Assembly: GCA_947595215.1 (NCBI GenBank)
Contig: CANQEO010000006.1
Span: forward strand, 1 to 63,326
DNA: 63,326 nucleotides
DNA from: an uncultured Bacilli bacterium
GTDB lineage: Bacteria > Bacillota_I > Bacilli_A > RFN20 > CAG-449
Reading direction: 5' to 3'
Within the stretch, counting starts at the first letter, position 1; every line of letters begins with the position of its first letter. Positions 1-63,326 of the stretch are shown piece after piece. The position numbers were made by a program, and so were the translations under genes. The notes beneath the pieces are model-generated. The model was not told the origin of the DNA, did not search any database, and worked only from the letters and a program-made list of their open reading frames with translations.

Positions 1-106
1 TAATATTTTTTATTTTTTCAACTCATCTTTGAGTTCTTTTTTGTCTTTTTCATTAAAATACAATTTCCTAGTTAAAATAAAAAGTGGATTAAATCCACTT
101 TTTTAA

Positions 107-418
107 TTAATAAGTTTTCTTTCTAATTTTGCCGTCTCTTTTATGAATGGTGTGAGTTCCGTCATTTTTTTCGGCAAGATCTTTTGCGTAATCAATCGCT
201 TCTGCCTGAGTATCAAATAATTTGATAGCCTTTTCGCCACCAGCAAACTTTACTTGCCATTTTCCATCTTTTTCACGATGGGAGATGTGATAATTTTTTT
301 TAGGTGTTTTTTCTGCTACTTTAACTGCCATTTGTTTAACCTCTCTCTTCTTGGTGATATCTTCGTTAGGAGTAGACTTTGATTCTGTTACATTGATTTT
401 TCCATTTTTATTATTCAT
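107..418 (-). CDS. DUF2188-domain protein
   Basis: ORF; C-terminal HISHREKDGKWQVKFAGGEKAIKLFDTQAEAIDYAKDLAEKN matches the DUF2188 pattern; start moved to MNNKNG because an AACCTCCT (reverse-complement SD) lies just upstream. Confidence 0.75.
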   Translation of the reverse strand: MNNKNGKINVTESKSTPNEDITKKREVKQMAVKVAEKTPKKNYHISHREKDGKWQVKFAGGEKAIKLFDTQAEAIDYAKDLAEKNDGTHTIHKRDGKIRKKTY

Positions 419-763
419 ATAACCTCCTACTTCAACAATATATATCACTCTTTTAATATAGAACAAATTTGTAGCTTTTTAAAGTCTTAATTTTAATAAA
501 AATGCTACGATTCGACATGAAAAAAATTTTGTAAAATACCGAATGTAGATATAATATATAAGTCGATAATTTTATCAATTTTAAATAGCAATACGTTAAC
601 AATATATATTTAATACGATTATATCACTCCTTTATTATATATCTAAGGAATATATTTTTTTCTCAGTTTGATTGTGTACAAAAATTATGAATCAGTCGAT
701 ATAGTAGTTGATTTTGTATTTGCATAATTTATCAACAATAAAAATAAGGTGAATTTAATCACC

Positions 764-1330
764 TTATTTTTTATCTTTATATTCTCTCATGTAAACATCA
801 TACATTTCTTTAAATCTATTGAAATGTACAACTTCTCTTTGCCTTAAGAAAAGCAATGGTCTAATGACATCTACATCAGTAGCCAAATCAATTAAATGTT
901 CATAAGTGGCACGCGCTTTTTCTTCAGCTGCCATATCTTCTGATAAATCGGCAATATAATCACCAGTTGCTCCAATACCGGTCACTGAGAAATCTTGTCC
1001 ATTAGCATCCGTTGCAAACATCTCGATACCATGAGTTGCATATGAGCCACCTAAACCTCCAGCTTCCATTTCTTCCGGTGTTGCTCCTTTAGTCAATTGG
1101 AATACCATGGTACAAATCATCTCAACATGTCCTAATTCTTCAGTACCGATATCACTTAATAAAGTTTTACCTCTTTCATCGGGCATTGTGTAACGTTGAT
1201 TCAAGTATCGAATCGCTGCGCCTAATTCACCATATGGACCACCATACTGAGTTAAAATATATTTAGCCATTCTCACGTCTTTACGCTTAATATCTATTGG
1301 ATATTGAGTTCTCTTTTGATAGACAAACAT
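764..1330 (-). CDS. cotJC: Spore-coat-type manganese catalase CotJC
   Basis: ORF; ferritin-like E...H motifs (GTEELGHVEMI, EEKARATYEHL, REVVHFNRFKE), CotJC-like. Confidence 0.85.
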   Translation of the reverse strand: MFVYQKRTQYPIDIKRKDVRMAKYILTQYGGPYGELGAAIRYLNQRYTMPDERGKTLLSDIGTEELGHVEMICTMVFQLTKGATPEEMEAGGLGGSYATHGIEMFATDANGQDFSVTGIGATGDYIADLSEDMAAEEKARATYEHLIDLATDVDVIRPLLFLRQREVVHFNRFKEMYDVYMREYKDKK

Positions 1331-1342
1331 AATTCTTCCTCC

Positions 1343-1795
1343 TTAAATTCTTGTAACCCAAACGCTTGGAGTTAGCACCCACGAGAAGGTGCCATTTACA
1401 TCTTTCGCACTTGAAGCCATTAAGGCATCATATTTTGAATTATATTCAGTTATAAGTTCATTTGCCTTTTTATTGTATTCTAGGAAAAGATCAAGAACTC
1501 GTTTATCATTAGGATAAACATCTAAATATAGTTTTAAATCGTGAGCAGCACCTGAATAGGCATCGATATTTAATAACAACATTTGTTGTTCATTTTTAGA
1601 CTCTAATTTACCTGGCATATAATTTTTATAGCCTTGATATTGATTCTTAAAAATATTTCCTTTTTCTAATGCCTCATCGGGACTAAATAAATCCTTGCTC
1701 ATCGGATCATATTTAACTGTTTCATGGTTTCTCATTTCTGGTTCAAGAGGATATGTCGGAACAAAAAATAAGGGACCATAGTTTGAGTAATACAT
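1343..1795 (-). CDS. Fused CotJA-CotJB-like spore coat protein
   Basis: N-terminal CotJA-like FSPDEALEKGNIFKNQYQGY followed by CotJB-like LLLNIDAYSGAAHDLKLYLDVYPNDKRVLDLFLEYN; directly upstream of cotJC. Confidence 0.7.
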   Translation of the reverse strand: MYYSNYGPLFFVPTYPLEPEMRNHETVKYDPMSKDLFSPDEALEKGNIFKNQYQGYKNYMPGKLESKNEQQMLLLNIDAYSGAAHDLKLYLDVYPNDKRVLDLFLEYNKKANELITEYNSKYDALMASSAKDVNGTFSWVLTPSVWVTRI

Positions 1796-1965
1796 ACTTT
1801 TACCTCCTAAAGTAATGTATGTAAGTTAGTTAATTTTACCTAATAAAAACGCCTATATTACATTTATATTAAAAATGAAAAATCAGTCAAAAATCTTAAC
1901 CATTACCTAATTAGATTATTCAATGTATTTTAAGCTTTATTTAAAAACTTTTGAATATTATATTC

Positions 1966-2709
1966 TTAATGCAATTCAAAGTAAATTGCAACTTCCTCGT
2001 CATTGCAAATTCTGGATTTTTGTATTTTAAAATGATCTAAAATATAATCCATCATCTTTTCATAATATATCGCCTCTAATGGATGAGGGCGTTTTCTTTG
2101 ATAATACGGAATAAATAAGTCATTACGAGTTGGATCAAAATAGCAACGCATTGTTCCTTCCTTTAATAGACTATCATCACCTTCAAGAAAAATACGAACA
2201 TCAGCTGCCTCTTTATCTTTTATATAAATAATTTCGACTTTGAAGCGACCATATTTACATTGATCTCTAAATTGATTTTTCATAATCATAAATGTCTTAC
2301 AATCAAATTCAGTAAAACGATACATCTCTATCAGAAATTCGTAAGTATTTTTAGCTTCCGCCACACAAAACTGATTGTTTCTAACCTTTTTATGAGAAAG
2401 ATTATTTACTAGATCACTCCACGTCAGATTTTCAAAGTGATAACGTATAAAATTTACTTCTCTTAAATTTAACTTTGCTCGCACACAAAAATAAAAACCA
2501 TAATTAAAAGAAAGAAAGTTTAAAAATATTAATATAAATAATGTCTGGAGTTCCTTAATTAACGCGCATAAAATAATTGTTAGCGGAAGCACAAAAAAAA
2601 CAGTCGCCGTAGAGATATATAAAAATATCTTCTCGACCAAAATATATTTTTTGTAACGTTTTAATTCATAGTTTTCATCATTTTTACTTCTCATTATCAT
2701 CAATTCCAA
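1966..2709 (-). CDS. Membrane protein of unknown function
   Basis: ORF with hydrophobic segments near N-terminus. Confidence 0.6.
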   Translation of the reverse strand: MELMIMRSKNDENYELKRYKKYILVEKIFLYISTATVFFVLPLTIILCALIKELQTLFILIFLNFLSFNYGFYFCVRAKLNLREVNFIRYHFENLTWSDLVNNLSHKKVRNNQFCVAEAKNTYEFLIEMYRFTEFDCKTFMIMKNQFRDQCKYGRFKVEIIYIKDKEAADVRIFLEGDDSLLKEGTMRCYFDPTRNDLFIPYYQRKRPHPLEAIYYEKMMDYILDHFKIQKSRICNDEEVAIYFELH

Positions 2710-2864
2710 TAAATATTTTATAAACTAATTATAAGTAATTAAACATAACGAAACAAGTTATTAATACTTAGCAATTACCTAAGTCGGTTTCTTGCCTAGT
2801 TGTTAAAGATAATCTATAATATAACTAAGAAATCGGTAAAACTTATTAATACGAGGTGTCTACA

Positions 2865-4184
2865 ATGATAGAAAAATATACACTTTTTGAAAATGACGAA
2901 TCGCAACCTTTGGCCGCTCGTTTACGCCCTAGAAATCTCGATGAGTTCTTCGGACAAAAGCACCTTCTTGGAGAAGGTAAATTGCTACGACGTCTTATTG
3001 AAAATGACAAAGTTGGTTCTATGATTTTTTGGGGACCTCCTGGAGTAGGCAAAACTACACTTGCTCGTATTATCACCAATCACACACATGCTAAATTTAT
3101 AGATTTCTCCGCTGTTACAAGTGGAATTAAAGAAATTAAACAAGTGATGGAACAAGCCGAAGAGAATCGTCTTTTAGGTGAAAAAACAATTTTATTTGTC
3201 GATGAAATCCATCGTTTTAATAAAGCTCAACAAGATGCTTTTTTGCCGTATGTTGAAAAAGGAAGCATAATCTTAATTGGAGCTACCACTGAAAATCCGT
3301 CATTTGAAGTTAATGGTGCGTTGCTTTCACGTTGTAAAGTCTTCGTTTTACAAGCATTGAAAACTGAAGATATGATCGAACTTTTAAAACGCGCATTGAT
3401 TGATGAACGCGGATTTGGTAAACAACAAGTTGAAATATCTCACGAATGTCTTGAAATGATTGCACTCTTTGCAAATGGAGATGCTCGTAATGCTCTTTAC
3501 ACTCTTGAAATGGTCGTCTTAAATGGTGAACTAGATGGTGAAAAAATCATAGTAACTAAAGAGAATATTGAACAATGCACTTTGAAAAAATCCCTTTTAT
3601 ACGATAAAAATGGTGAAGAACATTATAACTTAATCTCCGCATTGCATAAATCGATGAGAAACTCTGATCCTGATGCTGCAGTTTATTGGTTAGCAAGAAT
3701 GTTAGAGGCTGGAGAAGATCCCTTATATGTTGCCAGAAGAATTATTCGTTTTGCAAGCGAAGATGTAGGTCTTGCCGATCCTCGAGCATTAGAAATTGCA
3801 GTTGCCGCCTATGATGCTGCGCACTATCTTGGAATGCCCGAATGTAGCGTTCATTTAACTCAAGCTGTAGTTTATATGTCGATCGCTCCAAAATCAAACG
3901 CACTTTATATGGCCTATGAAAATGCAAAAAAAGATGCTATTTCTATGCTTGCTGAACCGGTACCATTAGTGATAAGAAATGCTCCAACAAAATTAATGGA
4001 AGAATTAAATTATGGTAAAGGTTATAAATACGCGCATGATACTAAAGAGAAATTAACTAACATGCAATGTCTTCCAAACTCACTTTCAGGTAAAGAATAT
4101 TATCATCCTACTGAACAAGGTTTAGAGCAACGTTTCAAATCACGTTTAGAAGAAATAAAAGATTGGAAAAAGAAACATAGTTAG
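2865..4184 (+). CDS. rarA: Replication-associated recombination protein A (RarA/MgsA AAA ATPase)
   Basis: Walker A GPPGVGKTTLA, Walker B FVDEIHRFNK, RarA C-terminal region; ATG 2865 preferred over GTG 2856 because GAGG is at 2853-2856. Confidence 0.93.
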   Translation: MIEKYTLFENDESQPLAARLRPRNLDEFFGQKHLLGEGKLLRRLIENDKVGSMIFWGPPGVGKTTLARIITNHTHAKFIDFSAVTSGIKEIKQVMEQAEENRLLGEKTILFVDEIHRFNKAQQDAFLPYVEKGSIILIGATTENPSFEVNGALLSRCKVFVLQALKTEDMIELLKRALIDERGFGKQQVEISHECLEMIALFANGDARNALYTLEMVVLNGELDGEKIIVTKENIEQCTLKKSLLYDKNGEEHYNLISALHKSMRNSDPDAAVYWLARMLEAGEDPLYVARRIIRFASEDVGLADPRALEIAVAAYDAAHYLGMPECSVHLTQAVVYMSIAPKSNALYMAYENAKKDAISMLAEPVPLVIRNAPTKLMEELNYGKGYKYAHDTKEKLTNMQCLPNSLSGKEYYHPTEQGLEQRFKSRLEEIKDWKKKHS

Positions 4185-4185
4185 T

Positions 4186-4219
4186 AAAAAAGTAGAAGCC
4201 TATAAACTTCTACTTTTTT
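4186..4219 (+). terminator. Intrinsic terminator after rarA
   Basis: AAAAAAGTAGAAG / CTTCTACTTTTTT hairpin. Confidence 0.8.
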
Positions 4220-4227
4220 ATAAATTA

Positions 4228-4413
4228 TTAATCCTTTTTACTTTTCTTTCTTTTTTTAACAGCTTCAGTAAGTAAACATTCAATCTGACCATTAATAGAA
4301 CGAAAGTCATCATCAGCCCAAGAAGCTATCTCATCCCATAGTTTTTGTGGTAAACGCAACAATATTGGTTTTTTATTATCCGGGTTTTTACTCATCTTAA
4401 TAGATTGAGCCAC
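4228..4413 (-). CDS. Small Arc/ribbon-helix-helix type protein
   Basis: KKPILLRLPQKLWDEIASWADDDFRSINGQIECLLTEAVKK. Confidence 0.7.
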   Translation of the reverse strand: MAQSIKMSKNPDNKKPILLRLPQKLWDEIASWADDDFRSINGQIECLLTEAVKKRKKSKKD

Positions 4414-5404
4414 TATTGACTATCGGCTGAGCGTCTTTATTACCACAGAGAACTACCATCAAATTACTGACCATTTGTGCTTTTCTTTCATCATCTAATT
4501 CGACAATGTTATTTTCACTTAGTTTTTTTAGAGCCATCTCAACCATACTTACGGCGCCTTCAACAATTTTTTGACGAGCATCGATAATCGCTTTAGCCTG
4601 TTGTCTTTGAAGCATTGCTGCCGCAATTTCAGGAGCGTAAGCTAAGTGAGAAATTCGTGCTTCCATAATTTCAATACCAGCGACCTCAACACGACTTTGT
4701 AATTCTTTTTTTAGTTCCTCAGAAATTTCTTGAGAGCTACCTCTTAATGATTTTTCATCACCTTGCTCGGAGATATCATAAGGATAGCATCTTGCTACTT
4801 GTCTAATCGCTGAATCAGTTTGAGTTGAAACAAAGTCAACATAATTATCAACGTTGAAAATCGCTTTTGCAGTATTAATAACACGCCATATAACTACCAC
4901 ACCAATCTCAATTGGATTACCTTCTTGATCATTAACTTTTTGTTTTCCATTAACTAAGGTCATTGCCTTAAGAGAAATTTTGCGGCGGCTAGCAGCAAAA
5001 CGTGGATTTTTGTTTGTTTTAACCGGATTTGGGTTTAATAAATCTTCAATTTGAGCTACATCAACATTAGGTGAAATGCTGGTACAAAATGGATTAACAT
5101 AGAAAAACCCTTCTTTATTAATTGTGCCATAATACTTACCAAACAAAGTAAGAACCATAGCTTCATTAGGATTGATAATCTTAAAGCCTTTTAAAATAAT
5201 GAAACTAAAACAATAAATAAATAACAAGACTATCATGCTAATTCCACAGATATTTTGAATCAAAACTGAATTATTTTCAGATAGACACATAGCACATACA
5301 ATAATTGCTGCTAATAAAATTATGTTTAAAGCAATATAGACAAATAACATCGTCCATCCTTTTTTGGGTTCGATAACTTTTTCCTCATAAATTTCTTTAT
5401 TCAT
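4397..5404 (-). CDS. SPFH/Band 7 (prohibitin-like) membrane protein
   Basis: TM segments then PNEAMVLTLFGKYYGTI...GFFYVNPF and EIMEARISHLAYAPEIAAAMLQRQQAKAIIDARQKIVEGAV. Confidence 0.88.
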   Translation of the reverse strand: MNKEIYEEKVIEPKKGWTMLFVYIALNIILLAAIIVCAMCLSENNSVLIQNICGISMIVLLFIYCFSFIILKGFKIINPNEAMVLTLFGKYYGTINKEGFFYVNPFCTSISPNVDVAQIEDLLNPNPVKTNKNPRFAASRRKISLKAMTLVNGKQKVNDQEGNPIEIGVVVIWRVINTAKAIFNVDNYVDFVSTQTDSAIRQVARCYPYDISEQGDEKSLRGSSQEISEELKKELQSRVEVAGIEIMEARISHLAYAPEIAAAMLQRQQAKAIIDARQKIVEGAVSMVEMALKKLSENNIVELDDERKAQMVSNLMVVLCGNKDAQPIVNSGSIY

Positions 5405-5505
5405 TTTAAATACCTCCTTAATATCATTTTGATATCTAAATAATATAATAAATTCAACAATGTTATTTTGTCAACTATTTGTAAAAAAATACGATCTAAG
5501 CCGTA

Positions 5506-7119
5506 TTAATTTTGATATTTTTTATCATTCTCTTGCTGCAAAGTAAGATAATCGACCTTTCCAATCATCGTTAATGGTAATTTATCTTTAAATTCTATCT
5601 CTTTTGGAACTGCCCACTTAATTAGATTTGCTTTACATGCTTTAAGGATTTCGTCTTTGAGGCATTCAGTATCTTCTCTTGTTGTAACAACATATAGTTT
5701 AACAGCGCTTGATAACCGCGGATCTGGTATTTCAATTGCCGAGCAATATGATACACCTTCAACTTTAGAAACTATACTTTCGATTTCAGTAGGATAAACA
5801 GCAACACCACTTACTTTTATAATTCTCTTTTTGCGTTGCTTAAAATATATGAATTGATCTTGATCCATATAACCGATATCACCAGTATGTACATATCCAT
5901 CTTTCATAACTGCATCGGTAATCTCTTTTTCATTTAGATAACCCATCATTAAGGTTGGCCCTTTAACACAAATTTCTCCGAGTTCTCCACAAGGAACTTC
6001 ATTTCCTTTTTCATCGAGAATTTTGCATTCCATACCCTTTATCATTTTTCCGACTGAACCGATACGATTTTCTTCTAGTGTATTAACTGCGCATACAGTA
6101 ATTGTTTCTGTTAAGCCATAACCTTCCATCATCCGGCAAGAAATACCTCTTTTAACCATCACTTCATCAAAACGTTCTTTTAGGCTGATAGGCATTGAAT
6201 CTCCGCCACAAAATACTACTTGTAAATCTTTTAAATTTGGATGGTTAACATATTCTTCAGTTCTTAATAAACTTTCAAATAAAGTCGGAACTCCACATAT
6301 GCAACTAACCTTTGTTTTGTCCATTATTTTTACTAATTCTTTAGGCGAAAACTTTGGCACTAGAATTGAACACATTCCATTAATTAAAGATGCATGAATA
6401 CACATACATAGACCAAAACCATGAAATGTTGGTAGCACCGCAAGCATCCCTTTTCCAAGCAATTCATCGCTTTTAAAAATATCACTTGATTGGGAAGCCA
6501 GATAATTAAAACTATTATTAGAAAGCATAATTGTTTTAGGAAAACCAGTAGTTCCTCCCGAATGAAGGTAAACTGCACATTCATTTCTATCGATCGCTAT
6601 TTCTTTTTTATACTTTCCTTTTATTTGGTCAAATGAATGATAATTAGAAATCGCTTTATGCATTTTTCTATTTTGTAAATGATAAACAAACTTCATATAT
6701 AATGGCAGATAAGAAGAGGCTTTGCAAACGGTGATTTTAGATGCCAAATTACGATACAATTTTTCTTCTTTATATAAAGATTGTTCAAATAAAAATATAT
6801 GTTTAGAATTTGTTTGTTCAACTATTTTAGAGACTTGAAGATATGGAGTAAACGGATGAACCATATTTGCGATTGCACCTAAATAATTCACTGCGTAAAA
6901 AAGAATCACAGTTGAAGGAATATTAGGCAAACATATCATAACTACATCGCCTTTTTTTATATCTAATTCTAATGATAGATATGAAGCAACTCTTTTAATT
7001 TCTTTATCAACAAACCGATAAGAAAAGGTTCTACCCATATAATAAATAACCTGTTGATCAGGATATTTGTTTGCCCATTCATGCATTTCTTCATACATTG
7101 TTTTTTGCATAATAATCAT
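5506..7119 (-). CDS. AMP-binding acyl-CoA synthetase / acyl-adenylating enzyme
   Basis: AVYLHSGGTTGFPKTIMLSN, MEGYGLTETITVCAVN, VHTGDIGYMDQDQFIYFKQRKKRIIKVSG, IGKVDY. Confidence 0.92.
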   Translation of the reverse strand: MIIMQKTMYEEMHEWANKYPDQQVIYYMGRTFSYRFVDKEIKRVASYLSLELDIKKGDVVMICLPNIPSTVILFYAVNYLGAIANMVHPFTPYLQVSKIVEQTNSKHIFLFEQSLYKEEKLYRNLASKITVCKASSYLPLYMKFVYHLQNRKMHKAISNYHSFDQIKGKYKKEIAIDRNECAVYLHSGGTTGFPKTIMLSNNSFNYLASQSSDIFKSDELLGKGMLAVLPTFHGFGLCMCIHASLINGMCSILVPKFSPKELVKIMDKTKVSCICGVPTLFESLLRTEEYVNHPNLKDLQVVFCGGDSMPISLKERFDEVMVKRGISCRMMEGYGLTETITVCAVNTLEENRIGSVGKMIKGMECKILDEKGNEVPCGELGEICVKGPTLMMGYLNEKEITDAVMKDGYVHTGDIGYMDQDQFIYFKQRKKRIIKVSGVAVYPTEIESIVSKVEGVSYCSAIEIPDPRLSSAVKLYVVTTREDTECLKDEILKACKANLIKWAVPKEIEFKDKLPLTMIGKVDYLTLQQENDKKYQN

Positions 7120-7122
7120 CTC

Positions 7123-7962
7123 CTAAAATGGTAAAGGTAAATGTGCGATTAAAGAATAAAGAATAAATACTCCCATTAGCACTATCTGATGACCGAGATA
7201 GAACAAGAGCGAATTACGTCCCACAAAACAAAATGGTCTTTCAACACTAACTCGCTTGATACGTGACTCAACTGTTTTATAGATAAGTCTAGCGACTATA
7301 ATACCTAATAAGAAAAAGCCAAATGATGGAATAAAAGCTAAATAATCAGCGCGTTGATAATCGAAATTTACAATACCTAATGGAAATAATATCACATTTA
7401 ACAAGGTATTGTCATTTTGAATTAACATAGAAGAGTTCATAATAGATAAGGCAATCGATAAAATAAAAGTTAATCCTGCGATAATGCCTAAACATATATT
7501 CGAACGTTTTCGTAGTAAATACCCTAATAATATCGAGATTGCTAATACGTGAATAACATTAAAATCTATGTTTATTCCCATATCGGATCCGGTCATTTCA
7601 ATAATAACATAATTTGCCAAACGAGAAGCAATGGTTATTGCAATTGCAAAAAGTGTAATTCTAATTCCTCGTTTTAAATTATTTCTAGAAAATTTAAAGC
7701 TAACACCAGATAAGAAAACAAAAATAAATACTCCTATTTGACGAAGTATTAATCTAAAAGGAGATTCCCAATAGGCCACGGAAAAATAATATAAGTTATA
7801 AAATGATTTATCCTTGCTTACCCAATACGCTGTAAACAGCATTAAATCATAAAAAAAGTGATCAAACAACATCAAAATAATACAAACTCCACGAATGAAA
7901 TCTATTTCGTGAACCCTTGTTTCAAATTTTGATTGCTTTAGGTTTACTAATTTTTCTTTCAT
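7123..7962 (-). CDS. DUF1624-like multi-TM acyltransferase-family membrane protein
   Basis: HEIDFIRGVCIILMLFDHFFYDLM start, multiple TM helices, LLFYLGHQIVLMG end. Confidence 0.7.
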   Translation of the reverse strand: MKEKLVNLKQSKFETRVHEIDFIRGVCIILMLFDHFFYDLMLFTAYWVSKDKSFYNLYYFSVAYWESPFRLILRQIGVFIFVFLSGVSFKFSRNNLKRGIRITLFAIAITIASRLANYVIIEMTGSDMGINIDFNVIHVLAISILLGYLLRKRSNICLGIIAGLTFILSIALSIMNSSMLIQNDNTLLNVILFPLGIVNFDYQRADYLAFIPSFGFFLLGIIVARLIYKTVESRIKRVSVERPFCFVGRNSLLFYLGHQIVLMGVFILYSLIAHLPLPF

Positions 7963-7977
7963 ATCTTTATCTTCTTT

Positions 7978-9279
7978 TTAACTATTCGGCCAAACTCTAT
8001 GTTCTTTAAACCAATCTGTATCTTTAAGTATAGTCGTATTGTTGCTACCATAAACATTCATTTTACTTCCATCAGAAGAAATTATAATATCTCCATTCAT
8101 TGCTTCGAAACCTTGCTCATTATCACTAACAACCGTAGTCACATAAATTCTTTCAGTCCAAACTGAAACACGATTTATAAAATCTTGAGAAGGGAACATA
8201 TTATTCTCGATTTTTGTATATTCATCACTACCTGCGCAGCAACATACAGTTACAATTTGTGGCTGAATTACTTCTAGAAGGGCTTTGCTTGTCGCGGTAT
8301 AGGATCCATGATGACCAGCTTTGAAAAGCTGTACTTTGGGAAGATTATTATTCTTTATTAATAATTCCTCTCCATCTTCTTCTAAATCTCCAGTCATTAA
8401 ATAATGATTGTCTTTTTGTGTAAATAGGGTGCACACTGAAAAATTATTTTCATTGGATGTTTTGGATGAATCATCACCATAATCATTTTTTAATATTTGC
8501 ATCGTTATAGTGTCAGTTAATTGAAAAATATCTTTAGCTCCATTTTGAGAATTATAACAATCTTTTTGAGTGTAATAAGTTGTGCCTTTTTCTATAAGTT
8601 GATTTCTAAGTTTAACATAGTTATTATACACTTGTGAAGTTGTTCTAGTAACACCAAAGTCAATCAAAGTGTCAATTTGATAAAGTTTAAATATCCCCAG
8701 AGAACTATTAGTTCCTACAAATCCGGCAATATGATCCTGGTGAGCATGTGTAGCAATTACATATTCCAATTTTCCATCTGCAACATATTTATTAAGATAG
8801 TTAGCGATTGTAGAAGCTGATACATTTCTACTTCCAGCATCGATTAATATGTCGATATTGCCGGCTTTGATATAAGTGGAATCACCGGTATATTTATTAC
8901 CTAATTGTAAGAAATGAAACTGGAGATCACCATCAATTATTGAATCTCCTACTTCTCCATGATGATCAGAAGAAAAGATACCTTGACTAGAGTTATATTC
9001 AGATATAGGTGTACTATATAATGCAAAAATATAATCACGACCTAAATATAAACCTACTCCGCATAAGACGATGATAATAAAAAATATCGAAAGAAAAACA
9101 GCAGTACCTTTACCCTTTTTACTAGATACAGTATTAATGGTTTGCTTTCCTAATCGAAGATTTTTTTGATTGCAGTATCTTTCTGCATCTTCTAAGCTAT
9201 CAAATGATTTACTTGGTTTTTTAGCATCAACTTTATAGACCCCATAGCGGCCTGTACTTGTCTTACGCACTTGGAACAT
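7978..9279 (-). CDS. Membrane-anchored ComEC-like metallo-beta-lactamase with N-terminal DUF2188-like domain
   Basis: MFQVRKTSTGRYGVYKV...KSFDSLEDAERYC, one TM, then IDAGSR...VIATHAHQDHIAGF...LFKAGHHGS. Confidence 0.85.
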   Translation of the reverse strand: MFQVRKTSTGRYGVYKVDAKKPSKSFDSLEDAERYCNQKNLRLGKQTINTVSSKKGKGTAVFLSIFFIIIVLCGVGLYLGRDYIFALYSTPISEYNSSQGIFSSDHHGEVGDSIIDGDLQFHFLQLGNKYTGDSTYIKAGNIDILIDAGSRNVSASTIANYLNKYVADGKLEYVIATHAHQDHIAGFVGTNSSLGIFKLYQIDTLIDFGVTRTTSQVYNNYVKLRNQLIEKGTTYYTQKDCYNSQNGAKDIFQLTDTITMQILKNDYGDDSSKTSNENNFSVCTLFTQKDNHYLMTGDLEEDGEELLIKNNNLPKVQLFKAGHHGSYTATSKALLEVIQPQIVTVCCCAGSDEYTKIENNMFPSQDFINRVSVWTERIYVTTVVSDNEQGFEAMNGDIIISSDGSKMNVYGSNNTTILKDTDWFKEHRVWPNS

Positions 9280-9280
9280 A

Positions 9281-10234
9281 TTAGATACCTAACGCTACTA
9301 TATGAGTAGCAAAAAAGAATTTACCGAAAAAGTATTTATTACACGCACTTTCTGTTAAAGTGAGAATTTTACCATTACTAAAGTCGAGATCTTCGCCCAT
9401 CGCCGGTCCATTAAATGATGACTCAAAGTGATCTAAAAATTTTACTGGCGCACCATCTAAAGTCTCATTGCTAAGGCTTGATTCATTTAAATCATAGATG
9501 TAATAAACAGTACTTGCTAGCCCATAAGAAGTTGAAAGAACGATTTTATTGTTATCCGTAATCGCAAAACCTTGCACGCGATCTCTAACCGAAAACACTT
9601 CTTGAGGTGTTTCTAAATCATTTAGAAGATATCTGGTAACAATCGCATAGTGTAATCCTTCTTCAGTTTGATACGGATGATTAGTGATATATTGTCCTCC
9701 ATCATGGAACTCTCCAACATACAAACTGGTATCATCCGTAAAAACGAAAGATGCACTATTATTTACACTAACACCCTCTCCAACATCAACCATGTCACTA
9801 TCTTTATTTAAGACATCCTCAAGCGAAATGACATAAATTTTACTTTCATTACTAAGATAAACTTTATCGTAGCTTGACGCGATACCACCGACGTGACCAG
9901 TAAACTTTTTACCATTTTTAGTCAATTGAACATAACGTGATTCATTTTGTTCATTAGTTATGTAAATGCGACTATTGCTTTTATCATTCATATATCCACT
10001 TGTGAGATAGATTTCGTTTTCTTCCACCGCAGCGATACCTTGAGGAATAAACCCATCATTTAACCCCGGATTTAAGCACATATCGCTTTTAATGGAATAA
10101 TAGTAATCATATATCGCGTATTTTGTAAGATTAAGTCCACTCCATACAACAAATATTAAACACATCAATGAAGCTAATATAATAAGAATTGTTTTAAAAA
10201 ATACTTTGAAAAATTTCTCAAATTTAGATTTCAT
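9281..10234 (-). CDS. Membrane-anchored beta-propeller-like protein, unknown function
   Basis: N-terminal TM, repeated strand-like segments; 1 bp from the downstream MBL gene. Confidence 0.55.
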   Translation of the reverse strand: MKSKFEKFFKVFFKTILIILASLMCLIFVVWSGLNLTKYAIYDYYYSIKSDMCLNPGLNDGFIPQGIAAVEENEIYLTSGYMNDKSNSRIYITNEQNESRYVQLTKNGKKFTGHVGGIASSYDKVYLSNESKIYVISLEDVLNKDSDMVDVGEGVSVNNSASFVFTDDTSLYVGEFHDGGQYITNHPYQTEEGLHYAIVTRYLLNDLETPQEVFSVRDRVQGFAITDNNKIVLSTSYGLASTVYYIYDLNESSLSNETLDGAPVKFLDHFESSFNGPAMGEDLDFSNGKILTLTESACNKYFFGKFFFATHIVALGI

Positions 10235-10377
10235 AATTCATTTCAGCCTTTTCGTTTATTAATTATAGCATAATTTTATTAAAATTTGCTTTAATTTTAA
10301 AAATAAAAGGCTTATTTAAATCTGCTAAAAATATTCTTTCGTTGCTATTGTAAAAAAATAACTAGTATAATAAAAAT

Positions 10378-11310
10378 ATGGAGAATGTCATTGTATCAGT
10401 TATTGTCCCTATCCATGGGGTTTATCAATATTTATTAAAATGTCTTGAATCTTTAAGCAAACAAGATTTTAATTTGCCATACGAAGTAATTTGTATCAAC
10501 GACTCACCAATTGATGATAGTTCTAAAATCATTAATCATTTTGTTAAGACTTATCCCGATATTTTTAAACGTATCGATGTAACTTATGGTGATGTTTCTA
10601 AAGTGCGTAACGAAGGAATCAAAAACTCTAAAGGAAAATACATATGTTTTGTCGATGGCGACGATTATGTTTATCCAAATTTTCTTAATTCTTTATATAG
10701 TTTAATTTCTAATAACAATGGAAATATTGGAGTTATCAACTTCAACACATTGACAATCAAAGGAAAAACTAGGAAACTCTTTTGCAATCATTTTGCTCTA
10801 AAAAAACCTTATAGCAGCAGCAAAGCAATAAAACATCTTTTAGGTGATGTTAAAATTAGAAGTTATTGTTGGAATAAAATTTTTAAGAGAGAGTTTTTAA
10901 TTGCCCATCAAATAGAGTTTTTAAATTATACGAAATTTATTGAGGATTTCGTCTTTTGTTTTGAAACTTTTATTAACGATGAAGAAATTTATTTTAGCAA
11001 TGAAATTGCATATTGCTATCGTCTGAGAAATGATTCTATATCTTTAAGCGGAAATACAAATGTAGTTCCAACTATTAAGAAGTTCATTAATGCCTTAATT
11101 AAAATAAAAATTATCGCTATTGAGAAAGACTTTAATCCTAAGGAACTAAACTTAGCTTTTTTTACTAGAAAATTTATTTTCTTTTGGCTATTGCATGTAA
11201 AAGCCGACAAACAGACGCGAAAAGGTTTGAAAATATATTTTCGTATTGTCGATAAAATAAAAAAATGTAACGATATTAAAGAACTAGAGTCCATGTATTT
11301 GGAACTCTAG
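10378..11310 (+). CDS. Glycosyltransferase family 2
   Basis: VSVIVPIHGVYQYLLKCLESLSKQDF...EVICINDSPIDDS...YICFVDGDDYVYP. Confidence 0.9.
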   Translation: MENVIVSVIVPIHGVYQYLLKCLESLSKQDFNLPYEVICINDSPIDDSSKIINHFVKTYPDIFKRIDVTYGDVSKVRNEGIKNSKGKYICFVDGDDYVYPNFLNSLYSLISNNNGNIGVINFNTLTIKGKTRKLFCNHFALKKPYSSSKAIKHLLGDVKIRSYCWNKIFKREFLIAHQIEFLNYTKFIEDFVFCFETFINDEEIYFSNEIAYCYRLRNDSISLSGNTNVVPTIKKFINALIKIKIIAIEKDFNPKELNLAFFTRKFIFFWLLHVKADKQTRKGLKIYFRIVDKIKKCNDIKELESMYLEL

Positions 11311-11313
11311 TTC
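11281..11313. terminator. Terminator-like hairpin between convergent genes
   Basis: GAACTAGAGT ... ACTCTAGTTC inverted repeat. Confidence 0.6.
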
Positions 11314-11576
11314 TCTTTATTTTTAAATATTTTTTTAAAAAAATGTTTCTTTTGATATGGTTCTTTTTCTATCGATAAAACGATATAACCAGTCGGATCA
11401 ATTACCTGATGAAGAATTTCTTCACTAATGTCATCTTCTGATATTATGATAGTTTCATTTTTTATATGTGAAGAAGCAACTTTATTTACTTTAAAATTCT
11501 TTATAATTAGTTCATTAATGTGAGCTTCACACATTCCACATTTCATACCATCAATCTTTAATATTGTCTTAATCAT
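11307..11576 (-). CDS. Heavy-metal-associated (HMA) domain protein
   Basis: KIDGMKCGMCEAHINELI (CxxC HMA motif). Confidence 0.8.
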   Translation of the reverse strand: MIKTILKIDGMKCGMCEAHINELIIKNFKVNKVASSHIKNETIIISEDDISEEILHQVIDPTGYIVLSIEKEPYQKKHFFKKIFKNKEN

Positions 11577-11691
11577 TTAAATTCTCTTTCTATAAATCTT
11601 TCATGTCAGTTTTACTCTTAAATTTAGTTTCAAATATTAATTTTCATCAAAAAAAACTCGTTTTTAAAAAGCGAGTTTTTATCTTTAATCA

Positions 11692-12288
11692 CTAAAAGGA
11701 AACTTTAGGAGCGGCTTTTTCGCCTTCATCAATTTGGAAAAATTCCTCCTTAACAAAATGGAACATACCAGCAATGATATTAGATGGAAACATCTCAATC
11801 TTGTTATTATATCCGAGTACCACATCGTTATACAATTGACGATTAAATGCGATTTTCTTTTCGATTTCTTTGAGTTGCGCCATTAAATCATTATAATTTT
11901 TATCGGCCTTTAGTTCCGGATAAGATTCATGAACTGCATTGACTAAAATATCCAATGATTTACCTAACGCCGAATCGGCTTTGGCAGCATCTTTGGCTGA
12001 ATGATTTCTTGAAGCATCGGCGTAAAGCTGACGTGCTTTAGCAAATTCTTCAAAGATGCTACTTTCATGTTTTGTATATCCTTTAATAGTTTCTACTAAG
12101 TTAGGAATCAAATCAAATCGCATTTTTAATTGGACATCAACTTGAGACCAAGCATTTTTAACTTTGTTACGTTCTTTTACTAATTTGTTGTAAGTTTTAA
12201 TAAAGTAAGCGATTAAAGCGACAATAAGACCTACAATTACAACGACGATTGTTGGAATAATCCAACTATCTATTAAAATTTTTATCAT
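11692..12288 (-). CDS. LemA family protein
   Basis: YNKLVKERNKVKNAWSQVDVQLKMRFDLIPNLVETIKGYTKHE. Confidence 0.92.
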   Translation of the reverse strand: MIKILIDSWIIPTIVVVIVGLIVALIAYFIKTYNKLVKERNKVKNAWSQVDVQLKMRFDLIPNLVETIKGYTKHESSIFEEFAKARQLYADASRNHSAKDAAKADSALGKSLDILVNAVHESYPELKADKNYNDLMAQLKEIEKKIAFNRQLYNDVVLGYNNKIEMFPSNIIAGMFHFVKEEFFQIDEGEKAAPKVSF

Positions 12289-12348
12289 TTTTTATCTCCT
12301 TTTCTCTTTATATGATATCACTACATTCTTAATAACAAAAGATTATTT

Positions 12349-14331
12349 TTAGCGACTTCTAGCTCCACCACCTCCGCCACCATGAGATGAACCACCACCA
12401 AATCCCCCACGTCCTCCTGAATGTGAAGATGAAGACATTCTTTTCGCATTAGTAATTCTTATGGTATTTGATGAAACCGTAAACGAATGTAACATACGAT
12501 GACGGAAATAACTATGGTAACTATAATACAAGAATGGTGTCGATTGATATTCGCTTTCACGTCCGAGATCTTTAAAGCGCGTCTTCAACTGTTTTTCAAC
12601 TAAATCCGCAATTCCAAAAGCTGTCGCATAAACAAGATAATGTTCCCATACTTCAACACCTGGAACAGGGTAATCTTCAAAATGTGAAAATTCTTTTAAG
12701 AAATGTTCGAATGCTTTCCATCTCACATAATCCTCATTACCTTGAATCGAACGTCTTTTTATTTGTCCGATATAAACACTGAAACTTAAAGAAAGCACTA
12801 AAGCAACAAAAGCTAAATATGCTGGCCATTGACGTCCATAAAAAAGCATTAAAACTAAAAATATAACCGCACTAATAATTCCTCCACTAATCGGAACGAT
12901 AAATCCTTTACGCGCTTTTTGCTCGACTTTATCGAAGAAATCGTATTTATTCGCATCTTCTTTTGTTATTTTCACCCATTCAGCGTTCATATTATTATAG
13001 CGAATCGCATTGCTTTCATTTTTTAAATGTTTTTCCAACTGATTCATGCTCAATGTATCACCATGAGCTATTTCATCAAAATACCATTTTAAAAGATATC
13101 TTTCATACTCTTTTAAATCACTTGTATCTTTAGAACGATTATAAATCAATGTATAATCAGCATCCTTATCAGTCAAGGTGACATTACTATAATCTACATC
13201 TATATATTTTCTTCTTATTAGATCCATCAATGTCGCGTTTAAATCATCTTTAGTTATCTCTTTAAATCGATATAAATATCCCATCATAGCCGGCGGATAA
13301 GATGCCGGTAATTCACGATAGTATTCATTATCAAATGTGCTTTTATGTTCTTTATCGTATTTAGTATAAACATGATAGAAACACCATCCAATTAACACCA
13401 AAAATATGATAAATAATAGTATAGAAACACTAGATAAAACTCTTACTTTATTTATAAAAATGTTTTCTGCATCTAATATGTCTTGTTCTTGCCGCATTAA
13501 ATATTCATAACCCTTTGCTGAAATGCAATTAGAACGACTCTCATCTATCTCCATAATCGTGCTTGGAAAGAAAATTCTCATTTCAATTTCTTGATTTACT
13601 TTAAGTCTATCCGTTCTCGCCGAAATAGTTTTATTATTTATTTCGACAAACTCAGTTTCGGCACCACCATGACCAAATGCATAGATTTCTTCATCGCTAA
13701 AATTATTTTCAGGCAAGTTAACTGAAACGGAAACATTATTCATGATAATATTTTGATAAGGTGCAAACTTCCAGTTAATTTCAGCATAATCCTCATAGAT
13801 AGTCATTGCTTTTTCAATAGTGTAAGAAAATACAAATCTAGTACGAGGTGATATTCCATTCTGTAAATATATTAGGACTGTCTCACATGACTTACCATAT
13901 TCTACTGGACATCCAATTTTATCTCCTAATTCATCACGATTTCCATTCCAAGAAAATCCAATTATATCACTAGATTTATCACCATTTCCAATCGAATAAT
14001 TAACATCTTCATATAGTGCTTCATCATTTTGATAAATTGAAACACTAAAAGAGTTTGTATCAAGGTCTGAAGTATTTTCTTCAATATCATTATTATTTTT
14101 CGAATATAAAATATCTCGTGTAAACATATGTCGGTTAATACTATAGGTATCTATAGTTTCGACAATTTGCATATCGCCATTTTTCAACAAAGTCGCATCA
14201 ACGTGATATGATTCATATTGAAATGATGGATCTTCAATTTCCCCTAAAACTGCAACTACCAAAGGCAAAAAGCAAATAAAAGCAGATATTAAAGTAGAAA
14301 CTGCAATACCTAAAACTAATTTATTTTTCAT
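12349..14331 (-). CDS. DUF2207 membrane protein with Gly/Ser-rich tail
   Basis: Signal/TM, ectodomain, internal TMs, C-terminal GGRGGFGGGSSHGGGGGGARSR; adjacent to lemA as usual. Confidence 0.85.
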   Translation of the reverse strand: MKNKLVLGIAVSTLISAFICFLPLVVAVLGEIEDPSFQYESYHVDATLLKNGDMQIVETIDTYSINRHMFTRDILYSKNNNDIEENTSDLDTNSFSVSIYQNDEALYEDVNYSIGNGDKSSDIIGFSWNGNRDELGDKIGCPVEYGKSCETVLIYLQNGISPRTRFVFSYTIEKAMTIYEDYAEINWKFAPYQNIIMNNVSVSVNLPENNFSDEEIYAFGHGGAETEFVEINNKTISARTDRLKVNQEIEMRIFFPSTIMEIDESRSNCISAKGYEYLMRQEQDILDAENIFINKVRVLSSVSILLFIIFLVLIGWCFYHVYTKYDKEHKSTFDNEYYRELPASYPPAMMGYLYRFKEITKDDLNATLMDLIRRKYIDVDYSNVTLTDKDADYTLIYNRSKDTSDLKEYERYLLKWYFDEIAHGDTLSMNQLEKHLKNESNAIRYNNMNAEWVKITKEDANKYDFFDKVEQKARKGFIVPISGGIISAVIFLVLMLFYGRQWPAYLAFVALVLSLSFSVYIGQIKRRSIQGNEDYVRWKAFEHFLKEFSHFEDYPVPGVEVWEHYLVYATAFGIADLVEKQLKTRFKDLGRESEYQSTPFLYYSYHSYFRHRMLHSFTVSSNTIRITNAKRMSSSSHSGGRGGFGGGSSHGGGGGGARSR

Positions 14332-14455
14332 AATCTCTCCTCGATATTAATTATAAAATAATTAATAAAAATGTCTAGGTAGTTAATTTGAATATATTTT
14401 AATACTAGCATCATAAAATAATATATCTTATATTATATATAGAAAGGAGGTGCCA

Positions 14456-15322
14456 ATGAAACAACAAGGAATGCTTAACAAAACAAGGCTCGCAGTTTTA
14501 ATCGATTTTGAAAATGCTAATCAAAAAGATTTAATAACAGAATTTTTCTCTTATCTGGATAAAAAAGGTTTCTTAAGTTATCCACGAAAATTAATTACGA
14601 GTAAAATCACTTCGCTTGAGAGCACTAACGCTCTTATCAAGGAAAATAATCTTGAATTAATCGTTTCAAATAGACCGCTTAGTAAAGGTCACAATCGTAA
14701 CAATGCAGATTTTAGAATGTACATTGAAACGATGGATATTCTTTATAAAGATGATGTCGACGCATTTTGTCTTATATCTAGTGATGATGATTTCTTAGAA
14801 CTAGTTCTAAAGTTAAAAAGGACTGGAAAATATTTAATAGGTATTGGTAATAAAAATACCTCTCCAGATTATATAAAACATTTTAACGAATTTCTATTCT
14901 GTGAAGATTTTGACAAAATAGTTCAGGAGCGCAAGAAAGCTTTAGAAGAGCAAAAGAAAAAAGAAGAATTCTTAAAAAAGCAAGAAAAAAAGCGACTAGA
15001 AAAAGCGCGTCAAGAAGAATTAAAAAGAATAGCAGATGAAAAAAGAAGACTCAAAGAACTAGCTAAACTTAAAGTTGAGGAAGAACGATTGATGTTACAA
15101 ACTCAAATTAAGCAAGCAATCGATATAGCAATCAGTAATCATAACGAAGGACGTTATCCTTTAACCGCGATTATCAAAGATATTAAAGATGCCAATCCGG
15201 AATTAAAGAAACATCGTATTCCTTTAAAAATATTCGATGAATTAAATTATGATTATAAACTTGATGAAACTAATACCGAAAACAAGTACGTTGAGATTGA
15301 AAGAAAGGAAGTCCTATCTTAG
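14456..15322 (+). CDS. NYN/PIN (LabA-like) nuclease domain, charged coiled coil, possible OST-HTH/LOTUS C-terminus
   Basis: LAVLIDFENANQ...NNADFRMYIETMDILY...DAFCLISSDDDFLELVLKLKRTGKYLIGIG; C-terminal Y-PLTAIIKDIKDANPELKKHRIPLKIFDELN; SD AAAGGAGG before ATG 14456. Confidence 0.82.
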   Translation: MKQQGMLNKTRLAVLIDFENANQKDLITEFFSYLDKKGFLSYPRKLITSKITSLESTNALIKENNLELIVSNRPLSKGHNRNNADFRMYIETMDILYKDDVDAFCLISSDDDFLELVLKLKRTGKYLIGIGNKNTSPDYIKHFNEFLFCEDFDKIVQERKKALEEQKKKEEFLKKQEKKRLEKARQEELKRIADEKRRLKELAKLKVEEERLMLQTQIKQAIDIAISNHNEGRYPLTAIIKDIKDANPELKKHRIPLKIFDELNYDYKLDETNTENKYVEIERKEVLS

Positions 15323-15335
15323 GACTTCCTTTCTT
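15301..15335. terminator. Bidirectional terminator
   Basis: AAGAAAGGAAGTCCTA / TAGGACTTCCTTTCTT perfect inverted repeat. Confidence 0.85.
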
Positions 15336-17019
15336 ATTTTAAATCAATTTCTCTAATAGTTTTATATATAAGTTCATTAATGCTTCGCACTCTTTTTGGA
15401 TCTATTTTTATAATCTCTCTATCAAAAGTCATAATCCCATTTAATTCGTCCTCAACATCTGCAATTTGAGTATAGATAGCACCTACTAAGCCATTTTTTA
15501 TTTGAGGAACTACTTCTCTTAAATAAAGTTTTTCAAATGCATCAGTTAAAAACTTTTTATTTTTCATTTTCTTATAACCAAAGTTATGATTATTAAAGGT
15601 ATGACCATCTATTTTCAAACCATAACCACCAAATTCCGATAAAATATAAGCTCTTTTTGTTTTATCCTTTCTAAGTTTAAATTTTTTGAAATATACGTGA
15701 AAACTTCTAAAATCACCGGCACCACGATCATGCCAACCTGAGGTACTATCATAAAGTCGTGTATTATCTTTAACAGACAAATACGAGGTCATTTTTTTAC
15801 TATCAAATTGTCCCCATCCTTCATTAAAAATTGTGTAAATGATAACGCTCGGATGATTATTAAGGATATCTATAATCTCACAAGATTCTTTTAAGAAGAA
15901 GGCGCGACCCTCTTGATTTTCTCTTCCGAACTTTCGATATTGTGTATCATCGCGATGCTGTGAAGTAAACAATGGCAATTTAACTATAGTGAATTTATAT
16001 TCATCTCCACCATTGATGAAATCTTGAATTACAAGCATTCCTAACTTATCGCACAAATAATAGAAAAGTGGATGTTCTAATTTTATATGTTTTCTAATCG
16101 TGTTAAATCCCATATCTTTTAAAACTTTAATGTCTCGAAAATATTCTGTTTTATTTTTCGCAGTGTATCCACAACTATAATAACCTTGATCCAAAACACC
16201 GCTTAAAAAGATGCGCTTGTGATTTAAAGCTAGATATGTTTCCTTTTCGCAAATAACACGTTCTATTTTTCTAAAACTGAAATAAGTTTCTACTATATCG
16301 AGACCTAATTTTACCTTTGCATGGTAAAGAAAAGGATCTTCAACACTCCAAAGATGTATTTTATCAAAGATAAATATCTCCTCTTGGTTGCTGAAACCAT
16401 TTAAAACCATATCTTCAAATTCAATAGAATATGGCAAAGATTCATCGCTTTTAACTAATATTTTTAATTCTTTTTTATCAATATCTGTAATAAATTTAAT
16501 ATCTTTAATATAATTTTTCGGTACTACTTCTAAAAATACATCTTGAACTATACCACTAGAAGGAGTGTACCAAATTCCTCCACGTTTAAACTTTTGTTTA
16601 CCATAAGAATAAATCCCTTTATCTGTACTATCTTTCACTACAACTAATAACTCATTAGATCCCTTTTTTACAAAATCAGTAATATCGAATGAAAATGGAG
16701 TATATCCTCCTTCATGTGTTCCTACTTTATTATCATTAATAAAAACTTCCGACACTTGATCTACAGCAATAAAATTGATAATTAAACGTTCTTGCTCGTT
16801 TAAATCAATATTAAATTTTTTTCGGTAAAAAGCTACATCATTCTCTTCGAAAAGTAAATTGACTCCACTCGTTTTAGTTTCAATAGCATAAGGAACTTCA
16901 ATTTTACCTTGATATTTTAAATTTTTATCACAATCTTCGATCGAAATATTCCAAAGACCATTTAAAGAAACGAATTCACTACGTCTTAAATAAGGGCGAG
17001 GATAATTGATATCAATCAT
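15334..17019 (-). CDS. Glycoside hydrolase family 2 (beta-galactosidase/glucuronidase-like)
   Basis: RPYLRRSEFVSLNGLWNISIED, VFINDNKVGTHEGGYTPFSFDIT, FNEGWGQFD, ILSEFGGYGL. Confidence 0.9.
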   Translation of the reverse strand: MIDINYPRPYLRRSEFVSLNGLWNISIEDCDKNLKYQGKIEVPYAIETKTSGVNLLFEENDVAFYRKKFNIDLNEQERLIINFIAVDQVSEVFINDNKVGTHEGGYTPFSFDITDFVKKGSNELLVVVKDSTDKGIYSYGKQKFKRGGIWYTPSSGIVQDVFLEVVPKNYIKDIKFITDIDKKELKILVKSDESLPYSIEFEDMVLNGFSNQEEIFIFDKIHLWSVEDPFLYHAKVKLGLDIVETYFSFRKIERVICEKETYLALNHKRIFLSGVLDQGYYSCGYTAKNKTEYFRDIKVLKDMGFNTIRKHIKLEHPLFYYLCDKLGMLVIQDFINGGDEYKFTIVKLPLFTSQHRDDTQYRKFGRENQEGRAFFLKESCEIIDILNNHPSVIIYTIFNEGWGQFDSKKMTSYLSVKDNTRLYDSTSGWHDRGAGDFRSFHVYFKKFKLRKDKTKRAYILSEFGGYGLKIDGHTFNNHNFGYKKMKNKKFLTDAFEKLYLREVVPQIKNGLVGAIYTQIADVEDELNGIMTFDREIIKIDPKRVRSINELIYKTIREIDLK

Positions 17020-18316
17020 TTTTATTTACCTCTTTATGCTTCTGATTTTTAAGAATTAAAATAATAGCTGGTATTAAACTAAACAATAAGACTATCGCTG
17101 CTCCGATAAATATTTCTGGTATAGGCAGATGAACTACACGGTTAAATTCATCGATGTAAGTTTCGCTGTTTTGAATAATTGCACTACCTATAAAAGGACC
17201 GATGCACATTGGAAGCGCAACTTGAAAGATCATCCTAATACCTTGAAACAATCCAATTTTATCTTTAGGAGTATACTCTCTAATTAAAGCGTTGAAACTA
17301 GTGGCTACTACCATATATCCGATCATCATTATCGCACCAAAAATAATAGTTAAAATTGTATTTCCAACCGGAATGAAAAACATTAAAATCAATCCCATCA
17401 CCATGATAGCAATCGATGGAATTAATACTTTGAATTTACCTATTTTATCGATAAAAAATCCAAATACTACACTAAAGATAGAAGCAATAATCAAAACTAC
17501 TCCTAAACTTATAGCATAATTTTCAAGTTGTAAATACCTTTCTAAATAGATTAATAAATATGGAAAGAATACTTGAATAGCAGTTTGATAAACTAAGAAG
17601 CCACATAATGCAATATATAGTTTTTTGTTTTCTTTTACAACACTTGGAAAAAAGCCATAAATGATATCTTTTAAATAATTTTCATCTTTTTTCGCAATCA
17701 AATCATCTTTTGGTAAAACAAAAATACTAATTATTGCTACAGCAATCATAATCAACCCGAATATCATATAAAACAGCATCCATTGACCTTCTTTTGTCAA
17801 TGGGTCAAAAGCGACAAAGATTATAAGCATTGAGATTAAAGGTAAAATAGCCAATACACTTTCAACTCTTCCACGATTTGAATCATCGGTCATATCCGTA
17901 ATATAGGCATTAAAGGCAGCATCGTTTGCGCTGCTTCCAAAGAATGTCATAACACAATCTAGAATGACGATCGTAACTGCCGCGAATGCTTCCGCGTTTA
18001 CTAAAGGAAATAATATATGCACATTTTCAACACTAACAAAACCAAATGATAATGTTACTAATCCCCAAAGTATATATCCCACTACAATAAATGCCTTTCT
18101 TTTACCAAGGTGATCACTTAAAGCACCAACTAATAAGGTTGTTACTGTTGCAACAACCGCACTCGCAGCAACCATGGTTGCAATGTAATTATAATTAGAA
18201 CTTATTTCATCAAATAAAAATTTATTAAAATACAGGTTTTCAATAGTCCACGCTAATTGTCCAGAAAGCCCGATTAAAACAAAAGACAACCAATGTCGGA
18301 TAGTTAATTTTTTCAT
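17012..18316 (-). CDS. MFS transporter (sugar transporter-like)
   Basis: About 12 TM helices, GALSDHLGKRKAFIVVGYILWG motif; overlaps the GH2 gene start. Confidence 0.85.
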   Translation of the reverse strand: MKKLTIRHWLSFVLIGLSGQLAWTIENLYFNKFLFDEISSNYNYIATMVAASAVVATVTTLLVGALSDHLGKRKAFIVVGYILWGLVTLSFGFVSVENVHILFPLVNAEAFAAVTIVILDCVMTFFGSSANDAAFNAYITDMTDDSNRGRVESVLAILPLISMLIIFVAFDPLTKEGQWMLFYMIFGLIMIAVAIISIFVLPKDDLIAKKDENYLKDIIYGFFPSVVKENKKLYIALCGFLVYQTAIQVFFPYLLIYLERYLQLENYAISLGVVLIIASIFSVVFGFFIDKIGKFKVLIPSIAIMVMGLILMFFIPVGNTILTIIFGAIMMIGYMVVATSFNALIREYTPKDKIGLFQGIRMIFQVALPMCIGPFIGSAIIQNSETYIDEFNRVVHLPIPEIFIGAAIVLLFSLIPAIILILKNQKHKEVNKND

Positions 18317-18505
18317 ATTTAAGCCTCTAGTAAAAGTATATTACATTTCATAGCACTTAGCAATTGAACAAATTAGTTAAAATAACACCAAAATTTATCA
18401 AAATTATAGTTTTTTATTTATTGCAAATATGTACGACATTCATTTTTGAAAGGAGTGATAGAATTTTTCTTGAATGTCGTCTAGCATATTAGAAAGGAAA
18501 ATTAA

Positions 18506-19516
18506 GTGAAAAAATTAAACTATAAGACTATTGCAACTTTATTACTAACCTCTATTCTTATCGGAGGTTTAAGTGCTCTCGCTTTTAGTATTGGTGACAT
18601 TAATAATAATTTTATTCAATCAACTGAAAACGATTCGGATTTAAATACGTCAGTAAAAGAAAATGGAATTAGTGTTCAATTTTTATCAAGTAAAATTAAT
18701 GACGATAAGTCGGTCACAAAAACATTTACTTATAGTATCACTCCAGAAAACGCTACTAATCAAAATGTTACAGTAGAAGCTAAATACAATGATAATACAA
18801 ACTGCGATGATGTTTTAACTGCTTCAGTTGATATATCATCTAAAACTATTTCTTTAGTTTGTAAAGCAGACTTTGAAAAACAAATCTATGTAACAATAAC
18901 ATCTTCATCTGATTTTAGTAAAACTGCTCAAATCACAGTTGATTATGTTAAAAAGGTTAAATCTATTGATTATAAACTTGGCGATTCTGATTCTGATAGC
19001 GATTATTGGTATACAGGATGTGGAATGCAAGTTAATGCTGGTTTTAGAGATTCTTTTGCCTTTAATGATTTATTAGATGTAACCTACTCAAAATTTACAA
19101 AAGATAAAAAGTATACCTTTAATGTTAAAGATGTAACTTTGATTGATGATGAACTAATGTGCGGTGATTGTTCTTCTTTTGAGACCGAACTAAGAACAAA
19201 CTTTACAAATGCATTAAAAACCAAAATCACTAATTTGAGCGACACCTATTTTAATGATGATGAAATATGGAATTTTTCTACAAGCAATAAATATCATTCC
19301 ATTATTTCTCAATTCAATGATGATTCTTATAGATACGAAGAACAAGGTTATATTTGTTACAAATTTAAAGCTTCTTATTATTGTGTTGAAGATCCCACTA
19401 TCGAATTAAAGATTGATAAATATTGGCAGTTCTCATTAATTAGCCCATCTGGTTTTTTAGGTAAAACGATAAATGTCGATGAAATTAATACACAAACGAA
19501 AAATATAGAGTTTTAA
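18506..19516 (+). CDS. Secreted/anchored protein of unknown function, possible Ig-like region
   Basis: GTG start, N-terminal signal-like TM; beta-rich repeats (KTFTYSITPENATNQNVTVEAKYND). Confidence 0.6.
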   Translation: MKKLNYKTIATLLLTSILIGGLSALAFSIGDINNNFIQSTENDSDLNTSVKENGISVQFLSSKINDDKSVTKTFTYSITPENATNQNVTVEAKYNDNTNCDDVLTASVDISSKTISLVCKADFEKQIYVTITSSSDFSKTAQITVDYVKKVKSIDYKLGDSDSDSDYWYTGCGMQVNAGFRDSFAFNDLLDVTYSKFTKDKKYTFNVKDVTLIDDELMCGDCSSFETELRTNFTNALKTKITNLSDTYFNDDEIWNFSTSNKYHSIISQFNDDSYRYEEQGYICYKFKASYYCVEDPTIELKIDKYWQFSLISPSGFLGKTINVDEINTQTKNIEF

Positions 19517-19604
19517 TAAAACTAAAGTGCTCATTATGTAGCACTTTTTCTTTTTTTATCATTGCCACAAAAAAAGCCCTGAATATAGGACTTGTAAAAA
19601 CTAT

Positions 19605-19690
19605 TGGTGCCGCTGGTCGGACTCGAACCGACAAGGATGCACTCCGCTCGATTTTGAGTCGAGTTTGTTTACCAATTTCAACACAGCGGC
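19605..19690 (-). tRNA. tRNA-Leu (CAA)
   Basis: Reverse complement GCCGCTG...CTCGA CTCAAAA TCGAG...GTTCGAGTCC...CAGCGGCACCA; long variable arm, CCA encoded. Confidence 0.95.
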
Positions 19691-19851
19691 ATAAATTCAA
19701 GCATGATTATTTTATCATATTTTTTATCTAAATCAATATTTTTATAATAATAGCTGCTATTGATTTGTGATAAATTAAACATTATTTCTTTTTGATACTT
19801 TTTTTATCAGTTATTATTTATATATATTTTTTTGAAAGAAGTGTGATCATT

Positions 19852-20811
19852 ATGTCAAGTTTTAAAGTAGGATTAAAGGAGATAGCAAGAGAAGTTAATT
19901 ACTCTATAAATACTGTTTCCAGAGCTTTGCGAGATTGCGATGATATTAGTAACACAACTAAGTCTATAATTCGTCAAAAAGCGCTTGAACTTGGCTATTT
20001 TCCTAATCGTGCTTCACTAAAAATCAAAATTGAAAATCGGCCAGTGATTGCCTTAGTCTATCGTGAGTTCAACGATCATTTTTTTTCAACTCTCAGTGAT
20101 AAAATTTTAAATAATTTAAACGATGAAGAGATAGTCATTTCAATAAAACGTGTTCATGAAGAGAAATTGACTCGAAAATGTGTTAAAACACTTGTGACTA
20201 ATGGCGTAGATATCATATTGTCTTTTCTAGATGTAAGCAATGATGCCATAGAATTAGTAAATCTTTTTAAGGTACATTTATTGGTTGTTGGAAAATATAG
20301 TGATTCATTTAATATAAGCTGCTTTTTTTTAGATGACGAAAAAGCCGGAATCTTAGTTGGCAAATACCTTGTTGACAATAAATATACTTCTATTTTATTT
20401 ATCGGAGATAAAGAGCCATCAACAAAAAAGAAATATCGCGGTTTTGAACGAACAATTCATAAATATCAAATAGAAGCGAACATAAAATCATTGATTTATC
20501 CTTTAAATAAAAATGAATTTATTAGCATATTATTTAGAGAAAAAATTGATGCTATCTATTGTGTCAATAATAAAATAGCATTTGAAGTAAATTCACTTTT
20601 AGATAATATTATTAATCAGAAAAAAGCTTTACTTATTGGAAACGATAGTGATGGTTATAATTATGAAAATCAAATATCATTTCCGATGATTTCTTTTGAT
20701 TACTCACTTATGGCGAGCGAAATAAAAAATGTTATCATCAAGTTAACAAACGAAACAAAGTCTCTTCACTATAAAATAATGTTTGATGTGTTTCTAAAAA
20801 CAGATTTTTAA
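19852..20811 (+). CDS. LacI-family transcriptional regulator
   Basis: VGLKEIAREVNYSINTVSRALRDCDDISNTTKSIIRQKALELGYFPN plus periplasmic-binding-like domain; ATG 19852 with SD-like GAAAGAAG. Confidence 0.9.
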   Translation: MSSFKVGLKEIAREVNYSINTVSRALRDCDDISNTTKSIIRQKALELGYFPNRASLKIKIENRPVIALVYREFNDHFFSTLSDKILNNLNDEEIVISIKRVHEEKLTRKCVKTLVTNGVDIILSFLDVSNDAIELVNLFKVHLLVVGKYSDSFNISCFFLDDEKAGILVGKYLVDNKYTSILFIGDKEPSTKKKYRGFERTIHKYQIEANIKSLIYPLNKNEFISILFREKIDAIYCVNNKIAFEVNSLLDNIINQKKALLIGNDSDGYNYENQISFPMISFDYSLMASEIKNVIIKLTNETKSLHYKIMFDVFLKTDF

Positions 20812-20871
20812 CTCTATTAAACAGAAATGCTTGATTTTTGATAATGAAAAAATTATTATAAATAAGCATTT

Positions 20872-20947
20872 GCCGACATAGCTCAATTGGCAGAGCAATT
20901 GATTTGTAATCAATAGGTTGGCGGTTCGATTCCGTTTGTCGGCACCA
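20872..20947 (+). tRNA. tRNA-Thr (TGT), integration target
   Basis: GCCGACA...TTGAT TTTGTAA ATCAA...GGTTCGATTCC...TGTCGGCACCA; 3' part repeated at 31952-31997. Confidence 0.95.
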
Positions 20948-20948
20948 T
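20903..20948 (+). repeat. attL, 46-bp direct repeat
   Basis: TTTGTAATCAATAGGTTGGCGGTTCGATTCCGTTTGTCGGCACCAT, identical to 31952-31997. Confidence 0.95.
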
Positions 20949-20980
20949 TGATAGTAAAGCGATATAATCGCTGTTTTATG

Positions 20981-21012
20981 AGAGAGAGTTGTGAGGGCTC
21001 TCTCTTTTTTTT
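20981..21012 (+). terminator. Element-encoded terminator after tRNA-Thr
   Basis: AGAGAGAG TTGTGAGGG CTCTCTCT followed by T-run. Confidence 0.75.
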
Positions 21013-21039
21013 GTTTAACCGACACGCGAACTTTCCTGG

Positions 21040-21900
21040 TCAGTGTGTCGCAAAATCGTTCAATGGTGAATAAATATTATTTTTTAGTTGATTGTCTTTG
21101 TGGTTAATATCCAGATAGATTTGTGTCATTTCAATAGATTTATGCCCTAATAAATCTTTAACAAGATATATATCTAAAGATTTGTTATAAATCGAAGTTG
21201 CATAATAATGTCTTAATTTATGAGGACTTAGAACATCAATATTACATGTTTTCTTTAAACGCTTGAAAAATTGTCTAACTGTATTTTGTGTCATTCTCTC
21301 GTTGTGTTCATCAATAAATAAATGGTTTTATTCATTACTTGTGCAACTAAATCTTTTAACGAATCAACTATGTAGATATTTCTTGATTCTCCGTTTTTGG
21401 TAAAGTCAAGATGGATAATACCATTTTCTAAATCGATATTGCTGTTTTTAATGTGACAGAGTTCATTAGTTCTTATACCAGTAGTTAAAATTAATAGAAA
21501 CATTAGCTTGTTTTTAGGATAAACATTAGAAGTTTCAAAATAATTAAGTATTTTGCGGATAGATTCATCTTCAATATTAGGAATAGGCTTCTTAATTGTT
21601 TTAAGAGGTTCGAACCTGAAGTTAATTTTATCAATATAGTCATTTTTAATTAAATGTCTAAGCATTATTTCTAAGTATTTAATTTCTTTATTAATAGTTC
21701 CAGGTTGAATTTTGTTTTTTCTGAATAGTACGTAATTATTAATAACTTTGGTAGTAATCTGGCAAGTAGTTTCAATTTTAATAGATTTTAAATAATTAAG
21801 AATTGGTTTAAAAACACATTTGTAAGCTGATAATGTTCCTGGTCGATTGTGAATAGTAATGTGATTTAAAAATAGCGAAAAAGAAAAGCGTAAAATATCT
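21040..21900 (-). pseudogene. Tyrosine recombinase (XerC/D-type integrase), N-terminally truncated and frameshifted
   Basis: Two ORFs (21291-21665, 21040-21294) join as one integrase if one A is added at the T-run 21326-21329 (on +): ...NKNHLFIDEHNERMTQNTVRQFFKRLKK...SPHKLRHYYATSI...DLLGHKSIEMTQIYLDI; the frame stays open upstream to ~21870 (HNRPGTLSAYKCVFKPILNYLKS) without ATG/GTG/TTG start. Confidence 0.85.
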
Positions 21901-21945
21901 GATTTTTATGAAGAGCTAGATTTTAACGATGATTTACCATTTTAA
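21865..21945 (+). pseudogene. Fossil C-terminal end of a single-stranded DNA-binding protein (SSB)
   Basis: Open frame without start after a TGA: FKNSEKEKRKISDFYEELDFNDDLPF*, ending in the SSB C-terminal tip DDLPF. Confidence 0.65.
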
Positions 21946-21996
21946 CAAATTTAACAAAAAAACAATTTTGTAAAACAAGTAGAAAGGAAAAAGAAA

Positions 21997-22287
21997 ATGA
22001 AAAGAAAAAGAATAAAGTATAGCTATAACGAACGAAAAGCATATCACGATGGTGTTATGCAACGCTTCTTACATAGTTGTAGTGGTTTGGGTTTTAATAA
22101 AACGGAAGAGCGTTTAAGTAGAGAACCAAAAGTACAATATTCGGATGGATACACTACGTTTACAAGTGATATTCAACGCGGGTTTGTTCAATCCGAAGAC
22201 TATGTGAGTAAACAAAGTTTGGCATTTCAACGTGGATTCAAAGCGGCAAAATCTGCTTATGAAAAATCAAGAAATATTAAATTTTGA
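21997..22287 (+). CDS. Element protein of unknown function (96 aa)
   Basis: ORF with SD GAAAGGAAAAAG. Confidence 0.7.
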   Translation: MKRKRIKYSYNERKAYHDGVMQRFLHSCSGLGFNKTEERLSREPKVQYSDGYTTFTSDIQRGFVQSEDYVSKQSLAFQRGFKAAKSAYEKSRNIKF

Positions 22288-22295
22288 TAAAGATT

Positions 22296-22727
22296 ATGAG
22301 TAATAAGAAAAATCGTAAACGCTTAACGGGTTGGGCATGGACAAAGAAATATCCACACGAAAATCATCCTGCTACATATCATCGTAAAGGCAGTAATGAA
22401 ATCGAATATATTACTTTTACACATTCTAAAGAAGTGGATTTTGGTAAAAAAGGAAAGGTTCATACTATTCCATTGTCGGATAATATTAGTCCTTTAGAGC
22501 GAGAAAAAAATAAAAGACATGGAAAAATGCACGGAGAGAATCGTTCCTATGTATATCCAAAAGTTTATGATGGAAAACGTTCGGCTTTAGGAAAAGAAAC
22601 TGATGAGTTTAATCCAGTAGATTCCGATAAGGAATATATCAAAAAGATGTTTGAAGTTTTTCCTCGTGAGCAAGTCCCACTTACGGGTGGTAAAGGAAAA
22701 TATCGAAAGAAAAGGTCTAAACAATAA
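22296..22727 (+). CDS. Element protein of unknown function (basic, ~143 aa)
   Basis: ORF MSNKKNRKRLTGWAW...YVYPKVYDGKRSALGKETDEF...VPLTGGKGKYRKKRSKQ. Confidence 0.7.
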   Translation: MSNKKNRKRLTGWAWTKKYPHENHPATYHRKGSNEIEYITFTHSKEVDFGKKGKVHTIPLSDNISPLEREKNKRHGKMHGENRSYVYPKVYDGKRSALGKETDEFNPVDSDKEYIKKMFEVFPREQVPLTGGKGKYRKKRSKQ

Positions 22728-22738
22728 ATGCAAAAAAA

Positions 22739-22826
22739 AGAAAGTGCCACGAGCAATTAAGCCTCTTTCCGTGGGGGCTACAAGGACGAAAGCGGTAAAC
22801 CGCTAACACCGAGCCAAACACTTTCT
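22739..22826 (+). ncRNA. Candidate structured RNA / 5' leader upstream of the membrane-protein block
   Basis: Closed by AGAAAGTG(22739-22746)/CACTTTCT(22819-22826); inside CCACG/CGTGG, AGCGGTAAACCGCT hairpin, and GGCT pairable with either AGCC in the first loop (pseudoknot) or AGCC downstream. Confidence 0.55.
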
Positions 22827-22893
22827 GTACTTATTGTACTTAAAACTTCTAATAGAAGTCAATAAATTTTAAAAAAAGAAAGGAAAAAATAAA

Positions 22894-23547
22894 ATGAAAA
22901 GAAAGACAAAAAATACAATAATTACATTAGGCGCAGTAGTAATTGCGTTCGGTTTGTCAGGAGCAGGAAGCGCTCTTTTAACAAATGGCTTTAAAGATTT
23001 TAAAATGTTTGGAATCGATCAAGTAATCGATAATTCACGAATAGCGGTTACTTCAAAAGGTAGTAAAGGAACATCGTGGGTTTCTACTTATGTTTACTTT
23101 ACTCATCCTGAATTAGAAGAAGAAAAACAAGTTAAGACTTGGCCTGGCATGATGGCTAAAGAATTGGTTGATGAAGTTGATTATGTTACTTATCAGGGAA
23201 ATAACGATTACACTATCGAATTAACTCATTTAATGCCTTTAAAGTACACTAATTTTGAAAAGTTCTTCAAAGATGGCGGAACATGTGGCGTGGTATTGTC
23301 CTATGAAACCGAAAGTGGTCGTATTCAAAGTGCGGATTATATGATAACCGAAAGCGGAAATCATTATTTACCACTTCCAACAGAAAATGAAGAAGAAATT
23401 AAAGCTACAAAAATTGAGAAGTTTACTCATTATGGTTTTGTAAGTAATTCAAAAACTAGTGATCAAAAAAGCGATGAAGAAAAAGAATCATCGACTAAAG
23501 ATACTTCTTCACAAGCTTCAAGTGAGGTAAGTAGCGATGACGAATAG
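22894..23547 (+). CDS. TM-anchored element protein with Ser/Asp/Glu-rich tail
   Basis: N-terminal TM; tail SKTSDQKSDEEKESSTKDTSSQASSEVSSDDE; overlaps next gene. Confidence 0.7.
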   Translation: MKRKTKNTIITLGAVVIAFGLSGAGSALLTNGFKDFKMFGIDQVIDNSRIAVTSKGSKGTSWVSTYVYFTHPELEEEKQVKTWPGMMAKELVDEVDYVTYQGNNDYTIELTHLMPLKYTNFEKFFKDGGTCGVVLSYETESGRIQSADYMITESGNHYLPLPTENEEEIKATKIEKFTHYGFVSNSKTSDQKSDEEKESSTKDTSSQASSEVSSDDE

Positions 23548-24571
23548 TACTAAGTGTGTATTAACGATAGTAGCGTTATTAGGTGTAGCTTTAGGCGCTG
23601 TTGGAGTAATTAATCGGATTTTGCCTGGTGAGAAGACTATAGATAAGACATCAATTAATTCAACGACTAGTAATTCGAGTGAAACATCATCAGACAGTGT
23701 TAGCGATGAATCTACTTCTTCTGATGACGAAGAAGGAAAAGAAATTGAAAACACTACCTTTAAGTATTTTTTGCAACAATCAACTTCAGAAAGCGCTGAT
23801 GATATTAACTATGAATTGGAATTAAATCAATATAAAGAGACTGAATGGGTCTATTTTGAGAATTATACTATTGATTTTGGACGCGCTTATCGTGTAAAAA
23901 TTGAAAAACATATAACATATATTAATCAATCAGAAGATGTAGAAACTACTTATTCAAATGATTCATTTGAATGGGGTAATACTGGAACTGGTTCTTTCTT
24001 TTATTGGACTGGTTCAGAATCAAAATCAATTCAAAATCATATTAAAGCATTTAAAGGCGGACTTTATTTTGTTAATTTAGCTGAAGATTTAGTTGAAAGT
24101 GTAATTAGTCGTTACTACTTAGAGGAATCAAATGCTAGTGATCCATCTAGTGAAGTTTTAAAAACTACCGAGATGTTAAATACTTGTTCATTTGATAATG
24201 ATATTTCTCTTTGGTCTCAAACTTTTGATAATTGGGTTTTCTGTTGTCATTATAGTCCTATAAATAGAGAGGTTGGTTATTATCGCATTAAAATAGTAAA
24301 TACAACTTATTATTTAAATAAATCCGAAGAATCTGAAATTACCTATAATGATAATAATTTTGTCGAAAATACATGTCATTATTATAACTTTGTTTATTTA
24401 GTTGGTGTTGATGATAATACATTTAGTAATGGTTCATATAGACCAAGTGGTGATTCATCATCTCCATTGTTTATTGTTGCACAAGATTTAGGTAATGGAT
24501 TTTATATTTTAAATGTTGTTTATCATTTGGCTGTTGATCCATCTGTTGAACAACCATCATATGGTGGATAA
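23537..24571 (+). CDS. TM-anchored element protein with Ser-rich linker and two related ectodomains
   Basis: N-terminal TM; YRVKIEKHITYINQSEDVETTYSNDSF aligns with YRIKIVNTTYYLNKSEESEITYNDNNF. Confidence 0.7.
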   Translation: MTNSTKCVLTIVALLGVALGAVGVINRILPGEKTIDKTSINSTTSNSSETSSDSVSDESTSSDDEEGKEIENTTFKYFLQQSTSESADDINYELELNQYKETEWVYFENYTIDFGRAYRVKIEKHITYINQSEDVETTYSNDSFEWGNTGTGSFFYWTGSESKSIQNHIKAFKGGLYFVNLAEDLVESVISRYYLEESNASDPSSEVLKTTEMLNTCSFDNDISLWSQTFDNWVFCCHYSPINREVGYYRIKIVNTTYYLNKSEESEITYNDNNFVENTCHYYNFVYLVGVDDNTFSNGSYRPSGDSSSPLFIVAQDLGNGFYILNVVYHLAVDPSVEQPSYGG

Positions 24572-24573
24572 TT

Positions 24574-25125
24574 ATGAAAACATGGGTTAAGGTATTGCTT
24601 ATTTCATTTTTAATATTTTCATCAATTTTTGCTATAGGATCTTTATTTTTGTTTCATAATGAATCAAAAAAAGATGTTTTAAGTGAAATTATTAAGGATG
24701 AAAATAAATTGATGATTGGAACATATATTGAATCTTCAACAAGTTTGAACGAAAAATCTATTAATTGTTTGCATATTTCAATTTATGAAAATGGTAAAAA
24801 ACAAAATGAAACGATTGATTTAGTAATGAATGATGAAAAATTAATCATTGATGAAAGATATTCAAATGTTGCGTTTTTTGATTTAACGGAGATGATGCAG
24901 GAATATACCGATGGCAAAGGTATAAATTCGTGGTCTAAGTTAAATGAAGGTAATTATATAAGCGTTCAAACAGAGTTTAATACATCGGATTTAAAAGCTG
25001 TCAGTGAAGAAGTGAAAATCACTGACAGCGGTCGTTATTTTATAAACGTTCCTACTGAAGATCATGGAAAAGTTCAGGTGGAGCATTCGTTTTTTTACAT
25101 TCAAAAATTAACAATGTGGGAGTGA
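24574..25125 (+). CDS. TM-anchored element protein
   Basis: N-terminal TM, 2 bp after previous gene. Confidence 0.65.
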   Translation: MKTWVKVLLISFLIFSSIFAIGSLFLFHNESKKDVLSEIIKDENKLMIGTYIESSTSLNEKSINCLHISIYENGKKQNETIDLVMNDEKLIIDERYSNVAFFDLTEMMQEYTDGKGINSWSKLNEGNYISVQTEFNTSDLKAVSEEVKITDSGRYFINVPTEDHGKVQVEHSFFYIQKLTMWE

Positions 25126-25130
25126 TGGTG

Positions 25131-26783
25131 ATGTTATCAAAATTATTGTTAGGATTATTATTAGTAAGTAATTCAGTTCCTTTAACTATTGATATTGATT
25201 ATAATCAAAAAGAATATCGTCAATATAATAAAGCAAATGAGGCTTCATCTGTTGATACTACTTTAAATATTGAAACAACAAATGTTGATTATGATTTGCG
25301 ATATATTTTTGGTGGAAAAGATTATAAAAATTTTGATTTGAATACTTTGCTTCCAGATGAGGATAAGGATCGTTATTCAACATCGAAATTTCTTTGTGCA
25401 AAGCCAGTAGGAAATAATTTGTATTTATATTTTTATCAAAGAATAAATCAAGGTCGTTATGAGCTTGTTGATTCTACTTTTACAATTTCTTTTTCAAAGG
25501 AAAAAGATTCAGAGACTGGTTTATATGTTGAAAATTATAAAATTTATAATGCTAGATTTATTAATCGTTATGGTTATCATGATAGTTTTTATAAGGTGGC
25601 CATCGATAATGTAGTAAATTTAAAAGAAGATTTTAGATGTAATATATTGAATTATCAATTAACGTTTAGTTTAGGTGTAAATCAAAATAGTTATAAAACA
25701 GATGTTTACGATGCTGAGCATGAAGCTATATTTTCAGCGAATGATAATCAAGATTATATGCTTGATTATTTTAGAAGTGATTATGTAACTATTACTGATG
25801 GAGATGTTAAGTTACTTTTAACCAGAGCTGATATAAAATATATTCCACCAGTTAATTTAGGAACATATGGATTAACAAATAGTGATTGGATGGAAGATTT
25901 TTATTACTTTTTTTCAACGGATCGTAATTTAGTAAATTTAGAAGAGGTGCAATATGATTATACTTTGACATCTTATACTGAGCTTCATGATAATGGTCGT
26001 TATACGTCTAAAGATTATCTTAATTGTACTTATACAACGTTTGTTGGAACGATGAATGATATAAGTGGTTATAATTCAACATCAGGAAAACCGATAACAG
26101 ACAAACCAATGTGGCTAGAAGAAGATTCGTTAGCTGATGAATTACGAATAAATAATAGAATTGTGAAAGGCAAACATATCAACGAAGTAAGTCGTCCTTA
26201 TTTCTTTTTTTGGAATAAAGATAATGCTTATCATTTGGAAAACATTCAAAATTGTTTAGATACGAGTAATTTAGTAGGTGATGAAGATAAAGGTTTTTTA
26301 GATTTTATTCAAGCGGTTCAAGCAGAACGAGTTGATAATTATAAAGATAAGTTTCAGTGGGCATTTCGAGTCGGAAGTTTTATTCGTTCTGTAGAATGCA
26401 AATTTATAAACGATGATTGGAGTTGGTTACTTGGTCAAACTGCGCGATCATATACTTATTGTCATGAAGTAAAAAATGCATTGATTGTTAGATTGCGGTT
26501 TAAAGTTGGAATGAAAGAGTATGAAATGAATGCTTTAGATGTTCCAAAAGATACATCTAGCGCGTATATACAAGATGTTCCATATACAACGCTTGGTGAT
26601 GATGTAATTGATTTTATTTTTGATTTTTTGGAGAGTTTTACAAACGGATTCGATATATTACTGCAGATATTAATAATTATCTTTTTAGCGATTGTTTTAT
26701 TAATCTTATTAAGATTAATATTAGGAATTTTTGAATTTTTATCTGAATTTTTATCGAGTAAAAAAAGGAAAAAAAGGAGTTAA
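25131..26783 (+). CDS. Large exported element protein: signal peptide, ectodomain, C-terminal TM plus basic tail (pIII-like topology)
   Basis: MLSKLLLGLLLVSNSVPLTI start; C-term DILLQILIIIFLAIVLLILLRLILGIFEFLSEFLSSKKRKKRS. Confidence 0.7.
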   Translation: MLSKLLLGLLLVSNSVPLTIDIDYNQKEYRQYNKANEASSVDTTLNIETTNVDYDLRYIFGGKDYKNFDLNTLLPDEDKDRYSTSKFLCAKPVGNNLYLYFYQRINQGRYELVDSTFTISFSKEKDSETGLYVENYKIYNARFINRYGYHDSFYKVAIDNVVNLKEDFRCNILNYQLTFSLGVNQNSYKTDVYDAEHEAIFSANDNQDYMLDYFRSDYVTITDGDVKLLLTRADIKYIPPVNLGTYGLTNSDWMEDFYYFFSTDRNLVNLEEVQYDYTLTSYTELHDNGRYTSKDYLNCTYTTFVGTMNDISGYNSTSGKPITDKPMWLEEDSLADELRINNRIVKGKHINEVSRPYFFFWNKDNAYHLENIQNCLDTSNLVGDEDKGFLDFIQAVQAERVDNYKDKFQWAFRVGSFIRSVECKFINDDWSWLLGQTARSYTYCHEVKNALIVRLRFKVGMKEYEMNALDVPKDTSSAYIQDVPYTTLGDDVIDFIFDFLESFTNGFDILLQILIIIFLAIVLLILLRLILGIFEFLSEFLSSKKRKKRS

Positions 26784-26788
26784 GAGAA

Positions 26789-28003
26789 ATGAAAACTAAA
26801 AAAATATTAAGTGTTGGAATATTATTTATATTGTTAACTGGAATTGTCGGTTTTGGTGTTCATTCTTTAACTAAGGTTTCAGAAGAAGAAAATACTGATA
26901 TAGTTGAACGATTGTTAAATTATGCCGAAGTTAAGCCTAATTTATCTTATGAGATGTATCAAAGTGATGTACCTAGTGCAGATTATTTTTATAAGTATGA
27001 AAATATTTATTATAAAAAATTAAGTTTAAGTTTTAGTGGTCAAATAGCTTCTTCTTTATTACTTAAAGTTAATGAATATGCAAAAATAGATAAATTAGGG
27101 ATAATGTTTGCTTATAAGGATGATTTAAATGAGAAAAATTTATCAAACTCATTTTTATTGAATGAGAAAATTATAAGTAGTGAAAGAACTATTGATAAAA
27201 TAGGTAATAAATTAAATATTGAATTTGATTCCCTTTGGATAGGTGCTAATGATTATTTATTAACAGATTTAGATCGCGAATTTGTTTATTGTAGTTATTT
27301 TATGAGTGGAAATAAATATTATTTTGGCGAAGAAGTTACATCTTCTTTAAGAGCGATTGCGAAATCTGCTTATGAAAAATCAGTTTTAAATAAAGAACCA
27401 TTGCAAATTTATAAATTTATTTCAAATTATCATCGTGATTCTTGTTTAGATGAAATAACTCAATTAAATACTAAGTATCAAATGTCAGTTGTATTTTCTG
27501 AAAGTGAGCAAAGTAATTCAATATATCATGATGAAAAAAACGGATATGCTAATATTGCTATAAGAGGAGTGGGTCAAATATCTACGGATCTTTATAATAA
27601 AATTTCTAAAACTCATGCGATTGAGAAATTTGGAGTTGCGATTGTTAAATATGAAGATTTATTAAATTATATAATGATGAAGCGAGATACAATAAAATCG
27701 ATGTTGTATCAAGATGAAAGATTGTTGTATTTAGAAAATTCTTTATCTGAAGTAGTTAAATCTAATGATTTTTCGACAGGTTTTATTAATTGGTATGGAA
27801 CAATTATTGATATAGAAAATACTGAAAAGGCAATAAAGCAAGATTATTATGCTATAAGCTATATGCTTATTGATGGTAAATATGAATTTTTAAATACTGC
27901 AGAATTTTCATTGCCGGATATTGCTTTTGTTTATTTAAAAACTGCTAAAGATACTGATAAAAATTATAATGTTTGGAAATATTTAGCATCATTTGCTGAG
28001 TAA
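26789..28003 (+). CDS. TM-anchored element protein with two related ectodomains
   Basis: N-terminal TM; internal similarity between halves (DKLGIMFAYKDDL / EKFGVAIVKYEDL). Confidence 0.65.
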   Translation: MKTKKILSVGILFILLTGIVGFGVHSLTKVSEEENTDIVERLLNYAEVKPNLSYEMYQSDVPSADYFYKYENIYYKKLSLSFSGQIASSLLLKVNEYAKIDKLGIMFAYKDDLNEKNLSNSFLLNEKIISSERTIDKIGNKLNIEFDSLWIGANDYLLTDLDREFVYCSYFMSGNKYYFGEEVTSSLRAIAKSAYEKSVLNKEPLQIYKFISNYHRDSCLDEITQLNTKYQMSVVFSESEQSNSIYHDEKNGYANIAIRGVGQISTDLYNKISKTHAIEKFGVAIVKYEDLLNYIMMKRDTIKSMLYQDERLLYLENSLSEVVKSNDFSTGFINWYGTIIDIENTEKAIKQDYYAISYMLIDGKYEFLNTAEFSLPDIAFVYLKTAKDTDKNYNVWKYLASFAE

Positions 28004-28019
28004 AAGTAGGTAGTTCTTT

Positions 28020-28307
28020 ATGGCAAGAAAAATAAAAATAAGTAGATATATAGGTAAAATTGGTTGGTGTAATGGTCATACTTTTACGAGCATTGAACGA
28101 GAAAATGGAACTTTTAACTATAATAAAATTAATCAAATTAAAAACGGAAATATATATCCAATACCAAAAAAAGACCTTACGTTACCTAGATTTAGTGGAA
28201 TTGATAAAAGAGTTATTAAAGATATTAGTATTGATGATATTAAATATAAAGGACAAAATACAATAAAAGGTCGACATAAACATTATATTAATAAATATAT
28301 GAAATAA
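28020..28307 (+). CDS. Small basic element protein, unknown function
   Basis: ORF MARKIKISRYIGKIGWCNGHTF... Confidence 0.6.
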   Translation: MARKIKISRYIGKIGWCNGHTFTSIERENGTFNYNKINQIKNGNIYPIPKKDLTLPRFSGIDKRVIKDISIDDIKYKGQNTIKGRHKHYINKYMK

Positions 28308-28404
28308 AAAACCTAGACAAAGGGTCTAGGTAACGTGCCAAAGATTGGCTACTATTATTATACACAATAATTTTAAAAAATAAACATAAAAGTGAGGCGA
28401 TTTT

Positions 28405-28764
28405 ATGAAATTGTTAAAAAAGATCCTTTATTTAATATTGATATTGTTTGTTGTAGTAGTGGTTTGTTATTTAATTTATTCATTTACAAAATTTAATGAT
28501 AAGGGAATTGATTCAACTTATTATCTTGATAAGTATTATTTAAACGAAGATCGAACGGTCTTCGTTTATTTTGGTGATTTTGAAAAAACTAGTTTTATTG
28601 TAGTTAATGGTGATAGATCTGATGTAAATATCGATTATGAAAAAGGTTTATTTATTTTAAAATCGGAATCAGAAGAATATTATTTCGGCCAAGTAACAAG
28701 CGATATTTTATATAGTAGTAATTTTAATGATTATTTTTATAATCAAGATTTTTTTAGTCGTTGA
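28405..28764 (+). CDS. Small membrane-anchored element protein
   Basis: N-terminal TM ILYLILILFVVVVVCYLIYSF. Confidence 0.6.
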   Translation: MKLLKKILYLILILFVVVVVCYLIYSFTKFNDKGIDSTYYLDKYYLNEDRTVFVYFGDFEKTSFIVVNGDRSDVNIDYEKGLFILKSESEEYYFGQVTSDILYSSNFNDYFYNQDFFSR

Positions 28765-28786
28765 CTTACTAAAGGCGGTGGATAAA

Positions 28787-30958
28787 ATGAAATTAAAAAA
28801 TGTAATAACGAGGATAAATTTTAAAATTTTATTATGTATAACAATAACAATAGCGATATTGTTGTTATCATTGGTTTTTGAACGTTCTTTTTATCGTATT
28901 TGGGAATCGTTAAAAGATTTTGGACTTAGTATTTATTATTATTTTTGTGAACTTTTTAAAATTGATCGAGTGACAGAACCAACGATTAATTTTATTGGGC
29001 AGTATGATTTAGTGAATGATCCATTTAGTTTCATTTCTTTTGAATTTTTAAAAGCTTATTTAAGCTTAAGTTTTTCAAGCATTATTAATTTGCAATCATT
29101 AAAAGTTTTTTTAGCTTCCAGCGGAAATTTGTTATCTGATTTTTTGAAACTAATGTTAATTGTTTTACCATTGTTAATTATTTTTGTTTTTCTTTACAAA
29201 AATTATTTTAGTAGCAATGAAAAAGCGATTAATTCTGATTCACGGCCATTGAAGATTTATAAGTTCGTTAAATTTAAAATAGTAGATCAAATTGTTTATT
29301 TCTTTGAAGATTTTATGGTTTATTTAAAGGATCATCGTTATTTTTATAAAATCTGGATTGCAATTTTATTGTTTTATTTTAACTTTTATTCAGTTTTAAT
29401 TGAATTAATCGCTTTTTATTTATATTTTGTTTTTTCTTTCGACTTCGGCGGTGTTTTTATGCAATTCTATAAATTGATTCTTGATTTGTTACCACTATTT
29501 AGATTTGTTCCGTTACCTATATGGATTATTATAGGTGTTTTGTTCTTTAATCGATTTCGGAAAAAAATTGCTTATAAAATATTGATGCATCATGAGATGA
29601 TGAATCGAGGTTTAATTAATGAGCTAGGATTGTCATCGTTGATATGTTCACCTATGGGTAAAGGCAAGACTACTTTATTGACGGATATTGGACTTTCTCA
29701 ATCAATAATGTTTCGTGATGTCGCATTTCAAAAGCTTTTAGAAAATGATTTGAAATTTCCTAATTTTACTTTTTCTGTTTTTGAAAAAGAAATAAAGCGA
29801 GCTATAAGCGATCATGAAATCTATAATTTGGCTACTTGCGAAAAGTGGATCAAATTGAAAGAATCAGAGTTTAAAAAAAGCGGAAATTTGTTTGATTACG
29901 ATTATTTAAGATATGGTCTTTATTATTACGACGGGTGCAAAGAAATTTCTATTTTTGAAATGCTTAATAATTATGTTAAATTGTTTTTTATTTATGCGAT
30001 GGAATCTAGCTTGATGATTACTAATTACTCTGTTCGTGAAGATAATGTATTAGATGACATCGGATTTTTTCCTCGATGGCATAGTGATTTTTTTAGTAGT
30101 AATCCAGAATATATGGAAGCTTATTCCAGGCACTCTCATATTCTAGATTTTGATATGCTCCGTTTAGGTAAAACAGTTGTTGAAAATAATAAATATCGTG
30201 ACGCATTTGAATTTGGTGTAGTATTAATCACCGAAGGCGGAAAAGAACGAGGGAATATGCTCGATAATCGAGGAGTTAAAAAAGATTCGGAAAATGCGAA
30301 TCAGTTAAACGATTTGTTTAACTCTTGGTTAAAGATGGTCCGACATAGTGCAACGGTCGATAATTATCCGTTTGTGAAAGTTATCTTTGATGAACAAAGG
30401 CCAGAATCATTAGGGGCTGACGCACGTGAAGTTTGCGAAAAGATCATTTTTATCGAAGAGAAAAAAGCAACGCAGACTCCATTGATGTTGTTTGGGCTGG
30501 AGACAATGATTTATGATTTTTTTAATGAACGTTTAAGTAATATTTATTCTAATTATCGTTATTATCGCGGTGATAACACTTTGTTTATGTATTTATTAAA
30601 AAGCCTGTGGTCTAAATATTCACATTATTATGAACGTTTAAAAAATGTTTTTAGCTATCACAAATTGATTTTGTCTAGTCAAAAAGGAACTCTGGACGGA
30701 ACTGTTGGATCTAGTAAGTATTATATTAGTCATAAAAAGATCTATTCTAAGAGATTTGCAACTAATGCTTTTAATGATTATTTTATGCAAAAATCGATAT
30801 TGTCGGAAATCGGATTAAATGACATTCCAGAGTTTGAAAGTGAATCTGCAACGCTTGAAGAACTAGCAAGTGAAAATTCGTATTTTATTCGTGAACTGAT
30901 AAGAATCAGAAGTGAGCAAAATAAAAATATGAATAATCAAGAAAAAGATGAAATATGA
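28787..30958 (+). CDS. Multi-TM P-loop ATPase, FtsK/HerA superfamily-like (Zot/pI-like or DNA-translocase-like)
   Basis: N-terminal TM helices, Walker A SPMGKGKTTL, FGVVLITEGGKERGN, then RHSATVDNYPFVKVIFDEQRPESLGADAREVCEKIIFIEE; ATG 28787 with SD-like GGCGGTGG. Confidence 0.75.
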   Translation: MKLKNVITRINFKILLCITITIAILLLSLVFERSFYRIWESLKDFGLSIYYYFCELFKIDRVTEPTINFIGQYDLVNDPFSFISFEFLKAYLSLSFSSIINLQSLKVFLASSGNLLSDFLKLMLIVLPLLIIFVFLYKNYFSSNEKAINSDSRPLKIYKFVKFKIVDQIVYFFEDFMVYLKDHRYFYKIWIAILLFYFNFYSVLIELIAFYLYFVFSFDFGGVFMQFYKLILDLLPLFRFVPLPIWIIIGVLFFNRFRKKIAYKILMHHEMMNRGLINELGLSSLICSPMGKGKTTLLTDIGLSQSIMFRDVAFQKLLENDLKFPNFTFSVFEKEIKRAISDHEIYNLATCEKWIKLKESEFKKSGNLFDYDYLRYGLYYYDGCKEISIFEMLNNYVKLFFIYAMESSLMITNYSVREDNVLDDIGFFPRWHSDFFSSNPEYMEAYSRHSHILDFDMLRLGKTVVENNKYRDAFEFGVVLITEGGKERGNMLDNRGVKKDSENANQLNDLFNSWLKMVRHSATVDNYPFVKVIFDEQRPESLGADAREVCEKIIFIEEKKATQTPLMLFGLETMIYDFFNERLSNIYSNYRYYRGDNTLFMYLLKSLWSKYSHYYERLKNVFSYHKLILSSQKGTLDGTVGSSKYYISHKKIYSKRFATNAFNDYFMQKSILSEIGLNDIPEFESESATLEELASENSYFIRELIRIRSEQNKNMNNQEKDEI

Positions 30959-30988
30959 AATGTCTTTTTTCGAGCTTAAACCGCACAC

Positions 30989-31071
30989 AACTCACAGCAG
31001 TCGCTGTCAAGCGGCAAGTAAAACGATACGCCGTTAGGGCAACGCTTGACAGCTTAAGACTGCTGTGAGTT
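30989..31071. repeat. Long two-segment hairpin, candidate origin or packaging signal
   Basis: AACTCACAGCAGTC/GACTGCTGTGAGTT (14 bp) and GCTGTCAAGCG/CGCTTGACAGC (11 bp), 29-nt loop, 4-nt bulge. Confidence 0.9.
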
Positions 31072-31076
31072 ATAAT
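31046..31076 (+). promoter_or_regulatory. Putative promoter overlapping the hairpin right arm
   Basis: TTGACA (31046-31051), 19-nt spacer, TATAAT (31071-31076). Confidence 0.45.
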
Positions 31077-31302
31077 ACAAAAGGCGCGAAAAGACAAAAG
31101 TAAAAAAGAAAAGAAGAACCTAAAAAGATGTAAGTCGAGTAAAAGCTCCATGTGGTTATGGGGAGGAGTGAGGTCCTTAGGTAGACTTAAAAAAAGAGCC
31201 ATTAGCCAAAAATACTTGACTAATAGCAAAAGATTTTTTAAAATAAAATCACTTCTTTAAGGTTATTCTAATTGAATTCTTAAAGAAAGTGATTATTACT
31301 TT

Positions 31303-31341
31303 AGAGCCGTTGATGGTGAGTGTGAGAACGGCTCTTTTTTT
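31303..31341 (+). terminator. Terminator hairpin
   Basis: AGAGCCGTT/AACGGCTCT + T-run; structural counterpart with changed base pair at 60224-60256. Confidence 0.8.
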
Positions 31342-31363
31342 AATCTTTTTCTTTTTCATCTTA

Positions 31364-31476
31364 GGTTCTCCTTTCAATAAGGGTAAAAACAAACAAAATT
31401 AGATTAGGTTGTCAATATATCTGTTTGTATTTACGGCCTCATCTAATTTTGTATAATCCTAAAAAAAAGGAGAACC
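31364..31476. repeat. Nested long inverted repeat in element right end
   Basis: GGTTCTCCTTT/AAAGGAGAACC outer; AAAATTAGATTAGG/CCTCATCTAATTTT (13 of 14) inner. Confidence 0.75.
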
Positions 31477-31489
31477 GAAAAAGGAAAAG

Positions 31490-31561
31490 ATGGAACAGTC
31501 TAAGGGCAATAAAATGAAATGTGGAGCGTATGAAATACAAATTAATATTAATCGAAAATAA
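31490..31561 (+). CDS. Possible 23-codon mini-ORF
   Basis: TATAAT at ~31452, GGAAAAG SD-like, ATG GAA CAG...CGA AAA TAA (MEQSKGNKMKCGAYEIQININRK), followed by terminator. Confidence 0.3.
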   Translation: MEQSKGNKMKCGAYEIQININRK

Positions 31562-31605
31562 AAAAATAAGGGCAGAAGCGGTTTAGCGGCCCTTATTTTT
31601 TTTCG
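31557..31605 (+). terminator. Terminator hairpin
   Basis: AAATAAGGGC...GCCCTTATTTTTTTT; also found inverted at ~59180-59226. Confidence 0.8.
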
Positions 31606-31682
31606 ATTAGCGAAAAAATTTTTTTAAATATCCGTCAACTGAATATATCGTATGTTAATTTTTTTTGAGGTGGTAAAAATGT

Positions 31683-31958
31683 ATGTTTACTGGCAGAAAT
31701 ATCCGTAGTAAGAACGAGATATTAGTTTATATGATAATCGAATTACTTGTAGAAGGCTTTTTAGATCCACAGGAATTAAGAAATCAGTTTAATATAACAT
31801 CGTTGACACTATATAGATATATGTCGCTTATTAAGAATGTAATATTTGATTTCGATTATCACTATATTGATGTTTACTATGATCGTAAAGTTAAGATTTA
31901 TAGATGTAAATTTCTCACAAACTATCACTTCATGGATAGCGAAAAAAACGTTTTGTAA
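31683..31958 (+). CDS. Small helix-turn-helix protein, putative regulator/excisionase
   Basis: VYMIIELLVEGFLDPQELRNQFNITSLTLYRYMSLI HTH-like; abuts attR. Confidence 0.5.
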   Translation: MFTGRNIRSKNEILVYMIIELLVEGFLDPQELRNQFNITSLTLYRYMSLIKNVIFDFDYHYIDVYYDRKVKIYRCKFLTNYHFMDSEKNVL

Positions 31959-31997
31959 TCAATAGGTTGGCGGTTCGATTCCGTTTGTCGGCACCAT
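31952..31997 (+). repeat. attR, 46-bp direct repeat
   Basis: Identical to 20903-20948. Confidence 0.95.
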
Positions 31998-32080
31998 GAT
32001 GTATGATTAGCCCTATAAAATGGGCTTTTTTCTTTATACTATACGAGTAAATTGATACTTGTTGATACTGCTTCTGCTAT

Positions 32081-34345
32081 CTATTTAAGATTTTGATTTT
32101 CTAAAGTTTTTTCAAATCCTCTCCATGGATCTTTTTTTAGCCGCGATTCTATATTGAAATAAGTAATATCATCTGGAGCTATCTTATTTAGCTCATTCCA
32201 AGATATAGGTGCTGACACACTCGCGTTTTCTTTAGCACGAAGCGAATAAGGGGCAACACTTGTAGCGCCTTTTTTATTTCGCAACCAATCAACGAATATT
32301 TTTCCTTTTCTCGCACTTTTTTTATTATTAGTGGTATATCGATCCGGATATTTATTTTCCATAAGTAAAGCAACATCTTTAGCAAAAGACGAAAACTTAG
32401 ACCAACTATTACACGATAATGGAACTACGACATGATATCCCTTACCACCACTCGTCTTCAAAAAAGATTTTAGATTAAAATCATCTAGTATTTTTTTTAA
32501 ATCTTTAACACCTTGACGAATAGTATTTATTGACAACCCTTCATCAGGATCTAAGTCAAAGACCATATAGTTTGGTTTTGTTAATTTATTATAGAAGTTT
32601 GCCCACACATGAAATTCAATAGTACCATTCTGTACTTCATTAATAAGACCATTTAATGAAGTGATAGCAAAATATTCTTTTTTATTGTTTTCTTCTTTGA
32701 TATTGAAAATTTTTATTCCCGCGATTTTTTTCTCGGGATGTTTTTTTATATATCCTAAAGTGATGTTTTCATGACAGCGATAAACAGAAAGTGGGCGATT
32801 ACTGATTAAAGGCAACATTTTTTCGCTTACCATTCGATAATAATCCACAATATTTTGCTTTGTAATTTTTAATTTAGGATAAACTATACGATCCGGAGAA
32901 GTTATTTCTATAATATTATCTTTTGCTAAGTTTTTTAAATCTTTATCATAACGTATTCCCTTATAACTAGCTTGTCTTAATAACCCGCTTGATGTGAGTT
33001 CGGCAAATTCAATCTCTGCAAATAAAGAAGGTTTTAAAAATATTACATTTTTATCAATCTTAGTAGTTGATATAAATGATGGTTTTTTAACAGCTAATGC
33101 TTTAAATTTTTTTAATAGATCTTGATGATTCTTAATTCCGGTACCAACTTTACCTCGATATTTTAATGCACCATTTTCGTATTGAGCTAGTAACAATGAT
33201 TTTATCTTTTCTTTTTCAACCATTGAAAGATTATATCCTACAATATAATACTCATCACTTTTACGACATTTAAGTTTAATCCAGTTACCGCTACGACGAC
33301 CTAAATATTGTGAATCTTTTTTCTTACCGATTATCCCCTCTAGGTTTAGTTTTTCGGCTTTTTCGAAAAATACTTTCCCATCGCCTTCAATATGTTCACT
33401 ATATACAATAGAATTTAATTTTTTATGTTTATTAAAAAGTGATTTAAGCAATTTTTTTCTTTTAATTAACTCGTATCCTCTCAAATCTTTTCCATCTAAA
33501 GCAATCAAATCAAAAACAACATAAGTTAAATCATTTCTTTTATGTTTAATCGATTCCTGTAATGCGCTAAAATCACTTTTCCCGTTATCGTCGCACTTTA
33601 TTACTTCACCATCTAAAATCATGACTCTACTATTTGAAAATTCTAGTAATTCTTTTGAAATACTAGCAAATTTATCAGTGTAATCTTGTTTATTGCGAGT
33701 CAACATTTTTATTTTATTCTTTTCTATTATAGTAACTATTCTATAACCATCGTACTTTATTTCATATAGCCAACCATTTTCAGATGGAATCTCTTCAGAT
33801 AATAACGCCAATTCTACACTAAATGATGAAAATGGATTTGTGTATTTGATATTATTTATAGTGGTTTTATTTTTAATCATAGATTCTTTTTCTTTTATGA
33901 TGAGCCAGTTTTTTTCATCCATTCTGACTAATGCATATTTGCCTTTAACTTTACTCCCAAATAATTCAAATTTGATCATTCCTTCTTTTAAGCCATTATT
34001 TATAGGTGTTAAAGGCTCCCATAAACCTTGGTCGTAAATCTCTACTATTCCAGCACCATATTCCCCTTCAGGAATTTCTCCTTCAAAATCTTTGTAATCG
34101 TAAGGATGATCTTCTACTCTTATAGCAAGTCTTTTATCTTTTGGATTAGATGCTAATCCCTTAGGTATCGCCCAACTTAAAAGCACACCACGCCATTCAA
34201 GTCTAAAATCATAATGCTCACGTTTAGAAAAATGATGTTGAATGACAAAAATTCTTTTCTTACTACTTTTTACAATTTTTCCCAAAGGTTCTTTTGTTTT
34301 GGCAAAATCTCTTTTGCTTTTATATTTATGCAATCTCATATTCAT
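32081..34345 (-). CDS. ligD: ATP-dependent DNA ligase LigD (phosphoesterase-ligase-polymerase)
   Basis: PE domain FVIQHHFSKREHYDFRLEWRGVLLSWAIPKG; ligase WLYEIKYDGYRI and DGEVIKCD; primase-pol FDLDPDEGLS and KTSGGKGYHVVVPL. Confidence 0.95.
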   Translation of the reverse strand: MNMRLHKYKSKRDFAKTKEPLGKIVKSSKKRIFVIQHHFSKREHYDFRLEWRGVLLSWAIPKGLASNPKDKRLAIRVEDHPYDYKDFEGEIPEGEYGAGIVEIYDQGLWEPLTPINNGLKEGMIKFELFGSKVKGKYALVRMDEKNWLIIKEKESMIKNKTTINNIKYTNPFSSFSVELALLSEEIPSENGWLYEIKYDGYRIVTIIEKNKIKMLTRNKQDYTDKFASISKELLEFSNSRVMILDGEVIKCDDNGKSDFSALQESIKHKRNDLTYVVFDLIALDGKDLRGYELIKRKKLLKSLFNKHKKLNSIVYSEHIEGDGKVFFEKAEKLNLEGIIGKKKDSQYLGRRSGNWIKLKCRKSDEYYIVGYNLSMVEKEKIKSLLLAQYENGALKYRGKVGTGIKNHQDLLKKFKALAVKKPSFISTTKIDKNVIFLKPSLFAEIEFAELTSSGLLRQASYKGIRYDKDLKNLAKDNIIEITSPDRIVYPKLKITKQNIVDYYRMVSEKMLPLISNRPLSVYRCHENITLGYIKKHPEKKIAGIKIFNIKEENNKKEYFAITSLNGLINEVQNGTIEFHVWANFYNKLTKPNYMVFDLDPDEGLSINTIRQGVKDLKKILDDFNLKSFLKTSGGKGYHVVVPLSCNSWSKFSSFAKDVALLMENKYPDRYTTNNKKSARKGKIFVDWLRNKKGATSVAPYSLRAKENASVSAPISWNELNKIAPDDITYFNIESRLKKDPWRGFEKTLENQNLK

Positions 34346-34424
34346 AAATTTAGTATTAAAGATTTATCATCAGATATTCAGTATAAAGAATAATTTTTTT
34401 GAGAAACTATAAATGAGGTTTAAT

Positions 34425-35240
34425 ATGGCTTATAGTTTTAAAAGTAATTTAAGTTTTGGATTTGTTTATATCCCAATCACATTGCATCTAATTGTTAAAG
34501 AAAATACCCCCTCTTTTAAACTTTTTGATAAAAAAACTAAATCCAAGATACAGTATAAAAAAACATGTGATGATTGCGCCGGACGAGAAGTTTCTAATCA
34601 GAATATCGTTAAAGGATACGAATACTCAGACGGAAAATATGTTTTATTTAATGATGAGGATTTCGAAAAGATAAAAACACAACGCGATAAAAACATTAAC
34701 TTAGATCAATTTATAAATATTGAAGAAGTAGATCCAATTTGGTATAAAAAATCTTATTATATCGTTCCTACAAGTTCCGATAAAGCTTATAATTTATTAG
34801 TTAAGGCAATGGAACAAGAAAAAAAAGCTGGTATAGGTAAAACTGTATTAGGATCTAAAGAATCAATAGTTCTAGTACGCGCTAAAGATGGAGTACTGAT
34901 TTTATCAACTCTATATTTTAAAGATGAAATTAAAGATATTCCTTATAACAAAGAAAGTATAAGTGTTACTACATCAGAATTAAAAATTGCCAAAATGATC
35001 ATTAAAGAGATGGTCTCACCATTTAAACCAGAACAATACCATGATGAATATAATAAAAAAATTCAAGATGCGATAAAGAAAAAGATTAAAGGTCAAAAAA
35101 TTGTTACACCAAAAGAAAAAAGACAAAACCAAATCACCGATTTAATGAAAGCATTAAAAACTAGTTTGGATGACATTAATAAAGGCAAAAAAGCAAAACC
35201 TACTTCTAAAAAGAAAATTTCGCCAAATAATTTTGCATAA
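34425..35240 (+). CDS. ku: Ku protein (NHEJ)
   Basis: SFKSNLSFGFVYIPITLHLIV...KYVLFNDEDFEKI; Lys-rich tail; divergent from ligD. Confidence 0.93.
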   Translation: MAYSFKSNLSFGFVYIPITLHLIVKENTPSFKLFDKKTKSKIQYKKTCDDCAGREVSNQNIVKGYEYSDGKYVLFNDEDFEKIKTQRDKNINLDQFINIEEVDPIWYKKSYYIVPTSSDKAYNLLVKAMEQEKKAGIGKTVLGSKESIVLVRAKDGVLILSTLYFKDEIKDIPYNKESISVTTSELKIAKMIIKEMVSPFKPEQYHDEYNKKIQDAIKKKIKGQKIVTPKEKRQNQITDLMKALKTSLDDINKGKKAKPTSKKKISPNNFA

Positions 35241-35330
35241 AAAATAGAAATATTAAAATAACTTTTGTGTTCGATAATTATCTATGTGTTTTTCTTATGA
35301 AATTCTCTGATTAATAAAAAAATCTAGAAG

Positions 35331-35609
35331 TCAAATGCTAGATTTTTGGTTTGTTTTTTGACTATTATAGGCTTCAACAACCGCTTTAGATAACTGATCC
35401 GCACATGATGTTCCTTTGCGACCACAGTTTATTCCTGATAGTTTTTTTTCAATTTCAGAAACAGTCATTCCTTCAACTAAACGTGGAACAGCTTGCAAAT
35501 TTCCTGGGCATCCCCCATCTAAGAATTGAACATTAGTGACAACATCTCCATTCAATGTAATTTTGATTCTACGCGCACATGTATTTTTAGTTGTATAAAT
35601 ATAATCCAT
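35331..35609 (-). CDS. TSCPD-domain protein
   Basis: DGGCPGNLQAVPRLVEGM...INCGRKGTSCADQLSKAV. Confidence 0.85.
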   Translation of the reverse strand: MDYIYTTKNTCARRIKITLNGDVVTNVQFLDGGCPGNLQAVPRLVEGMTVSEIEKKLSGINCGRKGTSCADQLSKAVVEAYNSQKTNQKSSI

Positions 35610-35833
35610 GTATGTACTCCTTTATTGCTTTAATAACTAATTTAGTTTATATTATTTTATCATTTAAGATTTACTTTGTCGATATCAATGCTTGATGCCA
35701 AATATAAATGATTAAAATTTACCAAAAATATAACTTTTTTCTCAATATGCAAGATTTACTTGCAGTTTTTCCAATTGACAATTGGTACTTTTCAAGCAAA
35801 TAATTAGATATACTTTTTTCGAGGTGATAAAAA

Positions 35834-36313
35834 ATGACATTGGGTCAAAATATTGCGGCAGCAAGGAAAAGAAATAATATGTCCCAAGAAGATTTGGCAA
35901 ACTCTTTAGATGTCTCAAGACAATCGATAAGCCTATGGGAGACAGATCAAACAATTCCTACTTTAGATAAGTTAGAGACCATTTGCAACCTTTTTAATGT
36001 TACTATGGATTCCTTAATGGGACGCACTTTATTGCAAGAAATTAATTATAGAGCGATGCATAGCGATGGCTATGAAGAAAGAAAGAAAAATCATTCATTA
36101 GATAAAACTTCATTTATCTTTGCTCTTATTTCTTTAATTACTTGGGTAACCGGTTTTTTCGGTCTTATTACTACACTTATTGGTATAATTCTAGCTATAT
36201 GCTCATTGAAAAACAAGCAAAGCCGCTATTCCCCTTACACACTTGCGTTTTGCATAGTTTTCTTTTTTGCAAGCATTATAGCGATGACTAGCAACTATAT
36301 TAAATTATTTTAG
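35834..36313 (+). CDS. XRE-family regulator with C-terminal TM helices
   Basis: GQNIAAARKRNNMSQEDLANSLDVSRQSISLWETDQTIPTLDKL + two TM segments. Confidence 0.88.
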   Translation: MTLGQNIAAARKRNNMSQEDLANSLDVSRQSISLWETDQTIPTLDKLETICNLFNVTMDSLMGRTLLQEINYRAMHSDGYEERKKNHSLDKTSFIFALISLITWVTGFFGLITTLIGIILAICSLKNKQSRYSPYTLAFCIVFFFASIIAMTSNYIKLF

Positions 36314-36325
36314 GAGGTATAAACT

Positions 36326-37111
36326 ATGAAAAAATATAAAATTTTATTTGCTTTATTCGCAATTATTTCATTATCATCATGCGAAAATAATAGTGGCGAA
36401 GCAGGGCAATATTCTAACAATATACCTTCACAAAATCCAGGTGGTGAAAATGTTGATGGCAACAATGTTGTAGTCGATACTAATCACAAAATTATTTATA
36501 CTGTTACTTATAGCATTCAATGCGAAAATATTTCTACCATTATAAAAGAAATCAATACCAATCTTTACACTCTTGGTGGATATATCTCATCTTCACGACA
36601 AGAAAGTAATTATTATGCAAATTTTGTGTATAAAATACCGACAGAAAAATTAAATGAAATGCTTGACTTTATCGATGGAAATGATGGTGTAGATAGTAAA
36701 ACTGTCACCACTGAAGATATAACTTCTAGCTATGATAAATTAAAAGCGGAAATAGAAACCTTAGAAGCTTCTAAAGAGGCCTACCAGAATATGCTTAAAA
36801 ACGATAATTTAAATGTATCAGAAATTGTAACAATAACTAACCGTATTGAAGAGATAGATACTAGATTAAAAACATTATATGGACAATTGAATAATTATGA
36901 TAATTTACTTGATTACTCCACTATAAATATTACGTACACTACGAAAACACAAGGATATGAAGAAGGTTTCTTATCAAACTATGGTAGTTTCTTGTTAGCA
37001 ATTGGACAATTAATCGTATCATTTATTGCCTATTGCGCTCCTTTTCTTATCGTTGCCGGATTAGTCTCGTTAATTATCTTTATAGTAAAAAAGAAGAAAA
37101 ATGCAAACTAG
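36326..37111 (+). CDS. DUF4349-like lipoprotein
   Basis: Lipobox SLSSCEN, coiled-coil region, C-terminal TM. Confidence 0.75.
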   Translation: MKKYKILFALFAIISLSSCENNSGEAGQYSNNIPSQNPGGENVDGNNVVVDTNHKIIYTVTYSIQCENISTIIKEINTNLYTLGGYISSSRQESNYYANFVYKIPTEKLNEMLDFIDGNDGVDSKTVTTEDITSSYDKLKAEIETLEASKEAYQNMLKNDNLNVSEIVTITNRIEEIDTRLKTLYGQLNNYDNLLDYSTINITYTTKTQGYEEGFLSNYGSFLLAIGQLIVSFIAYCAPFLIVAGLVSLIIFIVKKKKNAN

Positions 37112-37143
37112 CATTTTTCTTCTTTTAATTTAAATTGTTTTTG

Positions 37144-37746
37144 TTATCCACGTGATCTTTTCGATTCGGCAATACACCAAATCAAAAGTAATATTGTGAC
37201 CGGAATCGGTATAAAAAATATGAAGTACATATTTTGAATTAAATCATTTAATTCTAGAAATATTACTAAAGTTAAAGACCAAATCAACAAATCAATCAAA
37301 ATCAATCGATAGATTTTTTTGCCCCAAATGCAACAAAATACTAATAAAACAATAAATGATACCGGAATTGCATAAGTAAAAGCTCTCCACGTATGTTCCA
37401 ATTTGTTCGGCAAAAGAAGCGAAGTTAAAACATATGCGAATGTTGCAACTACCCAAACCAAACCAGTGGATAAGATTACAATTACACTTTTATTTTTTAA
37501 TATTGATCTTGAAAAAGTTAGTTTATCCTGTCTTTCAAGCAACTCTTGAATTTCTATACCATATATATCTGCGATTTGTTTTAACACAAAAATATCAGGA
37601 GTTCCTTCTCCGCGCTCCCATTTAGAAACTGCTTTGTCGGAATAATTTAATTTCTCAGCTAACTGGGCTTGTGTGATATTTGCTTGTTTACGATAACGAA
37701 CTAAATTATGTGCAATAGTGATTGCAATGTTTTCTTGTTTTTCCAT
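37144..37746 (-). CDS. XRE-family regulator with TM helices
   Basis: YRKQANITQAQLAEKLNYSDKAVSKWERGEGTPD + TMs. Confidence 0.88.
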   Translation of the reverse strand: MEKQENIAITIAHNLVRYRKQANITQAQLAEKLNYSDKAVSKWERGEGTPDIFVLKQIADIYGIEIQELLERQDKLTFSRSILKNKSVIVILSTGLVWVVATFAYVLTSLLLPNKLEHTWRAFTYAIPVSFIVLLVFCCIWGKKIYRLILIDLLIWSLTLVIFLELNDLIQNMYFIFFIPIPVTILLLIWCIAESKRSRG

Positions 37747-37897
37747 ACATACATATTACAAGACAATTGAAAAAAAGTCAAATATTTAGGCGTTTTCTAC
37801 TTTCAGTAGAGTTGATTTTTATCTGTGTAGAATGTTTTCTTTCTAAGTAGCGTTAATATTTTAATTTCAATAACTATATTAATAATGGTGATTAGAA

Positions 37898-38725
37898 ATG
37901 AAATTTAAAATCGTTGTCGATTCTGCAAGTGACTTAAATAATAATTATATTAAAGATAATCAAATCGGTTTTGATATAGTCCCTTTAACAATACGAGTTC
38001 AAGGTAAAGAATTCTTAGACGATGAGAATTTAGATATTGATGATATGTTAGATCGATTGAGCAAAACAACAGAAAAACCATCAACTTCATGTCCTTCACC
38101 ATATTCATGGACAAAGTGTTATGAAGATGCTGAATATGTTATCGCAATAACTATTTCTTCAAAACTAAGTGGAACCTTTAATGCTGCATACCTTGGAGCA
38201 ATAGATGCTACAAATTCGAAAGTACACGTTATTGATTCAAAAGGAACTGCCGGAATGGAAGTATTCTTAGTTGATAAAGCTTATGAACTTATAAAACAAA
38301 ATCTCTCTTTTGAAGAAATTTGCGAAAACCTTGATAACTATCAAAAATCATTAGAGTTATTTTTTGTATTAAATAAATTCGATAATCTAGTCAAAAATGG
38401 AAGAATGTCACGCTTTACAGCTTTAATCGCCACCACGCTTCAAATAAAACCATTATGCGTTGCAAATGATGGAGAAATTAAAGTTTACGAAAAGTTACGC
38501 ACAATGCGTGCTGCTATACGTAGATTAGCTTCAGCAATCGGCGAAAGAGTTAGCGATACCGAAAATAGAAAATGTATTATCTCCCATGTTAAAGATGAAG
38601 AAACAGCAGTAAATTTAAAATCTTTAATAGAAGAACAATATCACTTTAAAGAAGTTATCATTCGACCATGTCGAGGATTATGCAGTTTCTATGCTTTAGA
38701 AAAAGGAATAATAGTATCTTTTTAG
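37898..38725 (+). CDS. DegV-family (fatty-acid-binding) protein
   Basis: KIVVDSASDLNNNY...AITISSKLSGTFNAA...NGRMSRFTALIATTLQIKPL. Confidence 0.9.
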   Translation: MKFKIVVDSASDLNNNYIKDNQIGFDIVPLTIRVQGKEFLDDENLDIDDMLDRLSKTTEKPSTSCPSPYSWTKCYEDAEYVIAITISSKLSGTFNAAYLGAIDATNSKVHVIDSKGTAGMEVFLVDKAYELIKQNLSFEEICENLDNYQKSLELFFVLNKFDNLVKNGRMSRFTALIATTLQIKPLCVANDGEIKVYEKLRTMRAAIRRLASAIGERVSDTENRKCIISHVKDEETAVNLKSLIEEQYHFKEVIIRPCRGLCSFYALEKGIIVSF

Positions 38726-38947
38726 AAAAAAACAACTTATCAAAAGTTGCTTTTTATTTCTTCTCCTTTTGAAAAAACAAATAATGTTATACTTACGGAA
38801 TTATTTTGTGCCAAAGTCTTACTGTTAATTTGTCCTTGTTGTACAGATATTTCTTTTGCTAATTCAACAACTTTTCTGTTTTTATGAATGCCATATATTT
38901 TATTTACCTTTTAATCATTCAATAATATAAATCTTTATAAAAACAAT

Positions 38948-39778
38948 TTATTTTTCTATATAGACTATACCATATGCATATGGTCCGATATGACAACCGA
39001 TGACAGGTGCAATATTTTCACATCCATTTAAGGAGTCTTTAATCTTTAGATTTTTGATAAGTTCATATAATTGCTTATAGTTATCTTCAAACATACTATA
39101 AATTCCGTAGATTGGATAATCATAATTTATATTAGCATTTTCAAGTTTTTCTATTATATATTTCATAGCATTTATCTTACCACGTTTCTTGGCTAATAGT
39201 ACTACTTTACCTTCTACTACACTAATGATTGGTTTTAATCCGATAAAATTACCGAGAACCGAAACTGTTTTTGATAATCTTCCTCCTTTATGCAAATATT
39301 CTAGTGTATCGATACCTGCGAGAATTCTGATTTGTTTTTGCAAATTTTCTAGATGTTCCACAAGTTCATCTATTGGTTTATTTTCTAATTTTTTCGCCTC
39401 TAACGCCAAATATCTCAATCCATTAATTGTTGTTAACGTATTGACCACTCTCACATTTGAAAACTCTTCAAATAAAGTAGTAATACTCGCAAATGATCCC
39501 GATATTTCTCTTGAGAGAGGAAGAATAATTACATCAAAACCCTGCTTTGTATATTTCTTAACTTTCTTTTCTAAATCATAAAGATTAGGCAAAGAAGTTT
39601 TTGGAAAGACATTTTCAGTAAGCAATCGATGATAAAACTCTTCTTGTGTTATATTAATTCCGTCATAATATTCTTCTTCATTAAAAATTATTCTTAATGG
39701 AAAGACATCGATGCCTAATATCTTTGCTTCCTCTTGAGAAATACCAGATGAGGAATCAACCATTATTTTAAGACTCAT
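38948..39778 (-). CDS. DegV-family (fatty-acid-binding) protein
   Basis: KIMVDSSSGISQEEAK...PLSREISGSFAS...GGRLSKTVSVLGNFIGLKPI. Confidence 0.9.
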   Translation of the reverse strand: MSLKIMVDSSSGISQEEAKILGIDVFPLRIIFNEEEYYDGINITQEEFYHRLLTENVFPKTSLPNLYDLEKKVKKYTKQGFDVIILPLSREISGSFASITTLFEEFSNVRVVNTLTTINGLRYLALEAKKLENKPIDELVEHLENLQKQIRILAGIDTLEYLHKGGRLSKTVSVLGNFIGLKPIISVVEGKVVLLAKKRGKINAMKYIIEKLENANINYDYPIYGIYSMFEDNYKQLYELIKNLKIKDSLNGCENIAPVIGCHIGPYAYGIVYIEK

Positions 39779-39884
39779 ATTTAAATCTCCTTAAAAAACT
39801 TTTTCTATAGTAATAATATGATACATTTTGTATCATATAAATTATCACATATTTAACGTGAGACAAAAAAGGTGGTATTTGTCT

Positions 39885-40406
39885 ATGAATAAACGTACAG
39901 AGATTAATAAATTAGTAAAAGATAGTATTGCGCAGAGCATTTTCTATTTAATGAAAGAGAAAGCATTCTCAGATATTACTATAACCGAAATAGTGAAAAA
40001 AGCTGGAGTTGCAAGAGCTTCTTTCTACCGAAACTTTACCTATAAAGAAGATGCCATAAGTTATTATTTATTAGAAGTTATGAATCTATATAAAAATAAA
40101 TTCAATCCCAATTTACAAATCACCTATTATGACTTGATTTTAGGAACAATGGAATTTGCCCTAGATTATAAAGAAGAATTAGAAAGCTTATTTAGTTCTG
40201 GTTTATCGCAATTATTCCTTTCCGCTATTAATGCTTATTTAATCAACAAATCAGATGTCAGCAAAGAATTAGGCATCAAAAAATATTATTTATTCTCTTA
40301 TGGAGGTTCAATTTTTAACGTTATTTATCATTGGATTGAATCCGATACTAAAGAAAGCCCTGAAGAGATCGCTAAAATTATTTGTAATCAAAGAAATCAG
40401 CATTAA
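39885..40406 (+). CDS. TetR-family regulator
   Basis: DSIAQSIFYLMKEKAFSDITITEIVKKAGVARASFYRNFTYKEDAI. Confidence 0.88.
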   Translation: MNKRTEINKLVKDSIAQSIFYLMKEKAFSDITITEIVKKAGVARASFYRNFTYKEDAISYYLLEVMNLYKNKFNPNLQITYYDLILGTMEFALDYKEELESLFSSGLSQLFLSAINAYLINKSDVSKELGIKKYYLFSYGGSIFNVIYHWIESDTKESPEEIAKIICNQRNQH

Positions 40407-40649
40407 ATAACTTATAAACAATTTTTATACTAAATAAAAAGTTGATTATATATTTTATAATTACCTTATATTATGAAATTGCAAATTTAGTCTGGATTCA
40501 AAAGAGTTTTGTATTTAAGGTCGAGAAACTCATAAATCTAGTTCTTTGTTTTCAATATTAATTATGAAATATAAATTAAAAACACGTTTTGAGACGTGTT
40601 TCATAAATAATTATCTATCATAACCCATTAGGTTCGATTGAGCAATATA

Positions 40650-40725
40650 TGGTGGACGCTGAGGGGATCGAACCCACGACCTCTTCCGTGTGAAGGAAAC
40701 GCTCTCCCGACTGAGCTAAGTGTCC
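40650..40725 (-). tRNA. tRNA-Val (CAC)
   Basis: GGACACTTAGCTCAG...TTTCC TTCACAC GGAAG...GGTTCGATCCC...CCACCA. Confidence 0.93.
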
Positions 40726-40936
40726 ATAAAATGCTACTTAATAGTAGCACTTAGATATTTTTTTTTCAACTGATTAAGTTATTATAAATAGTTTTTACTA
40801 AAAATTTTGATATTCAAATTCCTCGATTACTCTTTATTTAACATATTTAGACAAGACAACGAGTACCCGACAAAATATTTTTATCAAAGACCTCATTAGA
40901 CTCGACTTCGAATCAATTTTCCATTTTTATATCTTC

Positions 40937-42103
40937 TTATAATGAATTACGAAGAATTTTAGCGACATCTTCTTTAGTTAAATTAAGATAGCCTCCTTCA
41001 TCTAAATTGATAGTTTGAGCGATTGTATCAATCATATCTTCTTTTACACCAACTTCTTTGATGCTCATTGCCAAACCAATTTCTTTCATCCATTTTTCTA
41101 AACATTTTAATCCTTCTAAAGCAATTTCTTCATCGCTTTTACTTGATGGATTAACTTTCCAAACTTCAAGAGCAAAGCGTTTAAATTTATCAAGTCCATA
41201 TGGCATGATGTAGCGATAATATGCAATCGATACAGACGATAAAGTCATGCCATGAGTTGCATCAGTATAAGCGGCGATATGTTGTCCGATTCCATGAACA
41301 GTCCAGTCTGTTTTCTTTCCTTTAGCAACTAAGGTATTTAAGGCCCAAGTTGCAATCCACATGATATTACTTCTAGCATCATAATCTTTTGGATTTTTGA
41401 CAGCGATCAAACTGCTATTAATTAAAGAGCGCATTAAACCTTCCATTAAGTAATCGGATGTATTATCGTCATAATCAGAAAAATATTGTTCCATTATGTG
41501 GGACATAATGTCGAAAAATCCAGCTACCATTTGATATTGAGGAACAGTATATGTATAAAGTGGATTTAAGATAGCAAATTTTGGGAATACTTCTTCACCG
41601 AAAACATGTCCCACTTTCATTTTACTCTGATGATTGGTAATTACTGCACCACCATTCATTTCACTACCAGTTCCAACCATAGTTAGCACACAACCAACTG
41701 GAATAATTTTACAACTTGGCTCTTCAAATCGCAGATAATATTTATCCCAAGGATCTTCTTCGCAATAAGCAGACACAGAAACTGCTTTAGCGTAATCAAC
41801 TACAGAACCACCACCGACAGCTAAAATTAAATCAATATTATTTTCCTTAGCCATCTTAGCTCCTTCATATAGTTTTTCTACTGTTGGATTAGGCATAACG
41901 CCAGCATCTTCGATAATGATCTTATCTCTTTCTTTTAATATTTTTATTACTTCATCATATAAACCGTTTTTCTTAATTGAACCGCCACCATAAATAAGTT
42001 GTACTTTGGGTCCGTATTTTTTTAGTTCATCTTTTAAATAGTTTAAAGATGAATCACCAAAATATAATTTTGTTGGATTACAAAAAATGAAATTTCCTCT
42101 CAT
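40937..42103 (-). CDS. Iron-containing alcohol dehydrogenase (butanol dehydrogenase-like)
   Basis: ILAVGGGSVVDYAKAVSVSA...MVGTGSEMNGGAVI...HGIGQHIAAYTDATHG. Confidence 0.92.
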   Translation of the reverse strand: MRGNFIFCNPTKLYFGDSSLNYLKDELKKYGPKVQLIYGGGSIKKNGLYDEVIKILKERDKIIIEDAGVMPNPTVEKLYEGAKMAKENNIDLILAVGGGSVVDYAKAVSVSAYCEEDPWDKYYLRFEEPSCKIIPVGCVLTMVGTGSEMNGGAVITNHQSKMKVGHVFGEEVFPKFAILNPLYTYTVPQYQMVAGFFDIMSHIMEQYFSDYDDNTSDYLMEGLMRSLINSSLIAVKNPKDYDARSNIMWIATWALNTLVAKGKKTDWTVHGIGQHIAAYTDATHGMTLSSVSIAYYRYIMPYGLDKFKRFALEVWKVNPSSKSDEEIALEGLKCLEKWMKEIGLAMSIKEVGVKEDMIDTIAQTINLDEGGYLNLTKEDVAKILRNSL

Positions 42104-42322
42104 AAAATCTCCTTTCGTTAATTTATATTAATAAACATATTCTATCACAAAATGATTAAAATCTCATTTGGAATTAATAAAAAGTACTAGCGCTCTATAA
42201 TTAGAATGTCGATGCGAATTATTTATTAATATTTTTCTAATCAATAGGTTAAATTAAAAAAATCACCACATGGTGACTCCTAATTTATATAAATTCAGAT
42301 TTCTCTGAACACTTTCTCAAAT

Positions 42323-42399
<77 letters not shown>

Positions 42400-42464
42400 A
42401 ACGCTTAGTTATAATACAATAATAAATAATAAAAATCAACATCATTTTTAATTTTTTCTAAGTT

Positions 42465-43139
42465 TTAAATCGAAATTTTATAATAAGCGATAAGAGAATC
42501 TAAAATTGTTTTCGCAATCAAGTTTTGATAATTATTATCAAGAAGATTTTTACGTTCATTGCTATTTGAAATAAAGCCACATTCTACTAATATCCCAACA
42601 CATGTAGTCGCTCTAAAAAGGTAATAATCTTCAGTGTGAGTTTTTTTATCAACATTTGCCATTTCATTGAGTTTTTGTTGAGTAATTTCTGCAAGCTTCT
42701 TTGATGATTCATCTTTAGCTCGATAATAAACCATCGGTCCATGTACAGATGCATCATTTAACGCATTTAAATGAATCGAAACAAAAGCATCAGCATTTGA
42801 AGTGGTTATCGCTGTTGCTCTATTTTTCAAGTCCTCTCTTTTTCGATTGCTCGCATAAAGCGATGCAAGATCATAATCTCCACTTCTTGTGATGTAAGCT
42901 ACGAAGTTTTCTTTAAGTAACAACTCAAATAGTTTAGATGCGATTTTTAGATTTATTTCATCCTCAGCAACTTGCTCTCTAGATGCGCCATCATCTTTTC
43001 CACCATGTCCCGGATCAACAAAAATTATTTTATTATAAATAGAGGTAACTTCTTTAAAAGATATAGACTGTTTTGCAATATAAAAAGATACAATGGATAA
43101 AGAGCTTATGATAAAAATTAAAAAAATCTTTTTAATCAC
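42465..43139 (-). CDS. N-acetylmuramoyl-L-alanine amidase (CwlD-like)
   Basis: VDPGHGGKDDGASR...VSIHLNA...ILVECGFISNSNE; GTG start proposed at MIKKIFLIF. Confidence 0.9.
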   Translation of the reverse strand: MIKKIFLIFIISSLSIVSFYIAKQSISFKEVTSIYNKIIFVDPGHGGKDDGASREQVAEDEINLKIASKLFELLLKENFVAYITRSGDYDLASLYASNRKREDLKNRATAITTSNADAFVSIHLNALNDASVHGPMVYYRAKDESSKKLAEITQQKLNEMANVDKKTHTEDYYLFRATTCVGILVECGFISNSNERKNLLDNNYQNLIAKTILDSLIAYYKISI

Positions 43140-43229
43140 ACAATCACCATTTAAAAATATGTATTTAAAAGAAATTATAGAAGTTAAAAAAAGAGCACCG
43201 ATGTGCTCTTCATAAACGCGCAATATAAA

Positions 43230-43640
43230 TTAACGTTTTGAGAATTGTGGTGCTCTTCTAGCAGCTTTAAGACCATACTTCTTACGTTCTTTAGCACGTG
43301 AATCTCTAGTTAACATTCCTGCTACTTTAAGAGTTGAACGCATATCTGGAGTTACATTTAATAAAGCTCTGGCGATACCTAAACGAATCGCACCGGCTTG
43401 TCCAGTGAATCCACCACCATTAACAGTTGCCTTAACATCGAATTTATCGGCTGAAGCAGTGAGTTCGAGCGGTTGTTTTAAATCCATTACTAAAGTCGCA
43501 TAAGGCATATATTCGTTAACATCTCTACCATTAATAGTGATAACACCTTTTCCAGGAGTCAAGTACACTCTAGCGACTGATGATTTTCTACGTCCAGTGC
43601 CGTAATAAACGACATCTTGAGCTTTCTTCTTAGCTGGCAT
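43230..43640 (-). CDS. rpsI: 30S ribosomal protein S9
   Basis: [21 protein letters not shown]...[24 protein letters not shown]. Confidence 0.97.
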
Positions 43641-43652
43641 TTATCTTTCCTC

Positions 43653-44093
43653 CTAATACTTTAATTCAAGCACTTCAGGATTTTGAGCCTGATGCTTGTG
43701 TTCGCTTCCTGCATAAACAAATAATTTCTTGTAGATTTGTCTTCCTAAGCGACCTTTTGGTAACATACCCCAAACGGCTCTTTCGACCATTTCGACTGGA
43801 TATTCTCTCTTCATCACTCCAACTGATCTCTTTCTGATTCCTCTAGCATAACCGGAAGCATTGTAGTAATATTTTTTGCTTTCGGCATCACCAGATAAAG
43901 CGACTTTCTCAGCATTGACGATGATGATGTAATCACCACAATCAATATTTGGGGTAAAAACAGCCTTGTTTTTGCCGGTTAAATAGACTGCGACTTCAGA
44001 TGCTAAACGTCCAAGTGGTTTGTTTGCTGCATCTACAACATACCACTTACGTTCGATATCTTTGGCTTTTGCAATAGTTGTTTGACGTTGCAT
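43653..44093 (-). CDS. rplM: 50S ribosomal protein L13
   Basis: RKWYVVDAANKPLGRLASEVAVYLTGKNK...MLPKGRLGRQIYKKLFVYAG. Confidence 0.97.
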   Translation of the reverse strand: MQRQTTIAKAKDIERKWYVVDAANKPLGRLASEVAVYLTGKNKAVFTPNIDCGDYIIIVNAEKVALSGDAESKKYYYNASGYARGIRKRSVGVMKREYPVEMVERAVWGMLPKGRLGRQIYKKLFVYAGSEHKHQAQNPEVLELKY

Positions 44094-44314
44094 GAATAAT
44101 TCCTCCTAATAATTGTTTGTCTTACCGGGACTACAATTGGCGAATTAATGCCATCTACTATATTAACTAAACTACATTCTAGTTTCAATTAAAATAGTAA
44201 AAAACTAAAAAAATTAAATGCTAAAATAATATTAATATTTATGAAGTCAAAATTTTATATAACAATTTATTCTATTTATAAAAAGGTAACCCTTTCGAGT
44301 TACCTTAAGTTTTA

Positions 44315-47300
44315 TTAATCAGCTAATTTTTTGAATCTTCTCCAACGCATTGCAGCGTATTCTTGAGATTTGGTGAGAAGTTCTTCAGCATGTTCCGGAT
44401 TAACTTTTGGAAGTTGTGAATATCGAGTTTCACACATCACGAAATCTCTGAATTTAGAGAAGTCTGGCTCTGGGCAATCAATTTGCATTGGATTCTTACC
44501 TTGAGCTTCTAAGCGTGGATCATAACGGAAGATTGGGAAGTAACCACATTCGACCGCCTTTTTCTCAGTTAATTGAGAATTAGCTAAACCACCCTTAATA
44601 CCATGCGCTTGACATGGTGAATAGCAAATGATGAGCGATGGTCCATTATAACTTTCAGCTTCTTGAAGAGCTTTGATTGCTTGCATTGGATTTGCACCCA
44701 TTGCGATCTGAGCAACATAGACGTGACCATAAGCGATTGCCATCATTGCTAAGTTCTTTTTCGCAGTCTTTTTACCAGACGCAGTAAATTTAGCAATAGA
44801 ACCGGTTTGAGAAGACTTAGATGATTGACCACCAGTATTCGAATAGACTTCAGTATCTAAGACTAAGATGTTAACATCTTCTTCGTTAGCAACAACATGA
44901 TCTAATCCACCGTAACCGATATCGTAAGCCCAACCATCACCACCGACGATCCAGACCGATTTATCAATTAAGTCTCTTTCATATTCGAGAACTTCTTTAA
45001 CAGCCTCATTTTTAGAAGCTTTAACTAAAGCGACTAATTTATCGACGATAGTTCTAACATATTTACGATCCTTAATGTGAGTGACATAGTCATCAATAAC
45101 ACTAGCGAGTTCTTCTTCAACATCAGTTTTGTTATCTTCTAAGATTTTGACGATTTGAGATAACTTGTAATCAGTAGCTACTCTCATACCAAAACCATAT
45201 TCGGCGTTATCTTCGAATAAGGAGTTAGCCCAAGCAACACCTTGACCATTTTTATCGGTGCAGAAAGGAGTAAGTGGAGTCGAACCATTATAAATAGAAG
45301 AACATCCAGTAGCGTTAGCAACTAACATATCTTTACCGAATAATTGTGATACTAAACGATAGTATGGAGTTTCACCACAACCTGCACATGCACCAGAGAC
45401 TTCGACATATGGCATTAAGAAACTTGCGCCCTTAATGGTCGTAGTTGGAAATAAGCCTTCTTTATAAGCAACTTCCTTATAGAGGTAATTTGCGGCTTCT
45501 TCTTTATCAAATTGAGTCTTAGCTTCAACCATCTGTAAAGCTTTCTTACCCATCTTACCTGGACATTGAACAACACATAGTCCACATCCGACACAGTTTC
45601 TTGGAGTAACTTGGATACGAAATTTTAATCCTTTGACATTCGGACCACCCATTGCATCTAAGACATCTTCCTTATCACCCGGGATATTAGCAACTTCCTC
45701 ATCAGTTAACATGAAAGGTCTAATAGTCGCGTGTGGACAAACGAAAGCACATTGGTTACATTGGATACAATTTTCTTTAATCCACATTGGAACTTTGTCA
45801 GCAATTGAACGTTTTTCTTTAAATGTAACGTTATTTCTCATCGTACCATCTAAGAGTTCATATTCAGTGAACTTAGAAACTGGTAAATCATAGCCATCTA
45901 ATGAGCCTATAACATTGACATAGGAATCAAAGTATTCATCATCGCTCTTAACATATTCACGTTTGAATGGTAAATCTTTCCACTCTTCTTTAACTTTAAC
46001 TTCGACTAAACCATCAGCACCAGCATCAATGGCATCCCAGTTCATCTTAACGATTTCATCACCCTTTTTAGCGTAGCTCTTCTTGGCGAATTTCTTCATC
46101 CAATCTTGTGCTTCTGCATATGGCATGATGTTTTGATTTAAGTAGAAGAAACTGGCTTGTAAAATAGTGTTAGTTCTTCTTCCTAATCCGATTTTAGCAG
46201 CGATTGCATTAGCATCGATAATGTAGAATTTTGCATTTTTATCAGCAAGTTGCTTTTTAACTCTATTTGGAAGTTTAGCTTCGATTTGATCTGCTGGAAT
46301 ATCAGTATTCAATAAGAATGTTCCACCATTTTTTAAACATTTGATCATATCGAACTTGAAGATATAACTATCTAATGAGCAAGATAAGAAGTCAGCGTGT
46401 TCAACATAATATGTCGAGTGAATTGGTTTCTTACCAAAGCGTAAGTGGGAACGAGTGACACCACCGGCTTTTCTGGAGTCATAAGCAAAGTAAGCTTGGG
46501 CATACTGTCCGGTCGCATCACCAATAATCTTAATTGATGATTTGTTAGCAGAAACAGTACCATCAGAACCTAATCCGTAGAATAAGCATGATGTGTAGTC
46601 ACCATCAACATGAAAACTTTCATCAACAGGGATTGAAAGATGAGTGACATCATCGTTAATACCAACAGTGAATGAATTCCAATTGTCTTTAGCGTCTAAG
46701 AAATCATAGACTGATTTGATGTGTTTTGGTTGAGTATCTTTACTTGAAAGACCATATCTACCACCTAAAACGACATCAACCTCACGCCCTTCTTGACGTA
46801 AAGCAGCTACGACATCAAGATATAAAGGTTCGCCAGTTGCACCGATTTCTTTAGTACGATCTAAAACCGCAATCTTTTTAACACTTGATGGAATCACTGA
46901 GACTAGGTGTTTGCTTGAGAATGGACGATAAAGATGAACTTTAACTAAACCGACTTTTTCTCCAGAAGCGTTTAAAACATCAACGACTTCGCGAGCGGTT
47001 TCAGTAACTGACCCCATTGCGATAATAACCTTAGTTGCATCTTTAGCACCATAGTAAACAAATGGGGCATATTCCCGTCCGGTCATCTCAGTAACTTTTT
47101 TGAAGTAATCTTCTGCGATTCCCACTATTTCAGCAAAATGTTTATTTTGAGCTTCTCTACCTTGGAAGTAGATATCATCATTTTCAGCGCCGCCACGGGT
47201 AACTGCGTGTGTGTGTGGATTTAAAGCTCTCGCTCTAAATTCCGCTAATTTTTCTTGATCAATTAATTTATTCCATTCGCTTTCAGCGACAAATTCGACG

Positions 47301-47857
47301 TTTTGAATTTCGTGCGAAGTCCTAAATCCATCGAAGAAGTGAACGACTGGAGCTTGTGATTTAATAGCGACAAGGTGAGCAAGTGGAGCAAGGTCAGCAC
47401 ATTCTTGAACAGAGTGAGAACAAAGCATTGTAACTCCAGTTTGTCTTACCGCATAGACATCTTGGTGATCACCAAAAATTGATAAAGAACGGGTCGCTAA
47501 GCTTCTCGCTGAAACATGAAGAACTGCTGGTAGCAATTCGCCAACCCATTTATAAATATTTGGAATCATCAATAATAAACCTTGAGATGCTGTATAGGTA
47601 GTCGCTAAAGCACCAGCCTGTAACGCACCATGAACTGTGCCTGAAGCACCAGCTTCTGATTGCATTTCAACAACTTTTACTTCGGTTCCGAAGCAATTTT
47701 TCTTTCCCTCACTAGCATATTGATCGACTAATTCAGCCATCGTTGAAGATGGAGTAATAGGATAAATACTAGCGACTTCGGTAAAGTTATAGGAAGCTAA
47801 AGCAACTGCAGTGTTTCCGTCAACCGATAGGAAATATTTCTTGGTATTTTCTTCCAT
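44315..47857 (-). CDS. nifJ: Pyruvate:ferredoxin (flavodoxin) oxidoreductase
   Basis: Full-length PFOR; two 4Fe-4S motifs CIQCNQCAFVCPH and CVGCGLCVVQCPG, TPP region ACAGCGETPYYRL. Confidence 0.96.
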   Translation of the reverse strand: MEENTKKYFLSVDGNTAVALASYNFTEVASIYPITPSSTMAELVDQYASEGKKNCFGTEVKVVEMQSEAGASGTVHGALQAGALATTYTASQGLLLMIPNIYKWVGELLPAVLHVSARSLATRSLSIFGDHQDVYAVRQTGVTMLCSHSVQECADLAPLAHLVAIKSQAPVVHFFDGFRTSHEIQNVEFVAESEWNKLIDQEKLAEFRARALNPHTHAVTRGGAENDDIYFQGREAQNKHFAEIVGIAEDYFKKVTEMTGREYAPFVYYGAKDATKVIIAMGSVTETAREVVDVLNASGEKVGLVKVHLYRPFSSKHLVSVIPSSVKKIAVLDRTKEIGATGEPLYLDVVAALRQEGREVDVVLGGRYGLSSKDTQPKHIKSVYDFLDAKDNWNSFTVGINDDVTHLSIPVDESFHVDGDYTSCLFYGLGSDGTVSANKSSIKIIGDATGQYAQAYFAYDSRKAGGVTRSHLRFGKKPIHSTYYVEHADFLSCSLDSYIFKFDMIKCLKNGGTFLLNTDIPADQIEAKLPNRVKKQLADKNAKFYIIDANAIAAKIGLGRRTNTILQASFFYLNQNIMPYAEAQDWMKKFAKKSYAKKGDEIVKMNWDAIDAGADGLVEVKVKEEWKDLPFKREYVKSDDEYFDSYVNVIGSLDGYDLPVSKFTEYELLDGTMRNNVTFKEKRSIADKVPMWIKENCIQCNQCAFVCPHATIRPFMLTDEEVANIPGDKEDVLDAMGGPNVKGLKFRIQVTPRNCVGCGLCVVQCPGKMGKKALQMVEAKTQFDKEEAANYLYKEVAYKEGLFPTTTIKGASFLMPYVEVSGACAGCGETPYYRLVSQLFGKDMLVANATGCSSIYNGSTPLTPFCTDKNGQGVAWANSLFEDNAEYGFGMRVATDYKLSQIVKILEDNKTDVEEELASVIDDYVTHIKDRKYVRTIVDKLVALVKASKNEAVKEVLEYERDLIDKSVWIVGGDGWAYDIGYGGLDHVVANEEDVNILVLDTEVYSNTGGQSSKSSQTGSIAKFTASGKKTAKKNLAMMAIAYGHVYVAQIAMGANPMQAIKALQEAESYNGPSLIICYSPCQAHGIKGGLANSQLTEKKAVECGYFPIFRYDPRLEAQGKNPMQIDCPEPDFSKFRDFVMCETRYSQLPKVNPEHAEELLTKSQEYAAMRWRRFKKLAD

Positions 47858-47927
47858 TCTTTTTCCTCCTAATAAAACCATAGATTAGTATAAAACAAAA
47901 TACTTATAATTTCTACATCAAAACAAA

Positions 47928-48800
47928 CTAGAATTTAAAATTCTTGATGTAGTCTTTGACCTTCTCCTTTAAATCATCGCGTTCAAGAGCAAAATCGATA
48001 GTTGCTTTAACAAAGCCGAACTTATCTCCGACATCGTAACGTTCACCTTCAAAGCGGCAAGCGTAGACTTTTTCATAATCCATAAGTCTTTTTAAAGCAT
48101 CGGTAAGTTGAATCTCATTGCCTTTACCAGGCTTTTGAGTTTTTAATACTTCAAATATTTTTGGAGTAAGCACATAACGACCTAATACTGCTTCGCAAGA
48201 AGGAGCATCTTCAAGAGCCGGTTTTTCGACCATATCTTTTAGTTCAAATAAAGCACCAACCTCTCGCTTTGGAGCGACGATACCATATTTTGAAACTTCT
48301 TCCTTTTTGACCGATTGAACACCAAGAATTGAAGATTCGGTTTCTTCGTAGGCATCTATTAATTGTCTTAGCGCCTCTTTACCATGGCAATTCACAACAA
48401 TATCATCACCCAAAAGAACAGCGAAAGGTTCATTACCGACAAAGGCTTCAGCACATAAAACAGCATGTCCTAACCCTTTTGGTTCTTTTTGACTAACAAA
48501 ATAGATATTGGCCATATTCGCAATATCGCGAATCATTTTTACTTCAGCATTTTTATTAGTTTCTTTTAAACGCGTTTCTAATTCATAACTGACATCGAAA
48601 TGCTTCTCGATAGAATTTTTATTACTATTTGTAATAATAAGAATTTCTTCGATTCCCGACTTTTTTGCCTCATTGACGATATATTGGATTGTCGGAATAT
48701 CAATAATAGGTAGCATTTCTTTAGGAAGAGCTTTAGTCGCTGGTAAAAAACGCGTTCCAAGACCAGCGGCCGGAATAATTGCTTTTCTTATTTTTTGCAT
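47928..48800 (-). CDS. galU: UTP-glucose-1-phosphate uridylyltransferase
   Basis: RKAIIPAAGLGTRFLPATKALPKEMLPI. Confidence 0.95.
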   Translation of the reverse strand: MQKIRKAIIPAAGLGTRFLPATKALPKEMLPIIDIPTIQYIVNEAKKSGIEEILIITNSNKNSIEKHFDVSYELETRLKETNKNAEVKMIRDIANMANIYFVSQKEPKGLGHAVLCAEAFVGNEPFAVLLGDDIVVNCHGKEALRQLIDAYEETESSILGVQSVKKEEVSKYGIVAPKREVGALFELKDMVEKPALEDAPSCEAVLGRYVLTPKIFEVLKTQKPGKGNEIQLTDALKRLMDYEKVYACRFEGERYDVGDKFGFVKATIDFALERDDLKEKVKDYIKNFKF

Positions 48801-48924
48801 TATAAAATCACCTCGTATTTATTCTAATACATATTTATAAAGTTTTCCATCCCATATTAGCGAAACTTCTTGCACCAAGCATCATTTTTATTGTAAAATC
48901 AAGCAATAAGGAGGCGGTTAAATT

Positions 48925-49188
48925 ATGGTAATTTTAAAAGGAAAAGTAAATAACCCTGCTGGTCTAACTTCTCGTCTTTCAGCTGATTTAGTCGCTGAAG
49001 CCAATCGTTTTAAATCTGTAGCGACAATTATAATCGATGATGAACGAGCCGACTTGAAGTCAATCATGAACGTGATGGCTCTTGTGGTAGTAAGCGGGAA
49101 AGAATTTACGATCGAATTAGATGGTGAAGACGAAAAAATAGCTGCGCAAAGATTTGAAGAATTATTATCTGCTCTTAAATTAAAATAA
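48925..49188 (+). CDS. HPr-like protein lacking the catalytic His (Crh-like)
   Basis: NPAGLTSRLSADLVAEANRF (HPr GxHARPA His replaced by Thr); DLKSIMNVMAL keeps the Ser46 region. Confidence 0.8.
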   Translation: MVILKGKVNNPAGLTSRLSADLVAEANRFKSVATIIIDDERADLKSIMNVMALVVVSGKEFTIELDGEDEKIAAQRFEELLSALKLK

Positions 49189-49240
49189 TTGATATAGAAT
49201 TTTACGCTCGTGTATTTCATACCTTTTAACAGGTGAAAAT

Positions 49241-50257
49241 ATGCGAGCGTTTTTAAATGTCAATTTAGATTATATGAAAGATAATTATCTCTTTCTTAAA
49301 GAAAAAGCTAAAAAAGATATCATTGCTGTCGTTAAAAGTAATGCTTATGGTCATGGTCTTGTTGAATGTGCTAAATTATTTTCTTCACTTGGAGTAAAAA
49401 TGCTTGCTGTCGCTACTTTCGAAGAAGCGATTGTAATCAGAAAAAATCTCATCAGTACACCGATTCTTCTTTTTGAGCCATCGGAAGATTTTAATATTCT
49501 TTATAGTTATCGAATCACACTTGCGGTCTCTTCGATTGAATACTTACAAAAACTCGCCGATACTAGAATTCCCTTTTCTATTCATTTAGAACTAGAAACT
49601 GGTTTTAATCGTTTAGGAATTGAACCAAAACAGATTCAAAAAGCAATCGATATCATAAACAATAGTCGATTAAATCTAAAGGGTATTTTTACTCATTTTG
49701 CCGATAAAAACAAATTTGATTCTCAAAGAATTGAATTTGAAAATACAATCAAAAGTTTTGACATTAATGCATTGATTATTCATACTTCATCATCTTATTT
49801 TATTTCTGAAGACCTACCATACACTAACGCTGTTAGAATCGGTTTATATTTATATGGAATATCTGGTGAACTAGTTGAATTAAAGCCTTGCTTACAATGT
49901 TATTGTCCAATTTATCGTGTTAAAGAAATTAGCGAAAAAGAGACAATCGGTTATGACCAAGTAGGAGTTGCACAGCACAACGGATATGTAGTTACAGTGC
50001 CTTTAGGATATAGCGATGGTTGGAATTCGAGAAGAAAAACCATCGCCTATCAAGATGATTATCTACCTCAAATCGGAAAGACTTGTATGGATTATATGAT
50101 GTTTTTTTCTCGCACACCTTTAGATATATCTAAACCATTAGAAATAATTGGTCCTAACATAAAAGTTTTAGATCTTGCAAAACTTTACAATATCTCTCCT
50201 CACGAAGTATTAGCAACCTTGAGTCCTCGTTTGAAAAGAAATTATTTTAGGCGCTAA
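49241..50257 (+). CDS. alr: Alanine racemase
   Basis: IAVVKSNAYGHGLVECAKLF...ELETGFNRLG...GYSDGWNSRR...QIGKTCMDYMM. Confidence 0.93.
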   Translation: MRAFLNVNLDYMKDNYLFLKEKAKKDIIAVVKSNAYGHGLVECAKLFSSLGVKMLAVATFEEAIVIRKNLISTPILLFEPSEDFNILYSYRITLAVSSIEYLQKLADTRIPFSIHLELETGFNRLGIEPKQIQKAIDIINNSRLNLKGIFTHFADKNKFDSQRIEFENTIKSFDINALIIHTSSSYFISEDLPYTNAVRIGLYLYGISGELVELKPCLQCYCPIYRVKEISEKETIGYDQVGVAQHNGYVVTVPLGYSDGWNSRRKTIAYQDDYLPQIGKTCMDYMMFFSRTPLDISKPLEIIGPNIKVLDLAKLYNISPHEVLATLSPRLKRNYFRR

Positions 50258-52390
50258 TTAATTGGATATTCTTTTTAATTCCGAAGGAGTAACTGATAAT
50301 TTAATTTTAAAATAGATGTAGGTTGTTAATACCATGAGGATGAACGGCACAATTAATCCCAATATTGCTGATAAAGGATTTAAATATAATCCTATCGATG
50401 TTTGAGCGTTGAAGGTTTTCAAATGAAGAATAATAAATATTGATAAAATTTCTCCAATTATAAGTGTTGATAATAAATTTTTAGCGCGCGCTTTTACTAT
50501 TTCAGTCACCAAAATTTCTCTTCTTACACCAAGCATTACAAATGGAACTAATCTTGAAATATTTAAATGAAAATATGATCGCATATCGACGATATATAAG
50601 AATAAAAATAAAATAGCTATAACTGCGCTAGAAATAAAAATTAAAATCATTACCCATCTTAAAGTTTCCTTGTTACTATCAAGATACGGAATAATTGTCA
50701 CTTCTTCATTTTCTAATATTGCTTTAATTTGTTCTGATTGTTGAGTGTAGATACAATCTTCTCCAGATTCAAAAACCATTCTCATAAAGGCATAATCACT
50801 AACTATGGCCCTTGGGAGTTCATAAAAAGTCGTCGCATTAAATAATTGCAACCATTCGTCGAGATTATAATCCATTACTTTATATGTTCTTTGTTCATAT
50901 ACCATCTCAGCACTGCCATAATCTCTTATCATAATGGTGTCATCTTGCAACTCGAAATCAAAATTATTTGGAGCAAGTTTTTTTGCATATGAAAGAGGAA
51001 TTACACTGTCATCAAAAATTTCTGATGCAATAGAATCTCCAAGTAAAAGCGTCTCCCTAGAAAAAAGTAAAGCAGCCATTCCCGTATTTGCAATGCCGCA
51101 TATCTTATATGTAGCTTTTGTAAGTCTGATGTTAATGTGCATTCCGATAAAATCCTCAACGCTCCTAAGAACTGATAAAGCAGCCGCATTAGACGCATTA
51201 TTTAATGGTTTCAACACAAAATTCGCATTTCCAAGAATTTTGTTGGCGAGCGAAATATCAATTAAGATTTCATCGATTTTTTCCGGTTTTTTACCTAATA
51301 TTATTTCCGGATTAAAAAAATCATATGGCAATATATAACTATCTATATTACTAAATGTCAACTGAACATTAGTTATATATGATGGTATATTTTTCGGATA
51401 CAACGACATGTTAATGTTTGATACATATTCATATGATAAAGAGCCTAAAATAACCTTATTTTCTAACTCATGATAAGAATCTTCACTGAGTTTTTTATTG
51501 CTATTACTTCTTACAATATAAGTTTCCGGATTTTTTGAGGGATCGATAAAATTATCAGCGATTATACGCGAAGATAATGCGAAAAAAATATTAAAAATAA
51601 TAATGAACACCATCAATAAAATCCTAGTCACTCTTTTATTTGATACATTAAAATGGAAATAATTTTTATCAATCTTCTTTAAAGTAGTAACTGCAGTTTT
51701 TGCGATTTCTAAATTTTTTTCAGTATAGTTGAGAAAACTATCTTGAATTATTTCTCCATCTTTCATACGAATTAATCTATCCGCATAAGTTTTTGCTAAT
51801 TCTTCTTCATGAGTAACCATAATTACAAGGTGATGTTTAGAAATTTTTTTCAATATTTCCATAACTAGAATACGATTAGCTTCATCAAGGTTGCCAGTTG
51901 GCTCATCGGCAAGAATAAATAATGGTTTTTTCATAAGAGTTCTCGCAATAGCAACACGTTGTCGTTCCCCACTAGAAAGACGAGAAACTTTCCTTTCTTT
52001 TAAATGTTCCATTTGAACTGATTTAAGCACATCGTTGATGAGACTATCTCGCATTTCTTTATTTGTTTCTAAGCAAAAAGGGACTAAGTTTTCATAGACA
52101 CTCGCTTCTTCAATTAGAACGAAATCTTGTAATATGTATCCGATATAATTAAATCGAAAATCATCTATGCTATCACGTGACATTTTGGATAACTCATTGT
52201 CATTTATTTCTATTTTTCCTCCCGAAGGATAATCCAATCCACCGATTAAATTTAAAAGAGTTGTTTTACCACTCCCAGAAGGACCAACAATACTAACAAA
52301 ACCAACAGCAGCGAAAGTTAAAGACACATTATTAACAGCTTTATATTCTTGATGTTGATATTGTTTATTTAGATTGTATAATTTAATCAT
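50258..52390 (-). CDS. ABC transporter, fused ATPase + FtsX-like permease
   Basis: [35 protein letters not shown]-terminal TMs. Confidence 0.9.
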
Positions 52391-52391
52391 T

Positions 52392-54454
52392 TTAGTTACT
52401 CCCTTCTAAAACTAAATAAATTCTTTTAGATAAATATTTAAGCCAATTATAAATAAATAAAATAAGCCAAATGGGCAAGCCAAATAAAATGAATGTTTCA
52501 AAAGTATAATAAGTTAAAGAATAAAAAATTATATAACCACTTAGCATTGTTAAAATCGCAATTGTCGTTGAAATTAAAATCATTTCAACAGAAAAACATT
52601 TAATAATATCTTTCTTAGAAATCCCTATTTGATTCATAATAATCATCTCTTTTTTGCGTGAATTAATGATTGTTTTTGAAATAGATTTTGCAAGGAAGAA
52701 AAACAATATAAAAGCTAAAATTAATAGAAGATAATAAATAGTACTTCCTAAAAACATCGACATGGTATCTCCAAGTCTGACACCACCATAATTAACATAC
52801 ATATAAACTACATATCCTTCTTTTTCTAAAAGTTGTTTTAGATACTCTTTTTGATTGGCTTTTGCAAAAATACTAATACTATTTGTCTCTTCAAATGTAT
52901 TAGCTACTTCAATTACATTAGCAGCAACTCTAATTGGATATTTATCATTAGTATCAGTAGATACTACATTAATTTTTTTATTTCTTATTAAAAAAATGGT
53001 ATTGAGAATCTCACAAGGCTCATTATTAGTTTTAACCTTTGATTCTAAATCATTTTTCATTTCATCTATCGTGTCTTTTACATAGTCACTTACAAGTATG
53101 GTATCATCAGGCAACGAATAATCAACAAGATATGAAAAATCATTAAGACTTCGGAAAAGTGCAGTGGTTTTTAAAATTTCCCCATCTTTTTTATAAAAAG
53201 TTTCAATAGATGTAGATGACCAAAGATTAAAATTTCTTAACAAACATAATTGCGAAATCAAAGCATCATTAAGATATATTTCAATATTTTCATCAAAAGG
53301 ATCTAGAACATCTTTTATAACGACCGCAATATTAGTAGATGCTTTTGGTGGTTGATTAAATGTAAAATAAATTTTTGTACCAATTAAAGATTTATCATAA
53401 GAAGTTAATATGACTTCATCAAAAGCTAATTCGTATTTTTTTCATGCATAGAATGAAGAATATAAGGCACGTATTTTTCAGAAGAATAAATATATGTATC
53501 CAAACTAACTGAATCATCAACTACAAAATCAACTTCATTATAGTTTGAAATTCTTTGTAATTCGTCTTCCGAAAAATTACTTCTATCACTCTTTTCGATA
53601 ATAAGACGATTTTCATTTCTATTTAGAATCCAACTTGTTTCCATCGGATAATAAGAATTAAGAGAATTGAAATATTCATATCCTAATGATAATCCCACTG
53701 CCGAAGCAAAAATGGCAATAAGCATCATAACAACTGCTAATATAGATGAAAAGTTGCGTCTTATTGATTTCAATGATAAATAAAATTTATTGTTAATAGA
53801 TAATTGAGTAAAAACATTTTCTTTTAATGTATAAACTTCTTCTACTTTTTTTAGTTTTAAATCTTCGATGATTCTTCCTTCTTTCATTACTATTTTTCTT
53901 GTAGCATACGGAAGCAACTCTTCTTCATGATGCGTTACTAATAGTACTAATTTACCTTCACTATGTAAGTATAGTAATTCAATTACTTCTCGCGATGAAC
54001 GAGAATCAAGATTGGCGGTGATTTCATCACCAATAATGATTGAAGTATCCTTCAAAATCGCTCTCATGACTGCGACTTTTTGCTTTTGACCACCACTTAA
54101 ACGATTGACTTTACGCTCTTTAAATGCTGTCATATTAGCATCCTTTAAAATACTATCAATTCTTCTATTAATCTCTTTCGAATCAAGATTTCTTCCTAAC
54201 AATACTAATTTGAGATTTTCGTAAACACTATATTGTTCTAATAAAGCATAATCTTGAAAAATAAAAGACACTCTATCTCGACGATATTGTTCAAATTCTA
54301 CTTCATCTAGATGTGATAAAGGATTATATTCAACAAATATTTCACCATTTTGAAAACGATCCATAGCTCCAATCATTTTAATTAAAGTTGTTTTACCACT
54401 TCCCGATACACCAGAAATAGAAACAAATTCGCCTAATTTAAATGTAAGACTCAC
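52392..54454 (-). pseudogene. ABC transporter ATPase + permease interrupted by a frameshift
   Basis: ORFs 53426-54454 and 52392-53261 join through a continuous frame (HEK-KYELAFDEVILTSYDKSLIGTKIYF...) if the 7-bp T-run (on +) at 53436-53442 changes by 1 nt. Confidence 0.75.
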
Positions 54455-54481
54455 ATTTTCTAGTCCAATTGAAACATGATT

Positions 54482-54784
54482 TCAATCTTGATAGTATTTA
54501 TAGACTCTATCCATTCGTAGAAGTTCTTTTATGGTATCATTAGTTTTAACTGAAGTTTGATATCTTTGTCCTTTTAATAATAAATCTATCAAAATATTAA
54601 AATAATAGGATATTTTCATCAGCATTTCTGCATCGGGCACTAACTTACCTTGTTCCCATTTGCTGATGGTGTTATGTCCAACACCAAATTCTTCACCTAA
54701 TTTTTGTTGAGTATAGCCTTTTTCTTTTCGTAGAGTGGTTAATAACTCACCAAAGGCATTATTTTGTTGCTCCATGATATTCAC
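54482..54784 (-). CDS. XRE-family regulator
   Basis: ELLTTLRKEKGYTQQKLGEEFGVGHNTISKWEQGKLVPDAEML. Confidence 0.9.
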   Translation of the reverse strand: MNIMEQQNNAFGELLTTLRKEKGYTQQKLGEEFGVGHNTISKWEQGKLVPDAEMLMKISYYFNILIDLLLKGQRYQTSVKTNDTIKELLRMDRVYKYYQD

Positions 54785-55260
54785 CTCGGAAGAATTATAC
54801 TATATTGATAGTATTTACCATTATAATGTCAAAAAAAAGATTCTCTTTTTTAGAGAATCTAGTGTTTTGTTCATAATACTTTTATTTTATTACTTAAAAT
54901 ATAAATGAAATCTATAATTTATGAATTTTTATAACAAATACCCAAAAAAGCATTTTTAAGGTGCTCTTTTTTAGTTCAAATGGTGACCCCGAGAATGTAA
55001 AAGGCGAACTGTTGACCTCTTCAGAAGTGATAGTTTTGGACTGTCCTTTGTAGTTGAACAGGATGATGAAGTGGTCGTCTTAGAGGTAAATTGAATTGAC
55101 AAAGCTATCGATGAGCCGCTGTTTTCACTCTTTTGTGGTTAAATCCAATTTGCGATAGTTGCAAAGCGTGTGCAGAATTTGATCTTTGGAAAGAATGGGA
55201 TGCTGTGTTTCCGCTTCAAACAGCTCTATTTCAAGTTTCTGTTTTTATTCTTCCAATTCG

Positions 55261-55560
55261 TTAAGCAGTTTCTTCGTCGTTGACAAAATATGCCCTGTAC
55301 CAATCTACAATCGCATGTACTAAGTTGTACTTCTTCAAGTTGTCCTTTGGTCGCAAGCGTCGCATTGCTTTACTGTGATTGCATTTGGCAGATGCGCTTC
55401 GCCAAATCGTCCAAAATGCCGTCTGCGCTCTGTCTATGTAATTCCCGATGACCTCAATTCCGTTGAATTGGGCATATTCCAAGCACTCGCGGAGCTGACT
55501 TTCAATGCTCGCCTCGTTCTGTTTTTCTGACGAAAATTTCGCGTGTATAACTGCTTTCAT
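55261..55560 (-). pseudogene. Serine recombinase N-terminal fragment
   Basis: MKAVIHAKFSSEKQNEASIESQLRECLEYAQFNGIEVIGNYIDRA then loss of similarity; GC visibly higher than flanks. Confidence 0.7.
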
Positions 55561-56232
55561 AAATTCTTTTCATTCTGTACTGGATTCCAAATGTCATAAG
55601 CAATTATAAAGTTTTTTCCTTCCGAGTATAATTCAACCAACTTCATGACAGCTTTTTGACCATAAAATCCTGTTTTACTACTTTTAGGATTTAGAGGATT
55701 TAACAATCTTTCTCTGTACCATTCCTTATTTTCTTTTATCAGCTTCAAATATTTGTAAAATTGTTCGTTCTGTTTTGAATGTTGTTACTAATTTTTTTAT
55801 CTCCTGCACTAAATCATTAAAAATAGGGATATTGTTGTTTAATTATCTCGACTTCCGACTGGCGCATTAGGGTCATCTTTTATACGATATGTTCTACTTA
55901 TAGAAAATGGCACTAGGATTAGTGGCATCTAATGTGGCAACAATGTACTCATTGTCAATGGTTTTAATATTCCCTAATAGAACATTAAAACCTACGACTA
56001 CCGATCAGTTATTCCTTCATCTTGCAAAGTTTTGATCACTTGAAGAACACCATTTATAAATTTGTTGCTTTCATCATTTCCAGTTTTCATGAGAAAATCG
56101 GTTTAACCCTTTGATTTTTACGAGTACTCGTGATATTATTATTATGCAAATTCTAACGACAAAAAATCACAAAATAGAATAAACTATGTGTTTTTTTGCA
56201 CCTAAAAATTTCATCGGTGATTGGAGGTTATT

Positions 56233-58518
56233 ATGAAAAAAAAGTTTCTCATGGCACTTTTGATTACTTTTACAACCATCTGCATGGTATCTTTGCTTGT
56301 TGGATGTGATTTAAGCTACAAACTTTATTTCCTCGTAGACGACGATGTGTATGCAATCATCGACACAACGGGAGATGAAGTAATCTCTGTCCCCAATGAT
56401 CCCGTTAAAGATGGATATACTTTTGACGGGTGGTACTGGGACAATTATATTTGGGAGAAACCCTTCACTGCAAATTCCTTACTTGACGCTCCGATTTCAA
56501 GCAATAAGTCGGTTTATGCAAAGTTTTCATTGTCGGAACAACATGAACTACAATTCAATGCCACTAATACGAATGGTAAACTGATAGCTTATCGGGGGCA
56601 ACAGCAGGAAAACGGCATAACATTTTCCAATGCCATCAATATTGATAACCAGTATTTTTTCTATTATTTCTATTTGGGGATGGTATCAAAAGTACCGATA
56701 TATACTTCAATTGCAATGCAATATCAATATGATACAGAAGTGACGTTCAATTTTACTAAATTGACAGAAAAATCGATTGCTGATAGTACCACAAAATCCA
56801 AAGAAACTGTCAATACACACTCTTATACGGGTGGGTTCAAAGTAGGATTTGAACTAGAATTTACCAATGAGGCTAAATTATTGTTATCCAAGGCGAAAAA
56901 ATCTCTTACTCTTAACTTTTCCGGGGAAAGTGATCATCATTGGACTAATAATTGGGGGGATGTCACTGCTGATTCGCAAACGGCAACTTCTTCATATTTA
57001 TCTCAATTTAGCCAAGGCTATTCTGAGCGAGTAACTTTTTCAAAAGACGCCGGGTTTACAAAAGGAAATTTCTATAGAATGTCATTTTACGATTCTGTAA
57101 GCGCATATGGTGTTTTGGCATATGAAGTTGCAACAAATACATATTCTACGACAACTGATTTCCTTTTAAGAAAGAATTCTACAGCAAGGGTTTGGGAAGA
57201 ATCCCAAAATGAGTTATTTGAATATCAACAAGAAAAAGATATTGAATTTGACGTAAATGCCGCAATTGAATATGCAGAAAGCCATAAATTAGAACTTACT
57301 CCAGATTCTTCCGAATTGGGAGATAGCTCAAATAATCCATATTTAATTTCCAGTGCCGATGATTTCCTGCAGAAGATTACTCAATTTGATGGCGGCAATA
57401 AATATTTTCGATTAACACAAGATATTGATTTTTCAGGAAAAACTTTATCGCCCATCACCAAACTCCTCGGCAATTTAGATGGAGCTGGTTATACGATTAC
57501 CAATCTGAATATACAGATTGATTCTATTGTTGATTTAACGCCGACAGATGCGGATGCTTATTATATTGGGCTTTTTCAATATGTATATGGTAATATATCC
57601 AATCTGAATATTCAAAACGCAAATCTTAGCGTAGATGAGTTAAATAAACGTATACGAGTGGGAACTTTGGCGGGCGGTCTTTATAGCGGTACGATTGCCA
57701 ATTGCACGACAAACGGTAAAATTCAAATAACTAATGCTGAAAATAATAATACGGTGTGGACGGGCGGTTTAATTGGTTATATAGAAAACAGTCTTGTAAC
57801 CAATTGCACGGCCGATGTTACATTGGATGTCAAGAATGTCGATATAATAAATTGCGGTGGTTTGATCGGTAGAGTATGCGGAAGCGAAATTAACAAATCT
57901 TTTGCGCAAGGAAATGTTACTATAGACGGGTCTGACATTGCTTCTGACAGCACGTATGTTGATGTCGGCGGATTGGTAGGACGCGTGGTAAAGAATGATG
58001 ATCTTGATTATCAGTCTAAAATACAAAATAGTTATGCAATAGGAAATGTGCTATGTGACATAAAAAAAGGCAAAGTTTACGCTGGCGGTCTTGTCGGACG
58101 TATGTATGATTGCATTGTTGAATTTGCATATGCAATAGGAACAATTACCGCTAAAAATCAAATGGGTTATGCCTATGCAGCAGGATTAATAGCAGTAGTT
58201 CAAGATAGTAAAATTACGAATGTGTTTTCCGCTAACAATGTTTTTGCAAGAGGAAATTATCAAGGGGCAGAAACTGCGTATAGCTTTTATGGACACATAT
58301 TTGCAGCGGAAAAAAATTTGAGCTTGTGGAAACTATACTTCGATAAAAACGCTTCTTTTAAGGCCGGGGGAACTGGAACTGAGCTAAAATGGGAAACGGA
58401 TTTTTACACGGGTGTTTCGAATTCCATACTAAAGTCTGAAAAATTTCAAGTGTCCGAATTAGAGTTGGACAAGAACATTTGGCTAATTAGCAATGGTAGT
58501 TACCCCACTCTTTTATAA
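56233..58518 (+). CDS. Surface lipoprotein: InlB B-repeat-like N-terminus, unknown middle domain, GLUG-like C-terminal repeats
   Basis: Lipobox SLLVGC; PVKDGYTFDGWYWD; repeated IGLFQYVYG.ISNLNIQNA, AGGLYSGTIANCTTNG, GGLVGRV..., ANGG-type segments; SD GGAGG at 56223. Confidence 0.8.
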   Translation: MKKKFLMALLITFTTICMVSLLVGCDLSYKLYFLVDDDVYAIIDTTGDEVISVPNDPVKDGYTFDGWYWDNYIWEKPFTANSLLDAPISSNKSVYAKFSLSEQHELQFNATNTNGKLIAYRGQQQENGITFSNAINIDNQYFFYYFYLGMVSKVPIYTSIAMQYQYDTEVTFNFTKLTEKSIADSTTKSKETVNTHSYTGGFKVGFELEFTNEAKLLLSKAKKSLTLNFSGESDHHWTNNWGDVTADSQTATSSYLSQFSQGYSERVTFSKDAGFTKGNFYRMSFYDSVSAYGVLAYEVATNTYSTTTDFLLRKNSTARVWEESQNELFEYQQEKDIEFDVNAAIEYAESHKLELTPDSSELGDSSNNPYLISSADDFLQKITQFDGGNKYFRLTQDIDFSGKTLSPITKLLGNLDGAGYTITNLNIQIDSIVDLTPTDADAYYIGLFQYVYGNISNLNIQNANLSVDELNKRIRVGTLAGGLYSGTIANCTTNGKIQITNAENNNTVWTGGLIGYIENSLVTNCTADVTLDVKNVDIINCGGLIGRVCGSEINKSFAQGNVTIDGSDIASDSTYVDVGGLVGRVVKNDDLDYQSKIQNSYAIGNVLCDIKKGKVYAGGLVGRMYDCIVEFAYAIGTITAKNQMGYAYAAGLIAVVQDSKITNVFSANNVFARGNYQGAETAYSFYGHIFAAEKNLSLWKLYFDKNASFKAGGTGTELKWETDFYTGVSNSILKSEKFQVSELELDKNIWLISNGSYPTLL

Positions 58519-58729
58519 GTCGATTTTTAAATAGTTGTTTTTGTCACAAATGTAAAATTTTTGAGTAAGCGGTTTGGTAGTCAGTCAAATAGCTTACTTG
58601 TAATCCGTCCTATATGACACCTTTTAGCGCAAAATCTGGAATTGCTCCCACGTGGCACTAATTGATTTCACTGCCTATTATTGCTGTCAATCAATTGTTT
58701 TTTATGGGATGATTACATGCCTAATGAGC

Positions 58730-59072
58730 TTTCGCAGTTGTTCGAAGAGCAAACCGTGCGACGCTTTCCGCGATACCTACGACGATCTTCTGCTCACGAA
58801 ACCCGATTTCCTTCCATTCGGCGAACTGTACGAATTTATGCAGTATGATGACGGCGGAAACATTTTGACGATCAATTCCGACACTCTGCTCGAAGAAAAT
58901 ACGCATTACGAGAACGGAATCAATATCATCGGCGACGGGAATAGTTTGGGGCGCGGCGTTACTTTCCCTTGCTTGCAGACGATCTACTATTGCCGTGTCG
59001 TTAAAAGTCCGCAGGAGGATACAATGTGGCAGCACGCGAGAATGTTCGGCTATGACTGCAATCCGAAGCTGA
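58730..59072 (+). pseudogene. C-terminal fragment of a Z1-domain (SF2-helicase-like) protein
   Basis: IIGDGNSLGRGVTFPCLQTIYYCRVVKSPQEDTMWQHARMFGYDCNPKLMRIFLP; GC-rich island without intact start. Confidence 0.65.
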
Positions 59073-59234
59073 TGCGGATATTTCTGCCAGTAACATACAT
59101 TTCTACCACCTCAAAAAAAATTAACATACGATATATTCAGTTGACGGATATTTTAAAAATTTTTTTCGCTATTCGAAAAAAATAAGGGCCGCTAAACCGC
59201 TTCTGCCCTTATTTTTTATTTTCGATAAAATATA

Positions 59235-59994
59235 TTAATCATTAATTTCGCCTTTTTTACAACGTTTTAACTTTTTTTCTAATGTTTCACTTAAATTCTT
59301 TAAATCATTAGGATATAAACTAATTAAAGTTAATTTATCTTCTTTATATATTTCCATTTTATATGCTTTTTGTCTGTCGTATATTGGATTATTTTCAACA
59401 CCCCAATATTCAATATAAACATCACCCAAATTTTCATAATTTGGAAGTTTCCAATCTGGATAAATTGATTTCTCATATTTTGGATTATTAGGCAAATATT
59501 CCTTTTCATACTTATGTTGAATTTTATGATTATATAAATAATCATCAATTCTTGCTTCTTCATCACTTTTCACAATATGTCCATCTTCACTTATTATTTT
59601 TTTATTAAAATACTTACTTTCTAATAATTCAGATGAAGCACACCTTTTTATTCTTATTAAAATTTCTTTTTCATTATATTTATAATAACAATCTCTACAA
59701 AAATGATAACCATTGTCAGTTTCATTTCCACAAATAATACAAGTATTAGGATTATTTATATAAATTATTTTTTCTTTTTCTTGACTACATTTACAATTTG
59801 AATGTATATCAATGCCATTCACCGCATTTTTCACATTGAACTATTTTACCATTTTTAAACTCTTGAGCATGTTCACGACAAAGCTTATCTTTTCTTTCAT
59901 TTCCATATAATGATGATGTCGGCTTACCACATATTGGACAATTACTCATTTTAAAATTACCCCTTTTTAAATTCCTTTTTTCAAATTCTAACAA
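59235..59994 (-). pseudogene. Zinc-ribbon + PD-(D/E)XK-like nuclease, split across two frames
   Basis: ORFs 59809-59994 (CPICGKP...CEKCGEWH) and 59235-59834 (NTCIICGNETDNGYHFCRDCY...DEEARIDDYLY...YPDWKLP...VYIEYWG...YKMEIYK) overlap at 59809-59834. Confidence 0.55.
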
Positions 59995-60223
59995 AGCCGA
60001 ATTTCTATGTCAACTTTATTGCAACATATATGCTCTTTCATATCTTTTTTATTGCCCTTAGACTATTCCATTTTTTCCTTTTTCGGTTTTCCTTTTTTAG
60101 GATTATACAAAATTCGATTCGTTCATCAATACAAACGGATATATTGACTACCTTCATCTAACTTTGTTTATTTTATATCTTATTGAAAGTAGAGCTTAAG
60201 ATGAAAAAGAAAAAGATTAAAAA

Positions 60224-60256
60224 AGAGCCATTGCTACCTTCAATCTAAATGGCTCT
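60224..60256 (-). terminator. Terminator hairpin of decayed element
   Basis: AGAGCCATT/AATGGCTCT, A-run on left (T-run on -). Confidence 0.75.
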
Positions 60257-60409
60257 AAAGACAATCAATTAAAAATAATATTTATTCACCGTTAAATGAT
60301 TTCGTGACCCACTGACCAGGAAAGTTCGCGTGTCACTTAACAAAAAAAGAGAGTCGCCCTCACAACTCTCTTTTCTTCAAAACAGCGATTATATCGCCGA
60401 TTTAACCAA

Positions 60410-60485
<76 letters not shown>

Positions 60486-60545
60486 ATGTGCCATAATATA
60501 GTACCCTAAAATAGTTTTTATTGCAAGAATAATTTAAAAAGTCAA

Positions 60546-61163
60546 TCACTCTTTAATGATTGACTTAATAGTTCTTATTAACATCCTAGATCCAACATCG
60601 TGGGTATAGTCATTGGGAATGATGATATCAGCGTAACGTTTCGATGGATTAATGAATAAATAGTGCATCGGTTTAACTGTAGTTAAATATTGATTAATGA
60701 CATTTTCCATCGTTCTTCCTCTTTCAAGGATATCTCTTTGCAAACGACGTATAAAGCGCAGATCATCGTCACAATCAACGAAAACCTTAACATCCGATAT
60801 ATTTCTTATTCTTTCATCTTCAAGCGCTAAAATGCCTTCTAAAATGATTACCTTTTTCGGCTCGATATGTTCGGTTTCCTTTTTTCTTGTGTAAGTAACA
60901 AAATCGTAAAGAGGTTTATCGATTGCCTCTCCATTTAATAGTTTTTTAAGGTCCTCTAAAAGAAGCTCATTTTCTAATGAAGATGGGTGATCATAGTTAA
61001 TTTTCTTTCTTTCTTCTAAGGTCATCTCATCTTGGCATCGATAATAATCGTCATGCTTAATAATAATTAAATCTTCATTCCCAAGCGCTTTAAAAATCTT
61101 TCCAACAACGGTCGTCTTACCAGAAGCAGAGCCACCGGCAATAGTAATTAAAACTGGTTTCAT
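60546..61163 (-). CDS. udk: Uridine kinase
   Basis: ITIAGGSASGKTTVVGKIF...HDDYYRCQDEM...YDHPSSLENELL. Confidence 0.93.
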   Translation of the reverse strand: MKPVLITIAGGSASGKTTVVGKIFKALGNEDLIIIKHDDYYRCQDEMTLEERKKINYDHPSSLENELLLEDLKKLLNGEAIDKPLYDFVTYTRKKETEHIEPKKVIILEGILALEDERIRNISDVKVFVDCDDDLRFIRRLQRDILERGRTMENVINQYLTTVKPMHYLFINPSKRYADIIIPNDYTHDVGSRMLIRTIKSIIKE

Positions 61164-61183
61164 AAAATCCTCACTAAATTGGT

Positions 61184-63196
61184 TTAGATAAACGAATTAC
61201 GATAAGTTTTGGCCCACTTAGTATATTTAAATTCCAAGTTTTCTTCGCCGCTTACTGCGACTCCATCCATATAGTATGGAGATGTTAATCCTAAACCGCG
61301 TACTTTCAAAGAACTATTACCATCACACGTTACCTCGACAGTACCACTAGTAAAGTTACAATATACTTTTGATCTTTTCAACATTTCTCGTAAAGTATTT
61401 CCATTTGGGTGAGTTTGAGTTTTCGCATTATGAGTAGCATCACCACGATTCACTAATGCAGTTGAAATAACCATCACCGAAGGATTGAGGCTAGAAAGAA
61501 TTTTACTGCTATTAGAAGTAGTAGAACCATGGTGAGATGCTTTTGCTAAATCCACTTTTTCAGTTTCTTTTTTATCGACTAAATTCGATTCTCCTTCTCT
61601 TTCTAAATCTCCGGCAAAATAATACTTTTGATTTTTATATGTCATAATAAAAGCAACTGATGTTAAATTGTAATTAAATGATGACTCACTACCAAAATCA
61701 CTTGATGGCTCTTCGTAATATCCTGTATCTAAGAAAGTAATACTTAAATCCTCGGTGATATAAAGCGTTTTTAAAGCTCCATTAGTTCCTTTAATACAAT
61801 CTGTTATAGGCGCATATTTATCGGCTGTCTTAAATAAATTACGAACGCTTTCTACTGCCGAATAATCACTTCTTTGATATCCATAATCAATAGCATAAGT
61901 GATGTTTTTAATTGTCGATAAAGCTGTAATCATTCCTCCGATATGATCGCTATGAGCATGAGTAGCAACTAAACATTCTAATCTTCCATCACTGACATTG
62001 CGCCGTAAAAAATCGTTTACGTACCCACCATCTTCGCTATCGCCGGCGTCGATTAACATATCAAAATCACCAGCCTTAATGTAAATTGAATCTCCATATT
62101 GACGATGCATTTCGATAAAGTATATTTTCACATCATCAATCACTTTACGACCTTTGTATATAGGATTGGTTTTAGTTCCTAATGTTCCGGTTCCGGTAAC
62201 TTTAGGAATCGCTAAAAAGTCAAATGTTAAAGTTGAATAAACTTCCTTTTGATATGCTAAAGAAACTGTGATTGTAACGCTAGTATCAATAGTGACATCA
62301 TAATAAGTTCCATCGTGACCAATTACATTTGGTTTATTGCTTTCATAACTAAATGATAATCGCGGAGATACGATAGTGTTAACGTAAAAATATAAATCAT
62401 CAGAAACATATTCGATATCTTCATAACAATCTTTTATAAAATCGATACCTTGTTGTTTTATTAATGCTTCAGAGCTATTTCCTCCATTATTACCATCGTT
62501 TTTATCTGGTACTGGATGAGATTCTACAATCTCTAAAGCATCTTTATCATCGACGAAAGTAAGTAAACTATATGCCTCGGATATCGTAGATTTTTTTAGC
62601 TTTGCAATATCTTTAAGATCAAGTTCAATCGAAAAGATTTTTTCATTCGTAAAATCGAAATATATTGTGTAATTAATTTTGCTATTAAAATAATAATTTT
62701 CATAATTATCATTAAAGAATCCACTTGCTACGATAAAGGAGCGAACAATACCGGGACAAGAAGAAGCATCTACAGAACCACTTATATGATCGTTAGATAA
62801 CGTTTTATTTTTAGCGTCGTTAAAGATATTTTGATATCCTAAAAAATCCCATATTTCATTGACATCATAGTCGCTTTGAAAACTATTATCGTCAGTGATA
62901 ATAGTTATCGATTCACTATCAAAATATTCTTCTGCAACGACATTAGTATTAGTAAAACTCGAAGCATAAACTTCTATGTTGCTATATGTTTTTAAACTAT
63001 CTCCGTTTTTAGAGAGATATGTCGTTTTCTTTCCGGTAGTACTTAAATCAATTGTAAAGGTATTATCAACCACTAATTTGTTTAAAGTTTCATAGTTTTC
63101 AATAATATCATTTACTTTATTAGAATTATTATTTTCAGATAACGAACAAGCACTAACTAATAAGATCAGTGGAAGTAGAAAAATGTGTTTTCGCAT
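61184..63196 (-). CDS. Lipoprotein with ComEC-like metallo-beta-lactamase domain
   Basis: Lipobox LLVSACS; DMLIDAGDSEDGG...CLVATHAHSDHIGGM...KASHHGS. Confidence 0.88.
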   Translation of the reverse strand: MRKHIFLLPLILLVSACSLSENNNSNKVNDIIENYETLNKLVVDNTFTIDLSTTGKKTTYLSKNGDSLKTYSNIEVYASSFTNTNVVAEEYFDSESITIITDDNSFQSDYDVNEIWDFLGYQNIFNDAKNKTLSNDHISGSVDASSCPGIVRSFIVASGFFNDNYENYYFNSKINYTIYFDFTNEKIFSIELDLKDIAKLKKSTISEAYSLLTFVDDKDALEIVESHPVPDKNDGNNGGNSSEALIKQQGIDFIKDCYEDIEYVSDDLYFYVNTIVSPRLSFSYESNKPNVIGHDGTYYDVTIDTSVTITVSLAYQKEVYSTLTFDFLAIPKVTGTGTLGTKTNPIYKGRKVIDDVKIYFIEMHRQYGDSIYIKAGDFDMLIDAGDSEDGGYVNDFLRRNVSDGRLECLVATHAHSDHIGGMITALSTIKNITYAIDYGYQRSDYSAVESVRNLFKTADKYAPITDCIKGTNGALKTLYITEDLSITFLDTGYYEEPSSDFGSESSFNYNLTSVAFIMTYKNQKYYFAGDLEREGESNLVDKKETEKVDLAKASHHGSTTSNSSKILSSLNPSVMVISTALVNRGDATHNAKTQTHPNGNTLREMLKRSKVYCNFTSGTVEVTCDGNSSLKVRGLGLTSPYYMDGVAVSGEENLEFKYTKWAKTYRNSFI

Positions 63197-63326
63197 AAAT
63201 ATTTCCTCTTATTTAGTTTACCATAAAGATTATATTCAAACAATAAAGCAAGAACAAAATCGATTTAACAATCGATAAGAACTTGGACTAGCATCCAAGT
63301 TTTTAATTTAATAAGATATAAATGTA

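What the first reader, a model, noticed from the sequence alone, without database searches (positions are those of the whole stretch)
30989..31076. Exceptional two-segment hairpin overlapping a promoter: candidate ssDNA origin, packaging signal or oriT
Perfect 14-bp and 11-bp stems are separated by a 4-nt bulge, with a 29-nt loop. The right arm contains TTGACA within the inner stem, and TATAAT sits at the hairpin base (19-nt spacing). In single-stranded form the -35 would be double stranded. This parallels known single-strand initiation promoters (F-plasmid Frpo, M13 complementary-strand origin, sso of RCR plasmids) and filamentous-phage packaging hairpins. It lies directly after the ATPase gene in a ~700-bp non-coding region.
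Basis: partly seen in the sequence, partly recalled or inferred. Interest (0 to 1): 0.8.

Follow-up and report, generated by a model that had tools for sequence, protein, structure and literature searches.

The report
Probable single-strand replication origin hairpin
The hairpin is real and belongs to a conserved, covarying DNA structure shared by small rolling-circle plasmids, a filamentous-phage genome, integrating elements and some tailed phages, most likely the site where a single DNA strand is turned back into double-stranded DNA; the copy here sits in a broken 11-kb integrated element.

Summary
The hairpin is exactly as described (14-bp + 11-bp arms, TTAA bulge, 29-nt loop; fold z = -6.5). 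It lies in an 11,049-bp element integrated in a tRNA-Thr gene (46-bp repeats). The conserved part is the inner stem plus a near-invariant loop, CGATACGCCGTTAGGGCA, forming a three-way junction. I found 26 members: lactobacillary rolling-circle plasmids with two unrelated Rep/dso types, a circular inovirus-like genome, integrative elements, Lachnospiraceae elements and tailed phages. Stems covary strongly (63 two-sided changes; 0/500 shuffles) with only 1.4% G-T pairs, as expected of folded DNA. On ten plasmids the motif is always on the dso-nick strand and separate from the dso; one plasmid has its own MOBQ oriT elsewhere. Best reading: a single-strand (complementary-strand) origin, apparently of a new class: absent from pT181 (ssoA), pUB110 (ssoU), pTA1060 (ssoT), a lactococcal pMV158-family plasmid, Tn925 and pAMbeta1; ssoL could not be tested. 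The window's element is a deletion derivative that keeps only about the last 25 codons of Rep. No activity was tested.

The parts
31003..31053 (+). conserved motif: putative single-strand origin (P1 stem, P2, P3, invariant loop)
   Evidence: covariance model R1, 67.3 bits, match 31001-31057; covariation
31003..31013 (+). P1 left arm GCTGTCAAGCG
31043..31053 (+). P1 right arm CGCTTGACAGC, contains TTGACA 31046-31051
31018..31024 (+). P2, short variable hairpin (GT-AAA-AC here)
   Evidence: both pairs covary in the alignment
31024..31041 (+). near-invariant core CGATACGCCGTTAGGGCA including P3 (GCC-GTTAG-GGC, 31030-31040)
   Evidence: exact or near-exact in plasmids, phages and integrative elements
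30989..31002 (+). outer stem left arm, an extension not shared as sequence by relatives
31058..31071 (+). outer stem right arm
31071..31076 (+). TATAAT at the hairpin base; not conserved, probably incidental
28727..30958 (+). membrane ATPase gene (743 aa), orphan family with homologues in related genomes
21868..21945 (+). remnant of the rep gene: last ~25 codons, tail KRKISDFYEELDFNDDLPF
   Evidence: resembles the Rep tail KRKISDLFIPEDLPF of L061, 52% over 25 aa, E = 0.15, same place in the element
21043..21881 (-). tyrosine integrase, N-terminus missing and interrupted by a stop
20903..20948 (+). 46-bp direct repeat, tRNA-Thr end of the element
31952..31997 (+). 46-bp direct repeat, far end of the element
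31683..31958 (+). 91-aa protein, 60% identical homologue in the syntenic element L061

Best explanation
The inner half of the hairpin (31003-31053) is a single-strand origin (sso, complementary-strand origin). When the element is excised and replicated by a rolling-circle initiator, or arrives as ssDNA, the coding strand is exposed and folds into a three-way junction (P1 with two small hairpins P2 and P3). A host priming machinery (RNA polymerase, or PriA/primosome with DnaG) recognises the junction and primes second-strand synthesis. Shown here: the conserved fold, its covariation, its modular spread over replicons that make ssDNA, its fixed strand relative to the dso, and its separation from dso and oriT. 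Inferred: the priming activity and which host factor acts. In the window the element has lost Rep, so the site is now a relic or can work only with a Rep supplied in trans.
For: Covarying fold: 25 members, 63 two-sided changes, covariation score 0.434 against 0.107 in shuffles (0/500); also in the MAFFT-only 16-member alignment. Watson-Crick pairs almost only, 5 G-T of 355. Present on ten small plasmids with two unrelated Rep/dso types, always on the strand of the dso nick sequence and away from the dso. Present on a circular 4.9-kb contig with Zot, Gp8-like coat and Rep_OBD. In L060 it stands between the ATPase gene and a Rep_trans gene. The syntenic relative L061/L024 has motif and Rep. pLa3_2 has a separate MOBQ oriT.
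Against: No activity test. Only one of the ATPase-bearing relatives checked (L024) also carries the motif. It also occurs in tailed phages with terminases that need not use rolling-circle replication. The ten plasmids are related in part, so the strand agreement is fewer than ten independent cases. The window element lacks Rep.
Confidence: 0.68

Rival explanations
1. A more general single-strand initiation or primosome-loading site (ssi/PAS type) that also serves theta-replicating phages and plasmids; second-strand priming on RCR elements is only one of its uses.
For: Carriers include tailed-phage contigs with terminase genes and pCY186, a 186-kb plasmid; an SSB gene lies near the motif in L093; promoter hexamers are not conserved.
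Against: Most confirmed carriers with known replication type are rolling-circle; pAMbeta1, which has a known primosome assembly site (PMC5703833), lacks the motif.
Confidence: 0.12
2. It is a transfer origin (oriT or oriT mimic) nicked by a relaxase supplied in trans by a conjugative element.
For: Hairpin near a conserved core on mobile elements; the reverse complement TGCCCTAACGG resembles part of the MOBQ nick region GTGCGCCCTTA found in pLa3_2.
Against: pLa3_2 has its own canonical MOBQ oriT away from the motif; strand is fixed relative to the dso; also on an inovirus-like genome and tailed phages.
Confidence: 0.07
3. It is a structured RNA (leader, antisense or regulatory RNA).
For: Conserved loops and covarying helices are also typical of RNA.
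Against: Only 1.4% G-T pairs; orientation to the nearest gene differs between groups (same as rep on plasmids, opposite to the DUF5688 and 95-aa genes in L052, L056, L063, L088); no Rfam match.
Confidence: 0.06
4. It is a filamentous-phage packaging signal.
For: It lies directly after an ATPase gene in the window and in L060, and is on an inovirus-like genome.
Against: It is on at least ten small plasmids without virion genes; only one ATPase-bearing relative checked also has it.
Confidence: 0.03

Closest known systems
Single-strand origins of Gram-positive rolling-circle plasmids (ssoA, ssoU, ssoT, ssoW, ssoL; listed in PMC5703833)
   Same: Non-coding imperfect hairpin, one strand only, separate from the dso, modular between Rep families
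   Different: Core and three-way junction not found in pT181, pUB110, pTA1060 or the lactococcal pEPSC10 (best 17.2 bits against 44.7 or more for members); ssoL not compared
sso of integrative elements: ICEBs1 sso1 (PMC4595007) and Tn916 sso (PMC9154091)
   Same: sso carried by an integrated element that replicates by rolling circle with a Rep_trans-type relaxase
   Different: No match in Tn925 of pCF10; ICEBs1 sso1 is reported to resemble pBAA1/ssoT-type, and the ssoT plasmid pTA1060 has no match
M13/f1 complementary-strand origin and F-plasmid Frpo (from general knowledge)
   Same: ssDNA hairpin that would start complementary-strand synthesis
   Different: Promoter hexamers not conserved here; no sequence likeness was tested
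Primosome assembly site ssiA of pAMbeta1
   Same: Structured single-strand initiation signal
   Different: Motif not detected in pAMbeta1

Membership tests
sso (general) | non-coding imperfect hairpin in the ssDNA form | tested here: met
sso (general) | carried by rolling-circle replicons, separate from the dso, on the leading (nicked) strand | tested here: met
   ten of ten plasmids with a recognisable dso
sso (general) | orientation-dependent conversion of ssDNA to dsDNA | not testable with these tools
   needs an in-vivo or in-vitro assay
ssoA / ssoU / ssoT | sequence and fold shared with pT181 / pUB110 / pTA1060 | tested here: not met
   no core at 4 edits or fewer; model scores 17.2 bits or less
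ssoW | sequence shared with pWV01 | tested here: inconclusive
   pWV01 not held; proxy lactococcal plasmid pEPSC10 negative
ssoL | sequence shared with the published ssoL | not tested
   no sequence found in the held papers
MOBQ oriT | TAAGTGCGCCCT nick region next to an inverted repeat, near a mob gene | tested here: not met
   no such site in the window element; pLa3_2 has one elsewhere
ssDNA promoter (Frpo / M13-type) | conserved -35 and -10 at suitable spacing | tested here: not met
   TATAAT only in the window, 5/6 in one other of 25
Rho-independent terminator | G+C-rich stem with short loop followed by a T run | tested here: not met
   29-nt loop; stem followed by ATAATACAA

The most novel reading that the evidence does not exclude
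A new, widespread class of DNA three-way-junction initiation site recognised by a conserved host replication factor, shared by rolling-circle plasmids, inoviruses, integrative elements and tailed phages of gut Bacillota and relatives, independent of promoter sequences.
Probability: 0.4. Interest if true: 0.75.

Novelty: new variant of a known kind. Interest (0 to 1): 0.6.

Why it matters
How the second strand is primed is unknown for most rolling-circle elements and for inoviruses outside the model Gram-negative hosts. A short motif with a searchable covariance model would give a direct handle on this, mark ssDNA-making replicons in metagenomes, and let the host factor be identified with ordinary plasmid assays.

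Tried and rejected
Close-relative search of IMG/VR with the ATPase gave nothing. The ATPase has no Pfam, PHROG or PDB sequence match of note and only weak fold matches, so the element could not be filed as an inovirus on that gene. BLAST with one consensus motif found no phage record; a second consensus found MT839987. Four of the nine exact core matches in GTDB contigs (Methylococcaceae, a gammaproteobacterium, Mesorhizobium, Methanomethylicus) and IMG/VR L042 lack the CAAG/CTTG stem and were dropped as chance. I first took the tail DFNDDLPF for an SSB C-terminus; it resembles the Rep tail of L061 instead. G006 (24.5 bits) and G402 (28.2 bits) were left out as doubtful. pMV158 and pWV01 records are not held.

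Full report
Observation. Every stated feature of the hairpin is present: perfect 14-bp and 11-bp arms, TTAA bulge, 29-nt loop, TTGACA in the right inner arm, TATAAT at the base with a 19-nt spacer. As DNA it folds to -29.9 kcal/mol, 6.5 standard deviations below dinucleotide shuffles. It starts about 30 nt after the stop codon of a 743-aa membrane ATPase gene, in a gap of about 724 bp.

Host element. The hairpin lies in an 11,049-bp element in a tRNA-Thr gene with 46-bp identical ends. Apart from a broken tyrosine integrase, its proteins have no convincing family match. The ATPase has homologues in 15 of 147 related genomes, the own genome included, and in one phage record. In many of these relatives the gene after the ATPase, or elsewhere in the element, is a rolling-circle initiator: G2P-type in L022 (and, by PHROG, L023), Rep_trans in L025 and L031, Rep_OBD with an RNA_helicase-family ATPase domain in L061. 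L061 shares the window's layout (integrase on the minus strand, membrane proteins, ATPase, motif, 91-aa protein) and has an intact Rep upstream. In the window only about the last 25 codons of what is most likely that Rep remain (a short match, E = 0.15, supported by position), next to an N-terminally truncated integrase. The window element is therefore read as a deletion derivative. The ATPase model (mean pLDDT 70.8) resembles HerA/FtsK-type packaging ATPases and Zot only weakly.

The conserved unit. Searching for the loop sequence CGATACGCCGTTAGGGCA showed that the conserved unit is the inner stem plus loop, not the outer 14-bp stem. Members were found in G107 (the syntenic relative), G043 and four Lachnospiraceae contigs, in plasmid pCY186 and a 2,676-bp Ligilactobacillus plasmid, in ten further lactobacillary or gut plasmids, in seven IMG/VR contigs, in a 4.9-kb contig of G040 and in MT839987. 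The consensus fold is P1 (about 10 bp, its distal part varying freely), a GRCAAG linker, P2 of very variable length, and P3 = GCC-GT(T)AG-GGC.

Is the fold real? In 16 members 9 of 15 pairs show compensatory changes. In 25 members, aligned to the model, there are 63 two-sided changes, a covariation score of 0.434 against 0.107 in shuffles (0/500) and at most 0.075 when partners are slid. That alignment leans towards the model, but the first was made by MAFFT without structure and says the same. Only 1.4% of pairs are G-T, which fits selection on folded DNA better than on RNA (that RNA helices usually carry clearly more G-U is my own knowledge). The model is specific: 5 of 393 related genomes match at E <= 0.001, one of them weakly.

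What the carriers share. The plasmids use two unrelated initiator/dso types: pMV158-type Rep_OBD with GGGGGGTACTACGACACCCCCC, and pC194/pUB110-type Rep_1 with CTTATCTTGATACTATATAG. In all ten plasmids with a recognisable dso the motif is on the strand of the dso nick sequence and elsewhere on the molecule. The G040 contig (55-bp terminal repeat, so probably circular) encodes Zot, a Gp8-like coat protein and Rep_OBD, and carries the motif on its coding strand. L060 has ATPase, motif, a GTAATACCC hairpin, Rep_trans and integrase in that order. MT839987 has what reads by eye as a Rep_trans initiator and a Tn916-like integrase. The common denominator is a single-stranded stage of replication. Modular, strand-fixed and distinct from dso and oriT is what is expected of an sso.

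Why not the alternatives. The -10 hexamer is not shared and the -35 changes with the stem, so the promoter is most likely incidental in the window; RNA-polymerase priming of another kind is not excluded. oriT: pLa3_2 carries a canonical MOBQ oriT elsewhere. RNA element: nearly pure Watson-Crick covariation, inconsistent orientation to neighbouring genes, no Rfam match. Packaging: present on non-viral plasmids.

Limits. Tailed-phage carriers (terminases in L088 and L091) suggest that the site may be a broader single-strand initiation or primosome-loading signal; that is kept as a rival. Plasmids with known ssoA, ssoU and ssoT, a Tn916-type element and pAMbeta1 do not carry it; ssoW was tested only by a proxy plasmid and ssoL not at all. 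No text in the held literature contains the core sequence, but figures and most subscription papers are not held. No function has been shown experimentally, and the copy in this window sits in a defective element.

Noticed in passing
L025, L028, L031, L032, L033, L039, L040, within about 100 nt after the ATPase stop: A different strong hairpin (GGGGGGTnAGTAATACCCCCC and covarying versions) at the 5' end of Rep_trans-type genes; probably the dso of these elements.
   Followed up: partly
L085 (G040:C51, 4928 nt): Contig with a 55-bp terminal repeat that encodes Zot, a Gp8-like coat protein and a Rep_OBD initiator: a probably complete inovirus-like genome in a member of the same order.
   Followed up: partly
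L061 about 15862-16923 (minus strand): 353-aa initiator with Rep_OBD and RNA_helicase-family (helicase) domains and an EDLPF tail like that of SSB proteins.
   Followed up: partly
window 31393-31452: Second inverted repeat (ACAAAATTAGATTAGG ... CCTCATCTAATTTTGT) followed by TATAAT; its role is unknown.
   Followed up: no
window 31100-31680: The rest of the non-coding gap folds into long-range structure with repeated AGAACC boxes and terminator-like stems; unexplained.
   Followed up: no
window 32081-35240: Divergent LigD-like (754 aa) and Ku-like (275 aa) genes, by eye a bacterial end-joining pair, border the element.
   Followed up: no
L052, L056, L063, L088-L090, L092: In these carriers the motif sits at the tip of a much longer imperfect hairpin (56-76 enclosing pairs), while most plasmids have only 10-16.
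   Followed up: partly
L088, L089, L092: Three phage contigs share a motif position just upstream of a homologous gene of about 95 aa that has no Pfam match (tested in L088).
   Followed up: partly
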